The translations under genes were made by a program, and so were the position numbers. The notes under the pieces are model-generated. The model was not told where the DNA came from, searched no databases, and saw nothing but the letters and a program-made list of their open reading frames with translations. This document shows positions 1 to 64,000 of a stretch of DNA of 64,000 nucleotides, piece after piece. The stretch is taken from positions 124,001 through 188,000 of the forward strand of contig NZ_JAJERH010000001.1 of the NCBI RefSeq assembly GCF_016919725.2. Reading direction: 5' to 3'. How positions within the stretch are numbered: position 1 is the first letter of the stretch; each line of letters opens with the position of its first letter. The DNA comes from Virgibacillus sp. AGTR. Its GTDB lineage: Bacteria > Bacillota > Bacilli > Bacillales > Amphibacillaceae.

Positions 1-889
1 ATTCATCTAATTCCAATTTTGTCATTGGATAATTTTCTTGAATGACTCGTTTAGCTGGCTTGGTAAATCGATGCTGAATCATTTCAAACGTTAGATCCTT
101 TTTCGCTTTCGTTGATAAAGCTGCTTCTAATTTTTCAAACATTTCATGATACCCTTGCTTCCAACCATCATGTAGATAAATCGGGGCAACGATAAACCCT
201 AATGGGTATCCAGCCTCTGCTACCTTTACAGCAGCTTCAATACGTTCATTCAACCGAGATGTGCCAGGTTCAAAATATTTAATGATGTAGTCATCATTTA
301 TACTAAAACGAAATCGAGTTCGACCATTATGTTTTGCATCTAATAAATGATCAACATGTGCAAATTTGGTCACAAACCGTAATTGGCCATATTCCGATTC
401 GCCAAAGTATTCAATGGCCCGTTTTAAAGTATGTGTTAGGTGGTCTACTCCAACTATATCTGACGTACATGATGCCTCAAATCGTGTTGTTTCAGGCGCT
501 CTTTCGTCCATATATTGCTCTGCGGCTTCGAATATCTCATCTACATTGACGTAGGTCCGAATATACGGTTTACTTCCCATCGTTGTTTGTAAATAGCAAT
601 AATGACAATGCCCCATACATCCAGTAGCAAAAGGAATAGCATATTCAGCTGATGGCTTTGAGGTATCGAACTTTAAGGTCTTACGCAGTCCAACAACTAG
701 TGTAGACTTAGCTACTCGATATCTTTGAAAATGATTATCCCCCGGCAAATTTCTAACTTGATTATGAGATGTTGTTTCTCTAATCTCAATACCCATATCC
801 TCAAAATTCGTGATTAATTTTTTACCTAGTGGATATGTCAATGCATTAGGTTCAACATAGACAAGCTGTGGAACAAATGGTTTAACCAT
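1..889 (-). CDS. splB: Spore photoproduct lyase (C-terminus beyond window)
   Basis: Radical-SAM DNA repair enzyme that reverts the spore photoproduct thymine dimer during germination. The frame is open from an ATG at 889 to the window edge, giving 296 residues; the B. subtilis enzyme is about 342, so roughly the last 45 residues lie outside. Visible are the cluster motif CMGHCHYC with cysteines at residues 91, 95 and 98 (CX3CX2C), and a cysteine at 141 in EASCTSD, the position of the conserved hydrogen-donor cysteine of this family. The ribosome binding site GGAGA lies 6-7 bases upstream. The start overlaps the end of splA by 8 bases, so the two are translationally coupled. Identification is firm and implies a spore former. 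Confidence 0.96.
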   Translation of the reverse strand, partial: MVKPFVPQLVYVEPNALTYPLGKKLITNFEDMGIEIRETTSHNQVRNLPGDNHFQRYRVAKSTLVVGLRKTLKFDTSKPSAEYAIPFATGCMGHCHYCYLQTTMGSKPYIRTYVNVDEIFEAAEQYMDERAPETTRFEASCTSDIVGVDHLTHTLKRAIEYFGESEYGQLRFVTKFAHVDHLLDAKHNGRTRFRFSINDDYIIKYFEPGTSRLNERIEAAVKVAEAGYPLGFIVAPIYLHDGWKQGYHEMFEKLEAALSTKAKKDLTFEMIQHRFTKPAKRVIQENYPMTKLELDE

Positions 890-1139
890 AGTAGTCTCCT
901 TGTTCTGGTAAGCCAAAAGCTGCCTGATATGCCTCTTCGGCTTCATTAGCAGACTTATATACGGCAATCTCGTCCGTTAATGGATAATAGGTTTCATATA
1001 TAAACAGGGCTAATTCTTGTGGCAGTTCAGGATTTTCTACCACCGCCGCCTGTTGAACCTGGGCAACATCCTGTGCGTGCGGATTGCGAATGATAACATA
1101 AACTACTTCACCAGGTTGATACATATTATTAATCTCCAT
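882..1139 (-). CDS. splA: SplA-type regulator of spore photoproduct lyase
   Basis: Small (85 aa) acidic protein matching SplA, the TRAP-like protein encoded ahead of splB that acts as a negative regulator of the operon in B. subtilis. It begins with a MYQPGEVVYV segment and ends with a GDYYG tail. Two starts are possible: ATG at 1139 with a weak GGTG site, or ATG at 1124 preceded by GGAG at 9 bases; the second would give an 80-aa protein beginning MYQPG. It overlaps splB, so they form a two-gene operon. Confidence 0.9.
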   Translation of the reverse strand: MEINNMYQPGEVVYVIIRNPHAQDVAQVQQAAVVENPELPQELALFIYETYYPLTDEIAVYKSANEAEEAYQAAFGLPEQGDYYG

Positions 1140-1170
1140 CTAATCACCAAACTTCTACAATTATTATCCT

Positions 1171-1177
1171 TATTATG
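1171..1177 (-). promoter_or_regulatory. Candidate sigma-G -10 element for splAB
   Basis: On the minus strand the heptamer CATAATA matches the forespore sigma-G -10 consensus CATnnTA and lies 31-37 bases upstream of the splA start. No convincing sigma-G -35 is visible 17-18 bases further up. The assignment leans on the known forespore expression of splAB in B. subtilis. Confidence 0.3.
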
Positions 1178-1240
1178 TGCAATCACCATTGATTTAAAAC
1201 TAACAACCGTATTAATTTGCTATACTTTGCGCTATATATA

Positions 1241-1285
1241 TAAATAAAAATGAAGCGAACAAGCTATTCGCTTCATTTTTATTTA
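1241..1285 (-). terminator. Intrinsic terminator after the alcohol dehydrogenase
   Basis: A perfect 19-bp inverted repeat (1241-1259 and 1267-1285) around a 7-base loop, GC-rich at the loop-proximal end (GAAGCGAA/TTCGCTTC) and A/T-rich at the base, so both strands give a T-tract. It lies just past the stop of the minus-strand dehydrogenase gene and upstream of splA. Confidence 0.85.
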
Positions 1286-1300
1286 TAGTTATGGAAAATA

Positions 1301-2338
1301 CTATTCAGCCATTTTTACGATAGGCTTAATCGTCACACCATTCTTTGAATCTGCAAAGGCTTCATTAATTTGCTCGAACTCATAAAACTTAACTAATTTA
1401 TCAAACGGAAATTGTCCATTTTTATAATATTCAACTAGCTGAGGAATAAATACTTTAGGTATGGCGTCCCCTTCAATTACTCCCATAATCGTTTTGCCTT
1501 CTGCCATGATATCATTATGCACATCAAACGTTATTTCTGGTGTAACACCAACAATTGCACATTGTCCTAAAGGGCGAAGCGCATGTATGGATTGTTTTAC
1601 CACAGGAGGAACTCCAGTTGTATCAATGGCATAGTGCGTTCCCCCATTGGTTATTTCTTTTATTTCTTTCACAACATCCTCTGTCGTTTTACTATTTATA
1701 GCATGAGTTGCACCTAATTCTTTTGCCAATTCTAGACGACTCTCCTGAATATCTACAGCTATAATTTGCTTACATCCTTGAATCTTAGCAGCCATAACTG
1801 CGCTTAATCCAACAGCACCACTACCGTATATTGCAATTGATGAACCAAATTCGGGTTTTAATTTATTTAAAACGGTACCGCTGCCAGTTTGGATTCCACA
1901 TCCAAGTGGTCCTAATAATGCTAAGTCAACATCTTTATCGACTTTCACAACATTTTTCTCATTAGCAACAGCAAATGTTCCAAAAGAAGATTGTCCAAAG
2001 AAAGTGGATAATGCTTGTCCATTCTGATGAATTCTATATGTTCCATCCTCCATCTTTCCTCCGAAATTCAAATCATTGAATGCTAGACAAACAGATGGAT
2101 GCCCTGTTAAACAGTTTTCACAATGCCCGCATGAAGCAAATGCAATGACGACATGGTCGCCAGGCTCAATTGTAGTGACTGCATCTCCAACCTCTTGAAC
2201 AACACCTGACCCCTCATGACCCAGTACGGCGGGGAATGGTGCAAGGCCCGCATCTCTTGCTACTGCATCGGTATGACATACACCAGAAGCTACAATTTTA
2301 ATAACAACCTCATTGGGTTTAGGTTCAGAAAGCTCCAC
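1301..2338 (-). CDS. Zinc-dependent alcohol dehydrogenase (aryl-alcohol type), 5' end apparently damaged
   Basis: Medium-chain NAD(P)-dependent alcohol dehydrogenase. Catalytic zinc ligands are visible in GVCHTD and GHEGSG, the structural zinc site has four cysteines in CGHCENC...C, and the Rossmann motif is GSGAVGLS. Homology to the family's usual N-terminus continues in frame upstream of the GTG at 2338: codons at 2339-2389 read VQAAVTHSQGDDFKLEE, but an in-frame TAA sits immediately before the V where the family normally has its start Met. No ATG, GTG or TTG and no ribosome binding site are seen in that extension. The GTG at 2338 would remove about 17-19 residues of the first beta strand and has only a crowded AGAAGAG before it. 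The gene is therefore either expressed poorly or a young pseudogene. Confidence 0.75.
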   Translation of the reverse strand: MELSEPKPNEVVIKIVASGVCHTDAVARDAGLAPFPAVLGHEGSGVVQEVGDAVTTIEPGDHVVIAFASCGHCENCLTGHPSVCLAFNDLNFGGKMEDGTYRIHQNGQALSTFFGQSSFGTFAVANEKNVVKVDKDVDLALLGPLGCGIQTGSGTVLNKLKPEFGSSIAIYGSGAVGLSAVMAAKIQGCKQIIAVDIQESRLELAKELGATHAINSKTTEDVVKEIKEITNGGTHYAIDTTGVPPVVKQSIHALRPLGQCAIVGVTPEITFDVHNDIMAEGKTIMGVIEGDAIPKVFIPQLVEYYKNGQFPFDKLVKFYEFEQINEAFADSKNGVTIKPIVKMAE

Positions 2339-2557
2339 CTCTTCTAGTTTAAAATCATCACCTTGACTATGTGTAACAGCTGCTTGAACTTAGTTATTTA
2401 TAATTATTTAGTTACTATATATTATTATACACTGATATATCGGAACTAACGATAAATGTGCTTGAGACAAGACAAAATACTGCATCATACCAAAACAAGT
2501 AAGCTTCATGCCATATGTCCATCTAGAATATGTTACCCATCAAAACGCTAAAATAGT

Positions 2558-2597
2558 AAAAAGGTAAACAAGTTACGGTAAACTCGTTCACCTTTTT
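2558..2597 (-). terminator. Intrinsic terminator after the DUF981 gene
   Basis: Arms 2558-2574 and 2581-2597 (17 bp, two G-T type mismatches) with an ACGGTA loop. The minus-strand arm ends in a T-run. It lies 30 bases past the stop of the gene at 2627. Confidence 0.8.
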
Positions 2598-2626
2598 AAA
2601 CTGTATAACAGCCAAGAACAAATGAA

Positions 2627-3349
2627 TCACATCGTGTTAACAATTAGTCCGATATGGGTAAAATAATTCATCACACCAAATAAAACAAAAACCCATCCTG
2701 CAATAGTCCAAGCCATTTTAATAATGATTAATAAGCTTTTATTAGGCTTTGGCTTTAGGATAAATGGAAATAACACTGCCCCCAGCCCTGTAATCGCGTA
2801 TAATCCTGAAATAAACATTGCCTCGATTAGCGGATAATCTGCAAATGCACCCGAAATCGGTTCTTCTGGTGGAGCAGCAAATAACTGATAAGTTACTCCA
2901 GCAATCGCCACTGAAAAAAGTGCTAGCCCCATTGCTGCAGCAAAATAAGCTAATGGTTTTAACAAATAAGGTAGCTCCTGTTGTAACTTTTCAGAAACCG
3001 TCTTATTATGGTTCATATTTATACCTTCAGCCATATATACGTTTGACTTTCTCCATAATAAAATAGCAGCTGCCAACAACATTACCCCAAAAGCTAAGGA
3101 TGGTTCTCCAAAGATGATATCATCGAAGGGAAATCCAATTTTAGACAACGGCCATGTTAAGCTCATATGCGTACCAGTTATTGTAAGGATAAAACCAGGG
3201 ATAGCAAAGCCAATGGCCCACCCCTCCAGCTGTCCAACGCGCCCTCTGTTCACATGTGATGCAAATCGCAGAATTAATAATAAACCTACACCAGTTGCTA
3301 CCACCATAATCGTATTATACACCTGCGTTACTGACCAATCGATAACCAT
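2627..3349 (-). CDS. DUF981 family integral membrane protein
   Basis: Polytopic membrane protein of about 240 aa with roughly six to seven hydrophobic segments, resembling the DUF981 family of uncharacterised membrane proteins. The start chosen is the ATG at 3349 (MVIDWS), which has AAGGGGGAGT four bases upstream; an upstream ATG at 3373 would place that ribosome binding site inside the coding region. It is the last gene of a minus-strand run that begins with the AraC/PEP-hydrolase fusion, 53 bases after the stand-alone PEP-hydrolase-like gene, and has its own terminator. No catalytic motif is apparent. A role in transport or sensing for the neighbouring enzymes is only a guess. Confidence 0.7.
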   Translation of the reverse strand: MVIDWSVTQVYNTIMVVATGVGLLLILRFASHVNRGRVGQLEGWAIGFAIPGFILTITGTHMSLTWPLSKIGFPFDDIIFGEPSLAFGVMLLAAAILLWRKSNVYMAEGINMNHNKTVSEKLQQELPYLLKPLAYFAAAMGLALFSVAIAGVTYQLFAAPPEEPISGAFADYPLIEAMFISGLYAITGLGAVLFPFILKPKPNKSLLIIIKMAWTIAGWVFVLFGVMNYFTHIGLIVNTM

Positions 3350-3402
3350 TTGTACTCCCCCTTGTTTAAACATTTCTTCCCATTATAGCTAAATTAATTA
3401 CG

Positions 3403-4227
3403 TTAGTTTCGAATATCTTTAAAAGCTTCTGCTTGCTCTTTGATACCTTTTTCAGCAGCAAACCTTTCAATACTTGATGCTCCAAAGAATCCTACAATAC
3501 CATCTACTCTTTCGATTACATATGCTGCATCTTCCGGTTCGGCTATCGGTCCACCATGACAAATAGCTGTAATATCTGGATTTACGGACTTCCCAGCATC
3601 GATGATTTTTTGAATTCTTTCTACACAGTCATCTAAAGTTAACGCAGTTTTAGCTCCAATCGTTCCTTTTGTTGTGAGTCCCATATGCGCAACCAATATG
3701 TCTGCTCCAGCTTCCGCCATTTTTCTCGCTTGCTCCTCATCAAACACATACGGAGTTGTGAGCATATCTAATTCATGCGCTTTTTTAATCATATCAACCT
3801 CAAGATCATATCCCATGCCCGTTTCCTCTAGATTTTGTCTGAACACCCCATCAATCAAACCAACCGTAGGGAAATTCTGTACACCACTAAAGCCTTGTGA
3901 CTTTAATTGCTTTAGAAATACATCCATCACTCTAAATGGATCTGTACCATTCACCCCTGCAAGTACAGGTGTGTGATGAACAACTGGTAACACTTCGCTC
4001 CCCATTTCTACAACAATTTGGTTTGCATCACCATACGAAAGTAATCCTGCTAATGATCCACGACCAGCCATCCGATATCGACCAGAATTATAAACAATTA
4101 GCATATCCGCACCACCAGCTTCACTACTTTTAGCAGTTATACCTGTGCCAGCTCCCACACCTAATAATATTTTCCCTTCATTGACCTCTTCTTTAAATCG
4201 ATTTAAAATTTCTTCGCGTGAATACAA
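3403..4227 (-). CDS. PEP-hydrolase-like TIM-barrel protein (Tm-1 C-terminal domain type)
   Basis: A 274-aa predicted TIM-barrel enzyme of the phosphoenolpyruvate-hydrolase-like family (Pfam PEP_hydrolase). Characteristic stretches are [21 protein letters not shown] near the N-terminus, [11 protein letters not shown] around residue 115 and CHGGPI...FFGASSIER near the end. The same domain forms the C-terminal half of the plant and fungal Tm-1 proteins. The start is TTG at 4227, preceded by AAGGAGAG at 7 bases, two bases after the stop of the UPF0261 gene, so translation is probably coupled. The substrate is unknown; the family name reflects weak annotation, not a proven reaction. Confidence 0.85.
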
Positions 4228-4228
4228 T

Positions 4229-5455
4229 TTAGTTCTCTCCTTTTTTAGCTTCCATTAATTGAATTAACTTTTCAGCTGCCGCTTCAGCAAAAGCTTTGTC
4301 ATTAATAACATTATCAAGCTCTATCAATTGTACTTTTGAACGATCTACTTTTTCCTTTAACGTATCAAATAACATCGTATCCTCTTCAGGACCATAAAAG
4401 TCCTGTCCCTTTACATCTAGTCCAGAAAGCCCTTTTAGCGGTAATATAAGAGCAGTATCTCCCTCAGCCTTATTTAATTTGGCTGCGATAGCTTCACCGA
4501 TTTGCTTATTTTCTTCAACGCTCGTACGCATTAATGTAACGGTAGGGTTATGCCTATAAAAATTTCGACCCGCGTAATGCTTTGGAACAGTATCATACGG
4601 TCCGAAGTTCACCATGTCCATTGCACCAACAGATACAACCTGAGGAATACGATGTTTCGCCGCTGCTTCTAATCGATGTGGGCCAGCTGCTAATACACCA
4701 CCAAATAGCTCATCTGCCCATTCTGTTGTTGTTAAATCAAGCACACCCTTAATAAAACCATTCTCAATAAGGTTTTCCATTGTACGGCCACCAACTCCTG
4801 TAGCATGGAAAATTAATGTTTCATATCCCTGTTTTTCCAAATATGCTTTTGCATAGTTAATACAGGGAGTCGTTAACCCAAACATTGTCGCAGCGATTAA
4901 AGGTTTTTTTTCAATCGTTGTTTTGTTTTCATATGTCAGCATTCCAGCAATTGCAAAGACTGCATTTGTGAAGATTTTGGTAGAAATAGAGTTTAATCCA
5001 GCTACATCAACAATAGAAGGGTACATCATAATATCACTTGTCCCAACATATGGCTCCGTATTTCCGGATGCAACTGTTGATACCATAACTTTTGGTACAC
5101 CGATAGGCAGTGCTCTCATGCCAGGTGTAACGATAGAAGTACCTCCTGTTCCACCAAAAGATAGAATGCCGTCAAATTTTCCTTCATCATATAGTTTTGG
5201 CAGTAGTAGTTCCATACCTTTAGAGAGGACGAGCGTAGCATGAGCTCGATCCTTTGCCGCTACGATTTGTTGTTTATCTTCCCCAGCCGCAACAAATACC
5301 TCTGTATTAGATACATCTGGAGGAAAAACAGGGTCGAAAACACCTGTATGAATAGTCAATGTTTGAAACCCAAGTGATTCAATCAACTCTTTAACGTATT
5401 GAAACTCTTTACCCTTTGAATCAAAAGTACCTGCTAATGCAATTGTTTTCGACAT
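4229..5455 (-). CDS. UPF0261 / Tm-1-like ATP-binding domain protein
   Basis: A protein of about 408 aa matching the Tm-1-like ATP-binding family (UPF0261), which forms the N-terminal half of the tomato Tm-1 antiviral protein. Motifs include [11 protein letters not shown] at the start, GGTGGTS near residue 105, a [11 protein letters not shown] segment near 133 and [11 protein letters not shown] near 220. The ATG at 5455 is preferred over the TTG at 5461 because AAGGGGAG is 7 bases from the former and abuts the latter. It is followed immediately by the PEP-hydrolase-like gene. In Tm-1 the two domains are one polypeptide, so the two gene products very likely act together. The bacterial function is not established. 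Confidence 0.87.
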
Positions 5456-5550
5456 TTCCAACTCCCCTTTTCTTTTAATAATTTAAAAACGTAACATCTA
5501 CCTTTGCTAGCTGGCTACACATTCAATTTTGGTTAGGTTAAATCTGTTAT

Positions 5551-5715
5551 TTAGTCTACAATGTCCTGTCCTGCTTTAAAGGTAGCTGGAGGAAAAGTTA
5601 AAATTGCTCCAGAAAACTTCGCACGAAAAAAGCGATATCTTTTCAAGGATGTGATGACATTAGCAATGACCCATTGCTTCAGTGCGGGGTAATCTCTATC
5701 TTTTTGCAATTTCAA
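5551..5715 (-). CDS. Possible small ORF between the regulator and the UPF0261 gene
   Basis: A 54-codon frame from TTG at 5715 to TAA at 5551, with GAGGG five bases before the start. The predicted peptide is basic and aromatic in the middle (VITSLKRYRFFRAKF) and not obviously a membrane or secreted peptide. I do not recognise it. It lies inside an inverted-repeat segment (5617-5755), so it could equally be the remains of a mobile element's gene. Confidence 0.25.
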   Translation of the reverse strand: MKLQKDRDYPALKQWVIANVITSLKRYRFFRAKFSGAILTFPPATFKAGQDIVD

Positions 5716-5755
5716 TTTATCCCTCTATCCCAATGATATCGCTTTCTTCGCGGAA
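5617..5755. repeat. Imperfect inverted repeats enclosing about 95 bp (MITE-like or long hairpin)
   Basis: The left arm 5617-5639 and right arm 5735-5755 are imperfect complements sharing AAAGCGATATC/GATATCGCTTT plus flanking GCGAA-type bases. An internal GCAATG/CATTGC repeat is also present. It could be a small non-autonomous element or an RNA structure between the regulator and the enzyme genes. Only one copy is seen in the window. Confidence 0.4.
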
Positions 5756-5766
5756 AATTAATGTAT

Positions 5767-6978
5767 TTATGTTCGTTTATTTTGTCCTAATGTTTGTTTT
5801 TTATATTGCTTGGGTGATAATCCATATCTTTTTTTAAATATCTTACTAAATTGCGTATAGTTTGGATAACCAACCATTTCTGAAATTGTCGAAAAAGGAA
5901 GATCTTTTTCGTACATAATTTCAATGGCCCTATTTAATCGAAAGTTAATTAAATAGTTAACGAATGAAATCCCCATCTCTCCTTTAAACAATGTGCTTAA
6001 ATAAGTCCTAGATAGGTTTAAGATACTCGCAAGATCATTCAAGGTAATTTGCTCCATATAATGTGTACTTATATAATCTTTAATAAACGCAATATAATCT
6101 TGTTTACTACTAAAGCCGTTTATAATTTTTTGCATAAATTCTTCATACTTCACATCATACGTTTGCTTAAATGACTTGGTTATTTTCATAATAAGTTGCT
6201 CTGCTGGTATCCTTTCAAAGACAGAACCACCGATATAACCATTTATATCCGTTCCATCATACATAAACTGTACATCAATTGGCTTGTTAACTGGCCCCCC
6301 GTAAACCATCTTAATGACAGGCCGATTAAATTGATTACATACACTAAATATGGCTATTGCTATTCGTTTGGCTGATTGCAAGGATTGTATTTGTTTTGCG
6401 CCTAGTATCCCACCTGTTGTTAAACCAAGGTGGACACATATGATATCTGCGCCAGCTTGTAGCATGGCTTTTGCTTGGCTTTCATTAAAGACAAAGGCAA
6501 CAGTAAACAGGCCACGTTGACTTGCAATACGAATTGCCTCAACTTCCCTTTGATACGATATTCCTTGCTCCTCGAGTGCTTCGCGAAAATCACCATCAAT
6601 TAATCCTAGTGTTGGATAGTTATTTATTCCAGCAAAACCATGATCCTGAATCTTTTTTATGTAAGCCTCTAAATTAATCGTTGGATCAGTTGCAAACAAA
6701 CCAAAAATGGTGGGTATTTTTTTAATTACAGGCAATAATTCCTTTAGAGCAAAATCCATAACGACGCTATTACTATTTGCATATGGCATAAACCCAGCAA
6801 GTGAGCTAACACCCATTTGACGAAATCGACCCGAACTTAACGCCAGTATAAAATCTGCACCACCTTGTTCCGCATATTTTGCTGTTAAACCAGATCCAGT
6901 AGCTACACCAATGATATGATTTTTAGTTTTTAGTTGTTTATATAAATTATCTAAAATCTTTTCTTTAACCGATTCCAT
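5767..6978 (-). CDS. AraC-family regulator fused to a PEP-hydrolase-like TIM barrel
   Basis: A two-domain protein of about 403 aa. Residues 1 to about 275 repeat the TIM-barrel fold of the stand-alone protein encoded at 3403-4227 (GVATGSGLTAKYAEQGGAD, NNYPTLGLIDG, VYGGPVNKP, GGSVFERIP). The last 100 residues are an AraC/XylS DNA-binding domain with two helix-turn-helices, including SRTYLSTLFKGEMGISF and the signature GYPNYTQFSKIFKKRYGLSP. The ATG at 6978 (MESVKEK) is favoured because GGAG lies 7 bases upstream; the frame extends to a GTG at 7020 without a good site. It precedes the UPF0261 and PEP-hydrolase-like genes on the same strand, so it probably senses the ligand or product that its enzyme cousin handles. 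This is an unusual architecture for a regulator. Confidence 0.88.
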   Translation of the reverse strand: MESVKEKILDNLYKQLKTKNHIIGVATGSGLTAKYAEQGGADFILALSSGRFRQMGVSSLAGFMPYANSNSVVMDFALKELLPVIKKIPTIFGLFATDPTINLEAYIKKIQDHGFAGINNYPTLGLIDGDFREALEEQGISYQREVEAIRIASQRGLFTVAFVFNESQAKAMLQAGADIICVHLGLTTGGILGAKQIQSLQSAKRIAIAIFSVCNQFNRPVIKMVYGGPVNKPIDVQFMYDGTDINGYIGGSVFERIPAEQLIMKITKSFKQTYDVKYEEFMQKIINGFSSKQDYIAFIKDYISTHYMEQITLNDLASILNLSRTYLSTLFKGEMGISFVNYLINFRLNRAIEIMYEKDLPFSTISEMVGYPNYTQFSKIFKKRYGLSPKQYKKQTLGQNKRT

Positions 6979-7225
6979 TTTTATTCTCCATGAAACATTA
7001 TTTACGTGCAGTGGTGCCACTCCGCGTATTGTTCTTATTTAATCCATCATAGCATATAGAGACAGATTACTATAATGAAAATAAAATATGTAGGAAAACG
7101 AAACTACCTAATAATCTAGCCTTGACTATGCTACTTAGCAAACATGTGCCCTTTCATTTACAATATAAAAGGTTTTCCATACAATATTGATAACATAGGG
7201 CACTCTTTTATATACTAGTTCACTT

Positions 7226-8440
7226 TTATGGAAGAAGATAATAAACCATACTTCCTAAATAATTCCCAATCACATAACCTAATGTACCAACTAACATAAT
7301 CGGAACAATTAATTTCGTCCAACCTTTAGCAATTGCAAAAGCAGCAGCGGTTGTAGGGCCACCAATATTAGCATTACTAGCAACTATCATTTCTTCAAGA
7401 CTGAATTTAAACAGCTTGCCAACTGTAAATGTTACTAGCATGTTGAATAGAACCATAATAGCTAAAAACAACAATAATAAAGGTGCGTTACTAATAAGTA
7501 GTGGAAGTGATGCCGGGACTCCAATTACTACAAAGAAAATATAAATTAAATACGTACCTATTTCTTGAGCACCATGAATATTTTCAAAGAAACGATGGAA
7601 GACAGTGACGACAAAAACGGTAATACTCGTTAGCATTAAATAACCATCGCCGAATAAACCATTTAATACATTGTAAAAGAAACCAACACCTTCTCCTGAT
7701 GGAATCCATTGGTCAATAACTTCAGCAAGTTTAAACGAGATTGCTACTAGTGCAAATGCTATACCAATAGCAAAAGCAATATCTTTTAATGAAACTTCTT
7801 TTCGTTTCCAATAGGTACGAACTCCATTCTCTTGAGAATCATTATTGTTTTGTTCCAATTCATCGAGGTAAGGTGTATGGAACCTGTTACGAATGAATGT
7901 TATTGCTGGCAGCATAATTAGAGTAAAAAAGTAAAGCGCCATAAGAATATTATCAGCCACTATAGCAGAAGAAGCCAATTCGCCTGGTACCTCAAGCTTA
8001 GCTGACAAAGCAGCAAAGTTCACGCCTCCACCTGTATAGGAACCTGTTTCTAATCCTGTAATCTTTGTAGCATTTGGAATCCATTGATGCATAGACATAT
8101 AAGCAACAAAGCCCCCGATTACAGTACCTATTGAACTAATAAGAAACAGCAATAACATTCTGCCGCTTTCATTCCATATTTTCTTAAGATTTGCCTGGAA
8201 TAATAACAGCGGAATAGCAAGTGGGACAACATATGACCAAACAGCATCGTAAGCAGGTGCTTGACTTGGAATCACATTTATATTTACGAGAACCATCGCA
8301 CCAACAAGAGCGATAATAGCACCCGTCACCTTGGAGGCCCACTTATATTTTTGTTCTAAGCATATGCTTACAGCAGCCCAACCTGCCATAAAGGCCCATA
8401 ACAACCATGTATCTTCTGAACTTATAATTGATGTAATCAT
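7226..8440 (-). CDS. DUF819 (YjcL-like) membrane protein
   Basis: A 404-aa polytopic membrane protein with about 10-12 hydrophobic segments, matching the DUF819 family that includes B. subtilis YjcL. The conserved stretches TGSYTGGGVNFAAL (around residue 130) and ASNANIGGPTTAAAFA (around residue 355) are the repeated glycine-rich motifs of this transporter-like family. The substrate is unknown. It is divergent from the DUF899 gene with a 208-bp gap and is downstream of no other minus-strand gene within 200 bp, so it is probably monocistronic. Confidence 0.85.
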   Translation of the reverse strand: MITSIISSEDTWLLWAFMAGWAAVSICLEQKYKWASKVTGAIIALVGAMVLVNINVIPSQAPAYDAVWSYVVPLAIPLLLFQANLKKIWNESGRMLLLFLISSIGTVIGGFVAYMSMHQWIPNATKITGLETGSYTGGGVNFAALSAKLEVPGELASSAIVADNILMALYFFTLIMLPAITFIRNRFHTPYLDELEQNNNDSQENGVRTYWKRKEVSLKDIAFAIGIAFALVAISFKLAEVIDQWIPSGEGVGFFYNVLNGLFGDGYLMLTSITVFVVTVFHRFFENIHGAQEIGTYLIYIFFVVIGVPASLPLLISNAPLLLLFLAIMVLFNMLVTFTVGKLFKFSLEEMIVASNANIGGPTTAAAFAIAKGWTKLIVPIMLVGTLGYVIGNYLGSMVYYLLP

Positions 8441-8648
8441 GCCAACCCCCCTTTAATTGTTGATAGTTAATACCCCTAGTTCGTCTATCATAAAAATACT
8501 AATTATAATATAGAATTTTCTAATTATTGTCAAGAGGAAATAACTCCTTTTATGTAGATCATATAGCAATAAAAGAGAAACCCTTCCTTCTTCTATATGC
8601 TATTCTTTGCTTACCGAAAGAATATACTTGAGAAAGGAATGATTATTT

Positions 8649-9401
8649 ATGTCAGAATCAATGAAGCATTGCTGTAGCAAAAATAATACAGCTGATAATG
8701 AACAGCTTCGCAAAACTCATGTAAATCAAGCGATGATTGTAACAAAAGAAGATTGGAATAAAGCACATCAGGCCTTTTTAAAGAAGGAAAAGGAACATAC
8801 TCGAGAGCGCGATAAATTAAATGCAGAACGTCGTCACTTACCTATGGTAGAAATAACAAAAAACTATACATTTAACGGATTAAAGGAGCAATATAGCCTT
8901 CTTGATTTATTCGCCGGAAAAAAACAGCTTATTGTTTATCACTTCATGTTTGACCCCAGTTGGGTTGAAGGCTGCGATGGCTGTTCTATGATGGTAGATA
9001 ACATTGGACACCAAGCTCATTTACGTGCACGTGACACGACGTTGGTCTTAATTTCTAGAGCTCCTATGGAAAAAATACATCCCTTTAAAAAGCGAATGGA
9101 ATGGACCTTGCCATGGTACTCTTCCTTTAACAGTGACTTCAATTATGACTTTGGAGCAACTACGAAGCAAGGAGAAGAAACGCACGGATACAGCGTATTC
9201 TTACAAGATAACAACAAGGTTTATCATACGTATTCAACAGGAGCACGTGGTGTTGAATACTTAGGTAGTAATTGGAGCTATCTTGATATCACCCCGATGG
9301 GCAGGCAAGAGGATTGGGAAAACTCACCTACTTGGGTCAGGAAAACCCCAAGATATGAATGGTGGAAACATCATGACAAATACACAGACTCCTTGTCTTG
9401 A
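8649..9401 (+). CDS. DUF899 family thioredoxin-like protein
   Basis: A 250-aa cytosolic protein of the DUF899 family, which has a predicted thioredoxin/AhpC-like fold. The diagnostic FDPSWVEGCDGCSMMVDNI region lies near residues 100-118 and contains a CxxC pair; a C-terminal WSYLDITPMGRQEDWE segment is also typical. The start ATG has GAAAGGA upstream. It stands alone between a divergent DUF819 gene and a hairpin at 9458. A redox or detoxification role is inferred from the fold only. Confidence 0.88.
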   Translation: MSESMKHCCSKNNTADNEQLRKTHVNQAMIVTKEDWNKAHQAFLKKEKEHTRERDKLNAERRHLPMVEITKNYTFNGLKEQYSLLDLFAGKKQLIVYHFMFDPSWVEGCDGCSMMVDNIGHQAHLRARDTTLVLISRAPMEKIHPFKKRMEWTLPWYSSFNSDFNYDFGATTKQGEETHGYSVFLQDNNKVYHTYSTGARGVEYLGSNWSYLDITPMGRQEDWENSPTWVRKTPRYEWWKHHDKYTDSLS

Positions 9402-9457
9402 CATAGATCAAGAGATTGAGATCAATAATTTTCAGTAAAATAAAGCAGAACAATAAG

Positions 9458-9517
9458 ATACCGACCCTCAGAAGTTAGAGTAAAAAATCTAACTTCTGGG
9501 GATCGGTACCAACTTTT
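9458..9517 (+). terminator. Long hairpin after the DUF899 gene
   Basis: Near-perfect 22-23 bp arms (9458-9479 and 9488-9510) followed by a short T-run. The CCCAGAAGTTAGA/TCTAACTTCTGGG core resembles the leader hairpins found at the ends of IS3-family elements in Bacillaceae, so it may be an insertion-sequence remnant now serving as a terminator. Confidence 0.7.
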
Positions 9518-9625
9518 TGAATGTTAGTTGTGCTTTGGCTAATTCTAAATTAGTTGTTTGGTTTTAATAACCCCTATATAGCGAGACAACGAAGTATTTT
9601 CGCAACGCTGTACTTCCAACACTGG

Positions 9626-10462
9626 CTAAATGACTTCTTTGATCCGATTACCTATGCGCAAATGATGAATGGTGATTTCCGGACGACTTCCAACTCGAAT
9701 ATTAATTCCTGTTTGACCAAGCCCTTCACTAATATAAAAGGGACGACCTTCTAATTTATGAAGTCCTTTAACCATATTCAACTTGACCAGTTTCCCCATT
9801 TTCCGAAGGTGGTAAGGTTTTGGCCAATGAATTTGCCCGCCATGAAAATGACCTGAAAGCAGATAATCAAAATGATACTTGTCCATTTCTAAAACTACAT
9901 TTGGATCATGTGTTAACACAAGATTACTTCCTTGTTGCAAACCTGCAAACGATTTAACTAGATTACTATGATTTGTACTAAAATTATCAATGCCAATAAC
10001 ATTAACAGCCTCACCATCTACTGTAATTACCGCATTTTCATTCTGAAGCGTTTTGAATCCATACTGATTCAGTATATCTTTTAATTGCTGAAAGTCTCTA
10101 TCCTTTAACACATAATCATGATTACCAAAAACCGCATAAGCACCATACTTAGGATTTAATTTACTCAATTCCTCTAAATAAGGTATAAGCTTGGGAATAC
10201 TTTTCTTACGATCTAAGAAATCTCCTGTTAACGCAATTAAATCTAGCGATTGAGAATCTAATTGTTGCATTATATTTTGTGGAGTTATCGATATATTTTC
10301 AATATGCAAGTCTGAGATATGCAATATTTTTAGTATTTTCCCTTTATTTGTTTCTATATCTTTTTCTATATCAATTTGATTAACAACCACAGAATGCGTA
10401 TTTCTATAGCCTATATATATAAAATAACTCAATAATGCTATAATTCCAATACTTATATACAT
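9626..10462 (-). CDS. Membrane-anchored metallophosphoesterase (YkuE/YkoQ-like)
   Basis: A 278-aa calcineurin-like phosphoesterase. An N-terminal hydrophobic helix (residues 1-17) anchors the catalytic domain outside or at the membrane. Metal-binding motifs appear in the canonical order: ISDLHIE, TGDFLDR, FGNHDY, LTHDP and SGHFHGGQ. Relatives in Bacillus (YkuE, YkoQ, YpbG) act on phosphoesters at the cell envelope, but the substrate here is unknown. The start ATG at 10462 has GGGGTG upstream. Confidence 0.9.
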   Translation of the reverse strand: MYISIGIIALLSYFIYIGYRNTHSVVVNQIDIEKDIETNKGKILKILHISDLHIENISITPQNIMQQLDSQSLDLIALTGDFLDRKKSIPKLIPYLEELSKLNPKYGAYAVFGNHDYVLKDRDFQQLKDILNQYGFKTLQNENAVITVDGEAVNVIGIDNFSTNHSNLVKSFAGLQQGSNLVLTHDPNVVLEMDKYHFDYLLSGHFHGGQIHWPKPYHLRKMGKLVKLNMVKGLHKLEGRPFYISEGLGQTGINIRVGSRPEITIHHLRIGNRIKEVI

Positions 10463-10574
10463 GTAGAAATCACCCCTGTACTCTATTATAAAGGGTGATC
10501 ATCATTTGTTCACTTGTAATATATGGATATAACATAGCATTCCTAGTAGGTTGTAATTTTCACCGTTGCACAAA

Positions 10575-10770
10575 AGCGCAAGCGCCCGATTAGAAACGTA
10601 GCGACTGGAGCAAGTCTACAGAGATAAAGGAATCACGGTGAGCTTGCGAGCCGATGATGACTTATCGTAGGGCAATTCGTAAAGTCATCTAGCTTCTGGG
10701 CGCTGGAGCTGGACGCGGCTCAAACGATATTTATTAACATTGGCAAATTTTATAATTTCCCTAGACTACA
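10575..10770. repeat. Dispersed intergenic repeat, copy A
   Basis: About 190 bp beginning with GCGCAAGCGCCCGATTAG and ending CCCTAGACTA. It shares most of its length with 51098-51280, including GATTAGAAACGTA-CGACTGG, AGGAATCACGGTG, CCGATGATGACTTAT and the TAATTTCC(C)TAGACTA tail. The outer parts are imperfectly inverted (AGCGCCC...GGGCGCT), so a folded RNA or a MITE-like element is likely. GC content is clearly higher than in the flanks. Confidence 0.75.
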
Positions 10771-10876
10771 AAAAAACAATGATTTACCTACTTCATAACC
10801 CTTCTCTATTTTACAGTTCTCCTTCTACAATTCTCCTTACATGAAACAGTGATATTCGCTGCTCTTGTATACTCAT

Positions 10877-10905
10877 TTGACAAAAAACCACCTAGTTGTT
10901 ACAAT
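10877..10905 (+). promoter_or_regulatory. Sigma-A promoter of the tetR-SMR operon
   Basis: TTGACA at 10877-10882 and TACAAT at 10900-10905 with a 17-bp spacer, 56 bases upstream of the TetR start. Directly after it is AAAAAAGCC...GGTCTTTTTT (10910-10935), a short hairpin with a T-run that could be an attenuator or part of the repressor's operator. Confidence 0.7.
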
Positions 10906-10960
10906 TTTAAAAAAGCCGTCCGGTTGGTCTTTTTTATGTTGGTTGATTGGAGGAATGGTA

Positions 10961-11500
10961 ATGAATACGAAAGCTGAGAAGAAACGAGAACATATATTAA
11001 CATCTGGTACAGCGTTTATTCTTGAGAATGATTTTAATTCGTTAACCTTGGACGCTGTTGCTAATCATGCTGGAATTAGCAAAGGCGGTTTACTATATCA
11101 TTTCCCAAATAAAGATGCTTTATTAAAAGGTTTATCTGATCATATATTTGAGCAATTTACCAACTCATTTAATAAACATGCAGAAAACGATCCTAATGAA
11201 AAAGGAAAGTGGACACGAGCCTTAATTGAAACATCTAAATGGGACTTGGATAATAACGCGAAACTAAATATTGGAATCATGGCAGCATCCATGCTAAATC
11301 CTGATATTTCAGAAGGACTTAGCAAGGGATATCGTTATATGCAAAATAAAGTTGAGCAAGACAATCTAGATCCCGTTACTGCTAGTATTATCCGACTTGC
11401 CATTGATGGTATTTATTATTCGGAAATGCTTGACATGGCTCCATTAGATGAGAATTTACGTGAGAAGGTCATTGAAAAATTAATTCAAATGACAACATAG
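10961..11500 (+). CDS. TetR/AcrR family regulator of the SMR efflux pair
   Basis: A 179-aa regulator with the TetR N-terminal helix-turn-helix (LDAVANHAGISKGGLLYHFPNKDALL, residues about 25-50) and a C-terminal ligand domain. The start ATG at 10961 has GGAGG at 7 bases; the frame is open upstream but without a usable site. It ends 12 bases before the first of two SMR genes, the same order as yvdT-yvdS-yvdR in B. subtilis. It most likely represses this operon, including itself, until a drug or cationic metabolite binds. Confidence 0.9.
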   Translation: MNTKAEKKREHILTSGTAFILENDFNSLTLDAVANHAGISKGGLLYHFPNKDALLKGLSDHIFEQFTNSFNKHAENDPNEKGKWTRALIETSKWDLDNNAKLNIGIMAASMLNPDISEGLSKGYRYMQNKVEQDNLDPVTASIIRLAIDGIYYSEMLDMAPLDENLREKVIEKLIQMTT

Positions 11501-11512
11501 GAGGTGCCCCTA

Positions 11513-11839
11513 ATGATCAATCCATTTGTAATTTTAATCATTGCTGTTTTAGGTGAAGTGTTTGGAAATTCTATGTTGAAGCAGTCCAACGGATTCAAAA
11601 GGCTCCTCCCTTCCTTAGGAGTTATATTTGGAATGGGGATAGCGTTTTATGGACTATCGCTCACGCTTACTGCTATACCACTTAGTACTGCATATGCAGT
11701 ATGGTCTGGTGCAGGGACTGCATTGACTGCACTCATTGGTGTTCTTGTTTATAAAGAAAAATTTAATTTTAAAAAAATAATCGGCTTAGTTTTTATTATT
11801 GGTGGCGTTATTTCTCTAAAATTATCGAGCGGAGTATAA
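11513..11839 (+). CDS. SMR family efflux protein, first subunit (YvdS/EbrA-like)
   Basis: A small multidrug resistance transporter of 108 aa with four transmembrane helices. The membrane-embedded essential glutamate is in VLGEVFGN of helix 1 and the conserved helix-3 motif is AYAVWSGAGT. The start ATG at 11513 has GGAGG upstream; the GTG at 11504 lies inside that site. Paired SMR proteins function as heterodimers or in dual topology. The inducer and substrate are not evident from the sequence. Confidence 0.92.
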   Translation: MINPFVILIIAVLGEVFGNSMLKQSNGFKRLLPSLGVIFGMGIAFYGLSLTLTAIPLSTAYAVWSGAGTALTALIGVLVYKEKFNFKKIIGLVFIIGGVISLKLSSGV

Positions 11840-11861
11840 TAGTAGATTGGAGGTTTTTCTT

Positions 11862-12212
11862 ATGAAAGGATATGTCATGTTAGCCATCTCCATTATAAGT
11901 GAAGTATGTGGTACAACAATGCTTAAAATATCCGATGGTTTTTCTAATCCTTTACCATCTTTTGGTGTCGTAGTTTCCTTTGCTTCAGCATTTTATTTCC
12001 TCTCTATTTGTTTAAAAACAGTGGCCCTAAGCTTGGCATATGCTATTTGGGCTGGAATTGGAACGGCATTGACTGCATTAATAGGAATACTAATTTGGAA
12101 TGAACCATTTAGCTTCTTGACCGTGGTTGGATTGATTTTTATTATTGGAGGAGTTGTCTTACTAAATATGCCAAATAATCAAGGGGAAAAAGTTTTGCAT
12201 CCATCAAGCTAA
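11862..12212 (+). CDS. SMR family efflux protein, second subunit (YvdR/EbrB-like)
   Basis: The partner of the preceding SMR gene, about 116 aa with four helices. The essential glutamate is in IISEVCGT and the helix-3 motif is AYAIWAGIGTAL. The start ATG at 11862 is placed by TTGGAGG at 9 bases. It follows its partner by 22 bases in the same operon. An inverted repeat (CATCCATC/GATGGATG, 12198-12230) spans the stop codon and may mark the transcript end, though it lacks a T-run. Confidence 0.92.
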   Translation: MKGYVMLAISIISEVCGTTMLKISDGFSNPLPSFGVVVSFASAFYFLSICLKTVALSLAYAIWAGIGTALTALIGILIWNEPFSFLTVVGLIFIIGGVVLLNMPNNQGEKVLHPSS

Positions 12213-12243
12213 TGATTAAATAGATGGATGTCCACATCATAAA

Positions 12244-12945
12244 CTATATACAATTAGCACGAAAGCTCTTTACACATCCCGATATGAAATCGTCTTCGAT
12301 TATATCAAGTAATTCCATCATATCATCAATGATAAAATCCGCATTAGCACTTCCCCAATATGCATCTCTTTTCCAAATACTTATCATTCCCGACTTTTTA
12401 GCAGGATGGACATCATTTTGGGGATGATCACCTACAAATATACTTCTTGCTGCGGCAACTTGTAACCGATCTAAAGCGCTTCTAAAAATCTCTAAGTCTG
12501 GCTTTTTTATTCCCTCGTATTCAGATACCAAAACCTCATCCATAAACGGAAAGATCCCTGTTTTACGAATGACATCCATTTGGAACGGTCCTTGTCCATT
12601 TGTAATTATGCCAAGTTTTAATGATCGTTCTTGCAGTGCTTCCAGCAATTTTAAAACTTCAGGAAAAAGGATGCAGTTAGTTTTGAACTGAACCAAATAA
12701 TCAGTTAATAACTGTTTAGGGGTTATGCCAGTCACATTAAATTCCTTAACCATTTGTTGATATACTTTGTCGTTCCACACATATCCCCTTTTATCCAATG
12801 TTATAAATCGATTGACATAGCATTTTTTAGGTATATGACTGAAATAAGGATAGAAGCGTTCATATTGATTCGTGGCAAACCGTTTTATAGAAGCTTCTCT
12901 ATGAAGTAACGTTCCATCCAAATCAAAAATAACAGCTTCTATCAT
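12244..12945 (-). CDS. HAD-superfamily hydrolase
   Basis: A 233-aa haloacid-dehalogenase-like phosphatase. Motif I is FDLDGTL at residues 7-13 with a helical cap following; motif II is LGIITNGQ near residue 114; motif III is the KKPDLEIF lysine; motif IV is FVGDHPQND near 186. The substrate is probably a small phosphometabolite. It overlaps the upstream GNAT gene by four bases (ATGA), so the two are co-translated. Confidence 0.9.
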   Translation of the reverse strand: MIEAVIFDLDGTLLHREASIKRFATNQYERFYPYFSHIPKKCYVNRFITLDKRGYVWNDKVYQQMVKEFNVTGITPKQLLTDYLVQFKTNCILFPEVLKLLEALQERSLKLGIITNGQGPFQMDVIRKTGIFPFMDEVLVSEYEGIKKPDLEIFRSALDRLQVAAARSIFVGDHPQNDVHPAKKSGMISIWKRDAYWGSANADFIIDDMMELLDIIEDDFISGCVKSFRANCI

Positions 12946-13412
12946 TTTCCCTTACTCCTCATCATTTTGATAAATTCATAATTAGATCCATTCGTATGCT
13001 GCGTAAAGGATTCCACAGTCTGAAATCCGGCTTTTTTATACACTTTTATAGCTCGCTGGTTAAAACTAGCCACCGATAACGTTAAACGCTGACAAATATA
13101 CTTTTTCTCTGCAAACTGAATACCCGCTTGCAAAAAACTTAGCCCTAAACCGAGCCCCGTTAATTCTGGTTTCATCCCAAGCCCAATTTCTACTTTATGA
13201 TCCCCACAATGATAGGTAAAAAAACCTACTAATTCATTCTTTTCATCATGTACAATAAAATGAGAACCTTGACGTCGTTCAGGATTAAGGAATTCTTGTA
13301 AATCTTCTTGATCTTCTTCCATATTATAGAAGCGATACTCTCCATCGTAATGCCACTCGTAAGCAATAATTTCAGCCTGTTCCTGCGTCATTGGTTTAAA
13401 AGAGTAATGCAT
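12942..13412 (-). CDS. GNAT family N-acetyltransferase
   Basis: A 156-aa acetyltransferase with a GNAT fold. The acetyl-CoA binding region is LGLGMKPELTGLGLGLSFLQ around residues 85-105, followed by the typical SVASFNQRAIKVYKKAGF strand-helix. The N-terminal YSFKPMTQEQAEIIAYEWHY suggests the YjcF/YdgE-like group, but the acceptor is unknown. It is transcribed with the HAD gene that follows it. Confidence 0.85.
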   Translation of the reverse strand: MHYSFKPMTQEQAEIIAYEWHYDGEYRFYNMEEDQEDLQEFLNPERRQGSHFIVHDEKNELVGFFTYHCGDHKVEIGLGMKPELTGLGLGLSFLQAGIQFAEKKYICQRLTLSVASFNQRAIKVYKKAGFQTVESFTQHTNGSNYEFIKMMRSKGK

Positions 13413-13466
13413 ATCGGATTCTCCAATCGTGTTGTATCTTTTTCTATAATTAAACTTGAAGTTAAA

Positions 13467-13937
13467 TTATATTTGCTTCCTAAACAAAACTCGATCATGG
13501 TTTATCCCATCATATTGCGTGTGAATAGAGATACCATCTACAACGTTATCTCCCTCAACAATATCAAAACCCATATGGGTATGAAATGCTATTGAGTTTC
13601 TATTCTTTGGCGAAGTTACACAGCGTATTACTTCAACGTTAAACCGTTTCATAACCTGAAAAAACGTGTGGTATAATCGTTTTCCGATTTGCATATTTCG
13701 GTGATTTGGGTGTACACCAATAAAATGAATATAAGCCGTGTTTGTCTGGGATTGAGATACGAAGCCTATTAAGAAACCAATGATTTCTCCGTTTTCTTCA
13801 ACTATAAAGCTACTATTATTAAAGTGCTCAAAGAACAATTTTGGTACCATATCTGCCATCTGTCTCCCACCCCACCATTCATTTATGATAGGTGAAATAC
13901 GATAGTAATCGGATCCTTCGATAGACCGAATATTCAT
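13467..13937 (-). CDS. GNAT family N-acetyltransferase
   Basis: A second 156-aa GNAT, distinct from its neighbour. The acetyl-CoA pyrophosphate loop is VHPNHRNMQIGKRLY (residues about 84-98), and FHTHMGFDI and the C-terminal DHDRVLF-type end are characteristic of acetyltransferases acting on small amines or protein N-termini. The start ATG at 13937 has AAGGGGG upstream. It is separated by 54 bases from the next GNAT gene and is probably in the same transcript. Confidence 0.85.
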   Translation of the reverse strand: MNIRSIEGSDYYRISPIINEWWGGRQMADMVPKLFFEHFNNSSFIVEENGEIIGFLIGFVSQSQTNTAYIHFIGVHPNHRNMQIGKRLYHTFFQVMKRFNVEVIRCVTSPKNRNSIAFHTHMGFDIVEGDNVVDGISIHTQYDGINHDRVLFRKQI

Positions 13938-14039
13938 TAAATCAACCCCCTTCTTTTATAACTAATTCCACATCCCACTTCATATTATTCTGAATTTTAA
14001 TTATATCATACGTTCTGAAGCTTTTTCACTTCGTTTAAA

Positions 14040-14517
14040 TTAATGGATTGTAAGTTCTACCTCTAGGCGAAGAAGTTCGTTCTGTGGTTCCAATTTTTGT
14101 TCCTATGCCATTTCTTTTTCATTTGTTTGTTTATTGCCTTTTTTCTTAGCTTTATCAGTCATAGGTGGTCGTCCTTTCGAGTTTCCCAAGGCCTCATTAT
14201 CACCTTCACTAACAGTTTTTTCCATGAATTAATTATTGGAGGTTGTAGCTCCAAATTAAATGACTGTCTCCGTTTATGAAGAATCTGTTCTCTTCATAAA
14301 GCTTCATACATCCAGTGTAAATGGAACAGAATAAACTTGCTATTCCCGTTGCCTTATTAATCCTTCCCTCCCAAATTTCTTATACAATTCTTCAACCCAC
14401 CGTTTACGCGGGAACTGCTTGTCAATCCATGCTTCTTAGCCAACATGTCATATCCTAAATAACCCCTTAATATGCTCTTACTACTATTAACTTAAATGGA
14501 TCACTATATTTAGCCAT
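14040..14517 (-). pseudogene. Decayed IS3-family (IS150-type) orfA
   Basis: Reading the minus strand from ATG at 14517 gives AKYSDPFKLIVVRAY, the standard N-terminus of IS150-group OrfA (helix-turn-helix) proteins. Further pieces follow in different frames: LAKKHGL, GRPPMTDKAKKK and QNELLRLEVEL, the last being the coiled-coil end of OrfA. At least four stops or frameshifts separate them. No orfB follows; a GNAT gene begins at 13937. The short ORF on the plus strand here is a shadow. Confidence 0.8.
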
Positions 14518-14524
14518 AAAGAAA

Positions 14525-14562
14525 CACCCCAAAAGAAAGATTTCACTCTCACTTTTGGGGTG
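14525..14562 (-). terminator. Hairpin terminator behind ectC, probably the left end of the IS3 remnant
   Basis: Arms CACCCCAAAAG (14525-14535) and CTTTTGGGGTG (14552-14562). On the minus strand it is followed by TTTCTTT. It lies 21 bases past ectC and 8 bases before the orfA remnant. Hairpins of this CACCCCAAAAG type are typical of the ends of Bacillaceae IS3 elements, so the ectoine operon may have acquired its terminator from the insertion. Confidence 0.75.
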
Positions 14563-14583
14563 AAGTACATTTATTTCATTTAG

Positions 14584-14970
14584 TTATTCTGTTAATAGAG
14601 GATAATATCCTTCTTTTGTATGCGTTTCGCTACCAACTAATGGTGGGTTAAATACACATACCATACGCATTTGTGTACGGGCACGAAGCTCATGCTTATC
14701 ATGTTCATCTAAAAGGTACATAGTTCCTGGTTTTAATTGATATACTTCACCAGTTTCTAATTTTTCAATCTCACCTTCTCCTTCGATACAATAGACAAGT
14801 TCAATATGGTTTTTGTACCAGAAGAAGTTGTTGGTACCCGCTTTAATAATGGTATCATTCATGCTAAAACCTACACCATCTTTTTTATAAATAAATCGAC
14901 GGCTTGACCAATTTTCCCCAGATGTTTCATCTTCTGTTCCAATAATATCTTCAAGTGATTTTACGATCAT
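14584..14970 (-). CDS. ectC: L-ectoine synthase
   Basis: A 128-aa cupin enzyme that cyclises N-gamma-acetyl-L-2,4-diaminobutyrate to ectoine, the last step of compatible-solute synthesis. Family hallmarks are the MIVKSLEDIIGTEDE start, FSMNDTIIKAGTNNFFWYKNH and the cupin metal-site region YCIEGEGEIE, with DEHDKHELRA further on. The length is normal. It lies 35 bases after ectB with its own site (AGGAG) and is followed by a hairpin terminator. No ectD hydroxylase gene follows. Confidence 0.97.
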   Translation of the reverse strand: MIVKSLEDIIGTEDETSGENWSSRRFIYKKDGVGFSMNDTIIKAGTNNFFWYKNHIELVYCIEGEGEIEKLETGEVYQLKPGTMYLLDEHDKHELRARTQMRMVCVFNPPLVGSETHTKEGYYPLLTE

Positions 14971-15005
14971 GAATAATCTCCTCTTTTCTATCTTATATAA
15001 AATGT

Positions 15006-16283
15006 TTACTTCAATACTTGTTTAATTGCTTCTTCAAGAATATCAAAACCATTATTTATCCCCTCTTCTTCAATTATTAAAGGAGGAAGGAATTTTACAA
15101 CCTCATCATTTGGTCCAGATGTCTCAACAATTAATCCGCGATTAAATGCCTCCGCACAAATCTTATTGGCAAGATCTGCTTCTTGTATCACAATACCTTG
15201 CATAAACCCACGACCTCGTGCCTCACCTTGTAACGTGGAGAATTTATTAATAATAGATTCTATACGTTCACGAATAAGGTTAGCCTTTTGCTGAATAGAG
15301 TTGCTAAAGGCATCTGTTTCCCAATTTGTTAAAGCTTCCGTAGCTGCAATAAACGCTAAATTATTCCCACGGAATGTCCCGTTATGCTCACCTGGTCCCC
15401 ACTGATCAAATTCTGGTTTAATTAATGTAATAGCCATAGGTAGACCAATACCCCCTATTGATTTAGAGAGACAAATAATATCAGGTTTAATTCCTGCAGG
15501 TTCAAAACTAAAGAATGTACCAGTCCTACCACATCCAGCTTGAACATCATCAATAATCAACAGAATATCCCAACGCTTACAGATAGATTCGACTTTCTTT
15601 AGCCATTCCATGCTAGCCGCATTGATTCCGCCTTCTCCTTGTACAGTTTCCAAGATAATTGCTGCCGGTAATGCTACACCGCTTCCACTATCCTCAAGGA
15701 ACCGCTCTAAGTAAGCAATTGAGTCCTGATCCTCCACATATTCGTCAAATGGCATAGAAACACTATGGTGAAGAGGTATTCCTGCACCATGACGTTTAAA
15801 TGAGTTACCAGTCACGGATAATGAACCTATTGTCATTCCATGAAATGCATTTGTAAAACTAATAACCGTGTCGCGCCCCGTTACCTTTCTAGCTATTTTC
15901 AAGGCGCTTTCTACAGTATTCGTTCCAGTTGGTCCCGGAAACATTATTTTATAGTCTAGTTGACGAGGTTTAAGTATAACGTCGTTGAACTGATCTAGAA
16001 AGTTCTTTCTAGGAGTTGTGCCCATATCCAAACTATGAATGATTCCGTCATTTTGAATATATTCAATCAGCTTTTGCTGCATAACATCATTGTTATGACC
16101 ATAATTTAATGCACCAGCACCAGCAAAAAAGTCAATATACTCTTTTCCATCTATATCCCATAGTTTATATCCTTTAGCCTTTGTAAAAATTGTTGGCCAG
16201 CCTCTGCTATAGCTTCTAACCGATGATTCCAATTCTTCAAAGGTTTTCATTTTTTCATTATTTAATACTGCTGTAGTCACCAA
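15006..16283 (-). CDS. ectB: L-2,4-diaminobutyrate:2-oxoglutarate aminotransferase
   Basis: A 425-aa class III aminotransferase that makes L-2,4-diaminobutyrate from aspartate beta-semialdehyde and glutamate. Motifs are the [16 protein letters not shown] phosphate-binding region (near 115), [15 protein letters not shown] (aspartate near 245) and the PLP lysine in [12 protein letters not shown] at about residue 274. EctB-specific features include [14 protein letters not shown]. It follows ectA by 9 bases. The start ATG at 16283 has AAAGGATG-type spacing within the ectA tail. Confidence 0.97.
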
Positions 16284-16292
16284 ATCATCCTT

Positions 16293-16835
16293 TTATTCAT
16301 TATTTCCCTTTTGAAAAGGGCCAATCTTATACAGTTGCTCATCTTCATGTCCTGTTCGTGGAAAATCAATTGATAAATAATAATTTCCAACCACACATTC
16401 TGTGTCTAGCTTTTTTGCTAAACCTAAAAATAAATACTGAGAAGGTAAATTGGATGGTGATACCGTTGCTTCAATAAATCGAATCTCTGATAATTGTTCC
16501 CGCTCTAACAACTTCATCAACATTTTCGTTCCTAACCCTTTACCCCGTTGAGTTTCTCGAACAGCAACCTGCCAGATGAATAATGTATTCGGTTTATTCG
16601 GATGAATAAACCCAGAAATGAATCCGACCGTTTCCCCTTCACTTTTCACAACAATGGATGATTCTGAGAACATATCACACCATAGGATATAGCTATAAGA
16701 AGAGTTAAGGTCAAGGTTACCAATTTCATGGATTAGTTCCCACACAGCTGCCCCATCATCTTTTGTAGGCATACGAAACTCAAGTTCCTGATCAATTTCA
16801 CGTGTTTTTGTAATCGTGCTAATGGTTCTTTGGAT
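16293..16835 (-). CDS. ectA: L-2,4-diaminobutyrate acetyltransferase, probable AUC start
   Basis: A GNAT enzyme that acetylates diaminobutyrate in ectoine synthesis. Diagnostic features are FRMPTKDDGAAVWELI, LDLNSSYSYILWC, VAVRETQRGKGLG (acetyl-CoA loop) and EATVSPSNLPSQYLF. The first ATG in frame (16772) begins within the family-conserved FRMPT region and has no ribosome binding site. The frame continues 21 codons upstream without a stop to ATC at 16835, which lies 7 bases after a strong GGGAGG site. No ATG, GTG or TTG occurs in that extension. I therefore place the start at ATC (about 180 aa, the usual EctA size), by inference. The alternative is 159 aa from 16772, or a sequencing or frameshift difference. 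Confidence 0.9.
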   Translation of the reverse strand: MQRTISTITKTREIDQELEFRMPTKDDGAAVWELIHEIGNLDLNSSYSYILWCDMFSESSIVVKSEGETVGFISGFIHPNKPNTLFIWQVAVRETQRGKGLGTKMLMKLLEREQLSEIRFIEATVSPSNLPSQYLFLGLAKKLDTECVVGNYYLSIDFPRTGHEDEQLYKIGPFQKGNNE

Positions 16836-16877
16836 GCTTCCACCTCCCAGACTTTGGTAAATAATCTACTATATAAG

Positions 16878-16905
16878 CTTATAAATAATTAGGGGGAAGC
16901 GTCAA
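16878..16905 (-). promoter_or_regulatory. Candidate sigma-A promoter of ectABC
   Basis: On the minus strand TTGACG (16905-16900) and TATAAG (16883-16878) are spaced by 16 bases, about 43 bases upstream of the proposed ectA start. A second A/T-rich hexamer, TATATA, lies just downstream. No clear sigma-B motif was found. Confidence 0.4.
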
Positions 16906-17178
16906 AAGCCTTTAAACCTTATATAGCTTGATTAAACTTGCTGAGTTACGGTGACAGTTAAATAAAGGGCAATCCTTTAAGAATAGCGCCCAAAAATTCT
17001 AAAAAATACGATGGTTATACCAATTCAATTAGTTGCAATTCCAAAAAAACTTCAAATTCGCCAAAAAGCGTCGAAAATATAGGAATGAGCCCATTTAGCA
17101 GATATATCATTAAGAATCCTCGACCATATTGGTATGTTACAAGCATTCAATTATTTCTGTTTTTTAACAATAAATAAA
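16906..17178. other. Intergenic stretch upstream of ectABC
   Basis: About 270 bases between the ectA promoter and the terminator of the amidohydrolase gene. No ORF with a ribosome binding site and no clear RNA structure is seen on either strand. It is AT-rich and probably carries osmotic control of ectABC, which I cannot localise. Confidence 0.4.
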
Positions 17179-17218
17179 AGAAGTACCATAACCCTATTTA
17201 TTAAGGGAATAGCACTTC
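17179..17218 (-). terminator. Intrinsic terminator after the amidohydrolase
   Basis: A stem with AGAAGT/ACTTCT outer and CCCT/AGGG inner pairs, loop ATTTATTA. On the minus strand it runs into TTTTATTT, nine bases past the stop at 17228. Confidence 0.75.
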
Positions 17219-17227
17219 TATTAAATA

Positions 17228-18493
17228 CTAATTCGACGCTATCGTTTCTTTTATTAGCATATTTTTCTCTATCTCCCCATTTTTAATAACAACTTGTACA
17301 GTTTCATTCGTTGCAAGTGAGTAAATATCCTCCAATGGATTCCCCTTTACAACAATAACATCTGCTAACTTTCCTGTTTCAATTGTTCCTACTTTTTCTT
17401 CCCATCCTAAACATTCAGCAGCCGTTTTCGTCGAAGCAACAATAGCTTCCATAGGGCTCATTCCAACGTCTACCATAAGCCCTAATTCTCGAAGATTCGT
17501 CCCATGCTTCATTACGCCAGCATCCGTACCCATTGCTATTTTCACACCAGCTTGATGTGCTTTAGCAATACTTGCTTTATGCTGTTCAATTACCTCTTTC
17601 GATTTTTGCACGGCTGTATCAGGCATGCCTGTTTCCTTTGCTGTTTCCAGAACGGCAACTGGCGCAAGCAAGGTTGGTACTAAAAACGTACCATTTTCAA
17701 GCATCATTTCAATGGCTTCATCATCTAAAAATATTCCATGCTCAATGGAATGAATTCCTGCTTTAACAGCATTTTTAATCCCTTCAGCACCTTGTGCATG
17801 TGCCATAACTTTTACGTTTTTCCGAAAACGTCCTTCCTTTACGATCGCTTTAAGTTCATTTAATGAGAATTGAGTAAATTCTGGGTGATCTGTGGCACTC
17901 AATACTCCACCAGTTGCATGAACTTTAATAACTTCAGCTCCTGCACGTAGCATTTCTCTTGTCTTTTTACGAACCTCTTCCACCCCATCACACTTTCCAC
18001 TTGGCATTCCAGGATAATTAGAAGGTAAAAGATCAACTACATTTCCGGAAACTGTATAACCATCTCCATGTCCACCAGTAATTGTTAAGGCGTTAATACT
18101 TAATTGTAATCTTGGTCCAGAAATAAGCCCTTCTTCAATGGCCTTTTTCACTCCTAGATCAGTCCCCAATGCGTCCCGAACTGAAGTAATACCTGCATGT
18201 AACGTAGTCTTTAAATACTTAGCTGCTTGATAATACATAAATGAGAATGGTGTTGCAAGCCTATCAGCAATTGGCGAAAATTCCATCATCATATGCACAT
18301 GAGAATCAATTAATCCAGGTAAAATAGTGCCTCCTTGAGCATCTATTACAGCTTCTTCTCCGGATTTCGCATACCCTTCTTGTTTACCTACATAGGTGAT
18401 TTTCTGATCTTCAATAACCACAATTGAATTTTTTAATGGTTCTTTTCCTGTACCGTCAATTACAGAGCCATTTTCAATAATTATTTTACTCAT
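17228..18493 (-). CDS. Metal-dependent amidohydrolase (Xaa-Pro dipeptidase / imidazolonepropionase-like)
   Basis: A 421-aa cytosolic enzyme of the amidohydrolase superfamily. Metal ligands appear in the expected order: LIDSHVHMMM (HxH, residues 64-66), VIKVHATGG (candidate carboxylated lysine), VMAHAQG, HSIEHGIFL and AMGTDAGVMKHG (aspartate). The beta-sandwich of the N- and C-termini (IIIENGSVIDGTG...VVIKNGEIEK) is complete. Relatives hydrolyse Xaa-Pro dipeptides, aryl-amides or imidazolones, so the substrate is open. The start ATG lies 13 bases after a membrane protein gene that may import its substrate. Confidence 0.88.
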   Translation of the reverse strand: MSKIIIENGSVIDGTGKEPLKNSIVVIEDQKITYVGKQEGYAKSGEEAVIDAQGGTILPGLIDSHVHMMMEFSPIADRLATPFSFMYYQAAKYLKTTLHAGITSVRDALGTDLGVKKAIEEGLISGPRLQLSINALTITGGHGDGYTVSGNVVDLLPSNYPGMPSGKCDGVEEVRKKTREMLRAGAEVIKVHATGGVLSATDHPEFTQFSLNELKAIVKEGRFRKNVKVMAHAQGAEGIKNAVKAGIHSIEHGIFLDDEAIEMMLENGTFLVPTLLAPVAVLETAKETGMPDTAVQKSKEVIEQHKASIAKAHQAGVKIAMGTDAGVMKHGTNLRELGLMVDVGMSPMEAIVASTKTAAECLGWEEKVGTIETGKLADVIVVKGNPLEDIYSLATNETVQVVIKNGEIEKNMLIKETIASN

Positions 18494-18506
18494 TTAATCT
18501 TCCTCC

Positions 18507-19667
18507 TTATAGTGTTTGAACCAAAAACCCAGCAATAACAACAGATGCAACAGTAACAGTAGTGAATCCGCCAATAAGCATTGGAGCTAGTAATTCATTA
18601 AAGATAATTTTCTCTTCTTCTTCATTTCGTGCAGCACTTCGACTAACTTCTTCACATAGGAGATAGTCACCTGGAAAGCCAAACAATGCAGTTAATGCTA
18701 CTGGCATTCCTTTTAATGGATCCCATTTGACTAGCTTAGAAACAATAAACCCACCCAGCGCAATACCAAATGTTCCCAAAATTAGAATTAATAGAATGCT
18801 TGGTAAATTGGCTAGTACTTCTTGTGGTGTTACATCTGCCATTGTACCAATTACTACAAAGACAATCGCAATCATCGTAATGGTGAATGAATTTGCTTTT
18901 TCTAATGTCTTCGTTTCAAAAATCCCAATTTTAAGTCCTGCAATTCCAATCGCCAAACACCATAATGTAGCATGAATAGGAGTTACTTCACCTAACGTAG
19001 TACCAATAGCTGCACCGATAAATATATAAAATAACTTAAGAACCGCACTTTCTCTTAGTGGACTAGCTTTTGTTTTCTCTTTGGTTGCAGCAACTTCATT
19101 TGCCATAGGCACAAAGGTTCCATTATCCAGTTGGTTTTGTATTTTCACTGCATACTTGCGCATAAAATTTAGTGCAAGAGGCATCCCGAACAAACCTTGA
19201 AAAGCTACGATTAAAGCAGGAATAACAACTAAGCTTGATCTTCCAATCGATGCAAGTTCTTCAGAAGTAATGAGGAGAGCAATAATTCCACCGCTTAGAG
19301 GTCCAACTCCAGCAACAGCCGTGCCATAATCAAACATGAGCGAAACAATAACAAGAATAATAATTCCTGATACAATAACTCCACCAAGTGCAATCAATAC
19401 AGCTTTTACTTGGCTTCTTAACAAAGATAGTGGGATCATCGTCCCCATATGCAAAATAGCTGGTCCTACTAAAATAGCTCCTAAAGCAGCAAATTGTGAT
19501 TTTTCTAAAATGTCTTCAGGAAATATTCCTGTCCAGACACAAACTAGGAATCCAACCATGGCTGTTAGGAGCATGGGAATCCGAGCTCTAGAAATAATGG
19601 AGAGCCATTCTCCTAGGGCAATTAACGCAAAAATAAGTGCAGTAGCAATAAGTGGATTACTTAACAA
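18507..19667 (-). CDS. Polytopic membrane protein, probable transporter
   Basis: A 386-aa protein with about ten to eleven hydrophobic helices and a hydrophilic loop near residues 180-205. I do not recognise the family with certainty. Glycine-rich helices (GVGPLSGGIIALLITSEE; LFGFPGDYLLCEEVSRSAA) suggest an ion-coupled carrier. It is the first gene of a two-gene operon with the amidohydrolase, which argues for import of the substrate of that enzyme. The start ATG at 19667 has GAGGGG upstream. Confidence 0.7.
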   Translation of the reverse strand: MLSNPLIATALIFALIALGEWLSIISRARIPMLLTAMVGFLVCVWTGIFPEDILEKSQFAALGAILVGPAILHMGTMIPLSLLRSQVKAVLIALGGVIVSGIIILVIVSLMFDYGTAVAGVGPLSGGIIALLITSEELASIGRSSLVVIPALIVAFQGLFGMPLALNFMRKYAVKIQNQLDNGTFVPMANEVAATKEKTKASPLRESAVLKLFYIFIGAAIGTTLGEVTPIHATLWCLAIGIAGLKIGIFETKTLEKANSFTITMIAIVFVVIGTMADVTPQEVLANLPSILLILILGTFGIALGGFIVSKLVKWDPLKGMPVALTALFGFPGDYLLCEEVSRSAARNEEEEKIIFNELLAPMLIGGFTTVTVASVVIAGFLVQTL

Positions 19668-20264
19668 GAGAACCCCTCCTCAAAATGAATTTTTATTACT
19701 ATATCACCAGCTTAAATTTTTGTCTATACTGTTTTTTCAGACAATTTATTACAGTTTTAATAGTATAAGTTAATTAATTTTTTCGAATTAACTAGCCCAA
19801 TTATTGATTTATCAGCAAAGAAAACGGTTCCTTTATTATCGATACATGATTTCAATTCCCGCTCATATACGACGAATTTCGACAAAATTTTTTTGATTTT
19901 CAAGGAATATAGAAATTTATGTGGCGTTTATATCTAAAAACGCTCTACTTAAAAGACGGACAACGTACTCTTTATCTTCAGATGCGTAGATAAACGATTA
20001 CGGAAGAAAAGGTTTCGGACGGAAAACATAAAACCCTCTGTACATTAGCATAAGGCTGCTAACAAGCCAGCAGAGGAAAAGCAAAGTATCTTTCAGGAGC
20101 AGCTTCGTTGCACGAACCGTTATTTCTAGTTGGTTATCATTCTTTGTTTTTAAAATTTTTATCCTATCTTATTAATAGCGCTTCTAATTACACTTGCGCC
20201 CACTACTATTATTCCATTAAAGCATAGGTTATTAGTGTAGATTTAAGCAAAGAGGTGATTATTT
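19668..20264. other. Intergenic stretch before hsp20
   Basis: About 600 bases with no supportable ORF on either strand. It holds the promoter regions of the membrane protein gene (minus) and hsp20 (plus). A small inverted element (CTGCT...AGCAG inside CCCTCTG...CAGAGG, about 20032-20075) is visible but unassigned. No CIRCE element was found. Confidence 0.4.
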
Positions 20265-20684
20265 GTGGATAATAACGATAATCGTTTAAAGCGAGTTGAA
20301 CGGAATCCCTTTCATGGCTTAATGGAACAAATGGATACATTCTTTAATGAATCTGCAAAGAATTTCAATTCATTGGTAAAACGCCCTTTAAACGTCCATA
20401 CCTATGAAACAAAGTCAAATGTAATTGTTGAAGCAGAATTACCTGGATATAAACGTGACCAAATCCAATTAGAGATTATCGGAAATCAATTACGTATTGC
20501 AGTGGAAGAATTTTCATCCAATGAGCAGGAAAGAAGCTACCGCGGCCAACGTGCGGAACGAACAATTACGATTCCATTCACCATATCGGAAAAAGAAACA
20601 AAGGCTGACTTAAACAATGGAATATTACAAATAACCATTCCTAAGAAGAATTCAAGTAGACGATTCATTGATATTAATGACTGA
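20265..20684 (+). CDS. Hsp20/alpha-crystallin small heat shock protein
   Basis: A 139-aa ATP-independent holdase. The alpha-crystallin domain spans about residues 38-130, with VEAELPGYKRDQIQLEI and the C-terminal ADLNNGILQITIPKK motif; the last residues resemble the flexible IxI tail region. The start is GTG at 20265, eight bases after AGAGGTG. It stands alone and is followed by a strong terminator. No CIRCE or CtsR box was recognised upstream. Confidence 0.93.
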   Translation: MDNNDNRLKRVERNPFHGLMEQMDTFFNESAKNFNSLVKRPLNVHTYETKSNVIVEAELPGYKRDQIQLEIIGNQLRIAVEEFSSNEQERSYRGQRAERTITIPFTISEKETKADLNNGILQITIPKKNSSRRFIDIND

Positions 20685-20686
20685 CA

Positions 20687-20732
20687 GAAAAAACACCATT
20701 TTAACATAACATTTTGTTAAGATGGTGTTTTG
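20687..20732 (+). terminator. Intrinsic terminator after hsp20
   Basis: A strong stem AAAACACCAT-TTTAACA / TGTTAAGATGGTGTTTT with a 7-base loop. T-rich on both strands, so it may also serve the convergent symporter gene that ends at 20759. Confidence 0.85.
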
Positions 20733-20758
20733 AATGTAAGGACATTCTCCTTTCATAT

Positions 20759-21724
20759 TTATGCTAATTTTTCTTCATTATCTTGTGGTGGATCAATATT
20801 TTCACTTTGCTTTGCCCAAATGGTTGCTAGAATAGGTCCCGAAATATTATGCCAAACACTAAACAAGGCACTCGGAACCGCCGCGATCGGTGAAAAATAA
20901 GCAAGTGCCAATGTTGAACCAAGTCCAGAATTTTGCATACCCACTTCAATTGCCACCGCCTTTTGATCTTTGATATCAAGTTTTACAACTTTTGCTAGCA
21001 GAAATCCAAGTAGTAATCCTAATCCATTATGCAAAATTACAACTGAAAAGACAGTAAATGCTGATGAAGTAATATTTTCTGTATTCACAGATACAACAGC
21101 ACCTGCAACTGCAACAATGCCAATAACTGAAACGAGCGGTAAAACTTTTATGCTTTGTTCAACTCGTCTTCGAAATACCATACGAATAACAATGCCTAGA
21201 ATAATTGGTATTAAAACGATCTTTACAATGGTCAAAAACATACTACCAGCCGAAATCGGCAGCCATTCACTTGCCAATAGCCAAGTCATTGTTGGAGTTA
21301 AAACTGGGGCAAGCACTGTAGATACTGCTGTTACGGAAACAGATAGTGCGGTGTTACCTTTTGCTAGAAACGTCATAACATTGGATGCTGTGCCACCTGG
21401 GCAGCAACCAACTAAAATAACACCGACTGCTACTTCTGATGGAAGTTGAAAAAGGATGGCCAAGCCATAAGCCAATAAAGGCATGATGGTATATTGTGCT
21501 AATACTGCAAGCATGACACTTTTTGGTGCTTGAACGACACCTTTAAAATCAGCCGTGGAAAGTGTTAACCCCATACCAAACATGATGATTACTAGAAGTA
21601 GCGGAATGAATGAAACTATCCAAGAAAAACCACTTGGAAATATAAAACTTAGAGTCCCAAATAGAATAACCCAGATGGCAAATGTGTTGCCTGCAACTGT
21701 ACTAATTTTTTCTAATAGCTTCAA
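20759..21724 (-). CDS. Bile acid:sodium symporter family (BASS) transporter
   Basis: A 321-aa membrane protein with about ten helices of the BASS family (B. subtilis YocS-like). Diagnostic stretches are VGVILVGCCPGGTASNVMTFLAKGN near residue 105 and AIEVGMQNSGLGSTLALAYF near 260, which form the crossing helices of the sodium sites. Relatives in Firmicutes carry organic acids such as pyruvate precursors or pantoate. The start is TTG at 21724, because GGGGGGAG lies 6 bases upstream; an ATG at 21757 has none. Monocistronic, convergent with hsp20. Confidence 0.9.
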   Translation of the reverse strand: MKLLEKISTVAGNTFAIWVILFGTLSFIFPSGFSWIVSFIPLLLVIIMFGMGLTLSTADFKGVVQAPKSVMLAVLAQYTIMPLLAYGLAILFQLPSEVAVGVILVGCCPGGTASNVMTFLAKGNTALSVSVTAVSTVLAPVLTPTMTWLLASEWLPISAGSMFLTIVKIVLIPIILGIVIRMVFRRRVEQSIKVLPLVSVIGIVAVAGAVVSVNTENITSSAFTVFSVVILHNGLGLLLGFLLAKVVKLDIKDQKAVAIEVGMQNSGLGSTLALAYFSPIAAVPSALFSVWHNISGPILATIWAKQSENIDPPQDNEEKLA

Positions 21725-21900
21725 GTGGACTCCCCCCTTATTTAAATAATATTTCAATATAATAACAAAAATCTGATAATAAAGTCTAGTACTAATTTGC
21801 CCTTTTAAGACCTATTAAACATATTGCTGAAGTGACAAAAACAGGAGTATAGTACCAAAGCTAATTAGCCAAGCAGAAATATGTTTTTCAAGATCCATTG

Positions 21901-21930
21901 TTGTACACGGTAAAAATTTTGGTTTATAAT
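21901..21930 (+). promoter_or_regulatory. Candidate promoter of the feo operon
   Basis: TTGTAC at 21901 and TATAAT at 21925 with an 18-bp spacer, about 120 bases upstream of feoA. No good 19-bp Fur box was found around it. Confidence 0.45.
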
Positions 21931-22053
21931 CATAATATATTCAATGAAGAAAAACAGGCACATTCTAAGTTAACGTACATATTTATACCTATATGTACTC
22001 ATAAGTTGCCCTAATCCAACTGTTTATACAACGACCAAAAGGAGATGACAAAA

Positions 22054-22305
22054 TTGATAGAGGGTAAGCCAATTTACCAATATCAAGTTGGAGATCAACT
22101 ACAGATTACATCTATTAAACTAAAAAATGTAATGCGAAGAAGACTACTAGATTTAGGTTTTGTACCTGGAGTGACTATAGAAGTAGTACAAAAAAGTCCA
22201 TTAGGTGACCCTGTAGCGTTTAAAGTGTTTCATACAACAATCGCTTTGCGTAAAGAAGAAAGCTCACTTATTTATGCAAAAAAAATGAATCGCGAGGTGA
22301 TATAA
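22054..22305 (+). CDS. feoA: Ferrous iron transport protein A
   Basis: An 83-aa SH3-like protein that supports FeoB. The typical LKNVMRRRLLDLGFVPGVTIEVV core and DPVAFKVFHTTIALRKEE end are present. AAAGGAG at 22040-22046 runs directly into an ATG at 22045, so the start is more likely the TTG at 22054, nine bases downstream. It abuts feoB-N (stop and next start are adjacent). Confidence 0.92.
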   Translation: MIEGKPIYQYQVGDQLQITSIKLKNVMRRRLLDLGFVPGVTIEVVQKSPLGDPVAFKVFHTTIALRKEESSLIYAKKMNREVI

Positions 22306-23037
22306 ATGAGTCACACGATTGCCTTAGCAGGTAACCCGAATACCGGAAAAAGTACATTGTTCAATTTATTAACTGGATTGAAACAGCACACTGGAAATTG
22401 GCCAGGTAAAACAGTCGTACGTGCGGAAGGAGAACTTAAAACGGATAATCATATCTATCAGGTTATTGATTTACCTGGAACCTATTCCCTTTATTCCAAC
22501 TCTGCGGATGAAGAAGTCGCAAGAGATTTTATTATTTTTGAAAAGCCAGATATAACCTTAGTTGTCGTAGATGCAACTTCATTAGACCGAAATCTAAATT
22601 TAGCATTACAAGTTTTTGAAATGACCAGCAATGCTATTCTTTGCATCAATTTAATTGATGAAGCAAGAAGAAAAGGAATACACATAGATAAGGAAGAGCT
22701 ATCTCGCCAATTGGGAATTCCGGTTATTTTAATATCAGCCCGAGAAAAAATTGGTATTATTCAATTACTTAAAACGATCGACCAAATGATTGATGGCAAA
22801 ATACAGACACATCCGTTTCAAGTTCAGTACGCAGACGAGGTGGAACAAAAAATACATGAATTACAGCCTAAAATACAAGCTATTTTTGGTGACTCATTAC
22901 CTTCCAGATGGCTATCCCTTCGATTATTGGATGGAGATAAGCAACTGCTTGAGGCACTAAAAGCTTATATTCGAGACCCTAACTTCGTCCATTCTCAGCA
23001 ACAATTAGTAAAGGGGGATTGTTGTCATGGAGCATAA
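22306..23037 (+). CDS. feoB: FeoB N-terminal GTPase, encoded as a separate protein
   Basis: A 243-aa soluble G protein corresponding to the cytosolic half of FeoB. G1 is GNPNTGKST (residues 8-16), G3 is DLPGTYSL near 53 and the G4 region is INLIDEA near 115. A helical domain follows (residues about 165-235). The product ends at KGDCCHGA, where normal FeoB continues into its membrane domain. The next gene starts 11 bases before this stop, so the halves are translationally coupled and presumably assemble into one Fe(II) transporter. Confidence 0.93.
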   Translation: MSHTIALAGNPNTGKSTLFNLLTGLKQHTGNWPGKTVVRAEGELKTDNHIYQVIDLPGTYSLYSNSADEEVARDFIIFEKPDITLVVVDATSLDRNLNLALQVFEMTSNAILCINLIDEARRKGIHIDKEELSRQLGIPVILISAREKIGIIQLLKTIDQMIDGKIQTHPFQVQYADEVEQKIHELQPKIQAIFGDSLPSRWLSLRLLDGDKQLLEALKAYIRDPNFVHSQQQLVKGDCCHGA

Positions 23038-24427
23038 TGTTGAACAGAAGCTACACCAGTTAGATAATCTCTTTAATGAACAAGAAAATATGCAATCAGA
23101 TGACTTACGAGATCACATTGTTTCACGTATATATACATCTTCTCAGGATCTAACTAACAAATCAGTAGCATATTCGAATAAAAAAGTCTCATGGTTAGAT
23201 GAAAATTTAGACAAAATTCTCACGTCAAAGGCTTTCGGATTTCCGATTATGCTACTTATGCTTGGTGTTGTAATTTATTTAACTATAGCTGGTGCAAATT
23301 ATCCTGGTGTCGTCATTGCGGAAGCCTTTGCCACTGTGGAAGATTGGTTAACGGCATTATTTCAGTGGTTGCAAGCACCAGACTGGCTATACGGTATCCT
23401 AATAGAGGGATTTTATCGTGGAACATCATGGGTGGTTAGTGTAATGCTCCCACCAATGGCAATCTTCTTTCCAATGTTTGCCCTATTGGAGAACTTTGGT
23501 TATTTACCAAGGGTTGCCTTCAATTTAGATCGCTTTTTTAAAAAATCAGGTGCACATGGCAAACAATCGTTAACGATGGCTATGGGGTTTGGCTGTAACG
23601 CAGCTGCAGTAATGTCTTCACGTATTGTCGAATCTCCAAGAGAGCGAATGCTGGCCATTTTAACAAATAATTTTGTTCCATGTAATGGGCGCTGGCCATT
23701 ATTAATATTGCTCGCAGGTTTATTCATGGCTGCAGGCTTTTCTGGGGGAATGAATACATTCATATCAGCTGCTGTCGTTGTAGGAATTGTATTATTCGGT
23801 GTAATCATGACACTATTTGTATCATGGGCTCTTTCAAAAACATTACTAAGGGGCGTCCCCTCCCACTATACATTGGAGCTGCCTCCATACCGTAAACCCA
23901 AAATATGGAACACGATTGTCCGAGCTACTTTAGATAAATCTTGGTTTGTTTTAAAACGGGCTGTTATTGTTGCGGCACCAGCTTCAGTTATTACTTGGAT
24001 TTTAGCAAATATATTTATTGCTGATTTAAGTATACTTGAGCATGTTGCTGGCTTTTTCGATCCATTCGCACAAGCCATTGGTTTAGATGGATTTATTTTA
24101 ATGGCTTTTATACTCGGATTTCCTGCAAATGAAATTGTCCTACCAATTTTATTGATGGGATACCTTTCAACAGGTTCTATGATTGAAGTAGATAATCTTA
24201 ATGATCTAAAGCAAATTTTCCTTGATCATGGATGGACTTGGTTAACCGCATTAAACATGATGCTATTTTCCCTTTTACATTATCCTTGTGGTACAACAAT
24301 GTTAAATATATGGAAAGAAACTAAAAGTCCTAAATGGACATTTGCTGCTTTTGCGCTGCCAACCGCAATTGCTATTACAGTAACGTTTACAATTGCACAA
24401 ATCGTTAGAGGTTTAGGGCTTGTATAA
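23027..24427 (+). CDS. feoB: FeoB C-terminal membrane domain, encoded as a separate protein
   Basis: A 466-aa protein with a soluble N-terminal linker (residues 1-65) followed by about ten helices containing the two Gate (nucleoside-recognition-type) motifs. The conserved FeoB cysteines are in GFGCNAAAVMSSR near residue 188 and NNFVPCNGRWPLL near 220. It has its own ATG at 23027 and AAAGGGGGAT site 8 bases upstream, inside the feoB-N end, which argues for a natural division and not a frameshift. No FeoC-like gene follows. Confidence 0.92.
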   Translation: MEHNVEQKLHQLDNLFNEQENMQSDDLRDHIVSRIYTSSQDLTNKSVAYSNKKVSWLDENLDKILTSKAFGFPIMLLMLGVVIYLTIAGANYPGVVIAEAFATVEDWLTALFQWLQAPDWLYGILIEGFYRGTSWVVSVMLPPMAIFFPMFALLENFGYLPRVAFNLDRFFKKSGAHGKQSLTMAMGFGCNAAAVMSSRIVESPRERMLAILTNNFVPCNGRWPLLILLAGLFMAAGFSGGMNTFISAAVVVGIVLFGVIMTLFVSWALSKTLLRGVPSHYTLELPPYRKPKIWNTIVRATLDKSWFVLKRAVIVAAPASVITWILANIFIADLSILEHVAGFFDPFAQAIGLDGFILMAFILGFPANEIVLPILLMGYLSTGSMIEVDNLNDLKQIFLDHGWTWLTALNMMLFSLLHYPCGTTMLNIWKETKSPKWTFAAFALPTAIAITVTFTIAQIVRGLGLV

Positions 24428-24486
24428 GCTTAACCTTGGTTGTTGATTGTTTCTTTCAACACATACGAAGATTAGTGGGCAATATC

Positions 24487-24760
24487 TGAACTGCGCCCTG
24501 TCAAGTAAACAGTGGAAATAATTAATAATAAAAATGGATTTAAGCGGCTTTAGCTCTATCAACAGGGACTAAGGCCGTTTCATTTACTTGATATCTATCA
24601 TTCGATATAATCATCAATTGCTTTTGAAAGCTCTTTAAACGTTCCTTACCTATGTAGATAATACTTCTCACATTTCTGAGTTCTCCAAAACAATTCCATT
24701 GGTCCGTTATCAATGCACTTACCAACTCGGGACATACTGTGTGTCATTTCTGCTAGATCC
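24487..24760 (-). mobile_element. 3' end of an IS3-family element with degraded orfB
   Basis: On the minus strand, frames across 24760-24540 read MSRVGKCIDNGPME, FWRTQKCEKYYLHR and ELSKAIDDYIE, then a NGLSP-type end. This is the DDE-domain C-terminus of IS150-group transposases, broken by at least three stops or shifts. Past the stop, 24487-24512 (TGAACTGCGCCCTGTCAAGTAAACAG as read on plus from 24487) resembles the terminal repeat of such elements. The 5' part is missing. The 100 bases on either side hold nothing else I can support. Confidence 0.75.
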
Positions 24761-24910
24761 ATCTTACACTGCGGTTACTAAATAGGCAAACAACCTTTTC
24801 TATCAGTAATTAACAAGAAACAGAAATTTGGATGATCTAGGGACAATTACCAAACTTTCGGGTAGAAACTACTATATTGATTTAATAGTATGTTTATTTT
24901 CCAATGTCCA

Positions 24911-25636
24911 TTAATGACTTTTAATCAAAACGGTATAAATGAGAATAAACAGTACCCCTAATAGGAGATGAATATAAGATGTTGAAAAACTGCCCCTGCG
25001 ATAATGAATACCATGAATGCTAGCATATCCTAGTGTGCCTATCGCGATTCCCATGCAAACAGATTTTGTTTTGAATGTAAAATCCATTACAAAATGTCCT
25101 ATTGCTATAAATAAAATCATAAAAAATGCTAACGAAAACGCAGTAATCAGAAAGGGAGAAAGCGTATCTGTCCAAGCTAAAAAAGACACAAATAAAGCCA
25201 TTCCTTCAGGTATCTGGTGAATCACAAATGGCCCTAATAGTGTTCCATCTAACAACCAGGTAGCACTATCTAATTCCATACCTACCATCAGTCCAACTGG
25301 CAGATTATGAAATACAATTCCTATGATTAAAAAAAACGAACTTAAAATCATCCGTGGTCTCAGCTGGTCACTATTAACAGATTTTAATACATTGGTTTCA
25401 AGAAATAACATAAAGGATACGCCACCTAGAATTCCAATTATTAATCCTAAACGATTATAATGACCCATAGCCTCAGGAACTAACATGAAAACTACAATTC
25501 CTATAAGTATACCAGAAGCAAACAGATAGAGATTTGCAGTCTGTTTGTTAAAAATAATTTTCATAATCGATGCTAAGAAACCTCCAAATAAAAGACCAAT
25601 AAAAACAAGAACACCTACGATGACTACTAATTTCAT
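24911..25636 (-). CDS. ZIP family metal ion transporter
   Basis: A 241-aa protein with eight predicted helices. The ZIP metal-site motifs are present in order: HNLPVG in helix 4 (near residue 109) and HQIPEG in helix 5 (near residue 139). The histidine-rich loop common in eukaryotic members is absent, as usual in bacteria. It probably takes up zinc or another divalent metal. The start ATG at 25636 has AAGGAGAGG upstream. It is the only intact gene in an otherwise decayed 3-kb region. Confidence 0.88.
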   Translation of the reverse strand: MKLVVIVGVLVFIGLLFGGFLASIMKIIFNKQTANLYLFASGILIGIVVFMLVPEAMGHYNRLGLIIGILGGVSFMLFLETNVLKSVNSDQLRPRMILSSFFLIIGIVFHNLPVGLMVGMELDSATWLLDGTLLGPFVIHQIPEGMALFVSFLAWTDTLSPFLITAFSLAFFMILFIAIGHFVMDFTFKTKSVCMGIAIGTLGYASIHGIHYRRGSFSTSYIHLLLGVLFILIYTVLIKSH

Positions 25637-25867
25637 TCACAACCTCTCCTTAAGGATATATTTATACAAGCTCAGAAAAAATGAATGAAAGTGAAAATTC
25701 AATCAGTGAGGGTTTTACTGCCAGTTATATGTGGGATAAATGTTCATGAATACGTGTATTTTTCATCCATTTTTTACACATTGTTTACCATCATTTCATA
25801 CATACTTAAAAATGCTGCTTTATACTTGAATTAAAGCTATAGATAATACATGTATGGAGGGATCCAA

Positions 25868-25927
25868 ATGAGGTTTCTTGCCAAAGTTGCTATTTGTCTT
25901 ACGGCTATGATTATCTACTATGTTTAA
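25868..25927 (+). CDS. Possible 19-residue hydrophobic peptide
   Basis: ATG at 25868 has GGAGGGATCCAA directly before it, an excellent ribosome binding site, and the frame runs 19 codons to TAA. The peptide (MRFLAKVAICLTAMIIYYV) would form one membrane helix. An upstream TAGATAAT could be a -10. It may be a genuine small membrane protein or the first part of a truncated gene, because this region is full of decayed sequence. Confidence 0.35.
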   Translation: MRFLAKVAICLTAMIIYYV

Positions 25928-26311
25928 TTTTCTATGTATGCAAGAAAAGCAACTCCCTTTCAAGCTACAACCTTCTTAATCCATTCAGTCCATAATTAAT
26001 TTCTGCTCAAAAGATATGCATCCACTAAAATACTATTTGCTAAATTCATAAACCAGCTAATTAAATAATTCACCATCTGCATTGAAGACTGGCCACTCAC
26101 CTGATTTAGGTAACTTCACTGAGGACGGAGTATGTGCATCTGCGCATATTCGGAACAAAAGCATTTATCGCCCATTGACTCATTACTAATGGATGATGTT
26201 TTTTAATTCTTTATGATAGCCAACTACAGTTAATTTATCTGGGAGGATAATTTTATCGTTCACCCTTCATGTTTTGTCTTTGGAGACACCTCCTAAAACA
26301 CTAACTCTTTT
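25928..26311. other. Decayed stretch between the ZIP gene and the terC remnant
   Basis: No open frame with a ribosome binding site. The minus strand gives short protein-like pieces interrupted by stops, which look like an eroded gene that I cannot identify. Confidence 0.35.
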
Positions 26312-26956
26312 TTACTTACTTCTTCGGTACTCTCCTATACTAAGAACAATTAAAATAATAATTAAGCGTAAGTACGCTTCCGATAAAGATAACGCTTTCA
26401 AAATGTTTTGCACAAGAGTCTCTCTCTGGAGCATTCTCCTGCTGTATATGTAAATAGAGCCGCTCTCCCATACATAATGATTGGTAACCGCCTCCATTAA
26501 TTCCATCCTACATTGACTGGCTATAATAATGAGTGGAATTACTGACAATGATGCCAATCATGATAAGAAATATATCACCATATTAGAAATAGCTACAATT
26601 GCCAATACATTATCTAAGCTCATGATTAAATCAGCAACAATTATAAGTACAATAGATTCCCACATGGAACTTCCTATTCTTATAATTTACTCCCCCTGTT
26701 TGTCCTCTAGTAGCTTATAGGCTACTATGAGTAAAAGAATGCCACCAATCAAATGAATGAAAGGTAATTTTAAGAGATATAGAACGATAAAAACAAAGAG
26801 CATTCGGACAATTGCTCTTAAAATCTCCCATATCACGGCAACCTTTTTTAAATGATCGGAAAGACGTCTGCTTGCCAACGTTATTACAACAGCATTATCA
26901 CCACTTAGAATCAAGTTCACTAACAATATTTTAATTATAGACTCAATTAATCCCAT
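26312..26956 (-). pseudogene. Broken TerC/YjbE family membrane protein gene
   Basis: The first 89 codons (26956-26690) encode a normal TerC/YjbE N-terminus with the metal-binding LSGDNAVVI helix. An in-frame TAA at 26687-26689 interrupts it. The same frame then continues with WESIVLIIVADLIMSLDNVLAIVAISN, the second conserved aspartate helix, after which at least two frameshifts are needed to follow the family to VIPLIIIASQ and LVQNILKAL. One nonsense codon plus shifts make it a clear pseudogene of a manganese or metal exporter type. Confidence 0.85.
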
Positions 26957-27464
26957 GATACTACTTTCTCTCTCGTTTTTATAAACGTGAGATTTTATTA
27001 ATCTATGTGCTAGGAAATAGTATCAGACCTAAACAGTCAAAGCTATTATAATTTTTACAAAGGAACTGTTCAAAAACAAAGGCAGCACGAAGATTTTTGA
27101 ATTCATATCATTAGCGAAGGCTTCAAATTTAAAAAGTATGCTTATCCTTTCCTTTTGTTAATAGTATGCTAATGTTAAATTATAACCCCTAAAGACAATC
27201 ATCGTATCATATTTTTATTTACATATCCCCCGTAAATAAATTTATTATTTTCTTATGGTTTAGAAACTCCTCAGAACTATCGACATACTTTTCACCCTCA
27301 GCACTCAATAATACGTAGTTATCCAAAAACATATTTCGTTATTTATTACCCAGTTCTCAACACTTTCTATGCTATGGTTACTTAAATTCCTAAGTATTAT
27401 TTCATACATAATAAGCAAGCCAATTACTTCATTATCAGCATGATCTAATCTATAGAAATAAAAA
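26957..27464. other. Intergenic stretch without features
   Basis: About 500 bases, AT-rich, without supportable ORFs or hairpins on either strand. A yybP-ykoY type riboswitch, which often precedes terC genes, was looked for and not seen. Confidence 0.4.
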
Positions 27465-27495
27465 CCTGGCATTCCAAAGATTCAAATACCAGGTA
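27465..27495 (-). terminator. Intrinsic terminator of the ascorbate-type PTS operon
   Basis: Stem ACCTGGcATT/AATACCAGGT with a T-run (TTTTTATTT) on the minus strand, 11 bases past the stop of the IIC gene. Confidence 0.8.
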
Positions 27496-27505
27496 GTATA
27501 AATAA

Positions 27506-28867
27506 TCATGCCACGTCTTTCTTCTCTACATTCTTTACCGTCTTCCAGCCGACGGCGTAAATTACGACTAAGCCTACAAAAATAACGATGATAAATAATA
27601 GATTAGATTGAATAAACTGAATCAAATTCCCTAGTATGATCCCAACTATGCCAAAATCAGCATCACCGAATGTCGTACCCTCAAATCCAAGTGTTCCTAA
27701 TACAGGGAGTAATAATGCTGGAAGGAAGCTAATAATAAACCCGTTAGCCATTGCTCCAATAACAGCACCTCTACGTCCACCAGTAGCATTTCCAAACACC
27801 CCAGCGGCTGCCCCAGTAAAGAAATGTGGTACCAATCCTGGAACAATTACTTTCAAATCAAATAAAGGAAGAAGAAGCATACTCATTAATCCTGCAATAA
27901 AACTAAATAAAAAACCGATAATAACAGCGTTTCCAGCGAAAGGAAAGATAGCAGGACAATCTAAAGCCGGTTTGGCATTAGGAACAAATTTATCTGCCAC
28001 TCCCTTAAAGGCCGGTACTATTTCTCCTAAAAGCATTCGAACACCAGCTAAAATAATATATACACCTGCAGCAAATGTTAACCCCTGTAAGAAAGCAAAT
28101 ACTAGAAAGTTTTGTCCGTTACTTAATTCCGATTCAATAAATGTAGGACCAGCACAAGCAGCTACGATAAAGAACAAAATCACCATCGTTAATGATACAG
28201 AAACGGAAGTATCACGAAGGAATCCAAGAGACTTAGGCACCTTTAATTCTTCTGTTGATTTCGAATTTTTCCCAATTAATTTACCAACTAACGCAGATAC
28301 AACGTAACCCATTGATCCAAAATGACCTATCGCAAAATCATCTGAACCAGTAATTTTACGTGTGAATGGCTGCAGCATAGCTGGTGAAAGAACCATCAAT
28401 GAACCTAATATAATTGATCCCACCACAATTAGGATTACACCTGTAAGTCCACCTGTTGTTAGGATTACACCAATCATACATGCCATAAACATCGTATGAT
28501 GTCCAGTTAAAAAGATGTATTTATATGGTGTAAGTCGTGCTAATATAATATTTACTACCATACCAAACAACATAATCATTGCCGTTTCCGTTCCAAAACT
28601 TTGCTGAGCAACCGCCACTATTGCTTCATTATTTGGAATAACACCGTCTACGCTAAAAGCTTCATTAAACATACTAGAAAATTGCCCAAGTGCCAATACA
28701 ATAACATTTGCTCCTGCATCTAAAATCACAAAGCCCATAATTGTTTTGAGTGTTCCAGAAACCACTTCGGCAACATTCTTTCTTTGAGCTATTAATCCGA
28801 TTAAGGCAAATAACCCAACAAGGATTGCTGGTGTTCCTAGCACATCATTCATTATTAAATCAATCAT
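27506..28867 (-). CDS. PTS ascorbate-type transporter subunit IIC (UlaA-like)
   Basis: A 453-aa integral membrane permease of the UlaA/SgaT family with about 11 helices. Recognisable segments are FVILDAGANVIVLALGQFS, LTGHHTMFMACM (the substrate-site region) and FFTGAAAGVFGNATGGRRGA. It would transport and, with its IIB and IIA partners, phosphorylate L-ascorbate or a related sugar acid. It is the last gene of the operon regulator-IIB-IIC. No catabolic ula genes (lactonase, decarboxylase) follow, so the true substrate is uncertain. Confidence 0.9.
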   Translation of the reverse strand: MIDLIMNDVLGTPAILVGLFALIGLIAQRKNVAEVVSGTLKTIMGFVILDAGANVIVLALGQFSSMFNEAFSVDGVIPNNEAIVAVAQQSFGTETAMIMLFGMVVNIILARLTPYKYIFLTGHHTMFMACMIGVILTTGGLTGVILIVVGSIILGSLMVLSPAMLQPFTRKITGSDDFAIGHFGSMGYVVSALVGKLIGKNSKSTEELKVPKSLGFLRDTSVSVSLTMVILFFIVAACAGPTFIESELSNGQNFLVFAFLQGLTFAAGVYIILAGVRMLLGEIVPAFKGVADKFVPNAKPALDCPAIFPFAGNAVIIGFLFSFIAGLMSMLLLPLFDLKVIVPGLVPHFFTGAAAGVFGNATGGRRGAVIGAMANGFIISFLPALLLPVLGTLGFEGTTFGDADFGIVGIILGNLIQFIQSNLLFIIVIFVGLVVIYAVGWKTVKNVEKKDVA

Positions 28868-28903
28868 TTATACGTCTCCCCCTTCTTTAAATGTATAGTA
28901 AAG

Positions 28904-29170
28904 TTAGATGTTTTGCTCAATCGCGTCTCGAAGTTCTCCTTTATCCATTAGATTTTTAAGCTTAATAACATTTTTCTTACCATCCTCTAAACTATTAACA
29001 ATATCTTCTGACCCTAAGAACACATCGGCTTGTTCAGATTTTGCTGTAGCTAAATCTGTATGAGATACATCAGCCTCTTTACCAAGCTCCTTCAAGATTG
29101 CTTTCACGTTCATTTCAACAATCATGCTACTTCCTAACCCATTTCCACAAACAACTAGTATTTTTTTCAT
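28904..29170 (-). CDS. PTS ascorbate-type subunit IIB (UlaB-like)
   Basis: An 88-aa cytosolic phosphocarrier of the lactose/ascorbate IIB fold. The active cysteine is in KKILVVCGNGLGSSMIV at residue 8, within the P-loop-like CGNGLGSS. It receives phosphate from the IIA domain, here supplied by the regulator encoded just upstream (11 bases), and passes it to the sugar bound by IIC. Confidence 0.92.
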   Translation of the reverse strand: MKKILVVCGNGLGSSMIVEMNVKAILKELGKEADVSHTDLATAKSEQADVFLGSEDIVNSLEDGKKNVIKLKNLMDKGELRDAIEQNI

Positions 29171-29181
29171 GTTATTTCCTC

Positions 29182-31293
29182 CTAAATAAGATTAATTTGG
29201 TTAATGATATTCTGTACATCTTGTATATTTTCTGATGCAATTAACTGCTGTACATTTTCTTCTACCGACAGAAGGTCTGTCAATTGAGAAAGCGCAGTTA
29301 AATGAGTTTCATTATCAATAGCTGCTAGCACAATGATTAACTGTGCACGGTGCTTTTCCTTTGCTGAAAAATATACTGGTTCCTTTAATCGCAAAAAGCT
29401 CATACCTAATCTCTCTACTCCAGTTTCTGGTCTTGCATGTGGCAGAGCTATGTTTGGTGCTAATACGATGTATGGGCCCATCTCCTTCACATTATCGATC
29501 ATCTCCTTAACATAAGTTGGTTTAATTGCTCTTTGCAAAACTAAAGGCTCTGCTGCTACTTTAATAGCCTCTTGCCAATTAGACACATGATCTCTGAACT
29601 GTATCGTTTTCTCTGTTAACAACTCATTAAGCATTGGTTTTCGTATCTCCTTTACATGATGAGTTCGATCCTGCAGCATTTTTTTTAAAGTCTCTTGTAA
29701 GCCAATTGGATCTCTAATCGAAGCGAACCTCGCAATTATCTCCATAAATGCATTCGTTTCATCATGAGTTACGGTTTCTATGTTAAACATATCATTCACT
29801 TGCATTAAAATACGTTCCTTATCATGATTGGATAAAATCGGTGCTACATGAATAACTGGGATATCCTTCTCTTTAAGATAATTCGTTGAAAAAATAACAT
29901 CTACCTGATGGTGTTGCTGATTAAATTCACGGATGGATTGAACAGCAACTACATCAAGTCCAACGATTAAGCTTTCCAGTTGGGTTTTTAGCATATTTGA
30001 TGTCCCTATCCCATTTTCACATACAATAATAGCCCGATAATTTACATTCACCTGTTTTTTTTCTTTCTTTAACCATCCGCCAAAATGTAAAGAAATATAT
30101 GCAATCTCATCCTCTGGTATCTGTTTGCCGACATAGTACTCCAAATGAACGATAACTTGCTTTGTAAAATGGTAAATTTCTTCATAATTTTTTCGAATGC
30201 TCTCTGTTAAATGATTGGAATATTTTACGTCATACTTCAAACGATAATATGTTGGTTTAATATGTGAAATAAGATTCCTCTCTAGACCATCTCGATCATC
30301 AAAAATGACACATGCATTATTTTGGAATTCTGATACCATACGATGAACCACACGTTGAAGACCACGTAATTCTCGTTCTGTATAATTTCGAAAATCATCA
30401 TGATGGACCTTTAAGCCTAGTAAGCTCATTGTTAAAAAACATATTTCATCATCTGGGATTTCCAGTTGATATTTAGTAGTTAATCTATTAGATATGAACT
30501 GAGCTGCGTGAAAGTATACAGATTGACGTAATACATTCTTTTCTTCTATATCAATTGCTACAATTTGTTCTGCCTTTACTCGCTTCACTACTACCAATAA
30601 CTGTATTAACAGCATTTCTACCATTTCATCTGTTAACGTTAAACCAAGTTCGCATTCCGCTTCATGAATGATAGCTAGAATAGCTTCCCTAGCATGGTCA
30701 GCTTGATGGTACAGCTTAGAAAACGGATTGAGAATTTGATAGATTTTTTTCTGAAATATATCTGATTCTTTCTGTAATAATGTATAGGATAAAATATGAG
30801 CAACTAGTCTCCTTTTCTGCTCTTCCGAACCGTCAACTTGATAGCCGATTGGTCTTGTATAATGCAGACGAAGATAATGCTTGGACAAATAAGCTTTAAC
30901 ATGCTTTATATCCTTTATTACAGAACTACGACTCATGTTAGTCATATCCATAAAGCCTCTCATAGTAGAAGGCTCATTATCAGTCAATAGCCTGATTGTA
31001 AGGAGTAACTTTCTTTCTTGCTCTGAAAATTGATATGCATAGTCATCCGTCACAATAATCCCTTGATAAATTAATTCTTTTCTAGTCTTATCTACTAAAT
31101 AAACTCCTTTTCCATAGCAATTTTGGATTGGTTCTAAGCATTGCTCTGTCAGCCAATTATTAAGTTGGTCTAAATCGTAGTAAATGGTACGCTGAGAAAC
31201 TCCCAATAATTCAGATAATCTTCTTGTGTGAATTGGTTTACATTCTTTCATAACTATAGATAATAAGTACGCGCGCCTTTTATCTAATACCAT
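29182..31293 (-). CDS. PRD-containing transcriptional regulator with IIB-like and IIA domains (MtlR/LicR type)
   Basis: A protein of about 703 aa. Domains in order: helix-turn-helix near residues 7-60 (RRLSELLGVSQRTIYYDLDQL), a second wHTH, two PTS regulation domains (residues about 180-400, conserved histidines in NHLTES...HFGGW regions), a IIB-like domain with the cysteine in AIIVCENGIGTSNML, and a C-terminal IIA domain with the phosphohistidine in APNIALPHARPE. The ATG at 31293 has AAAGG at 9 bases. No separate IIA gene exists in the operon, so this IIA domain may serve transport as well as regulation. It likely activates the operon when substrate is available. Confidence 0.92.
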   Translation of the reverse strand: MVLDKRRAYLLSIVMKECKPIHTRRLSELLGVSQRTIYYDLDQLNNWLTEQCLEPIQNCYGKGVYLVDKTRKELIYQGIIVTDDYAYQFSEQERKLLLTIRLLTDNEPSTMRGFMDMTNMSRSSVIKDIKHVKAYLSKHYLRLHYTRPIGYQVDGSEEQKRRLVAHILSYTLLQKESDIFQKKIYQILNPFSKLYHQADHAREAILAIIHEAECELGLTLTDEMVEMLLIQLLVVVKRVKAEQIVAIDIEEKNVLRQSVYFHAAQFISNRLTTKYQLEIPDDEICFLTMSLLGLKVHHDDFRNYTERELRGLQRVVHRMVSEFQNNACVIFDDRDGLERNLISHIKPTYYRLKYDVKYSNHLTESIRKNYEEIYHFTKQVIVHLEYYVGKQIPEDEIAYISLHFGGWLKKEKKQVNVNYRAIIVCENGIGTSNMLKTQLESLIVGLDVVAVQSIREFNQQHHQVDVIFSTNYLKEKDIPVIHVAPILSNHDKERILMQVNDMFNIETVTHDETNAFMEIIARFASIRDPIGLQETLKKMLQDRTHHVKEIRKPMLNELLTEKTIQFRDHVSNWQEAIKVAAEPLVLQRAIKPTYVKEMIDNVKEMGPYIVLAPNIALPHARPETGVERLGMSFLRLKEPVYFSAKEKHRAQLIIVLAAIDNETHLTALSQLTDLLSVEENVQQLIASENIQDVQNIINQINLI

Positions 31294-31321
31294 TTTGAAA
31301 TACCTTTCTAGAAAGTAATTT

Positions 31322-31352
31322 TGCAAAAATAAAAAGCTGATTTATTTTTGCA
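31322..31352. promoter_or_regulatory. Perfect 12-bp inverted repeat upstream of the PTS regulator
   Basis: TGCAAAAATAAA (31322-31333) and TTTATTTTTGCA (31341-31352) around a 7-base spacer, about 30 bases before the regulator start. A related half, TTGCAATAATAAA, lies at about 31434. It suits a binding site of the PRD regulator or a 5'-UTR hairpin. Confidence 0.55.
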
Positions 31353-31391
31353 TCGCTTTACACCGTAATTATAACCCTATTATTACGTTTG

Positions 31392-31405
31392 TGTAAGAGG
31401 TTTCA
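31392..31405. promoter_or_regulatory. Near-consensus cre (CcpA) site
   Basis: TGTAAGAGGTTTCA matches the cre pattern TGTAANCGNTNNCA with one mismatch (A for C). It lies about 100 bases upstream of the PTS regulator, where catabolite repression of a sugar operon is expected. Confidence 0.5.
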
Positions 31406-31482
31406 CAGACCATAAAATGTAAGATTATGATTTTGCAATAATAAACAGTAGAGCAACATCACAGACAGCCTATATCCATGAA

Positions 31483-31523
31483 AAAGCGAAGATAGTTCAA
31501 GTAATATCAACTATCTTCGCTTT
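31483..31523. terminator. Strong bidirectional hairpin
   Basis: A perfect 15-bp inverted repeat AAAGCGAAGATAGTT/AACTATCTTCGCTTT with an 11-base loop. It probably ended the decayed minus-strand gene at about 31600-31910 and now insulates the PTS operon from the XRE gene. Confidence 0.75.
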
Positions 31524-31599
31524 ATATAATCTTTCATTTATATAGGTCTTTTCAATAATATAACGACTGCTGTTTAACCTAGTATCATAGAATACTCTA

Positions 31600-31914
31600 A
31601 ATTACATACAAATCGTACTTTATATTTCTGCTACTCCAAGCACCGTGTTTTGTTCACTTTCTATTATCATTAATTCAGCTCTTTCAATTTCTTTGGTTTA
31701 AAGCGATTTGGCTGGATTCATTTAATTTTACTACTGTATACGCATCGTCATCGGCTGCTGTGAAGATACTTCAACAGACAATTTCAAGGAAGCTCTTTTC
31801 CCCAGGACTTCAAAATCAAACATATACCAAAATACTTGGTTTACACAATAGAAATAAATACCCTGAAATGATTTGAAAAAGTACCTACACGCTTCATTTT
31901 ATATGCATCGCTCC
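31600..31914 (-). pseudogene. Remnant of a small unidentified gene
   Basis: On the minus strand AGGAG lies just after the XRE-DUF1232 stop and is followed by ATGAAGCGTGTAGG (frame stops after 18 codons). Further down, two frames give coherent pieces, DDDAYTVVKLNESSQIALNQ and EIERAELMIIESEQNTVLGVAEI, the latter ending at a stop. A strong terminator follows. This looks like a frameshifted gene of about 90 codons, but I cannot name it. Confidence 0.35.
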
Positions 31915-31916
31915 TA

Positions 31917-32549
31917 TTATTTTTGCGATAAAAGCTGGGTTGCAGTTTGAACAGCAATCGCATCATCAATAAAGCCGATTGGAAATAGGTAATCAGGCAC
32001 TAAGTCCATCGTTAAGATAAAATAGATTAACACACCACCCATTACAGCTAGTTCCTTTGCGTTCCCCTTACGTAATGTAAATTTCGTAAATATATCCTGA
32101 AGCTGTTGGATGTATGGTCCAACACCTGCTACCTTTTTCACTTTTTCTTTAAATTCCTTACGTATGATTTCTTCCCCTTCATCCGTTCTAGAGTATTGTT
32201 GATAAGAAGATAACCGTTGCTCTAACAAATCAAGGGTAAATTCCTCTTGATGGATATCCGATTTTTCTATAACTTTTTGCATTTGTCGTATCGTTTCATT
32301 AGCATCATCAGTTACATTCTTTTCGATTTCATAACCAGCAGCTCGCATCAAATTTACAATCGGAACGTCCAATACTTGAGCAAATACTTGTAAATGATTT
32401 AAGTTAGCACGTCGCTTTCCATTAACAATTCGCGATATCGTCGCTACATCGATGGAAGTCAATTTACTGAATTTACGCATAGATAATGATTTTTTATGCA
32501 AGAGTTCCTTTACTAAAGAACCTAACGTATCATTTTCATTTAGAGACAT
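31917..32549 (-). CDS. XRE-type HTH protein with C-terminal DUF1232 domain
   Basis: A protein of about 210 aa. Residues 10-70 form a Cro/CI-type helix-turn-helix (LSMRKFSKLTSIDVATISRIVNGKRR). The C-terminal 55 residues contain the DUF1232 (YkvA-like) membrane-associated motif LTMDLVPDYLFPIGFIDDAIAV. The ATG at 32549 is preferred over the GTG at 32555 because GGAG is 8 bases from it. The combination suggests a membrane-linked regulator. It is divergent from the LCP gene; TTGAC/GTCAA repeats in the shared promoter region could be its operators. Confidence 0.85.
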   Translation of the reverse strand: MSLNENDTLGSLVKELLHKKSLSMRKFSKLTSIDVATISRIVNGKRRANLNHLQVFAQVLDVPIVNLMRAAGYEIEKNVTDDANETIRQMQKVIEKSDIHQEEFTLDLLEQRLSSYQQYSRTDEGEEIIRKEFKEKVKKVAGVGPYIQQLQDIFTKFTLRKGNAKELAVMGGVLIYFILTMDLVPDYLFPIGFIDDAIAVQTATQLLSQK

Positions 32550-32736
32550 TGTCACTACTCCTCATCTATAAAACTCTTTTTTACTTTATACCTTCATTAT
32601 AATTTTGTCAAAAACGTTGTATTTAAGTCAACATATTATGATGTGTTATTTATCAAAAATACAATCCATTTCTTAATAACACTTAATATAGTTCAATTAC
32701 ATTCTATCTCCAAGACATCTCCATCTATAAAGAATG

Positions 32737-32765
32737 TTGACAAAAAATCAACACATCTGTATATT
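32737..32765 (+). promoter_or_regulatory. Sigma-A promoter toward the LCP gene
   Basis: TTGACA at 32737 and TATATT at 32760 with a 17-bp spacer. The -35 is embedded in the palindrome GTTGACAAAAAATCAAC. It gives a 5' leader of about 130 bases before the LCP start. The rest of the divergent 350-bp gap holds nothing else I can support. Confidence 0.6.
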
Positions 32766-32906
32766 GGAAAATAATTATATCATATTTAATTCCATATAAA
32801 GGGAGTAAGTTGTAAAAGAAGCTTTTAGTAATATCAACTATACTATCAAGAGAGGAAAGCATAAGTACGTTTTACTAGTACAATACAGATGATGAAGGTG
32901 AGAAAT

Positions 32907-33851
32907 TTGGGTAAAGCAGCCAATAACCAAGTTAAAAGAAAAAAATTACGGAAGAAACGAAATCGAAAACTGATTTTATCGATAACATTATTAACTACAA
33001 TGATCATTATTTACTGTGTATATCAATATAATCAGGGGTTATCAATGAATAAAGGAGTAGCCAATACGACTGTTGAGCCATTTGAAGGAGAGGAAGTACA
33101 ATTTGGAGAAATAAAAGTACTTTTAATAGGAACCGATGCTCGAGGAGAAGAAAAAGGTAGATCCGATACATTGATGATTGGTTATTACAACCAGCATACA
33201 CATCAAATAAAAATTGTATCCTTAATGCGTGATACATACGTTGAAATTCCTGGTTATGGAATGCAAAAATTAAATGCAGCTTACTCTTTCGGGGGTCCAG
33301 AGTTATTAAGAAAAACCATTAAACATAATTTTGATATTAATATTAACTACTATGCAACCGTCGATTTTAATGGTTTTCCTAAAATTATAGATTTAGTTGC
33401 ACCTGATGGGATAAAAGTAAATATTGAAAAAGAAATGTCTAAAGGTATCGGCATGACACTGCATCCTGGCGAACAAATTTTGCATGGTGATCAATTATTA
33501 GGCTATGTTCGCTTTCGAAAAGATAGTCAAAATGACTTCGGTCGAGTAGAGCGTCAGCAAGAAGTATTGTCAAAATTAAAAGATCAAGCATTGAGGATCA
33601 ATCAATTAGTTAAACTTCCAAAAATATTAGGAGCTACCAACGCTTATATAGATACGAATGTAAATACACAAATTTTATATTCGATAGGTAAAGGTTTACT
33701 TACACATTCCAACGAAGGAGTAGAAACCTTACGCATCCCTACCGAAAATTCTTATACAAATTTACATGTAGATGCTGGAGCGGTGTTAAACATCGATCTT
33801 GAAAAAAATAAGCAAGCTTTAAAAGCGTTTTTAGAAAGCGATTATAAATAA
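32907..33851 (+). CDS. LytR-CpsA-Psr (LCP) family cell wall glycopolymer transferase
   Basis: A membrane-anchored enzyme of about 314 aa that attaches teichoic acid or similar polymers to peptidoglycan. A basic N-terminus and one helix (near residues 22-42) are followed by the extracellular LCP domain: LLIGTDARGEEKGRSDTLMI, VSLMRDTYVEIPG, KLNAAYSFGG and GYVRFRKDSQNDFGRVERQQEV, which contain the conserved arginines and aspartates for polyprenyl phosphate binding. The start is probably TTG at 32907 (AGGTGA 6 bases upstream); ATGs at 32889/32892 precede it without a good site. Confidence 0.93.
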   Translation: MGKAANNQVKRKKLRKKRNRKLILSITLLTTMIIIYCVYQYNQGLSMNKGVANTTVEPFEGEEVQFGEIKVLLIGTDARGEEKGRSDTLMIGYYNQHTHQIKIVSLMRDTYVEIPGYGMQKLNAAYSFGGPELLRKTIKHNFDININYYATVDFNGFPKIIDLVAPDGIKVNIEKEMSKGIGMTLHPGEQILHGDQLLGYVRFRKDSQNDFGRVERQQEVLSKLKDQALRINQLVKLPKILGATNAYIDTNVNTQILYSIGKGLLTHSNEGVETLRIPTENSYTNLHVDAGAVLNIDLEKNKQALKAFLESDYK

Positions 33852-33884
33852 GTCCGAGCTAATTTACGATAATATAGACTAGAC

Positions 33885-33925
33885 ACGGGACTGTGTAAGT
33901 GAGAGAGCTACACAGTTCCGTTTTT
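33885..33925 (+). terminator. Intrinsic terminator after the LCP gene
   Basis: Stem CGGGACTGTGTA/TACACAGTTCCG with an 11-base loop followed by TTTTT. The next 240 bases up to the small membrane gene hold no feature. Confidence 0.85.
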
Positions 33926-34170
33926 AAAACGGGCTCTATCATCGCTCATCAAGAAAACACTCATTTTTCCGGGCACGACTTCAGCATCCATATTTCCAGA
34001 AAACCCTTTCATTTTTTACTCGTATTTTCCACCCCTTAGTAAATTGAATAGGACGTAACGACAAAAATTATTGTTGCTTAATACAGGAATATTCAACACT
34101 CAACCTTACCTAGGCTTGCTTCTTAATCTGTTTTACTATTCATACATAATCTATTAAGACAAAAAATAAA

Positions 34171-34362
34171 TCATATGTAATCACTTACAATTTCGTTGAT
34201 TGCAGATTCATTATATAATAGATCTGCGATTACTAAGTAAACGAATGTTCCAACCACTATAAACAGCATGAGTACAATAAGTATTAGAACGATATTTCCA
34301 ATCACCTGTATCACCTTAGAATTCATCCATTTTTTCAACGGATCTTTCATCTTTTGAAACAT
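34171..34362 (-). CDS. Small single-pass membrane protein
   Basis: A 63-aa protein with a basic N-terminus, one long hydrophobic helix (residues about 18-45) and an acidic tail. AAAGGGGAGGG lies 6-7 bases before the ATG at 34362, so it is very likely expressed. I do not recognise a family. It is 23 bases downstream of the nitrilase-like gene and probably shares its transcript. Confidence 0.6.
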   Translation of the reverse strand: MFQKMKDPLKKWMNSKVIQVIGNIVLILIVLMLFIVVGTFVYLVIADLLYNESAINEIVSDYI

Positions 34363-34390
34363 TTCCACCCTCCCCTTTTAATTTTCCGTG

Positions 34391-35194
34391 CTAAAACAAC
34401 TTTTTATACAAGTGTGGTACTCTACTTTCAAAAACAGGTATATCTTTTCTAACTTGAGGAACTGTTGATGCATCAATTTGTGTGCAGAATGAGTCCTCGG
34501 AATACCTTGAACCCTCCACTACTATTTCTCCCCAAGGATCGATTACCATCGACTTACCACAAAATAGAATATTATTATATTCTCCTACTCTGTTTGCAGA
34601 AACAACGTACATCTGATTTTCAATAGCTCTCGCCAATTGGAGGATTCTCCAATGAGCAGCCCTAGCCTCTGGCCACTCTGCAACGACATGAAGAATTTCG
34701 ACTCCCTCAAGCGCTAAAGAACGAATGACCTCCGGAAAACGCAAGTCATAACATATAATTACACCCATCTTTACTCCTTCAAGTTCAAACACTGTTGGGG
34801 GCTTTTGACCACCTGTTAAGTACTTATGCTCATCTAGCATAGGAACTAAGTGGACCTTATTGTATTGATACACAACAACTCCATTACGATCAATAATGAA
34901 GGACGTATTATAGAAGCAATCATTCACTTTATTTGCAACTGAGCCCCCAATGATGTTTACATTTAGCGATAGCGCTAAGTTTTGTAAGAAACCTTTTGTT
35001 GGCTCACCACCTATATCTGCTTGTTCATCTAATGATGGTAGTGTATAAGCAGTTGTCCACATTTCTGGTAACACAACAACATCTGGTTTATTTTTAGCTA
35101 CTTCTCTTTTCATCCACTCTTTTACTTTAGCTCGATTTTTGGACGGGTTACCAGGGACAATATCCATCTGATAGATAGCATATTTCAATATCAT
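34391..35194 (-). CDS. Carbon-nitrogen hydrolase (nitrilase superfamily)
   Basis: A 267-aa amidase-type hydrolase. The catalytic triad is visible: glutamate in VVLPEMWTT, lysine in NKVHLVPM and cysteine in GVIICYDLRFPE. ALEGVEILHVVAEWPEAR and FCGKSMVIDPWGE follow as in omega-amidase and YafV/MtnU-type enzymes, so hydrolysis of a short omega-amide of a keto acid is a likely role. The ATG at 35194 has GGAGG upstream; an earlier in-frame ATG at 35257 has none. Confidence 0.88.
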   Translation of the reverse strand: MILKYAIYQMDIVPGNPSKNRAKVKEWMKREVAKNKPDVVVLPEMWTTAYTLPSLDEQADIGGEPTKGFLQNLALSLNVNIIGGSVANKVNDCFYNTSFIIDRNGVVVYQYNKVHLVPMLDEHKYLTGGQKPPTVFELEGVKMGVIICYDLRFPEVIRSLALEGVEILHVVAEWPEARAAHWRILQLARAIENQMYVVSANRVGEYNNILFCGKSMVIDPWGEIVVEGSRYSEDSFCTQIDASTVPQVRKDIPVFESRVPHLYKKLF

Positions 35195-35553
35195 TCTTAT
35201 CCCTCCAACATCGTTTTTTACTTCTAGCCCTTTATGCTTTTCACCACTATGTATCATACATCACAATTATCATAATTATCAATATTCAAATTATTGAAAA
35301 GCGAAAGCAGTTTCTATAAGACTACCTTCACTTAATTACATTCTATTGTGGCAGATATCGAAAAACGATTACCTAACTTAGTGATGGAACCAGCAAAGCG
35401 ACTTACTACCCCTAATGCTACTACCCCTAATGCTGTATGGTTAATTCTCCCTTGCTTATAGTTGTCTCCATCTTCATGATAACACATAATCCTGCCGATA
35501 GATGACCACCCTATGTTCTAGTCTACTTGACATTTGTTCATTTACGATATGAA

Positions 35554-35790
35554 CTACAAATGCTTTGGATTGTAAAATATTTCTAACATTATCCTTTTGT
35601 ATTCTATCCTCTTTGCGCTGAAAAGATTGTGAAATGGTTGGAGGATGTTACGATACGATATTAAAAAAGCTGATGGTGCTCCATGAATAGTACTGTCTTC
35701 AGTCTCAAATGCCATCGATCGCGGTACCACACTACCAATTAAATGTATTGGATTCAAAGAAAGCACTCCTACGCTACCCCCCTCCAAATT
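35554..35790 (-). pseudogene. Truncated flavin reductase-like gene
   Basis: The frame starts near GGAGGGGGG and reads LNPIHLIGSVVPRSMAFETED and HGAPSAF, the N-terminal flavin-binding signature of FMN-binding flavin reductases (normally LIGSVVPRPIAF...GAPFS). After about 45 residues the similarity is lost and the frame ends at 77 codons, whereas such proteins are about 200. Flavin reductase-like genes are commonly found next to ring-cleaving dioxygenases, as here (6-base spacing). Confidence 0.65.
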
Positions 35791-35795
35791 TATTA

Positions 35796-36734
35796 TTATT
35801 GATCCAATTCCCTAATTTTAATAGGAAATAATGTTTTTTCTAATTTCCCACGATAAATCTCATATTGCTCTGGTAATTTTAATGCTGCCCCTAACGTCGC
35901 TAATGATTCATCATGGGAAAATCCAGGAGGGTCTGTAGCAATTTCAAATAATATATTACCATGTTCTTTAAAGTATATTGCGTTAAAATAATTTCGATCT
36001 TTAACTGCTGTTACACTATAACCACTCTCCCTAACATATGTTTGCCAATCTAATTGGTCGGCATCATTTTCAGCACGCCAAGCTATATGATGAACTGTTC
36101 CAACTCCCATTTGTCCACGCCCAGCAGATGTAGTTTTTAAATCAATCATATTTCCAATATCCCCAAAAGACCGAAAACGAATAAGGTCCTCTTCTTCTTC
36201 CATTCGCTCTAATCCCATTATTTCTTCTAGTACCTGCGCTGTTTTTTCAGGTTGCGAAGAAAATAACGTTACTCCAGCAAAACCTTTAATTGCCGCTTCA
36301 GGAGTTATGTTACCAAAAGTCCAATTATTCCGGTCACCGTTTTCTCGCTCTACAAGCTCTAATTGTAGACCATGGGGGTCTTTAAAACGTAAATACGTTT
36401 CTCTAAAACGCTTTTCCATTGTGAACTGGATGCCAAAACCTCTAAATCGTTCCTGCCAAAAATCCATCGCCCCCAGTGGAATAGCATACGAGGTGACACC
36501 TACTTGACCATCACCAATTTTACCTGGAAAGGCATTGGTCCATGGAAAAAAAGTAATGATTGTTCCTGGCTTTCCCTCTTTATTTCCAAAGTAAAGATGA
36601 TACGTACCCGGATCATCAAAGTTGATCGTTTTCTTCACAAGTCGCAACCCCAATATACTTGCATAAAAATCTACATTCTCCTGCGGATGGCCAACAATTG
36701 CTGAAATATGGTGAATTCCCGCTGTTCTTTTCAC
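35796..36734 (-). CDS. Ring-cleaving dioxygenase of the VOC superfamily (MhqO/MhqA-like)
   Basis: A 312-aa protein with two vicinal-oxygen-chelate modules (residues about 5-130 and 150-290). It starts MKRTAGIHHISAIVGHPQENVDFY; metal ligand candidates are the histidines in HHISA and TVHHIAWRA and glutamate in ILFEIATD. B. subtilis MhqO, MhqA and MhqE are close in length and pattern and are induced by hydroquinones and catechols through MhqR. It probably detoxifies such compounds. No MhqR gene is adjacent. Confidence 0.88.
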   Translation of the reverse strand: MKRTAGIHHISAIVGHPQENVDFYASILGLRLVKKTINFDDPGTYHLYFGNKEGKPGTIITFFPWTNAFPGKIGDGQVGVTSYAIPLGAMDFWQERFRGFGIQFTMEKRFRETYLRFKDPHGLQLELVERENGDRNNWTFGNITPEAAIKGFAGVTLFSSQPEKTAQVLEEIMGLERMEEEEDLIRFRSFGDIGNMIDLKTTSAGRGQMGVGTVHHIAWRAENDADQLDWQTYVRESGYSVTAVKDRNYFNAIYFKEHGNILFEIATDPPGFSHDESLATLGAALKLPEQYEIYRGKLEKTLFPIKIRELDQ

Positions 36735-37068
36735 AACTATACACTTCCTTTGATGAATTATATTTAATTAAAGTATTATTAATTAAATACAATAATAGCG
36801 ATTTATGCTTAGTTTGTCAACCTAACACTATATTATTCAAGTAATTGACTAGCTAAACATTTACAGGAATCAAATCCTATTATGTAATAGGCTCAATGAA
36901 GCGATAATTGGTCTGCTTAAAAGCACCGCAGCACAAGGTAAGGCAATTTAGAACTCCAAACTTAGTCACTTAACGGTTATACTGTATGGGCTGAGTGAAA
37001 ATGCTATGGGTGAGAGGGGTATTCTTCTATATTTTAAATTCTTTATCACAAAAAAATGAAGAAACAGT
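36735..37068. other. Intergenic stretch upstream of the dioxygenase
   Basis: AT-rich. It must hold the dioxygenase promoter, but no clear operator or ORF is visible. Confidence 0.35.
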
Positions 37069-37114
37069 AAAAAACGAACGATAATCATCATAAATTAATT
37101 ATCGTTCGTTTTTT
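37069..37114. terminator. Strong bidirectional terminator hairpin
   Basis: A perfect 17-bp inverted repeat AAAAAACGAACGATAAT / ATTATCGTTCGTTTTTT with an 11-12 base loop. It probably terminates the OppA-like gene; the dispersed repeat at 37136-37335 lies between that gene and the hairpin. Confidence 0.8.
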
Positions 37115-37135
37115 GATTAAAGTCATTCATTTAGC

Positions 37136-37335
37136 ACCTGAAATAAGCGAGACTCCGGCGGGAACAGCACGAGTCCGAAGATCCACGTGGTAACGTGTTT
37201 TTCTTTACCAAGTTAGCTGAAGCCGTGCCCGCGGAAAGAGCGTATATTTTCACGGTGCGGCGATGATACTGATATTGATAACATGATTATTCGTATTTTG
37301 AGTAAAAAAGTTGTGTTTTGTCCCAGACTCTCCTA
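37136..37335. repeat. Bacillaceae-type dispersed intergenic repeat
   Basis: GC-rich blocks GCGAGACTCCGGCGGGAACAG, CACGAGTCCGAAGATCC and GCCGTGCCCGCGGAAAG, closing with TTTTGTCCCAGACTC. These blocks are a very common intergenic repeat type in Bacillaceae genomes. No protein coding potential. It differs in base composition from both flanks. Confidence 0.7.
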
Positions 37336-37351
37336 ATACATGTACATTAAA

Positions 37352-39043
37352 TTATTCAGCGGATCCTACATCAGCCCATTTGTATTCATATGTTGCTCCA
37401 AACGGATTCACAAAAACACCTTTTACTTTCGGAGAAACAAGCTGTGCTCTCGAAGCCTGATAAATCGGCGCAATAGCTGCGTCCTCAAAAAGGATTTTCT
37501 CAGCCTCTAAAAAGTTCTCATAACGAGCTACATTATCTGTAGCTAAGGAGGAAGTAGTTGCATTCACTAAGTTATCGTATTCTTCATTAGAATACCCCAT
37601 CATATTATTGCCACTATCTGTTGTCCAAAGATTCATATACGTGAATGGATCAAGGAAATCTGGACCCCATCTAGAAACTTGAATTTCATAATTCATGCTT
37701 GTATCCAGATCAAGCCGCTGCTCTTTAGGTACTTGCTTTAACGTAACGTTAAGACCTGGTAAGTTTGTAGAAAGCTGATTAGCAATATACTCAACCATTA
37801 ACTTTGTTGTTTCATCATCGTCTGTTAACAGTTCAAGTTCAACAGAATCTTTACCAATCTCTTCTAAACCTTTTTCCCATAATTTCTTCGCTTCTTCAAT
37901 ATCATACGTCACAAGGTCTCCATTAACTTCTCTGAAGTCTTCACCAGTTTCAGGCATTGGCGTGAAATCAGCTGGAACCAGACCATTAGCAACAATGGAT
38001 CCATTATTTAAAATTTCGTCAACAAGCGCTTGTTTGTTGAATGCTTTACTGATTGCCTTTCGAATATTTACATTTGCAGTAGCATCCGTTGTCGTTTGAT
38101 TAAATTTAATGAAGTAAACGAATGTATCAGGAGTAATGACATAATCATCATTTGTACTATATTGATCAACTAAATCTGAAGTTAGATCAACACGATCAAT
38201 CTTTCCTGATTCATATAAATCAACAGACGTTTGAGGATCTTTTACCACTTCAAAGTTAATTTTATCCATTTTCACAGTATCGGCATCCCAATAATCTTCA
38301 TTTTTTTCAAGCTCCCAAGAACTACTAGTACTTTTCCAATTCGCTATTTTATATGGTCCATTAGCTAAAAGTGTATCGGAACTAGTAGCAAAATTATCAC
38401 CTTGCTCTTCAACAAACTTCTGGTTTAATGGCAAAAAGGTACCGAATGTTGTTAAAGATTCAAAGTATGCTGTAGGATTCTCTAGTTCTACTACTAGTGT
38501 ATAATCTCCATCAGCTTTAACACCCAACTCTTCAATAGGCTTGTCTCCAGAACTAATTGCAGTTGCATTCTTTATGACACCATTCATCATATATGGACCA
38601 TATTCTGATCCGGTTTCTGGATTAACAGCCCGCTGCCATGAATAAACAAAATCATGGGCAGTAACAGGGTCTCCATTTTCCCAAACTGTATCCTCTCGTA
38701 AAGTAAACGTCCAGGTAAGTCCATCGTCACTTACTTCATGGTCAGTTGCGATCCCTTCTACGGGTTGCGCATTCTCATCTAATCGATAAAGCCCCTCCGT
38801 CGTGGCTGCTAAATATATAAAAGATGATTCATCAGTTGCAAGTGAAGGGTCCATTGACGGGATTGCTTCGGGGTTAATAAAACTTAATACCTTTTCTCCT
38901 TCTTTTTCTTCATTCGTATCTGCTGTTGCCTCATCTGTTTCCCCTTCAGATGTCGATGCATCCTCACTCTCACCGGAGCAGGCAACAATTACGCTGATTA
39001 ATAGACCAAATACAAGGAATAATATCCAGCTTCTTAGCCTCAT
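37352..39043 (-). CDS. Peptide ABC transporter substrate-binding lipoprotein (OppA/DppE-like)
   Basis: A 563-aa lipoprotein with a signal peptide and lipobox (LISVIVAC, cysteine near residue 22), an acidic Ser/Glu-rich linker and the family 5 solute-binding domain: WTFTLREDTVWENGDPVTAHDFVYSW near residue 110-135 and NVNIRKAISKAFNKQALVDEI near 325. It binds oligopeptides for import. No permease or ATPase genes are adjacent, so it must share a transporter encoded elsewhere. The start ATG at 39043 has AAGGGGG upstream. Confidence 0.93.
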   Translation of the reverse strand: MRLRSWILFLVFGLLISVIVACSGESEDASTSEGETDEATADTNEEKEGEKVLSFINPEAIPSMDPSLATDESSFIYLAATTEGLYRLDENAQPVEGIATDHEVSDDGLTWTFTLREDTVWENGDPVTAHDFVYSWQRAVNPETGSEYGPYMMNGVIKNATAISSGDKPIEELGVKADGDYTLVVELENPTAYFESLTTFGTFLPLNQKFVEEQGDNFATSSDTLLANGPYKIANWKSTSSSWELEKNEDYWDADTVKMDKINFEVVKDPQTSVDLYESGKIDRVDLTSDLVDQYSTNDDYVITPDTFVYFIKFNQTTTDATANVNIRKAISKAFNKQALVDEILNNGSIVANGLVPADFTPMPETGEDFREVNGDLVTYDIEEAKKLWEKGLEEIGKDSVELELLTDDDETTKLMVEYIANQLSTNLPGLNVTLKQVPKEQRLDLDTSMNYEIQVSRWGPDFLDPFTYMNLWTTDSGNNMMGYSNEEYDNLVNATTSSLATDNVARYENFLEAEKILFEDAAIAPIYQASRAQLVSPKVKGVFVNPFGATYEYKWADVGSAE

Positions 39044-39431
39044 AATAAAGCCCCCTTTTATTTTCCTAGTGATGCAGAAGCTAGTAAAACTTACTAAGAA
39101 TTATACCTTTAACTTAAGAAAGTTGTAAAGTATTTTTTAGAAAATTAATTTATTTATGATAATTAATAATAAACTATCAAAACACAAAATTACATTAATT
39201 CAGCTGGTAGAATTTCTAAACAACTTATAATAATGTTTGAGAATTTTCACCAAGAGTAACGAAAAAAAGACGTAACATGAAGCTGGCAGGTTATTGGAAG
39301 AAGGATTAATTATAATTGAAAATGATTTGTAATGCCAATAACGTATCCTCAGATGGATTTGCTTTTTTTATCAATATATATTAAAATGAATAAAATTATT
39401 TTCTAATATTAAGAAAGGGAGGCAAAAAGTC
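39044..39431. other. Intergenic stretch ahead of the exporter leader
   Basis: Divergent region carrying the OppA promoter (minus) and probably the start of the exporter transcript (plus). A weak hairpin with a T-run (ATCC...GGAT, about 39344-39370) is seen, otherwise nothing supportable. Confidence 0.35.
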
Positions 39432-39578
39432 ATGGAAACTGTTTTCAGAAGAATTGCAACAGAAGTAAAGTCATATTTACATCTAGGAGATATACTTTTA
39501 ACGGGATCAGTCTGTCCTTTTTTAAGCAAACTTCATATAGAAACCAGATACCGGAAGCTTTTTGTCTTTTTATTTTAG
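39432..39578 (+). CDS. Small leader ORF (48 codons) upstream of an MFS exporter
   Basis: ATG at 39432 preceded by GGGAGG at 10 bases; the frame runs 48 codons to TAG. The peptide (METVFRRIATEVKSYLHLGD..., ending RKLFVFLF) matches nothing I know. A terminator hairpin follows 56 bases after the stop. Its layout resembles ribosome-mediated attenuators such as bmrB ahead of bmrCD in B. subtilis. An ACCGG near its end (39550-39554) is complementary to CCGGT within the terminator's ascending arm and loop, so an alternative pairing is possible. Confidence 0.5.
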   Translation: METVFRRIATEVKSYLHLGDILLTGSVCPFLSKLHIETRYRKLFVFLF

Positions 39579-39634
39579 AACTGTAGAAACTGTTAAATTG
39601 TTTGTGCATTTTGATTAAATACTAATTAGTAACT

Positions 39635-39664
39635 AGACGCCGGTTTTTATATGGTGTCTTTTTT
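39635..39664 (+). terminator. Terminator-like attenuator in the exporter leader
   Basis: AGACGCC (39635-39641) pairs with GGTGTCT (39653-39659), one G-T pair, 11-base loop, followed by TTTTT. A 12-bp palindrome TACTAATTAGTA (39620-39631) sits just before it. Being between a leader ORF and the exporter it probably controls read-through. Confidence 0.6.
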
Positions 39665-39824
39665 GCATATACAAGAGAAGAATTGTGTTGTATATGTGTA
39701 TTCATCCTCTTGTTGGATGAATTCATAAAAAAGTGTAAAAAGACCAGATAAGGAACTACCAAATAACGAAAAAAACTGTTGCAATAATTTGTGTGGAACC
39801 AGAAGTTTAGAAAGGGTGAGAAAA

Positions 39825-39884
39825 TTGTTTAAAAGGCTTAGGCAATATAGAAATGTTTCAGTGTTCCAAGCGCTTCTAATTTAG
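39825..39884 (+). CDS. 19-residue leader peptide of the MFS exporter
   Basis: TTG at 39825 with AAAGGGTGA 5 bases upstream; 19 codons (MFKRLRQYRNVSVFQALLI) to TAG at 39882. Codons 16-19 form the ascending arm of the hairpin at 39871-39901. This is the classical geometry of translational attenuation in inducible antibiotic resistance genes: a ribosome stalled in the peptide opens the hairpin. The peptide includes RLR, the +x+ motif known to arrest ribosomes with macrolides, although a ribosome there would not reach the hairpin arm. Confidence 0.55.
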   Translation: MFKRLRQYRNVSVFQALLI

Positions 39885-39901
39885 AATAATAATTAGAAGC
39901 G
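39871..39901 (+). promoter_or_regulatory. Hairpin abutting the exporter's ribosome binding site
   Basis: A perfect 11-bp repeat CGCTTCTAATT (39871-39881) / AATTAGAAGCG (39891-39901), 9-base loop. The descending arm touches the GAGGG site (39901-39905) of the MFS gene at 39914, and no T-run follows, so it should act on translation and not as a terminator. Confidence 0.65.
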
Positions 39902-39913
39902 AGGGATAATAAT

Positions 39914-41092
39914 ATGAAAAAGCAAAAAATCTTTACTAAATCATTTATATTCTTATTTATAAGTAACTTTTTAGTTTTTATAGGGTTTGAGATGTTGTTA
40001 CCTATTTTACCAGCCTATTTGTTAAGCATGAATGCATCTTCCATTCAAGTAGGTCTAATGACAACATTATTTACACTAGGCGCTGTTCTATTCAGACCTT
40101 TTATAGGCTACTATTTAATTGATAACCAACGGAAAAGTCTTGCCATTATTGCAAGTGCCGCTTTAATGATTATTACAATGCTATATCCTTTTCTTAATAT
40201 TATTTGGCTTTTGCTATTGTTACGACTTTTCCATGGCGCAGCGTGGGGAGTATCAACCACAGCCAATAGTACAATGGTAGTCGATTTAATTTCCAATACA
40301 CGATTAGGAGAAGGGATAGGGTATTTTTCTATTTCAACAACGGTTGGGGCTATCATTGCACCAAGTGTAGGTATCCTTATCTATGACTCTTTTTCTTTCA
40401 ATATTTTAATTTGGTCATCAGTAGTACTCAGTCTTTTGGCAGTAATTGCGCTTTATTTTGTATATTCACCTACTCCTGTTAAACATGAGAAACAATCATT
40501 TCAATTTTTTGAAGCGATTTTCGAGAAAGACGTGTGGTTCCCAGCATTACTGACGGTCATTACAACACTTGGTTTTGGAGCAATTATTACTTTTTTGGTT
40601 CTTTTTGGAAAACAAAAGGGACTAGATCATATTTTTCTATTTTTCCTTATCAATGCGACTGTCTCCACTTTACTACGTCCTTTTACAGGAAAATGGTATG
40701 ACAAAAAAGGACCTTGGTCTATCATCATTGTTTCAGCAATTCTAGGTTTTTTGTCACTTGTGTTGCTATCATATACGACAAATAATCTTTATCTTATTAT
40801 TGCAGCGATTTTATTTGGTGCAGGTTATGGAACTGTTATGCCATGTTTACAAACATGGACTGTTCAAAAGGTAAGTGAAGAAAAAAGTGGCGCTGCCAAC
40901 GCAACCTTTCTTTCCAGTTTTGACATTGGTGTTGGAGTCAGCGCATTTATATTAGGAATCTTAGCTGAATGGATTAGTTTAGAGATGATCTTCAGGATTG
41001 TTAGTCTAAGTTTTATTTTTGTTGCAGTTTTAGTCTATAAGGATTTTTCAAATGAAAAGAAAAGGTCTAAAAAATATATAAAATTGATATAA
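39914..41092 (+). CDS. MFS transporter, probable drug exporter
   Basis: A 392-aa major facilitator protein with 12 predicted helices. Features are the N-terminal FVIFIGFEMLLPILPAYL helix, the loop 2-3 region LFRPFIGYYLID (motif A-like), RLFHGAAWGVSTTANSTMVVDL in helix 4 (motif B) and IGYFSISTTVGAIIAPSVGI in helix 5 (antiporter motif C-like). It resembles B. subtilis YwoG/YttB-type exporters. The start ATG has GAGGG 8 bases upstream, next to a hairpin. The leader suggests induction by a ribosome-targeting compound, which is inference. Confidence 0.88.
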   Translation: MKKQKIFTKSFIFLFISNFLVFIGFEMLLPILPAYLLSMNASSIQVGLMTTLFTLGAVLFRPFIGYYLIDNQRKSLAIIASAALMIITMLYPFLNIIWLLLLLRLFHGAAWGVSTTANSTMVVDLISNTRLGEGIGYFSISTTVGAIIAPSVGILIYDSFSFNILIWSSVVLSLLAVIALYFVYSPTPVKHEKQSFQFFEAIFEKDVWFPALLTVITTLGFGAIITFLVLFGKQKGLDHIFLFFLINATVSTLLRPFTGKWYDKKGPWSIIIVSAILGFLSLVLLSYTTNNLYLIIAAILFGAGYGTVMPCLQTWTVQKVSEEKSGAANATFLSSFDIGVGVSAFILGILAEWISLEMIFRIVSLSFIFVAVLVYKDFSNEKKRSKKYIKLI

Positions 41093-41100
41093 TAGCAAAT

Positions 41101-41127
41101 CCACTTCTAGTTAATAGAGGTCTTTTT
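41101..41127 (+). terminator. Terminator after the MFS gene
   Basis: Stem CCACTTCTA/TAGAGG (one wobble) followed by TCTTTTT, 8 bases past the stop. Confidence 0.55.
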
Positions 41128-41773
41128 AGTTGATATTTTCCTTAGCGTACAGAATTCACAAAATGTTGACTGAACCCATTATACGATTATAAGAGTAAGC
41201 ATTTTTAATTGAATTATGTGAAATATCGTACTTAAAGTAACGGGTGCTTTAACTATAGAAAACCAAAGTATTTTGAATAACTCCATTTAGGTTTTTTTGC
41301 AACAAAAACCGCAATAAATGCGGTTGAAAAATTTTGCTAAGTTGGGTCTCGTATCAGTTTTATTTACAGTGGATTAAAAGACCATTTAGAAAAACGTTAA
41401 AGAAAAATAAATGCAGGGAAATTAATTCTCTAACAGAATATATAAATAGGAAGAGAGAGGTTCAAGTCCTCTCTCATATAATATCTACCCACGTACATTG
41501 TTTGTTCCCTATCTTCCCCCAAATGTACCCCAATTAGATTCATTAACTTACTTTATCCTACGTTCTTGAAAACAAGCAAAACCTTGATACAGAAGGTTTA
41601 TAAGGGGTTTGATGTAACGCTTTGCAATATAAAAAAATAATAGCCCTATTGTCTTTTTCATAAATAAAATATAACCAATATCAGAAAAATCGTTCAAATT
41701 GATTGAGATCAAAAATATATTCATTAACTTCTACAGTTATTTTTTATGCAACGCTAGTGTAATTTCCTAGACT
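41128..41773. other. Intergenic stretch between the exporter and mvaS
   Basis: About 650 bases without a supportable gene. It contains a hairpin AACCGCA/TGCGGTT (about 41308-41325), a tRNA T-arm-like hairpin AGAGAGG-TTCAAGT-CCTCTCT (41454-41474), and at 41761-41774 the AATTTCCTAGACTA tail shared with the repeats at 10575 and 51098. Confidence 0.45.
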
Positions 41774-41817
41774 ATAAAAAAGCTTGCAAAGAAACAAAAA
41801 AGTTTCTCTACAAGCTT
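41774..41817 (-). terminator. Intrinsic terminator after mvaS
   Basis: Outer arms AAGCTTG/CAAGCTT and inner arms GAAAC/GTTTC. On the minus strand it runs into TTTTTTATAG. The repeat-family tail TAGTCTAGGAAATT follows directly, as it does after the gntR terminator. Confidence 0.8.
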
Positions 41818-41852
41818 CTGATTTCTTATAGTAATCCGATTTATCATTATAT

Positions 41853-43031
41853 TCACTTGTGATTCGTTTTGTTTACGTAATGACGAATATGCTTGTTTAT
41901 ACCAGCTAAAGTGATATTGGCAGGGTCGGCAGTGATGTCTAATTCTAAACTAGAACCATCTGTCGGTAACGTATTGTTAAAAACTTCTTCGTATGCTTCA
42001 ACAGATAGCTCTTTTCTTGATGATAGTAGATGATCATGTTGATCTATTAGTAAATGTTCACGAAAATTCGGCTGTATTATCCCTGTAAAGAATTCACCAA
42101 CAGCTCCTGATCCATAACTAAACAATCCGATTCTCGAACCTGCTTCTAAGCCTTTATTCTGCTCAAGCAGTGAAAGGAAACTTAAATACAAAGAACCGGT
42201 ATAAATATTACCAACATGCTTATTATACAGCTTACTGTATTCCAGGTTTTCTAAAAGACGTTCTTTATCTTCTGTTGTTCCTTCCTCATATATCGTACGT
42301 AATGCTTTTAAACCCATCTTTGTATATGGTAAATGGAAGCAAATGGCTGCAAAGTCAGCTAACGTCAATAATGATTTTTTCTTATAATCTTCCCATACTT
42401 CTTCGAAGAAAGAAATATATTTTTCATTAGAAAGCTTTCCATCTACCATAGCTGTATCCGAATATACTGGGCGCCAAAAGTCCATTACTTCAGATGTTAA
42501 ATATGCGCTTTTGTCCTCTAACGCAAGAATCGCCGGATCAGCACTAACCACTATTGCAACTGCACCTGCACCCTGGGTAGCCTCACCACCAGTATTCAAT
42601 CCATATCTAGCAATATCAGATGCCAACACTAACACCTTACTATCTGGATTTAAGGCGATATGACCTTTTGCTAACTGTATTCCAGCAGTAGCTCCGTAAC
42701 AGGCTTGCTTTACCTCAATTGTTCGTGCATGTTGGTTTAATCCGAGTAATTCGTGAATATACACACCTGCTGCTTTTGAATTATCAATTCCAGATTCTGT
42801 ACCGAATATAATAAAATCGATGTTTTCCTTATCTTTATCATCTAGTATATTCCAAGCTGCATTAGCAGCCATTGTCACTGAATCTTGTGTAATTGGAGCA
42901 ACAGCCATCTTTTCCTGACCAATTCCAATCGTAAATTTTTCTGGCTCCACGTCTCTAGCCACAGCTAATTTATTCATATCTACATATAAATGTGGTGTGT
43001 AAAACCCTATTTTGTCTATACCTATCTTCAA
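41853..43031 (-). CDS. mvaS: Hydroxymethylglutaryl-CoA synthase
   Basis: A 392-aa thiolase-fold enzyme that condenses acetoacetyl-CoA with acetyl-CoA, the committed entry to the mevalonate pathway. The catalytic glutamate is in FGTESGIDNSKA (near 79), the nucleophilic cysteine in EVKQACYGATAGI (near 111) and the histidine in ICFHLPYTKMG (near 232). Full length for bacterial MvaS. Most Bacillus use the MEP pathway, so its presence is notable; no other mevalonate gene is nearby. Confidence 0.95.
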   Translation of the reverse strand: MKIGIDKIGFYTPHLYVDMNKLAVARDVEPEKFTIGIGQEKMAVAPITQDSVTMAANAAWNILDDKDKENIDFIIFGTESGIDNSKAAGVYIHELLGLNQHARTIEVKQACYGATAGIQLAKGHIALNPDSKVLVLASDIARYGLNTGGEATQGAGAVAIVVSADPAILALEDKSAYLTSEVMDFWRPVYSDTAMVDGKLSNEKYISFFEEVWEDYKKKSLLTLADFAAICFHLPYTKMGLKALRTIYEEGTTEDKERLLENLEYSKLYNKHVGNIYTGSLYLSFLSLLEQNKGLEAGSRIGLFSYGSGAVGEFFTGIIQPNFREHLLIDQHDHLLSSRKELSVEAYEEVFNNTLPTDGSSLELDITADPANITLAGINKHIRHYVNKTNHK

Positions 43032-43163
43032 TGTTCTACTCCTTTACTAACTAATGTCATTTTTATAACCATCGTATTCGTTACATTAGTGATTCTCTTC
43101 ACAATCGTTTCCTTTATTATTACCAACACCATAAATGATAATATAATCTAACTACAAAAACAA

Positions 43164-44279
43164 TCATCGTGTATTAACGGTTTCATATTTTAATGTAGAT
43201 ATATTAATTAATATTCCAACAGAAATTAGCATAAACAGCAAAGAAGAACCCCCATAACTTATAAAAGGAAGCGTAATCCCTGTAACTGGTAACATTCCAG
43301 AAACTGCTCCAAGATTTAATATAGCTTGAATAATTATTTGAAATGTCAAGCCCAGAGCTAATAATTTGGGAAACATATGTCTCTGTTGAAAAGCTATATG
43401 AATGCCTCTATAGAAAATCATTAAATAAGCTGCTAGCACTATAATTAAACCTACTATGCCGAGCTCTTCTACTATAATTGCCATAATAAAATCCGTGTGA
43501 GCTTCAGGTAGATAACCTAATTTTTGAACACTATTCCCTAGTCCATTACCAGTTATTCCTCCTGCTGCTATTGCGATATAGGAGTTTATGAGTTGATACC
43601 CATCAGTAGCAGCGGTTTCAAATGGCTGTTGAAAAGATGTTAAGCGTTGCAACCGATACGGTGATGTGTATGCAAAATAACTTACACCTAAGATCGCAAT
43701 AGTACCTAGCGCGACTAAATGTATAAATCTAACTCTAGAACAGAATACAATAATTCCACAGGAAAATAGAATTAGAGAGGCTGTTCCAAGATCTGGCTGT
43801 AATAAGATAAGCATAAATACAGTTGCTAATAGCAGAAGAGGTGGAAGAACACCTTTGCCAAACTTGTGAATATACGATTGTTTTCTCGCATATATATAGG
43901 CAAAATATATAACCATTGAAACTTTGATAGCTTCTGTTGGTTGAAAGACAAATCTACCTATTGAAATCCATCTTTGTGCATAATTCCTTTCTATTCCAAT
44001 ACCAGGAATTAATACAAGAACTAAAAAAAATATAGATGATATAACTAGCAATGGAACCATTCTATTTATCCGATGCAGTGGTATAAGTACGGTGACTATC
44101 AAGAATAAGAAACCAATTAACACCCAAAGAAACTGTCTAACAAAAAAATGAGTACTATTATGATAAACTTCATACCCAATCGGATAACTAGCACTATATA
44201 CCATTACTAAACCAAATGCCGATAACAAAAGAACAGTTATTAATAAGAGATAATCCATTTGCTGTATTTTTTCTTTCAT
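43164..44279 (-). CDS. SEDS family peptidoglycan polymerase (FtsW/RodA/SpoVE type), second of pair
   Basis: A 371-aa membrane protein with about ten helices. Conserved SEDS features are LLLLSAFGLVMVYSAS in helix 1, the LQPDLGTASLIL segment, LPEAHTDFIMAIIVEELG containing the essential aspartate, and the C-terminal GITLPFISYGGSSLL. It polymerises glycan strands from lipid II with a class B PBP partner. Its ATG at 44279 abuts the stop of the upstream SEDS gene (AAGGTGATTAA overlaps the site), so both are made together. Which of FtsW, RodA or SpoVE it replaces is unclear. Confidence 0.92.
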   Translation of the reverse strand: MKEKIQQMDYLLLITVLLLSAFGLVMVYSASYPIGYEVYHNSTHFFVRQFLWVLIGFLFLIVTVLIPLHRINRMVPLLVISSIFFLVLVLIPGIGIERNYAQRWISIGRFVFQPTEAIKVSMVIYFAYIYARKQSYIHKFGKGVLPPLLLLATVFMLILLQPDLGTASLILFSCGIIVFCSRVRFIHLVALGTIAILGVSYFAYTSPYRLQRLTSFQQPFETAATDGYQLINSYIAIAAGGITGNGLGNSVQKLGYLPEAHTDFIMAIIVEELGIVGLIIVLAAYLMIFYRGIHIAFQQRHMFPKLLALGLTFQIIIQAILNLGAVSGMLPVTGITLPFISYGGSSLLFMLISVGILINISTLKYETVNTR

Positions 44280-45452
44280 TTAATCACCTTGTGTCAATAC
44301 ATTTTTTCCAAATACATAGCGACGATTAGATCTGATTCGGATACTAGCTATTATTCCTAATGCAATTAAATTAGTTAATAAAGCACTACCACCATAGCTG
44401 AGAAAAGGAAGTGCAATACCCGTTATTGGCATCAAACCAACTGTCATAGCAATATTTTGGAAAATTTGAAATGCCATTAACCCACTAATACCAATACAAA
44501 GATAAACACCAAACAAGCTACCTGAATGAAATGAAGTCATCATAATTTGGTAAATTAGTAGAAAATACAACAATAGCAATATACTTGCACCTATAAATCC
44601 AAATTCCTCACCGATAACCGTAAAGATAAAATCAGTGTGCGCTTCTGGAATTTGCCCATTTTGGACTTGCACACCCTGGTTAAACCCGTTTCCTGTTAAT
44701 TGCCCAGAACCAATACCTAGGATAGCCTGCTTTAATTGATAACCATAATCGGATGCAAATTCATTCGGATTCAACCAACCATAAATTCTAGATAATTGAT
44801 GATCTTGAAAAAAACGAGAAAACAACTCAAAATTCAAATAGTATAAGGTTATTAGTAGAATAATTAAAGCAATTAAGCTAACGGTTAACAATAAAAGCAT
44901 AGCTGTAGAAATATGGGAGACAAATAAAAACGTCAATGTAGAGGCTACGATCATTAAGCCCGAACCTAAATCTGGTTGCATTAATACGAAAAATAATGGT
45001 ATTACCGTTGCGATGGAAACCTTTAATACAACTGGAATACTAGCAATGAATGATAGACGTTTACTACCAGCCTTCTTTAAAAGAACAGCAATATAAAGAA
45101 TTAAAAATAGTTTCATAAACTCAGAGGGTTGTAACTGAAAGATCCCCAAATCTATCCATCGCTGAGAACCATTTTTTACTGTACCGAACAATTGGACATA
45201 GACTAACATCAAAACCCCAATAAGGTACATTGGAAAAGCCCATTTTTCTAGTAATTCATAGTCAAACCAAGCAACCATGATCAACATAAGAAATCCAACT
45301 ATATACCAAAACAATTGTCGTTTTACAAAGTAAAACTCATCTGCCACTGCATACTGACCAGACCCACTATACACAGCCACCAGACTAAATAAAAATAAAC
45401 AGATTAAGATAATAATTAAAAAACGTATACGGCTAAACGTAGTGTCCTTCAT
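44280..45452 (-). CDS. SEDS family peptidoglycan polymerase (FtsW/RodA/SpoVE type), first of pair
   Basis: A 390-aa SEDS protein with the same motif series as its downstream neighbour: VAVYSGSGQYA in helix 1, LMQPDLGSGLMIVAS, IPEAHTDFIFTVIGEEFG with the catalytic aspartate, and GIALPFLSYGGSALL. The two proteins are similar enough to suggest tandem duplication followed by divergence. No PBP gene is adjacent. A small ORF ends 8 bases upstream and supplies a GAAAGG site for this gene's ATG. Confidence 0.92.
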   Translation of the reverse strand: MKDTTFSRIRFLIIILICLFLFSLVAVYSGSGQYAVADEFYFVKRQLFWYIVGFLMLIMVAWFDYELLEKWAFPMYLIGVLMLVYVQLFGTVKNGSQRWIDLGIFQLQPSEFMKLFLILYIAVLLKKAGSKRLSFIASIPVVLKVSIATVIPLFFVLMQPDLGSGLMIVASTLTFLFVSHISTAMLLLLTVSLIALIILLITLYYLNFELFSRFFQDHQLSRIYGWLNPNEFASDYGYQLKQAILGIGSGQLTGNGFNQGVQVQNGQIPEAHTDFIFTVIGEEFGFIGASILLLLYFLLIYQIMMTSFHSGSLFGVYLCIGISGLMAFQIFQNIAMTVGLMPITGIALPFLSYGGSALLTNLIALGIIASIRIRSNRRYVFGKNVLTQGD

Positions 45453-45460
45453 GAATTTAG

Positions 45461-45655
45461 TTACCTTTCATAGATAATAGAGTTTATGTATTCTCCTAAA
45501 CACCAGTAAATGATTGATGCTCCCTGTCGCTTCCCATTCAAAATAGTTAACATAGTAACCTTATCCATTGTTGACATTTTACTAAATGGGCTAACTGATA
45601 GAAATTGATCATGAAAATAATGACCATGCCGAAAATTGCAATTGTCCGCTGCCAT
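45461..45655 (-). CDS. Small protein leading the SEDS operon
   Basis: 64 codons from ATG at 45655, with TTGGGAGG 9 bases upstream, to a stop 8 bases before the first SEDS gene. The peptide is histidine- and methionine-containing, with no clear helix or signal. No homologue is recognised. The strong site and tight spacing argue for translation, perhaps as a coupling leader. A TTGACA at about 45716 within a TGACATTATGTCA palindrome could be its -35. Confidence 0.45.
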   Translation of the reverse strand: MAADNCNFRHGHYFHDQFLSVSPFSKMSTMDKVTMLTILNGKRQGASIIYWCLGEYINSIIYER

Positions 45656-45771
45656 GAATTTATTCCTCCCAAGCGTATCTTCATTTAGCTTATCTTCATG
45701 ATGACATAATGTCAACGAAAATGACAATAAGTCATCAATATAGAATTTGAGATAAGAATTTAGCCAAAGAG

Positions 45772-45839
45772 AAAGCCGAACTAGATTCGAAACGTTTTAC
45801 CCGCTCTCATTTGAATCTAGTTCGGCTTTTTGGTTGTAA
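45772..45839. terminator. Strong terminator behind queCDE
   Basis: A perfect 17-bp inverted repeat (45772-45788 and 45823-45839), core GCCGAACTAGATTC, 34-base loop. T-rich ends on both strands. It separates the que operon from the SEDS operon. Confidence 0.75.
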
Positions 45840-45929
45840 AAATATTTTACATATTTATAATTTTTCCCTATCATTTTTCTTTAAAAGTGAAGGCTTTAGG
45901 ATAAGATATATCTCATCTCCATCGTGTTC

Positions 45930-46652
45930 TTATACACCGCGTTTATTCCCCCAGAGAAAGGTATGTAATTGAGGGAGCACCCGCACATCTTTTAAGATGT
46001 TGTTTGTCATTACACGTTCAATAAGCGCTTCGTATTTCTGAAGTAAGTGCTCCATCAATTTATCTGAACTTTCCATACCAATTTCATCATTTCCTACTTG
46101 AAGAAATAATTTAGCCTGAGGATACCTTTTATGAATCTGTTCAGCGTATGTTAAGTCACCCTCATCAAATATCACAATTTTTAAGCTATATTCTCCTTTT
46201 TGTCGATGTTGTAACGAATCAATTATAAAATCTAACGTTTGATAATTGGTTTTCATCCCTGAGCTAGGAGGCTTTGGTGATAACGTTAGATCATCAATTT
46301 TAGTAAACCACGATTGCCATCTACTTCCCTGTGTCTCAATAGCAACTTTTATTTGTTCGTGATGGAGTAAATCAATCAAGCGACTCAATTGGCTAAGTAA
46401 CGCTGGGTTGCCACCTGAAATCGTTACATGGCCGAATTGATCTCCACCCTTTTGATATAAGGTTTGCATTATTTCCTCTGCTTCCATCATTTGAATGAGA
46501 TGTTTCTCTGATCCGTCCCATGTAAATGTTGAATCACACCATGAACAGGAATAATCGCAACCAGCAGTTCGTATAAACATGGTCTTTCTTCCAATAACCA
46601 TTCCTTCCCCTTGAATGGTCGGTCCAAATATTTCAATTACTGGTATTTTCAT
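45930..46652 (-). CDS. queE: 7-carboxy-7-deazaguanine synthase
   Basis: A 240-aa radical-SAM enzyme that converts carboxy-tetrahydropterin to CDG, the ring-contraction step of queuosine synthesis. The cluster motif is CDYSCSWC (CX3CX2C) near residue 33, preceded by the substrate loop FGPTIQGEGMVIGRK; TISGGNPAL is the SAM-binding GGNP-type motif. It overlaps queD by 20 bases. Last gene of the operon. Confidence 0.95.
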   Translation of the reverse strand: MKIPVIEIFGPTIQGEGMVIGRKTMFIRTAGCDYSCSWCDSTFTWDGSEKHLIQMMEAEEIMQTLYQKGGDQFGHVTISGGNPALLSQLSRLIDLLHHEQIKVAIETQGSRWQSWFTKIDDLTLSPKPPSSGMKTNYQTLDFIIDSLQHRQKGEYSLKIVIFDEGDLTYAEQIHKRYPQAKLFLQVGNDEIGMESSDKLMEHLLQKYEALIERVMTNNILKDVRVLPQLHTFLWGNKRGV

Positions 46653-47082
46653 CTATATTCTCCTTTGGACGATAAACACAATAACTAGAAGGCGTTTCCC
46701 GTAAATACACTTGGATACAACGCGGAGAATGCGAAAAACCATCTAAATATTCCTGTACTAATTCATAAATCGTCCGAGCAACAATTTCTGTTGTTGGAAA
46801 GGTATTAGGACACACATTTGAAAAAGCAATATCTTCATTCATAACACCATGATCAAAGCGTTTATGAATCAAATCCTTTATTTCTTTAAAATTAACTAAA
46901 AATCCTGTGTGGTTAAGTGTTTCACCAACAATCGTAATATTTGTAAAATATGTATGTCCGTGCATGGACTGACATCTCCCAGTGTCTTGATGTGGAATAT
47001 AATGTGCTGCTGCAAAATGAAAGTCTTTGTTAATTTCATAGGAATAGTTATGATGTGGAACAGGATAGATTTGTTGTATCAT
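46633..47082 (-). CDS. queD: 6-carboxy-5,6,7,8-tetrahydropterin synthase
   Basis: A 149-aa PTPS-fold enzyme that makes carboxy-tetrahydropterin from dihydroneopterin triphosphate. Zinc histidines are in FHFAAAHYI and SMHGHTYF. The C-terminal half has the [12 protein letters not shown] glutamate region typical of QueD. It overlaps queC by four bases and queE by 20, so the three are translationally coupled. Confidence 0.95.
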
Positions 47083-47744
47083 TTTGCTTGCTCCCTCTTC
47101 CGATTAGCTTCATATTTTTCTAACCCATTTTTTCTTAATTTACATGCCGGACATTCCCCACATCCACTGCCTTTGATTCCGTTATAGCAGGTCAACGTAT
47201 TATTTTTCACAAATGAAAAAGCCGCTAGCTGGTCACTTAACTCCCACACCCCTGCTTTATCCAACCACATAAGCGGTGTATGCAAAACAAATTGTTCATC
47301 CATTGCTAAATTTATTGTTACATTCAGTGATTTAATAAAAATATCCCGACAATCTGGGTAACCACTAAAATCCGTTTCACAGACACCAGTTACTAAATGT
47401 TTGGCATCTATTTGCTTAGCTAAAATTGCTGCGAACGATAAAAACATAAGGTTTCTTCCAGGGACAAAGGTAGATGGTAGCTCTCCCTCATTTTCTGTTA
47501 TCTCGATATCTTTTCGAGTTAACGCATTTGGTGCTAACTGATTTAACAAACTCATATCCAACAGATGATGTGTAACTTCCAAGTGTTCACAAATATTTCT
47601 CGCAACTTGTAATTCTTCGATATGGCGCTGACCATATTGAAATGTTACTGCTTCTACATGTTCAAACTTTCTCAGCGCCCAAAACAAACAAGTAGTACTG
47701 TCCTGGCCTCCACTGAATACAACTATCGCTTTTTGGTCGTTCAT
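47079..47744 (-). CDS. queC: 7-cyano-7-deazaguanine synthase
   Basis: A 221-aa enzyme that turns CDG into preQ0 using ATP and ammonia. The PP-loop is [12 protein letters not shown] (residues 9-20) and the zinc site is [14 protein letters not shown] near the C-terminus. The ATG at 47744 has AGGAGGAG upstream. It is the first gene of queCDE and is preceded by a preQ1 riboswitch and terminator. queF, which normally completes preQ1 synthesis, is not in this window. Confidence 0.96.
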
Positions 47745-47795
47745 CGACGCTTCTCCTCCTCGACAAAGAAGAGTGTTCGTTAACTAGCATTTCCC

Positions 47796-47829
47796 ATCAA
47801 AAAAACAACACTAAGAAGGGTGTTGTTTT
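47796..47829 (-). terminator. Riboswitch-controlled terminator of queCDE
   Basis: AAAACAACAC/GTGTTGTTTT arms with an 8-base loop and a run of seven T on the minus strand, placed a few bases after the preQ1 aptamer and 50 bases before queC. Confidence 0.9.
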
Positions 47830-47831
47830 GG

Positions 47832-47874
47832 TCTCCTTAGTTTTTTATAGAGGGATGGAATTGCGAACCTCTCC
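47832..47874 (-). ncRNA. preQ1 class I riboswitch aptamer
   Basis: The minus-strand sequence has the full class I pattern: AGAGGTTC, a short loop, CCCTCTATAAAAAACTAAGG. This matches the B. subtilis queC aptamer closely (P1 AGAGG/CCTCT, A-rich tail, CTAAGG that pairs back into loop 1 as a pseudoknot). The terminator that follows makes this a transcriptional OFF switch: preQ1 binding favours termination. Confidence 0.95.
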
Positions 47875-48141
47875 TGTATTTTTACAGATTTCTTAATTAA
47901 GTTGCAGCTCTAGTTTACCATTCATAAACTAATTATGAAAGATACTTCTTTCTTTCACTATAAATGTAGCTTGAATAGGTTCATTACTATTTGTATAAGT
48001 CACAGAAGTTCGGCTATAAAGCAATGCCCACTTCTGAAGAATTTAGAGCTTTTAATTTTCCGTAAGCAATGATCGGTTATTTTCAACGAAGGGATATATG
48101 TATAGCAATACTTTTGCATTTTAGAAGATCTTTAATATATT
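47875..48141. other. Promoter region of queCDE and end of the TRAP operon
   Basis: The queCDE promoter must lie here, upstream of the aptamer. No strong terminator for dctM was found and there is no ORF. Confidence 0.35.
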
Positions 48142-49446
48142 TTATTTCATTAAGCTAGGTAATATCGTTACTATTTGCGGAAATACGATTAACAATACGA
48201 TGCAAATGATCATCCCAATGATCATAGGCACAGCTCCTCGGAAAATTGTCTGTACTGGAATATTAGTCGCGACTCCTTTAATAACAAAGATACTAATTCC
48301 TAACGGGGGTGTTAATGATCCTATATTGATTGCCATCACCATAATAATTCCAAACCAGACACCATCAAATCCAAGTTCCATAATAATCGGATAAATAATT
48401 GGAAGCGTTAAAACGATTAAGGATAAGCCTTCGATAAAACATCCTAATATAAATAATACAATTAATATTAAGATCAGAATTACATATGCGTTAAGTTCTA
48501 ACCCACTCACAAAGGAAGTAAGCTTCACAGGTAGTCTGCTAATTGTGAGAAACTGACTAAATAATGTAGCTCCGATAAGTATTAAAAAGATATAGGCAGT
48601 TAACCGTAACGATTCATTAAATGATTGCTTTAGTTTATTCCAGTCAAGTCTTCTAGATAAAAAAGCGAAAATAATTGCACCCATTGCTCCTACACCCGCA
48701 GCTTCGGTTGGTGTAAAAATACCTAAGTAGATTCCACCAATACTAATTAAGAATAAGCCTAAAAATGGCCAAACATTTTTTAATGTAAGTAATTTCTCAC
48801 GAATTGTTGCTTGTTCAGATCTCGCAGGTGCTAATGTTGAATTACGCCGAACAAGAATTGCAATAATAATCATAAAGATAATGACCTGAATGACACCAGG
48901 AATAATACCTGCTATTAATAATGCCCCAATTGCTTCCCTTGTTTGAATTCCATATAAAATTAAGATCACACTTGGCGGAATTAATATTCCAAGTGTACCA
49001 CCTGCTGCTACACAAGCTGTCGATAGACTCGGTTGATATTTAAATTTTTCCATTTCAGGAAGTGAAATTTTAGAAACGGTTGCAGTTGTCGCATTAAGTG
49101 AACCAGAAATGGAAGAAAAAATGGCTGCAGTACCAATGGTGGCCATTGCTAATCCTCCCCGAAGATGACCAACCCAACTGTCTACAGCTTTGTATAAATC
49201 CTTTCCCAATCCCGTGTATGAAAGAATCATGCCCATCAAAATAAATAATGGAATAACACTTAACGAATAGGAACTCGCCGTGTCAAATGGAGTCCTACCG
49301 AGCTGAGCAAATGCCACATCCCAACCTCTTATTAATGTTGTACCTGTCAAGCCTACAAATAAAAGAGAAATACCTACGGGAACCTTTAGTAATAACAAGA
49401 CAATCAATGCAATAATACTAATAAAACCGATTATTTCAGGACTCAT
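48142..49446 (-). CDS. dctM: TRAP transporter large permease (DctM)
   Basis: A 434-aa membrane protein with about 12-13 helices that carries out sodium-coupled import of an organic acid delivered by DctP. Typical stretches are PLFILMGMILSYTGLGKDLY, SISGSLNATTATVSKISLPEM and AAGGTLGILIPPSVILILYG. The ATG at 49446 has AAAGGTGG 9 bases upstream; an ATG at 49482 lacks a site. It overlaps dctQ by 11 bases. The cluster context suggests an aromatic acid such as 4-hydroxyphenylacetate as substrate, which is inference. Confidence 0.93.
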   Translation of the reverse strand: MSPEIIGFISIIALIVLLLLKVPVGISLLFVGLTGTTLIRGWDVAFAQLGRTPFDTASSYSLSVIPLFILMGMILSYTGLGKDLYKAVDSWVGHLRGGLAMATIGTAAIFSSISGSLNATTATVSKISLPEMEKFKYQPSLSTACVAAGGTLGILIPPSVILILYGIQTREAIGALLIAGIIPGVIQVIIFMIIIAILVRRNSTLAPARSEQATIREKLLTLKNVWPFLGLFLISIGGIYLGIFTPTEAAGVGAMGAIIFAFLSRRLDWNKLKQSFNESLRLTAYIFLILIGATLFSQFLTISRLPVKLTSFVSGLELNAYVILILILIVLFILGCFIEGLSLIVLTLPIIYPIIMELGFDGVWFGIIMVMAINIGSLTPPLGISIFVIKGVATNIPVQTIFRGAVPMIIGMIICIVLLIVFPQIVTILPSLMK

Positions 49447-49924
49447 TTGAATGAACCACCTTTTGCAAATAATGAATAGCATGCAGAAATGCGGTTAGCG
49501 CGAATAATATTGTCCCTATAACTGCTAACATAGCGATCGGAAAAAGTGGAATACGTAAATCACCTGTTACCGTATGAGCGTAAAAGAGACGAATTGCATA
49601 TTCACAGGTACTCCATGCTACAAGTAGCATTAAACCCGTGATTAACAAATTAATGACAGATTCAAATATCCACTGTATACGAGTTGAGAATCGCTCAATT
49701 ACAAAGTCAATTGTAATATGTCCCTCTCTGACATGTGTGTAAGCTAGGCTTAAGAAGATGACAAGTGATAGACCTAGCTCCGTAAAGTCGACCGTACCCG
49801 TGATAGGAGCTTTAAGAATCCATCTACTGAGTACATCTAATGTAATCAAGATCGCCATCAATAATAGAATGACTTGAGCAATATAATGAATGACTCTACT
49901 TAATTGCTTCATTATGCTGTCCAT
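49436..49924 (-). CDS. dctQ: TRAP transporter small permease (DctQ)
   Basis: A 162-aa protein with four helices that bridges the binding protein and the large permease. Recognisable features are LDVLSRWILKAPITGTVDFTELGL in helix 2 and SLAYTHVREGHITIDFV, the standard DctQ motifs. It starts 15 bases after dctP with AAGGTGATTAG upstream. Confidence 0.92.
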   Translation of the reverse strand: MDSIMKQLSRVIHYIAQVILLLMAILITLDVLSRWILKAPITGTVDFTELGLSLVIFLSLAYTHVREGHITIDFVIERFSTRIQWIFESVINLLITGLMLLVAWSTCEYAIRLFYAHTVTGDLRIPLFPIAMLAVIGTILFALTAFLHAIHYLQKVVHSNES

Positions 49925-49939
49925 CTAATCACCTTCTTT

Positions 49940-50974
49940 CTACTTCTTTAGCTCCGCTTTTAATTGAAATGCTCGATCATAAATATGTTGACCGGGATAG
50001 CCCCTATTTTCCATGTCATTTATCCATGCTTGAACAATTGGGTCCAATGCCTTTCTCCATGGAATTAATTGCTCCTCTGTTAAATCAATTACCTCTGCTC
50101 CATTTTCTTTTGCTAATTTCCTTCCTGTCTGACCGTCTACATCAAAAACACTTCCACTTTCTATAGACGCTTCTATTCCTGTAGCTTCATTTATGACCTG
50201 TTTTTCCGAATCTGTAAAACGATAATATGCTTCCTTATTCATTACCGAAAAGAAAGGAGTTGCAGAGAAGTTGCCAATTGTGATATAAGCCGCTATTTCA
50301 TGTAGACGATAATTATAAAGCGCTTCCAAAGGAACCATCGCTCCATCGATAACACCTCGCTCTAGTGACTCATAAACATCTCCCATTGGCATAGATACAG
50401 GTACAGCTCCTAATGCTTCCAAAATATCATTAGCTAACGGAGATGGAGATCGAACACGTAAACCTTTTACATCTTCAGGTGATTCAATACGGTGATTTTT
50501 CGTAATTAACTGAGCAGGTTCTGCGGTAAATAAAAATAATGGTATCGTATCAGCATGCTCCTCCTGAATACTTGGAAATTCTTCATAGAGATTTGCTATT
50601 ATTTCCGAACCATGGACAGCTGTTTCCGCCAAAAAAGGTAGTTCCATAACAGACATCAATGGAAACCTCCCAGGAGAATATCCATGAACGCTTAATGCAA
50701 TATCTGCTTCTCCCGTAACAGCCATATCATATTGTGATCCTGCCACTCCCAATGCATTGGAGGGATATAATTCATAGATTATGTCTCCATCTGTCTTTTT
50801 TTCTATTTCATTACCTATACCTTGTAACACCTGAGTCTGAACCGGATGACTCCCGGGTAAAAAATGAGAAATAATTAAATTATGTTGTGATCCAGTGGAA
50901 GCTATTCCTTCAGAACAAGCTGTTAGTAAAAGCAATACAATAATCCCAATAAAATATCCAAGCTTATCAAACAT
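49940..50974 (-). CDS. dctP: TRAP transporter substrate-binding lipoprotein (DctP)
   Basis: A protein of about 344 aa with a lipoprotein signal (LLLLLTAC, cysteine near 20). The DctP fold shows ISHFLPGSHPVQTQVLQG, the ESPEDVKGLRVRSPSPLANDILEALGA segment with the carboxylate-binding arginine, and ERGVIDGAMVPLEALYNY. It captures an organic acid outside the cell for DctQM. GGAGGG precedes two adjacent ATGs; the second (50974) has the better spacing. First gene of dctPQM. Confidence 0.92.
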   Translation of the reverse strand: MFDKLGYFIGIIVLLLLTACSEGIASTGSQHNLIISHFLPGSHPVQTQVLQGIGNEIEKKTDGDIIYELYPSNALGVAGSQYDMAVTGEADIALSVHGYSPGRFPLMSVMELPFLAETAVHGSEIIANLYEEFPSIQEEHADTIPLFLFTAEPAQLITKNHRIESPEDVKGLRVRSPSPLANDILEALGAVPVSMPMGDVYESLERGVIDGAMVPLEALYNYRLHEIAAYITIGNFSATPFFSVMNKEAYYRFTDSEKQVINEATGIEASIESGSVFDVDGQTGRKLAKENGAEVIDLTEEQLIPWRKALDPIVQAWINDMENRGYPGQHIYDRAFQLKAELKK

Positions 50975-51013
50975 CATTTTCCCTCCAAGGAATAAATTCA
51001 GCCATCATCCTTT

Positions 51014-51027
51014 TGATAACGCTTCCA
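51014..51027. promoter_or_regulatory. cre-like sequence downstream of the dctP promoter
   Basis: TGATAACGCTTCCA matches the cre pattern except at two positions and lies about 14-27 bases past the dctP -10, where CcpA would block transcription. Confidence 0.4.
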
Positions 51028-51040
51028 TTTGGTATACAAA

Positions 51041-51069
51041 ATTATATATAAGATCATATATAATGTCAA
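51041..51069 (-). promoter_or_regulatory. dctP promoter with embedded regulator motif
   Basis: On the minus strand TTGACA (51069-51064), 17-bp spacer and TATAAT (51046-51041), a near-perfect sigma-A promoter. The spacer holds ATTATATATGAT (51064-51053), and the two A/T arms form a 9-bp inverted repeat (51041-51049 and 51056-51064). The same motif at the same distance from the -10 recurs at gntR and hpaE. Confidence 0.75.
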
Positions 51070-51097
51070 TTGTGAATTATCAGAATTTTTTCTCTTT

Positions 51098-51280
51098 CGA
51101 TTAGAAACGTAACGACTGGCGAGTCAACGGAGATAAGGAATCACGGTGTGCTTACGAACCGATGATGACTTATTGTAGAGCAATTCATGAAGTCACCTCG
51201 TTTCTGAGCGCTGAACCTGGACCCGGCTTGACACGCCCATATTTATCGACATGGGCTAATTTTTTAATTTCCTAGACTAT
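51098..51280. repeat. Dispersed intergenic repeat, copy B
   Basis: Same orientation and most of the same blocks as 10575-10770: CGATTAGAAACGTA, CGACTGG, GGAATCACGGTG, CCGATGATGACTTAT, GTAGAGCAATTC, TAATTTCCTAGACTA. It lies between the dctP promoter and the gntR terminator and ends directly at the latter. Confidence 0.75.
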
Positions 51281-51284
51281 GTAA

Positions 51285-51311
51285 AAGGAGCTGTCTGTAT
51301 TCGTCAGCTCC
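51285..51311 (-). terminator. Intrinsic terminator after gntR
   Basis: Stem GGAGCTG (51287-51293) / CAGCTCC (51305-51311), followed on the minus strand by TTTT. It is 147 bases past the gntR stop. The interval carries no ORF. Confidence 0.65.
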
Positions 51312-51458
51312 CTACTTACATAACAGGAATATGAGCCTTTTTTACAAGCACGGTTTTCATCTTGTGAACAAGTACATACTCCACCTTATCTGTTCCCATA
51401 AGCATTGCCATCGTGTATAATTACCAGCAAAAAAATCGATCCAATAACACCTTGCATA

Positions 51459-52136
51459 TTATATAAAGGCATCTCCATGGATTTGGTTACGTTGATGTTT
51501 AAATGCTTCCTTTGTATTTAATTTATGCATACGAGCTACCTTTTCAACCGTTTCAAAATCAGCTTTTCTACGAAGTAAATCTATGAGTTGTTGATGCTCT
51601 TGAATAGAAGCAAAAGCACGTTTAGGATGAAATGCAGAACCTGTTCTCCGTATTGAGTCTAACTTTCTCCAAGATTTGCGAATTTCCTCAACCAAAAATC
51701 TATTTTCACAATGGGTATAGATTAAATCATGAAACTGCCGATTTAATCTTCCGAAAGCCTGAAAATCAAATGCTTCAATAGCCTCTTTCATTTGTTGATT
51801 TTTCGTTGATAACTCCGTTATTTTCTCTTCTGAGAAGCCCTGTTGGTTACTCAATGCAGTCGCATATCCTTCCATAACTGCTAATACGGAAATCGTATCT
51901 AAATACTCGTTTTTATCAATTGGCGTAACTACCGGTCCAATATTGTTCTGATAATCAATTAATCCCTCTGCTTCTAATTGCCGTACAGCTTCTCGTATTG
52001 GAATTGCACTTGTAGATAGTTCTTTTACTAATTGATTAATGACAATGCGTTGACCAGGTGCATAGTACCCTTCAATAATTCTTGATTTCATATAATCATA
52101 AGCTTTTTGTTTTTTAGTAATTGTTTTATTTTCCAT
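51459..52136 (-). CDS. GntR family regulator, FCD subfamily
   Basis: A 225-aa regulator with an N-terminal winged helix (KAYDYMKSRIIEGYYAPGQRI...IPIREAVRQLEAEGLI, residues about 10-62) and an all-helical FCD effector domain with metal-binding histidine candidates (NRQFHDLIYTHC, HQQLIDLL). It lies between the TRAP genes and the hpa genes and almost certainly controls both. Its start ATG has no ribosome binding site, and the promoter places the transcript start about 3 bases before it, so the message is nearly leaderless. Confidence 0.9.
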   Translation of the reverse strand: MENKTITKKQKAYDYMKSRIIEGYYAPGQRIVINQLVKELSTSAIPIREAVRQLEAEGLIDYQNNIGPVVTPIDKNEYLDTISVLAVMEGYATALSNQQGFSEEKITELSTKNQQMKEAIEAFDFQAFGRLNRQFHDLIYTHCENRFLVEEIRKSWRKLDSIRRTGSAFHPKRAFASIQEHQQLIDLLRRKADFETVEKVARMHKLNTKEAFKHQRNQIHGDAFI

Positions 52137-52145
52137 AGTGGATTA

Positions 52146-52174
52146 ATCATATACTATATTATATATGATGTCAA
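52146..52174 (-). promoter_or_regulatory. gntR promoter with embedded regulator motif
   Basis: On the minus strand TTGACA (52174-52169), 17-bp spacer and TATGAT (52151-52146). ATCATATATAAT fills the spacer, beginning at the last base of the -35 and ending 6 bases before the -10. Arms ATCATATA/TATATGAT (52146-52153 and 52162-52169) form a palindrome covering the whole promoter. Autoregulation is likely. Confidence 0.75.
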
Positions 52175-52305
52175 AATGGTTACATACCTCCTCTTCAACA
52201 GGTTACCCTTTAGGATAACATCAATTGGTGGCAGGCCTTTCCCAGCTATTTGGCATAAATATTTGATCGCTTTGTGCTAGTAACTATTTTGAACTTTCTC
52301 CAATA

Positions 52306-52686
52306 CTATTTTTTATAGCGCTGATGAATATTATTTAATTTATACGTAGGAGAGATAAATTCATAGATTTCCATAGATAATGCAAGATAACGATCTTTAT
52401 AGATCGTAGAAAAATGCTGTTCGATGGCACGAAACAAATCATCACCTAATCGCTTTTTTTCTTCTTCCGTTCGTCCTTTTCCTATTTTTAACGTAGCATG
52501 TACAAAAGCGTCATCTTGAGTACCATCAGCGACAAGATAATCACTCAATTCAATAGCTCTGGAACGAAGTCCACCAATCGGAATGATATCTTGATGGTTA
52601 AGTAGTGTGGTATTTATTGTTTTCAATAATTTTGGGATACTCGCCGCTTTTAAATTATCTGTGTATTCAATGATTACATGTGGCAC
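52306..52686 (-). CDS. hpaF: 5-carboxymethyl-2-hydroxymuconate delta-isomerase
   Basis: A 126-aa tautomerase-fold enzyme that isomerises carboxymethyl-hydroxymuconate to the oxo form in homoprotocatechuate degradation. The start is GTG at 52686 because this gives MPHVIIEYTDNL with proline as second residue, the catalytic N-terminal proline of the family after Met removal; AAAGGAG lies 8 bases upstream. An upstream in-frame start at 52737 would bury this proline. FVHATLKIGKGRT and the LSMEIYEF end are typical. Confidence 0.92.
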   Translation of the reverse strand: MPHVIIEYTDNLKAASIPKLLKTINTTLLNHQDIIPIGGLRSRAIELSDYLVADGTQDDAFVHATLKIGKGRTEEEKKRLGDDLFRAIEQHFSTIYKDRYLALSMEIYEFISPTYKLNNIHQRYKK

Positions 52687-52708
52687 AAGCTCTTCTCCTT
52701 TCGCCATA

Positions 52709-53470
52709 TTAATTAGATAGAAAGGCTTCCTCCCCAACTATTGTATTGACAAGACGACCGATTTCTTCTATCTCGGTTACTACTTCATCTCCTACTGCTG
52801 TATCTATGGAGCCCTTTGGGGTGCCGGTTAAAATAATGTCTCCTGGGAACAGGGTCATAAATCCACTTAAGTATTCAATTAACTCTGGAATTCCTAAAAG
52901 CATATCAGCAGTTGATCCTTCTTGTGTTTTTTCTCCATTGACGTATGTACGCAATGCTAAATTCATAGGATCCTTCACATCGGCTTTATCTACATACCAT
53001 GGTCCTATTGGTGTACAACCGTCACGATTTTTCACTCTTAAGTTTGGCCGGTAATAATTCTCTAAGTAATCACGTAACGCGTAATCATTTGCAATTGTGT
53101 ATCCTTTAACATAATCATATGCAACTTCTTTTCTTATCTGTTTCGCTTCCTTGCCAATGACGACCGCTAATTCACATTCATAATGCATAAATGCAACATC
53201 ACTTGGACGCATGGTGCTGGCTTTGTGACCAATTAGTGTATTTGGACCTTTAAAGAATACAAGTGGGTCTTTTTGAGTTGGAGAAAACGATAATTCCTTC
53301 GCATGATCGGCATAATTCAAACCTAATGTAAAAATTGTATTTGGCTTAACTGGAGGCAGCCACACTGCCTGATCTTCGCTTACCATTCTTCCATCATTTA
53401 GTTGGATACCATCCTCTGTAACAACTGCTTCATGGACAAGTCCCTGATAAGCAATTCGTGCATGCTTCAT
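52709..53470 (-). CDS. hpaG2: Fumarylacetoacetate hydrolase family protein (HpaG C-terminal half equivalent)
   Basis: A 253-aa FAH-fold enzyme. TLGLNYADHAKEL, the metal-binding FMHYECELAVVIGKEA and PIGPWYVDKADV are the hallmarks; MTLFPGDIILTGTPKG closes the active site. In enteric bacteria HpaG is one chain with two FAH modules that decarboxylates 5-oxopent-3-ene-1,2,5-tricarboxylate and isomerises the product; here the modules are separate genes. It overlaps hpaG1 by four bases. Confidence 0.88.
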   Translation of the reverse strand: MKHARIAYQGLVHEAVVTEDGIQLNDGRMVSEDQAVWLPPVKPNTIFTLGLNYADHAKELSFSPTQKDPLVFFKGPNTLIGHKASTMRPSDVAFMHYECELAVVIGKEAKQIRKEVAYDYVKGYTIANDYALRDYLENYYRPNLRVKNRDGCTPIGPWYVDKADVKDPMNLALRTYVNGEKTQEGSTADMLLGIPELIEYLSGFMTLFPGDIILTGTPKGSIDTAVGDEVVTEIEEIGRLVNTIVGEEAFLSN

Positions 53471-54255
53471 GCTCTCCCTCCTACTAGTGCTTCTTCGGTA
53501 GTTATCGTATTTTCTAATATACCTATCTTGTTAATTTCAATCTGTACAACATCATTTATTCTGGCAACAGGTGGGTCTTCTGGTATGCCAACTAATAGCA
53601 CATCCCCTTTTGCTAATGTCATAAACGCGGTCACATCAGCAATTAGTTTCTCAACGGAACGAATAAGATTTTTCGTATTATTTTCTTGTTTCAACACACC
53701 ATTAATCCTTACTCGAATCTGTAAATCATTAGGGCTATCTACAGAGTCACGTGTTACAACCCAGGGTCCAATTGGACAAAAACCATCGCGAGCCTTTTCT
53801 TTAATAGCTGGTCGATAAACACTATCATGTGGAATAGTAACATCATTTACAATCGTATATCCTTCTACGTACGATAATGCTTCGACTTCATTAACCTTGG
53901 TTGCTGATTTACCTATTACAACACCTAAGGCTGCACCCATCTCTAGTTCTGAAATGTCCTCAGGTAGGACAATCATCGATCCTGCAGAAGCAAATGTATT
54001 GACAGGTTTAATATATAAAATCGGTGCTTTGGGAGGGGCTAGATATGGTGCTTCATACATAGCCTTTTCTAGTTGTTTGTATTCGCCCTGATAGTTTAAT
54101 AACGTACCGTAAACTGTTCCAGACACAGGGATATCATACGAAACCTCCTCTTGCTTATACGATGTTCCAGCAATTTCGATTTTCCCATTTTCAACATCGA
54201 CCTTGGCTTCCCTATAATGCTGTATACCTGACATCTTTAAGCGAACGGTCTTCAT
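53467..54255 (-). CDS. hpaG1: Fumarylacetoacetate hydrolase family protein (HpaG N-terminal half equivalent)
   Basis: A 262-aa FAH-fold protein beginning with a short beta domain (MKTVRLKMSGIQHYREAKV), then VYGTLLNYQGEYKQL, the metal-site region ELEMGAALGVVIGKSA and GFCPIGPWVVTRDSVD. It pairs with the next gene as the two-subunit form of the HpaG isomerase/decarboxylase. One of the two FAH proteins might instead act as the HpaH-type hydratase that is otherwise missing. Confidence 0.85.
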   Translation of the reverse strand: MKTVRLKMSGIQHYREAKVDVENGKIEIAGTSYKQEEVSYDIPVSGTVYGTLLNYQGEYKQLEKAMYEAPYLAPPKAPILYIKPVNTFASAGSMIVLPEDISELEMGAALGVVIGKSATKVNEVEALSYVEGYTIVNDVTIPHDSVYRPAIKEKARDGFCPIGPWVVTRDSVDSPNDLQIRVRINGVLKQENNTKNLIRSVEKLIADVTAFMTLAKGDVLLVGIPEDPPVARINDVVQIEINKIGILENTITTEEALVGGRA

Positions 54256-54288
54256 GATTCATCATCCTTTTTTCTGAGCTATATACCA

Positions 54289-54335
54289 AGCTTAAGCAAT
54301 ACCCAATCCTGTTACAAAAGATTATTGCTTAAGCT
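54289..54335. promoter_or_regulatory. 13-bp inverted repeat between the aldolase and hpaG1
   Basis: AGCTTAAGCAATA (54289-54301) and TATTGCTTAAGCT (54323-54335), perfect, 21-base loop, no T-run. In the polycistronic message it would fold as a stem-loop and could act as a processing or stability element, or be an operator. Confidence 0.5.
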
Positions 54336-54412
54336 CGAAGTACTATGAAAAAATATACCCATAAGCCTCATTGCCCATTGACTAGCTTACTTTTGCTCTT
54401 ATGTTGTTCTCC

Positions 54413-55333
54413 TTAAGTGGGCTGTAAAAGTTTCCCGTATTCAACCAAGGTTTCACGAATTTCGTTTTGAAGCGATTTTGAAGGTAAATCCATCGGCAGT
54501 CGTAATACGGGTTCGATTTTCCCCATCATCCCTAAAGCTGTCTTTACTGGTGCAGGGTTTGTATCTTTAAATAGGACATCATTTAATTTCATTAATTCAA
54601 AATGCAAGTCTTGTGCACGCTTCACATCCCCCATTGTCCATGCATCATGCATCTCCGCTACCTTTGCTGGTTCTACATTAGCTGTTGCACTGATTGATCC
54701 TGCACCACCAATAGTCAACATCGGATAACAAAGTAATTCAATACCTGAATATAATAGGAAGTCTCTACCACAACGAAGCATTACTCTGTTCACATGTTCA
54801 AAATCCTTATTTGATTCTTTAACACCCACAATATTTGGACAATCCTCATTTAATTTAGCTAATGTTTCTACTTCCATATTTAATGCAGTGCGACCCGGAA
54901 TATTATATACAATAATTGGTATATCCACCGAATCTGCTACCGTCTTGAAATGCTTATATAATGCTTGCTGATTCGGTTTATTATAATATGGAACAATAAC
55001 CATGGCTGCATCTGCACCAATTTCTTGTGCCTTTCTTGTTAAATACATGGTTTCATCGTGGTTCGTTGAGCCAGTACCTGGTGCAAATGGTACTCGACCA
55101 TTAATTGTTTTCTTCGCGTTATCCATTACTTTGACCCGTTCTTCAATGGTCAGTGAACTTGGTTCCCCTGATGTACCTGTAACAGAAATCGCATGTGTAC
55201 CATTGTTCAACTGATATTCAATCAGTTCCGATTGTTTATCGTAATCAATTGAAAAATCAGCTTTGAACGGTGTAATAACTGGAGTGATTGACCCCCTTAA
55301 ACGCTGCTTTATTTCCTCATATGTCTTGGTCAT
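54413..55333 (-). CDS. DapA-like class I aldolase (DHDPS/NAL family)
   Basis: A 306-aa TIM-barrel lyase. The family fold shows GSITPVITPFKADFSIDYD, VTGTSGEPSSLTIEER, VYNIPGRT (tyrosine) and the Schiff-base lysine in NIVGVKESNKD near residue 165. Within the hpa operon its likely job is cleavage of 2,4-dihydroxyhept-2-ene-1,7-dioate to pyruvate and succinic semialdehyde, replacing the class II HpaI aldolase, which is absent. A lysine-biosynthetic role is less likely here. The ATG at 55333 is better spaced from AAAGG than the ATG at 55342. Confidence 0.85.
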   Translation of the reverse strand: MTKTYEEIKQRLRGSITPVITPFKADFSIDYDKQSELIEYQLNNGTHAISVTGTSGEPSSLTIEERVKVMDNAKKTINGRVPFAPGTGSTNHDETMYLTRKAQEIGADAAMVIVPYYNKPNQQALYKHFKTVADSVDIPIIVYNIPGRTALNMEVETLAKLNEDCPNIVGVKESNKDFEHVNRVMLRCGRDFLLYSGIELLCYPMLTIGGAGSISATANVEPAKVAEMHDAWTMGDVKRAQDLHFELMKLNDVLFKDTNPAPVKTALGMMGKIEPVLRLPMDLPSKSLQNEIRETLVEYGKLLQPT

Positions 55334-55374
55334 TTTGCTCATCCTTTCTTTTCATTAAACGATTTGAATTAACC

Positions 55375-56355
55375 TTATAGTACAAATTGCGGTTTTCTTT
55401 TTTTCAATTTCGGTTCATGTAGCGGCAATTTTCTCTCAGTTTGTACATCCAAAACTCTAGACGCTTCTTCAAACCAGCTGTCCGGCGCTTCATGTCCCCA
55501 AAATGTTTGTCGCATTGGATCATCTAAATCCCACTTAATTGGTTTGAAGTCGGGGTCACTCGTTAAATAATCTCCATTATATAATTCAATTCGATGACCA
55601 TCTGGATCTCTTAGGTACAAGAAGAAGGCATTGGATAATCCATGACGACCTGGCCCACGTTCAATATTTGGTCCATACCCCATAGCCGCAAGCACATCAC
55701 AACCATCTATTAAACTCATTGGGTCTTTTAGCCAAAAACCAATGTGATGTAGCCGTGGTCCTTGCCCATTCATGAATGCAACATCATGAACGGATGGCTT
55801 ACGATGTAGCCAAGCAGCCCATATTTTATCTTCTTCTCCAACGGTATATTCTGAACACATAAATCCAAGTTGGTTGATATAAAAGTCATATGCTTGCTCC
55901 ACATTTGGTACCATACAGTTAAAATGATCAATCCGCTGTACTTTCGCACCTTTATACAGGTCATAGCGTTGTAATAGGCGGTCAACCGTCTCCATTTCTG
56001 CGTAAAATTCTAATGGTAAACCAGAAATATCTTGAACTCGTAATGCACGCCCAAGTGCTCGTTGTGTTCCTTTTTCTAACCACTTCGCATCATTGCCTTG
56101 GCTAAGAAAGAATTTCTCCAGTTCATCGAGATCTTTTTCAGAGGTAACTTTATAGCTTATTGCTTCCACAGCAGCCTCCGGTTTCTTTCTTAACCAGAGG
56201 CTGTGATGATTGTGTTCTTCCAGCCCGCGGAAAAAAATATTCTCATCATCCGCTTCTGACTCGATAAATCCGAGCGCTTCATAAAAAGCTTTAGACTTTT
56301 TTAAATCGGTTACGTGTAAAATGGCACGACCTGAACGAATAATATCAAAGTTCAT
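55375..56355 (-). CDS. hpaD: 3,4-dihydroxyphenylacetate 2,3-dioxygenase
   Basis: A 326-aa extradiol ring-cleavage enzyme of the type I (VOC) class. Metal ligands fit histidine in QRIDHFNCMV (near 145), histidine in RLHHIGFWL (near 204) and glutamate in HRIELYNGDY (near 257). It opens homoprotocatechuate to the semialdehyde used by HpaE. GGGGAGGGG lies before the ATG at 56355, which is therefore chosen over an ATG at 56385. It follows hpaE by 38 bases. Confidence 0.93.
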   Translation of the reverse strand: MNFDIIRSGRAILHVTDLKKSKAFYEALGFIESEADDENIFFRGLEEHNHHSLWLRKKPEAAVEAISYKVTSEKDLDELEKFFLSQGNDAKWLEKGTQRALGRALRVQDISGLPLEFYAEMETVDRLLQRYDLYKGAKVQRIDHFNCMVPNVEQAYDFYINQLGFMCSEYTVGEEDKIWAAWLHRKPSVHDVAFMNGQGPRLHHIGFWLKDPMSLIDGCDVLAAMGYGPNIERGPGRHGLSNAFFLYLRDPDGHRIELYNGDYLTSDPDFKPIKWDLDDPMRQTFWGHEAPDSWFEEASRVLDVQTERKLPLHEPKLKKRKPQFVL

Positions 56356-56393
56356 GCTGGCATTCCCCTCCCCATATAAAATCATGACAGCTA

Positions 56394-57896
56394 TTACTTT
56401 CCAAATTGCGGAATAGGATGATCCTTTAAAGCAACATGGATAATTTGTGTTTCCGTATAGAATTCAAAGGCATAATGTCCACCTTCACGACCAATTCCAC
56501 TGTGCTTTGATCCTCCAAATGGTGTTCTTAAATCACGTACATTCTGTGAATTCACCCATAACATACCAGAATCAATCGCTTGAGCAACACGATGCCCCCG
56601 TTGTATATTCTGTGTCCAAACGTAACCAGCTAAGCCGTAGCGAACATCGTTAGCTAAGTCAATAACTTCTTGTTCATCTGTAAATGTCATTGCAGCAATA
56701 ACTGGTCCAAATATTTCTTCCTGTATCACACGCATTTGATTAGTTGCATTCAGAATAAGGGTTGGCGCAACGTAATTACCTTTGCTGTCTGGAACATTTC
56801 CACTAATTACTTCGCATCCTTCTTTTTTAGCAATTTCAAGATAATTCCTGACATTAGCATAATGATTTTTATGAATAAGTGGACCAACCTGTGTATCTGC
56901 TTCTAACGGATCTCCTACTTTTATCTTGTTTATACGTTGTTTTAACTTATGAATAAACTCATCAGCTATATGTTCATGCACATACAAGCGCGAATTCGCC
57001 GTACAGCGCTCTCCATTAAACGAGAATATCCCCCATGTACATGCATCAAGTGCACGTTCAACATCAGCATCGTCAAAAACAATAATTGGTGATTTTCCAC
57101 CTAACTCCATAGAAAAGCTCTTCAAAGCGTCCGCACCATTTTTTAAGATTTCTGAGCCAGTAGTCGTCTCTCCAGTAAATGAAATCAACTCAACATCGGG
57201 ATGTGCTACAAGGGAAGCACCTGCTGTTTCTCCATAGCCGTGAACTACATTAAATACGCCTTTAGGAAGTCCTGCCTTGTCTATGATTTCTGCCAATCGA
57301 TTAGCAGTCAATGGAGACCACTCCGCCGGCTTTAAGATAACGGTATTCCCAGTAGCCAATGCTGGTGCTATTTTCCATGTTTCTAACATAAATGGTGCAT
57401 TCCATGGTGTAATTAACCCAGCAATACCAATTGGTTTATGAATGGTATAATTTAAAAATTCATCATCCACTTGATATGCTTCTCCTACCATGCGCGTAGA
57501 AACCATTTCAGCATAAAAACGGAAATTATAGGCTGCTCTACTCACCATTTTCTTGGTTTGACTTATTGGTAAACCAGTATCAAATGATTCTAGAGGGGCT
57601 ATCTCTTCAATATGCTCATCAATAAGATCTGCAATTTTGTAGACATATGCAAGCCGATCTTTTACTTTTAAGTTGCCCCATTCTCCGTTAAAGGCAGCTC
57701 TTGCTGCCTGTACAGCTTTCTTAATATCAGCTTGATCACCTGATGCAACCTTGTTTATGGTTTCATTTGTATATGGACTTATATTTTCAAATGTGTGCTG
57801 ACTTTCGGCTTCAACGAATTCTCCATTGATATAGAGCTTGATATCTTTTGTTTGCTGTTTCATTTTCAAATGCTGATCAGCTACTTGATTAGCCAT
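56394..57896 (-). CDS. hpaE: 5-carboxymethyl-2-hydroxymuconate semialdehyde dehydrogenase
   Basis: A 500-aa NAD-dependent aldehyde dehydrogenase. Visible are the TPWNAPFMLETWKIAPAL region, the general-base glutamate in MELGGKSP, the nucleophile in FNGERCTANSR and the EEIFGPVIAAM motif. It oxidises the ring-cleavage product to the diacid. It starts the operon hpaE-hpaD-aldolase-hpaG1-hpaG2-hpaF, with AAAGGAG 9 bases upstream and a regulator motif in its promoter. Confidence 0.93.
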   Translation of the reverse strand: MANQVADQHLKMKQQTKDIKLYINGEFVEAESQHTFENISPYTNETINKVASGDQADIKKAVQAARAAFNGEWGNLKVKDRLAYVYKIADLIDEHIEEIAPLESFDTGLPISQTKKMVSRAAYNFRFYAEMVSTRMVGEAYQVDDEFLNYTIHKPIGIAGLITPWNAPFMLETWKIAPALATGNTVILKPAEWSPLTANRLAEIIDKAGLPKGVFNVVHGYGETAGASLVAHPDVELISFTGETTTGSEILKNGADALKSFSMELGGKSPIIVFDDADVERALDACTWGIFSFNGERCTANSRLYVHEHIADEFIHKLKQRINKIKVGDPLEADTQVGPLIHKNHYANVRNYLEIAKKEGCEVISGNVPDSKGNYVAPTLILNATNQMRVIQEEIFGPVIAAMTFTDEQEVIDLANDVRYGLAGYVWTQNIQRGHRVAQAIDSGMLWVNSQNVRDLRTPFGGSKHSGIGREGGHYAFEFYTETQIIHVALKDHPIPQFGK

Positions 57897-57917
57897 GTGA
57901 TTTCCACTCCTTTGAAT

Positions 57918-57941
57918 ATAATATATTAAATCATATATAAT
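57918..57941 (-). promoter_or_regulatory. hpaE promoter -10 with regulator motif
   Basis: ATTATATATGAT (57941-57930 on minus) is followed after 6 bases by TATTAT (57923-57918), the same geometry as in the dctP and gntR promoters. The -35 region (AAATTA) is poor. Confidence 0.6.
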
Positions 57942-57956
57942 AATTTCGATCGTTAA

Positions 57957-58430
57957 CTATACATATTCAACGGGTTCATGTTTTCCGTATTTTCCACCGA
58001 AGAATGTTAACGGATTTCCATCTGTTACATTCATATCGATCACTTTACCAATAAACAATGTATGATCTCCAACTTTTACGCTACGATCTAAATCACATAC
58101 TATGGAGGCTAGAGCGTTTTGGATTACCGGAACTTGTTGTATATAATCAAATTCTATTTCCTCGTCAGCATTTGCTTGACCAGCAAAGTGCATGGAAATA
58201 TCCTGCTGCTTATCAGACAGAAAACTAACAGCAAATTTCTCAGACTGGTTTATTTTATTTAACATATTAGCTCGATTGTCAATGGAAACCGTTATCAATT
58301 GAGGATCTAGTGAAACAGACATAAACGCATTCGCTGTCATGCCATGATGATTATCTCCCGATTTTGTTGTAATTACCGTAACTCCAGTGGCAAATCTCCC
58401 CATTGCATTACGAAACTCTCTGTTTTCCAT
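57957..58430 (-). CDS. hpaC: 4-hydroxyphenylacetate 3-monooxygenase, flavin reductase subunit
   Basis: A 157-aa flavin reductase that supplies reduced FAD to HpaB. Conserved features are FRNAMGRFATGVTVITT at the start, GMTANAFMSVSLDPQLITVSI (flavin contacts) and the GDHTLFIGKV segment near the end. The start ATG has AGGAG upstream. It is 60 bases before hpaE on the same strand but has the hpaE promoter motif between. Confidence 0.93.
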   Translation of the reverse strand: MENREFRNAMGRFATGVTVITTKSGDNHHGMTANAFMSVSLDPQLITVSIDNRANMLNKINQSEKFAVSFLSDKQQDISMHFAGQANADEEIEFDYIQQVPVIQNALASIVCDLDRSVKVGDHTLFIGKVIDMNVTDGNPLTFFGGKYGKHEPVEYV

Positions 58431-58777
58431 GCTAATTCTCCTCCTTTATTGTAAGATGGAAACTGACTCTACGGAAATCATGGAAATTACTTAGAACATC
58501 TATCTTGGTAGTCTTACTCATAACGCATTCGATTTTACTACCACCAACCATTGGCTATCACCGTTATATTGCAATACGCCACTTGAGAACCTTATAGCTT
58601 CCTTCATGTGGCTGCCTGTTGGCTTAAGTAAATTACAATTTATAACTGTATTAGAGAAAGTAATTTTCATTTGATAATGAACACCGAGCCAATTTCTAGG
58701 CTCAATGTATTACCATCAATTTTATTTGGCTTTCATAATAAAATATCGCTACATTTCTGATATGAAAAATGAAAATT
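58431..58777. other. Gap between hpaB and hpaC
   Basis: About 350 bases without an ORF. A short stem GAGCC/GGCTC (about 58684-58701) lacks a T-run. hpaC probably has its own promoter here, but no good hexamers stand out. Confidence 0.35.
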
Positions 58778-60244
58778 TTATAATTTCACTTGCCCCATGT
58801 GCTGACTACTTAAAAAGTCCCGAACTTGGGCTTTATACACTTCTTTATCATATTTATCAAAATACGCCATGCCCATTTTAATTGGATCGCCAAAAAAGTA
58901 GTATTCATAATGCGTTTGGCGACTACCAAATGCACTCATTGTCAAATCCCAAGCTAAACGAAAAATCTGTACGCGCTCATAACCTTCAACGTTTTTTCCT
59001 TGCATAGCACGATGAAGAATTGGACCAATTTCTTCATTTTCGAAATCAGCATATGTTGGTATTCCCATCATGCCTGATGCTCCTAAAATCCTTAGTATTT
59101 CAGCCATTCTCGGATAAACACGAGGAAACCAATTTCTAGCAGCATCTAAAGCTTGGAAATTAGGTGTCATCATCCCCCACCTATCCAATTTTGCGCTATG
59201 CTCAGCTCGAAATAGATGAGATTTCATTGTTTCTAAGGTAAGCATGATTTCTGTGCCTTTATCTTTTACGTGCTGGAATCCATCAATGCCAATCGAATCC
59301 ATTAGTGTAAGAACAACCCCAAGCAGGAATTCAGTTTTAGCGATATCCTTGACAATCACTTGATGTGTCATATGCACAACTGCATTCGTCTCAGAAAATG
59401 CCCGATTACATATGGATGAATTTTCTAAAACGAAGATTCGGTCCCACGGTACAAGTACATGATCAAATGCGACAATGGTATCCCCTTCTTCAAATTTAGA
59501 ACTGAGTGGATGATCATATTGATTCTTTCCATAGTCAAACGATTCACGACTCAAATACTTTAGTCCTGGTGTGTTATTCGGAATTGCAAAAGCTAACGAA
59601 TAAGGATCGTCTAATTCACCTGATTTTTTAACTGTAGATGGAAATACTAGAATTTCATCCGTAATACCACCTTGCGTTGCTAAAAGGCGAATCCCATCAA
59701 CTACGACACCTTCATCATTTTTTTCTACTACATGAAGAGCGACATTTGCATCTTTCTGCTCAGCCTGAATCTTTGCACGATTCACCTGTGGGTGAATTAA
59801 TGTATGGGTCAAACTAATGTCTTTTTCCCTTGCAAAAGTAGCAAAGTTCCTTGCGTTTTCAGCAAACATTGGGTCACCCTCGGCATAGAATTCACTTGCT
59901 GCTCCCATTGCCATAACATCAGCATTTAAATAATCAGGAGATCTTCCCATTAACCCTTTCGTAAAACTTTGCCATTCCATAATTGCCTCACGTCGCTCGA
60001 TTAGTTCATCAATGGTGGTTGGTACCATAAATGTCTTCCCTACTTGGTCTCCTGTAGTAGGAGAAGTGTAGAGCATTTTTTTTGGTTTTTCATATTGAAT
60101 ATCATATAGTCTTGCCATGGACTGAACTGCATTTTTAAATGCCGGATGCTCTGTTACATCTTCAACACGTTCTCCATGAATATACACATTATTATTCGCT
60201 TGCTTTAAACGATCGATATATTGTTTTCCTGATTTTGCTGGCAT
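58778..60244 (-). CDS. hpaB: 4-hydroxyphenylacetate 3-monooxygenase, oxygenase subunit
   Basis: A 488-aa FADH2-dependent monooxygenase that ortho-hydroxylates 4-hydroxyphenylacetate to homoprotocatechuate. Family features are KSGKQYIDRLKQANNNVYIHGERVEDV at the N-terminus, SLTHTLIHPQVNR, VVDGIRLLATQGGITDEILVF and the C-terminal SAFGSRQTHYEYYFFGDP. Its ATG has AGGAGG 8 bases upstream. A perfect cre match lies between 26 and 40 bases upstream, and a LysR gene diverges from it. Confidence 0.94.
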   Translation of the reverse strand: MPAKSGKQYIDRLKQANNNVYIHGERVEDVTEHPAFKNAVQSMARLYDIQYEKPKKMLYTSPTTGDQVGKTFMVPTTIDELIERREAIMEWQSFTKGLMGRSPDYLNADVMAMGAASEFYAEGDPMFAENARNFATFAREKDISLTHTLIHPQVNRAKIQAEQKDANVALHVVEKNDEGVVVDGIRLLATQGGITDEILVFPSTVKKSGELDDPYSLAFAIPNNTPGLKYLSRESFDYGKNQYDHPLSSKFEEGDTIVAFDHVLVPWDRIFVLENSSICNRAFSETNAVVHMTHQVIVKDIAKTEFLLGVVLTLMDSIGIDGFQHVKDKGTEIMLTLETMKSHLFRAEHSAKLDRWGMMTPNFQALDAARNWFPRVYPRMAEILRILGASGMMGIPTYADFENEEIGPILHRAMQGKNVEGYERVQIFRLAWDLTMSAFGSRQTHYEYYFFGDPIKMGMAYFDKYDKEVYKAQVRDFLSSQHMGQVKL

Positions 60245-60269
60245 ATACTTTCCTCCTATACTTTATTAT

Positions 60270-60283
60270 TGTAAGCGGTATCA
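60270..60283. promoter_or_regulatory. cre site in the hpaB leader
   Basis: TGTAAGCGGTATCA fits the cre consensus TGTAANCGNTNNCA at every defined position. Its place just upstream of the hpaB ribosome binding site suggests a CcpA roadblock. Confidence 0.75.
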
Positions 60284-60414
60284 TTTCGGTCCAATGCACA
60301 AACTTTTTTCTGAATAATACCTTTAATTAGAATAATAGCACGATTATTTCTATATTAATAATATCTATTTCATTAGTAATCTATATATATAATATATATT
60401 TGTTTTAAAAGATA

Positions 60415-60465
60415 TTGTTTTTGTACATCAAATCATATATAATCCAATGAAAGTAAGCGTTACCA
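60415..60465. promoter_or_regulatory. Divergent hpaB/lysR control region
   Basis: On plus, TTGTTT (60415) and TATAAT (60438) with 17 bp between them form the lysR promoter. ATCATATATAAT (60432-60443), the motif of the dctP, gntR and hpaE promoters, covers its -10. A second cre-like sequence, AGTAAGCGTTACCA, lies at 60452-60465. On minus, TTGGAT and TACAAA (16-bp spacing) could start a long-leader hpaB message. Confidence 0.6.
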
Positions 60466-60488
60466 ACTAAAAAAGGATGAATAGCTCA

Positions 60489-61394
60489 ATGGAAATAAGA
60501 CATTTACGGTATTTTCAAGCTATAGCTAATGAAGGGCAAATTACCCGAGCAGCTAATAAATTACATATGGCCCAGCCACCACTAAGTCAAAGCTTGAAGT
60601 CATTAGAAGAAGAACTAGGAGTTAAATTATTGGAACGTAACGGGCGTAAAATGGAATTAACAGATGCAGGAACAGTACTCTATAATAAAATTAACGAATT
60701 GTTCGATACATTAGAAGAAACAATTACAGAGGTAAAAGAAACTGGGACGGGTACGAAGGGAAGTATTTCGCTCGGTTGTGTGAAAACTTGCTTCTCTCAC
60801 ATACCAAGGCAAATAAAGCTATTTCAGGAAAAATACCCTCACGTACACTTTTATTTAAAAGAAGGAGATTCCTATTCGCTTGCTGAACAACTAAGTAATC
60901 GAGATATTGACATTGCCATTATTCGTTTACCATTAGAGATGCAAGCCTTTAATTCCCTTTCCCTTCCGGATGAAAAATATATCGTAGTAATGCCAGAACA
61001 ATGGTGCGAATCTTCCATGATAGCTACTACAATGAGACAACTAAGCACATTTCCATTGTTACTATTACACAGAATTAGCGGCATTGGACAATATGAATTA
61101 ATCCTTGATCAATTTGAAAGTTTTAATCTACACCCTAAAATAGTCTGTGAATGTCCAGATGTAGACATGATTCTCCAACTTGTTAGTGAGGAGGTTGGAG
61201 CAACAATTGTTCCTGAGTCGACACTATCTGGACATCAATTACGTGGGCTAAAAACATTAACAATAGAAGATAATACAATCATTTCTCAGTCATCTCTTAT
61301 TTGGTTAAAGGACCGTTACCTTTCTAAAAGTACAAGGCGATTTATTGAATTATTTCAATCCGAAAAGCTTGAGAAAGAAACTATCTTCGAATGA
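60489..61394 (+). CDS. LysR family transcriptional regulator
   Basis: A regulator of about 301 aa with the LysR winged helix (MEIRHLRYFQAIANEGQITRAANKLHMAQPPLSQSLKSLEEELG, broken across residues 1-45) and a periplasmic-binding-like effector domain. Start placement: an ATG at 60477 directly follows AAAGG with no spacing, while ATG at 60489 gives the standard MEIRHL N-terminus. Divergence from hpaB suggests it activates the hydroxylase gene in response to 4-hydroxyphenylacetate. Confidence 0.9.
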   Translation: MEIRHLRYFQAIANEGQITRAANKLHMAQPPLSQSLKSLEEELGVKLLERNGRKMELTDAGTVLYNKINELFDTLEETITEVKETGTGTKGSISLGCVKTCFSHIPRQIKLFQEKYPHVHFYLKEGDSYSLAEQLSNRDIDIAIIRLPLEMQAFNSLSLPDEKYIVVMPEQWCESSMIATTMRQLSTFPLLLLHRISGIGQYELILDQFESFNLHPKIVCECPDVDMILQLVSEEVGATIVPESTLSGHQLRGLKTLTIEDNTIISQSSLIWLKDRYLSKSTRRFIELFQSEKLEKETIFE

Positions 61395-61435
61395 CCGATT
61401 GGATGATACGCATAAGATTTGTTAGTTTCAACCAT

Positions 61436-62059
61436 TTAAATCATTCCTCCAGGATGAATCGCATACATTTTACCATCTAATGCAAAGGAAGCTTTACCTG
61501 TTTCTTCTGATACAACAAGTACAACTGCGTCACTAATTTCAGATAATCCTAATGCAGCCCTATGTCGTGTTCCCATTTTTTTATCACCTGCTACCTGTTG
61601 AGAGAGAGGAAGAACATTTCCCGCAGAGATTATGGTATTCCCTTTAATTAGGACAGCGCCATCATGAAGTGGGCTTCCAGGGTAAAATATGGATTCCAAT
61701 AAGGCATAACTAAGATTTGCACCAACTGGAATCCCAGAATGTAGGAATGTTTCCAACATATCATTTCGTTCAACAACCATGAGTGCCCCGTGTTTACGCT
61801 CGGAAAAATGTTGTATCGCTGTTGATAAGGCTTGATAGCGATCAGTGTATGAGGATAAGTATGAATTTAAATAATACGAAGCAGCTGTCTTTTGTAAATC
61901 ATGAAACGTATGATGGATATGCTCAAACTCATTTAATATACAGCAGTCTTTTCTTTCAATTGTATCAAGCACATGATTAATATCAGATGTAATTTGTGTT
62001 AAATATTTGCTTAAATGGTTCTGCATTTCATCAGATAGCCCTAGATTAACATTATCCAT
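61436..62059 (-). CDS. cdaS: Sporulation-type diadenylate cyclase
   Basis: A protein of about 207 aa that makes c-di-AMP from two ATP. The N-terminal 75 residues form the two-helix autoinhibitory region of CdaS (YojJ), and the DAC domain has DGA in SPLHDGAVLIKG (near 133) and RHR in MGTRHRAALGLSE (near 166). There are no transmembrane helices, unlike CdaA, and no DNA-binding domain, unlike DisA. In B. subtilis CdaS acts in spores. The ATG at 62059 has AGAGGTG 7 bases upstream. It converges on the LysR gene with a 41-base gap. Confidence 0.92.
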   Translation of the reverse strand: MDNVNLGLSDEMQNHLSKYLTQITSDINHVLDTIERKDCCILNEFEHIHHTFHDLQKTAASYYLNSYLSSYTDRYQALSTAIQHFSERKHGALMVVERNDMLETFLHSGIPVGANLSYALLESIFYPGSPLHDGAVLIKGNTIISAGNVLPLSQQVAGDKKMGTRHRAALGLSEISDAVVLVVSEETGKASFALDGKMYAIHPGGMI

Positions 62060-62163
62060 TTTACACACCTCTATCTTTTTTATCGGTTCTACTTACTTTT
62101 TCCCTTTAAAAGAAAGGTATACGGACATCTATTGTTTTATATTATTTATTGAAGTATATATCG

Positions 62164-62628
62164 TTAATTAACATCCCCAAGATAAACGGGAGGCTTTACT
62201 TCAGCCATATATTCAATTAAATAGGGACGAAGTGCTTTTGGATATAGCCGATAGTTCTCAATGCTTGAAATAGGTAGCCAAGCTACATCAATTTGACCAT
62301 CATCAGGAAGAACGCCATTCATTACTTGGCTTCTATCTCCCTCTAAACTAGCAATAAACATATATTCGATTTGATGCGTATCCCCATCATATGTGGCATG
62401 TTCATGATTTTTTCCGATATATTCACGTATGCACAATAATTCACCAATTTCTACAACTGCACTTATCTCTTCTAATACTTCTCTTTTTAAGGCCTGATGT
62501 AAATTTTCACCTTTATTTTGCCCACCTCCAGGCAACAAATAATAATAGCCATCTCTATCTTGCTTCATTATTGTTAAAATTTCACCCTCATGAATAATAA
62601 TTGCTTTGGCAGAATTTCTAATCCCCAT
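62164..62628 (-). CDS. NUDIX hydrolase
   Basis: A 154-aa pyrophosphohydrolase. The Nudix box is GGQNKGENLHQALKREVLEEIS followed by V, matching GX5EX7REUXEEXGU apart from the variable glycine position. The fold starts with IRNSAKAIIIHEGEIL and continues with HQIEYMFIASLEGD. The substrate (nucleotide sugar, oxidised nucleotide or other) cannot be read from the sequence. The start ATG at 62628 has GGAGGG upstream. Confidence 0.88.
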   Translation of the reverse strand: MGIRNSAKAIIIHEGEILTIMKQDRDGYYYLLPGGGQNKGENLHQALKREVLEEISAVVEIGELLCIREYIGKNHEHATYDGDTHQIEYMFIASLEGDRSQVMNGVLPDDGQIDVAWLPISSIENYRLYPKALRPYLIEYMAEVKPPVYLGDVN

Positions 62629-62849
62629 AACTTTCCCTCCTACGCTTTTTTACGCTTGTATTCTCATGTGCAAAGTTATTGATTAATTAACTTAGAGTAA
62701 TGAATCGTTTATCATTACATATAAAATTAATCTAATTAAACCTAGATGAATAATTAGTCTTTTTATACTTTTCAAAACTGGCTGTAACGTAAGGCAGTGT
62801 ATTATTCATGCGGAAAAATTACTCATCCTCTATGCTAATCTATTAATAA

Positions 62850-62878
62850 GGGAGCTCTATTTCTTAACATAGACTCCC
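62850..62878 (-). terminator. Terminator after the acyltransferase gene
   Basis: Stem GGGAG..CTAT / ATAG.CTCCC (62850-62878) 12 bases past the stop at 62890. The tail on the minus strand is only moderately T-rich. Confidence 0.6.
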
Positions 62879-62889
62879 TCTTGTTGAGA

Positions 62890-63501
62890 TCACTTTGACT
62901 GGAGCTTCTGCTGGAGCAGACGTAATTCCTGATTTAGTTCAGCTAACATAACTTCCATTCCCTCTTTTTTAGTCAAATCTGTTGACAGATAAATTGGTTT
63001 GCCATATATAATTTTCGGTTTCACACGCGTCAACAGATCTTTAAAATTATTTGGCCCACTATAAGCCACCGGAATAATTGGAACATTCGCATGTCCTGCA
63101 ATCGTAACTGCACCTCTTTTTAAAGGAACTTCCTCACTCGTTCTCGTACCACTTGGAAAAATCCCCACAACCTTTCCCTCAGATAGTAAACGTCTGGGAA
63201 TTTTAATGGTACTCGGACCAGGATTTTCTCTATCAACCGGAAATGCGTGGAGCCCCTCCATCAACCATTTTAAAAATCGAGTTTGAAAGAGCTCTTTTTT
63301 TGCCATATAATGGATTTTTGTTGGCAGAACAGATACTCCGAGCCATAATATATCAACCCAACCTGTATGCGTACAAGCTATAACATAGCCACCTGATGTC
63401 GGTACATTTTGCTTTTCGTATACACTCAATCTTCCAAACAAACGTAATATTATTTTTAAAGCATGTGCTGCGAAATAATACATATCCTGAAACCCCTTCA
63501 C
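62890..63501 (-). CDS. plsC: 1-acyl-sn-glycerol-3-phosphate acyltransferase family protein (PlsC-like)
   Basis: A 203-aa membrane-bound acyltransferase of glycerophospholipid synthesis. Block I is the HX4D motif in CTHTGWVDILW, block II is FPVDRENPGPS, block III is GIFPSGTRTSEEVPLKRGAV and block IV is VPIIPVAYSG. An N-terminal hydrophobic amphipathic helix precedes block I. The start ATG at 63501 has GGGGTTT-type spacing and a nearby weak AAGTGAAGGGG site. Confidence 0.9.
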   Translation of the reverse strand: MKGFQDMYYFAAHALKIILRLFGRLSVYEKQNVPTSGGYVIACTHTGWVDILWLGVSVLPTKIHYMAKKELFQTRFLKWLMEGLHAFPVDRENPGPSTIKIPRRLLSEGKVVGIFPSGTRTSEEVPLKRGAVTIAGHANVPIIPVAYSGPNNFKDLLTRVKPKIIYGKPIYLSTDLTKKEGMEVMLAELNQELRLLQQKLQSK

Positions 63502-63779
63502 TTTATAAATAGATTGATTTATTCTTACGACTTCATTCTAACATAAAGTATTAATACCTGATACTAATATTGTATAAAGCTCAACAATTTTTTTAAGCTT
63601 CTCTCAATAATATTCGTTCTCATTGCTAAGAAGATAGTAATCGGTTACGATAATCTTATGCTGCATAAGGTATAGCTAATATTATCCTTCCATTATTTGC
63701 AGTTGAACGACGCTGGTTCTTACAGGAATGGAGCAAAATTATCTTTTTCTTCCTGTGAGAGCGGAATAAAGGTGATAAG

Positions 63780-64000
63780 ATGAATGAAAGAAAGCGACAA
63801 GTTTTAGTTACTGCACAACAACTTTTCATCGAGAAAGGGTTCTCTGCTACTTCCATACAAGATATTTTAGAGGAATCAAACATTTCAAAGGGAACATTTT
63901 ATAACTATTTTTCCTCGAAGAATGAATGTCTAATAGCAATATTAGAATATGTTAATGAGGAGACATTTGTTAGGCGAAGAGAAATTCTTATTGGACAAAA
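63780..64000 (+). CDS. TetR/AcrR family regulator (3' end beyond window)
   Basis: The frame opens at ATG 63780, 5 bases after AAAGGTG, and runs off the window after 73 codons. It has the TetR helix-turn-helix: QLFIEKGFSATSIQDILEESNISKGTFYNYFSSKNECL. Divergent from plsC. What it regulates must lie further right. A short palindrome CTTATGCTGCATAAG (63655-63669) in the gap is a possible operator. Confidence 0.9.
   Translation, partial: MNERKRQVLVTAQQLFIEKGFSATSIQDILEESNISKGTFYNYFSSKNECLIAILEYVNEETFVRRREILIGQ

Follow-up and report, generated by a model that had tools for sequence, protein, structure and literature searches.

An AraC-Type Regulator with an Enzyme-Family TIM Barrel as Its Predicted Sensor, Encoded Next to the Genes for UPF0261 and a Stand-Alone Paralog of the Barrel

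RESULTS

Gene content and domain architecture of the locus

We analyzed a 64,000-nucleotide stretch of DNA from Virgibacillus sp. AGTR, called the window here, in which a gene for a barrel-AraC fusion protein lies 5' of a UPF0261 gene and a second, stand-alone barrel gene (Table 1). The order on the minus strand is a DUF819 permease gene (8440-7226), the fusion, UPF0261, the stand-alone barrel, DUF981, a terminator-like hairpin, and an alcohol dehydrogenase gene (2338-1301), and in this strain the operon probably ends with DUF981. A GGAG ribosome-binding site lies directly 5' of the fusion's ATG, and an in-frame GTG at 7020 gives a longer open reading frame (ORF).

Table 1. Features of the locus (window coordinates)
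Feature	Position	Strand	Remarks
AraC-type regulator with PEP_hydrolase TIM-barrel sensor	5767..6978	-	403 aa, start ATG 6978
TIM-barrel sensor domain	6163..6960	-	Residues 7-272, Pfam PF09370
AraC-type DNA-binding domain (HTH_18)	5794..6033	-	Residues 316-395, E 2.8e-19
Class-switch residues of the fusion			L47, Q54, S58, S69, F92, A96, F162, L192, Y226, Y248, G251
Predicted operator	5759..5792	-	Direct repeats CATTAGGACA / CATAAATACATTA, starts 21 bp apart; overlaps regulator stop codon
Predicted -10 box, TATCAT	5733..5738	-	20 bp past second repeat; fixed place in a 60-bp block across loci
cre-like box, AGAAAGCGATATCA	5734..5747	-	Overlaps -10 box; one mismatch to the CcpA-site consensus
UPF0261/Tm-1-like protein	4229..5455	-	Pfam PF06792 and PF23189; probable start ATG 5455, ORF-list start TTG 5461
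Stand-alone PEP_hydrolase-type TIM barrel	3403..4227	-	Pfam E 1.7e-130; stand-alone lineage, keeps Tyr46 and His224
DUF981 membrane protein	2627..3373	-	Pfam; 29 bp 3' of the barrel gene
Terminator-like hairpin	2557..2598	-	3' of DUF981; weak: the scanned region has 4 such sites versus a shuffle mean of 3.7

A preliminary description of this DNA had proposed that one ORF joins an AraC DNA-binding domain to a PEP-hydrolase-like TIM barrel, and Pfam searches bore this out. PF09370 (PEP_hydrolase) matched the N-terminal part with an E value of 2.9e-104 (348.4 bits versus a cut-off of 33.8) over profile positions 1 to 266 of 267, so the homology runs across the whole domain. The C terminus matched not only HTH_18 but also HTH_AraC in two stretches (E 3.5e-17), which is a double helix-turn-helix (HTH), and this domain matches AraC, MarA, and Rns chains in the PDB. 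A cupin-type N-terminal sensor is common, not obligatory, in AraC/XylS regulators; we found none in the fusion, where PF09370 is the only Pfam match to the N terminus, and the catalytic-type barrel takes its place as proposed. Pfam likewise gave no AAA+ sigma-54 interaction domain in the window fusion, whereas sister proteins encoded in other genomes have one. Chance juxtaposition and a frameshift artifact are ruled out by the single open frame and by the recurrence of this architecture across eight or more genera.

The stand-alone barrel is the downstream paralog that had been predicted, with 37% identity to the fusion barrel over 269 columns (E 6e-68), and these two barrels are the only PF09370 matches in the whole genome. 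The UPF0261 gene between them was absent from the preliminary description. An Rfam scan of positions 2300 to 8700 gave no match. Among 200 loci, many of which have only ~1.5 kb of flank, DUF981 and DUF819 matched nothing from other genomes, and the alcohol dehydrogenase had a single distant match, in locus L140. DUF981 is present in 4 of 100 other relatives and, in G871, the one known to have the module, lies on another contig. In three related loci (L003-L005), relatives of window genes 9626-10462 and 1-967 surround the module, so the flanking DUF819, DUF981, and dehydrogenase genes look like local insertions. The neighbors of the module gave no clue to the substrate: among 39 stretches (38 loci and the window), barrels occurred in 39, UPF0261 in 36, and ABC ATPases of differing kinds in 10, any other neighbor cluster reached at most 5, partly in close relatives, and Pfam analysis of 20 proteins showed no shared theme.

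The barrel and UPF0261 families

The solved protein 2p10 (Mll9387) is a homolog of the fusion barrel (E 1.4e-61), with a fold match of TM 0.86 by target. The next fold matches were PEP mutase and isocitrate lyase relatives, at TM ~0.57 by target and 11 to 16% identity. A barrel encoded on plasmid pMLa (locus L122) is identical to the crystallized 2p10 and lies beside UPF0261, in the same Mesorhizobium japonicum locus as a sigma-54 barrel regulator described below. Among the open-licence papers that our literature searches listed, we found no characterized or assayed PF09370 member with an established reaction. A possible clue to the chemistry comes from three loci of a Bacillota family (f104; L134, L136, and L137) in which PF09370 barrels lie near RuBisCO-like large-chain and 2-phosphosulfolactate-phosphatase-like genes (by Pfam for L134), with no AraC or sigma-54 fusion. 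According to PMC5028733, UPF0261 and the partner barrel, which occur across bacteria, archaea, fungi, and plants, coevolve, are suggested to interact, and are fused in plants.

The fusion is conserved, and the predicted sensor is joined to two types of output

The fusion is not confined to this strain, being present in six of seven other Virgibacillus genomes (the seventh, G401, is without any PF09370 match) and in other Bacillota. Neither finding that the preliminary description had named as a refutation, an N-terminal part unrelated to PEP_hydrolase or a fusion not conserved beyond this strain, was thus made. A species-genome scan found ten fusion loci at 61 to 74% identity, one of them truncated, in Virgibacillus, Bacillus chungangensis, Paraliobacillus, Salibacterium, Viridibacillus, Lentibacillus, and a record labeled Roseburia sp.; two more were matches to the HTH only and were dropped (L013 and L014), and L195, which is the same contig as L010 (each has 890,539 bases), was counted together with it. 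The truncated one, in Salibacterium halotolerans (L011), ends after about residue 303 with loss of the HTH, and its locus has neither UPF0261 nor a stand-alone barrel, which marks it as a decayed module. A survey of 159 genomes of the family found PF09370 above the cut-off in 19, of which 15 have both a fused-length barrel (an open frame of 391 to 435 aa) and a stand-alone one, 4 have only the stand-alone, and none has only the fused. At class level, PF09370 exceeded the cut-off in 33 of 398 genomes, and in 8 of these a complete second barrel lies within an open frame of 400 to 464 aa.

Among 153 loci, a sample drawn from the PF09370 and fusion searches and not a census, barrels carried 37 distinct C-terminal tails, 23 AraC-type and 14 sigma-54-type with no other kind; the architecture was checked by Pfam for nine fused representatives and one neighbor. 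In 21 of the 23 AraC-type rows and in all 8 Bacillota sigma-54 rows, the regulator gene precedes those for UPF0261 and the stand-alone barrel, and all three genes share one strand. The two exceptions are L007, with the order UPF0261, barrel, regulator, and L133, which is without UPF0261; in 22 of the 23 rows, UPF0261 and the fusion share a stretch. In L133, the fusion gene is directly 3' of another, divergent PF09370 barrel gene, and UPF0261 is absent from its 13-kb stretch. Three further loci (L192-L194) have the regulator 3' of the stand-alone barrel, as in L007. The module is thus real, conserved, and equipped with two outputs, more general than the preliminary description supposed, and no title or abstract among the open-licence papers that our searches listed describes the AraC fusion.

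Regulator barrels form a separate lineage

A tree of 134 distinct barrels, built by maximum likelihood with a quick search, split 37 regulator barrels, 24 AraC-type and 13 sigma-54-type, from 97 stand-alone barrels with an SH-aLRT support of 95. For the tree and the residue tables, we dropped barrels with fewer than 225 aligned query residues, including the broken sigma-54 fusion L084, which turned 14 sigma-54 tails into 13 barrels, and we counted L011 as AraC-type, which gave 24. The 24 AraC-type barrels formed one group (SH-aLRT 96), and a single origin of the 13 sigma-54 barrels, several of which are long-branched, was not rejected (AU p 0.67). With the root of the tree unplaced, we infer the direction of change.

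Two residues of the stand-alone barrels are replaced in all regulators

Comparison of the barrel with the stand-alone copy, which the preliminary description had proposed, gave Leu47 and Tyr226 in the fusion where the copy has Tyr46 and His224; we use the numbering of the copy for this pair, whose counterparts in the chain sequence of 2p10 are Tyr55 and His233. Among the stand-alone barrels, 96 of 97 have Tyr46; none of the 37 regulators has it, and they carry Leu (35) or Phe (2) instead, with Leu in all 24 AraC-type barrels and Leu (11) or Phe (2) in the sigma-54 type. His224 was also kept in 96 of 97 and lost from all 37, where Tyr (32), Glu (4), or Gly (1) replaces it; the AraC type has Tyr throughout (24 of 24), and the sigma-54 type has Tyr (8), Glu (4), or Gly (1). 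Ala90 is changed to Phe and Gly94 to Ala in 24 of 24 AraC-type barrels. Tyr160 is also Phe in 24 of 24, but it is not a clean marker, being absent from 9 of 97 stand-alone barrels and kept in 5 of 13 sigma-54 barrels. From this distribution, Tyr46 and His224 may be catalytic in the stand-alone barrels.

In a TIM barrel, the active site lies on the face formed by the C-terminal strand ends. In a structure model of the fusion (mean pLDDT 76.8, pTM 0.61, with pLDDT below 50 at residues 56-64, 189-194, 229-232, and 255-260), residues 47, 96, 162, 226, and 251 lie at or beside such ends, namely those of strands 2, 3, 5, 7, and 8, and the switched residues 54, 58, 69, 92, 192, and 248 fall outside the strand-end definition. 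Under this first definition of the pocket, the enrichment of switched positions was not significant (5 of 11, P 0.094); a wider definition that takes in whole loops, set afterwards, gave 8 of 11 (P 0.004). The strand-end columns of AraC-type barrels had an entropy of 0.61 versus 1.13 for the rest, with none of 5,000 random sets as low, and in each of the three sets compared (AraC-type, sigma-54-type, and the 85 closest stand-alone barrels) they showed higher conservation than the remaining columns. The conservation in the AraC type indicates that the pocket is still under constraint.

What the pocket is kept for can be read in more than one way. Ten polar positions (D42, R53, N70, D98, N120, D128, E145, H183, T187, and R256) are kept throughout the AraC type (24 of 24), and each is also kept by at least 98% of the 85 closest stand-alone barrels, as would be expected if the fused barrel were still catalytic and consumed its own inducer, with induction stopping once the inducer is gone. 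The preliminary description had named such turnover as one option, but the absence from all 37 regulator barrels of a Tyr and a His, each of which 96 of 97 stand-alone barrels have, argues against it, as does the presence of a stand-alone copy along with the fused one in 15 of 15 family genomes, which makes the fused copy dispensable for catalysis. We consider a catalytic regulator very unlikely. Since the Tyr and His are replaced in every regulator while the pocket is conserved, the regulator barrel is probably a pseudo-enzyme sensor and not an inducer-degrading enzyme, as far as sequences can tell. The other option named, an enzyme co-opted as a ligand sensor, thus gains support from the homology, the conserved fusion, the separate lineage, and the two replacements.

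Rather than sensing a small molecule, the sensor barrel could bind the UPF0261 protein and compete for it with the enzyme barrel; the switch would then report the balance of the two enzyme subunits. This would be in keeping with the coevolution and suggested interaction of the two families (PMC5028733) and with the presence of UPF0261 in the same stretch as nearly every AraC-type fusion; however, the higher strand-end conservation in regulator barrels fits a small ligand, and we think protein binding improbable. A small-molecule sensor is the reading that we prefer.

A predicted operator and promoter lie before UPF0261

AraC/XylS activators bind two direct repeats 21 bp apart that adjoin the -35 region. 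In nine training loci, we found a pair of repeats with starts 21 bp apart, followed 20 bp on by a TATCAT-like -10 box, between the fusion and UPF0261. A motif model built from relatives only ranked 5759-5792 first in the 64 kb, with 30.7 bits, and the runners-up scored 11.9 bits (the same region shifted by one repeat) and 11.8 bits. With its own genus left out of the model, the window site scored 25.65 bits and the next 12.08. When each training locus and its genus were left out in turn, the true site came first in eight of nine, and the site of L009 came second. This motif lies outside both regions that the preliminary description had suggested for binding, 5462-5550 and 7021-7225. As operators, those regions were rejected: the best score in 6901-8700 was 4.2 bits, and none of the 12 best window matches fell in 5462-5550.

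Fourteen AraC-type loci with UPF0261 were outside the training set (near relatives of training loci, L088, L089, L092, and L012, are not among them, nor is L133, where UPF0261 is missing from the 13-kb stretch and the best motif match has 11.1 bits). The motif ranked first and lay directly 5' of UPF0261 in 12 of the 14 (L007, L074-L079, L082, L192, L193, L194, and L196), which are partly related, L074-L079 being one family and L193 sharing a genus with training locus L010. The remaining two, L085 and L197, both from one divergent genus, lacked it. The -10 box of the 12 loci was TATCAT in 4 and TATGAT in 6, with poor boxes in L082 (TAGAAT) and L196 (TAACAT). The scores of L074-L079 (15.4 to 18.8 bits) and L082 (16.0 bits) overlap those of the strongest stray matches (18.7 in L085, 15.3 in L012, and 14.3 in control locus L200), with L076 alone just above them, so for these loci the case is carried by the position of the motif and by the -10 box. 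The 18.7-bit match in L085, a locus without the expected site, is at 12521-12554, far from UPF0261. Three control loci with UPF0261 and a barrel but no fusion (L198-L200) had no motif match directly 5' of UPF0261. Conservation merely through overlap with the end of the regulator gene is ruled out by L007, L192, L193, and L194, in which the regulator is 3' of the barrel.

From its likeness to the consensus, the box over the -10 element is a candidate CcpA site (cre), and it may serve in catabolite repression. A second, weaker cre-like box with three mismatches lies at 5627-5640, about 100 bp downstream of the first and in inverted orientation, and a similar inverted copy seems, by eye, to be present in the leader of other Virgibacillus loci.

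The cre-like site shows that this promoter may also be repressed, and the regulator itself might repress the operon or have its main targets elsewhere. Repression by the regulator fits poorly with repeats that reach -35 at a fixed spacing to the -10 box, the layout familiar from AraC-type activators. As to other targets, a scan of the whole genome with a pattern written after the site was seen gave one exact match, the window site, and 10 matches with at most three mismatches (the window site included) versus 21 for a reversed-pattern control. We therefore hold repression or a distant main target to be unlikely and favor local activation.

Sigma-54-type loci

In five of the eight Bacillota loci with a sigma-54-type regulator, a strict -24/-12 element lies at the 5' end of UPF0261, where 0.0018 are expected from base composition; the bounds of the gap were fixed after the hits were seen, and one strict element occurs elsewhere in the eight loci. 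A strict element was absent in L128, L129, and the gap of L130, which has a relaxed one, and a scan of four alphaproteobacterial plasmid loci gave none immediately before UPF0261. In two rhizobial loci, L122 (pMLa) and L148 (pNGR234a), the sigma-54 barrel regulator lies behind genes for UPF0261, the barrel, a cupin, and a Gfo/Idh/MocA oxidoreductase. Three of five sigma-54 fusions examined in plasmid records are named "phosphoenolpyruvate hydrolase family protein" and the other two "sigma-54-dependent Fis family transcriptional regulator," so some proteins with the former name are transcription regulators.

DISCUSSION

We propose that the fusion is a dedicated local activator of the UPF0261-barrel(-DUF981) operon and that its barrel is now a ligand sensor for a compound of that pathway, and we put the probability of this at about 0.72. 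The sensor barrel would have arisen as a paralog of the enzyme barrel that it controls and would have become a ligand sensor with the loss of residues kept in the stand-alone lineage. Its AraC-type domain is predicted to bind the two direct repeats, which start 21 bp apart and reach the -35 region of the promoter before UPF0261, and the promoter would be activated when a compound of the UPF0261/barrel pathway binds the sensor barrel. In the simplest case, this ligand would be a compound that the stand-alone barrel consumes or produces. Carbon catabolite repression may come in addition, through the cre-like box that overlaps the -10 element.

A broader scheme, which we view as speculative and unlikely, is that a single split of the UPF0261-associated barrel gave a portable, non-catalytic receptor that was joined to both AraC and sigma-54 activators, each controlling the operon of its own stand-alone paralog; besides the metabolite of the pathway, the receptor may then also read the free UPF0261 subunit and act as a gauge of enzyme assembly. 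For the window, we retain the proposal of a local activator with a small-molecule sensor. The fusion and its predicted operator are a potential biosensor, as any compound that induces a reporter driven by 5733-5792 would be a clue to the substrate.

Among known regulators, AraC, RhaS, and MelR of the AraC/XylS family resemble the fusion in their C-terminal double HTH and differ in the sensor, which is a cupin in theirs and an enzyme-family TIM barrel here. Enzyme folds serve as sensors in the aminotransferase-like MocR/GabR proteins, in the ROK repressors NagC and Mlc (sugar kinase), and in the AraC-type GbdR and FtrA (DJ-1). The fusion shares with all of these the reuse of an enzyme fold as the sensor of a DNA-binding protein, but it differs in its unrelated barrel family, in having a stand-alone paralog in the controlled operon, and in the presence of the same sensor on two unrelated outputs. 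The best match in both sequence and fold, 2p10 ("putative phosphonopyruvate hydrolase," an activity given in its title), is unlike the fusion in being a stand-alone barrel.

The closest counterparts in design are sigma-54 activators such as MAFF_RS36480 of M. japonicum and NGR_RS30945 of Sinorhizobium fredii, which have the N-terminal PF09370 barrel and a locus with UPF0261 in common with the fusion. Their output is an AAA+ domain plus a Fis-type HTH, with -24/-12 promoters, whereas the fusion has an AraC-type domain and direct repeats at -35. In Photorhabdus, plu1011 is described in the section of PMC2422844 on these genes as a putative sigma54-dependent activator with a TIM-br_sig_trns domain, next to a "PrK012399-domain" gene that we take to be PRK02399, that is, UPF0261, and a 10.6-fold induction is given there for the plu1012-1010 unit. 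Plant Tm-1 has the same barrel family together with UPF0261, but in it the barrel is fused to UPF0261, and the part of PMC5028733 on this protein describes no DNA-binding domain. Enzyme-derived sensors are thus already known, and what is unusual here is that the paralog of the sensor lies in the controlled operon and that one sensor lineage is joined to two outputs.
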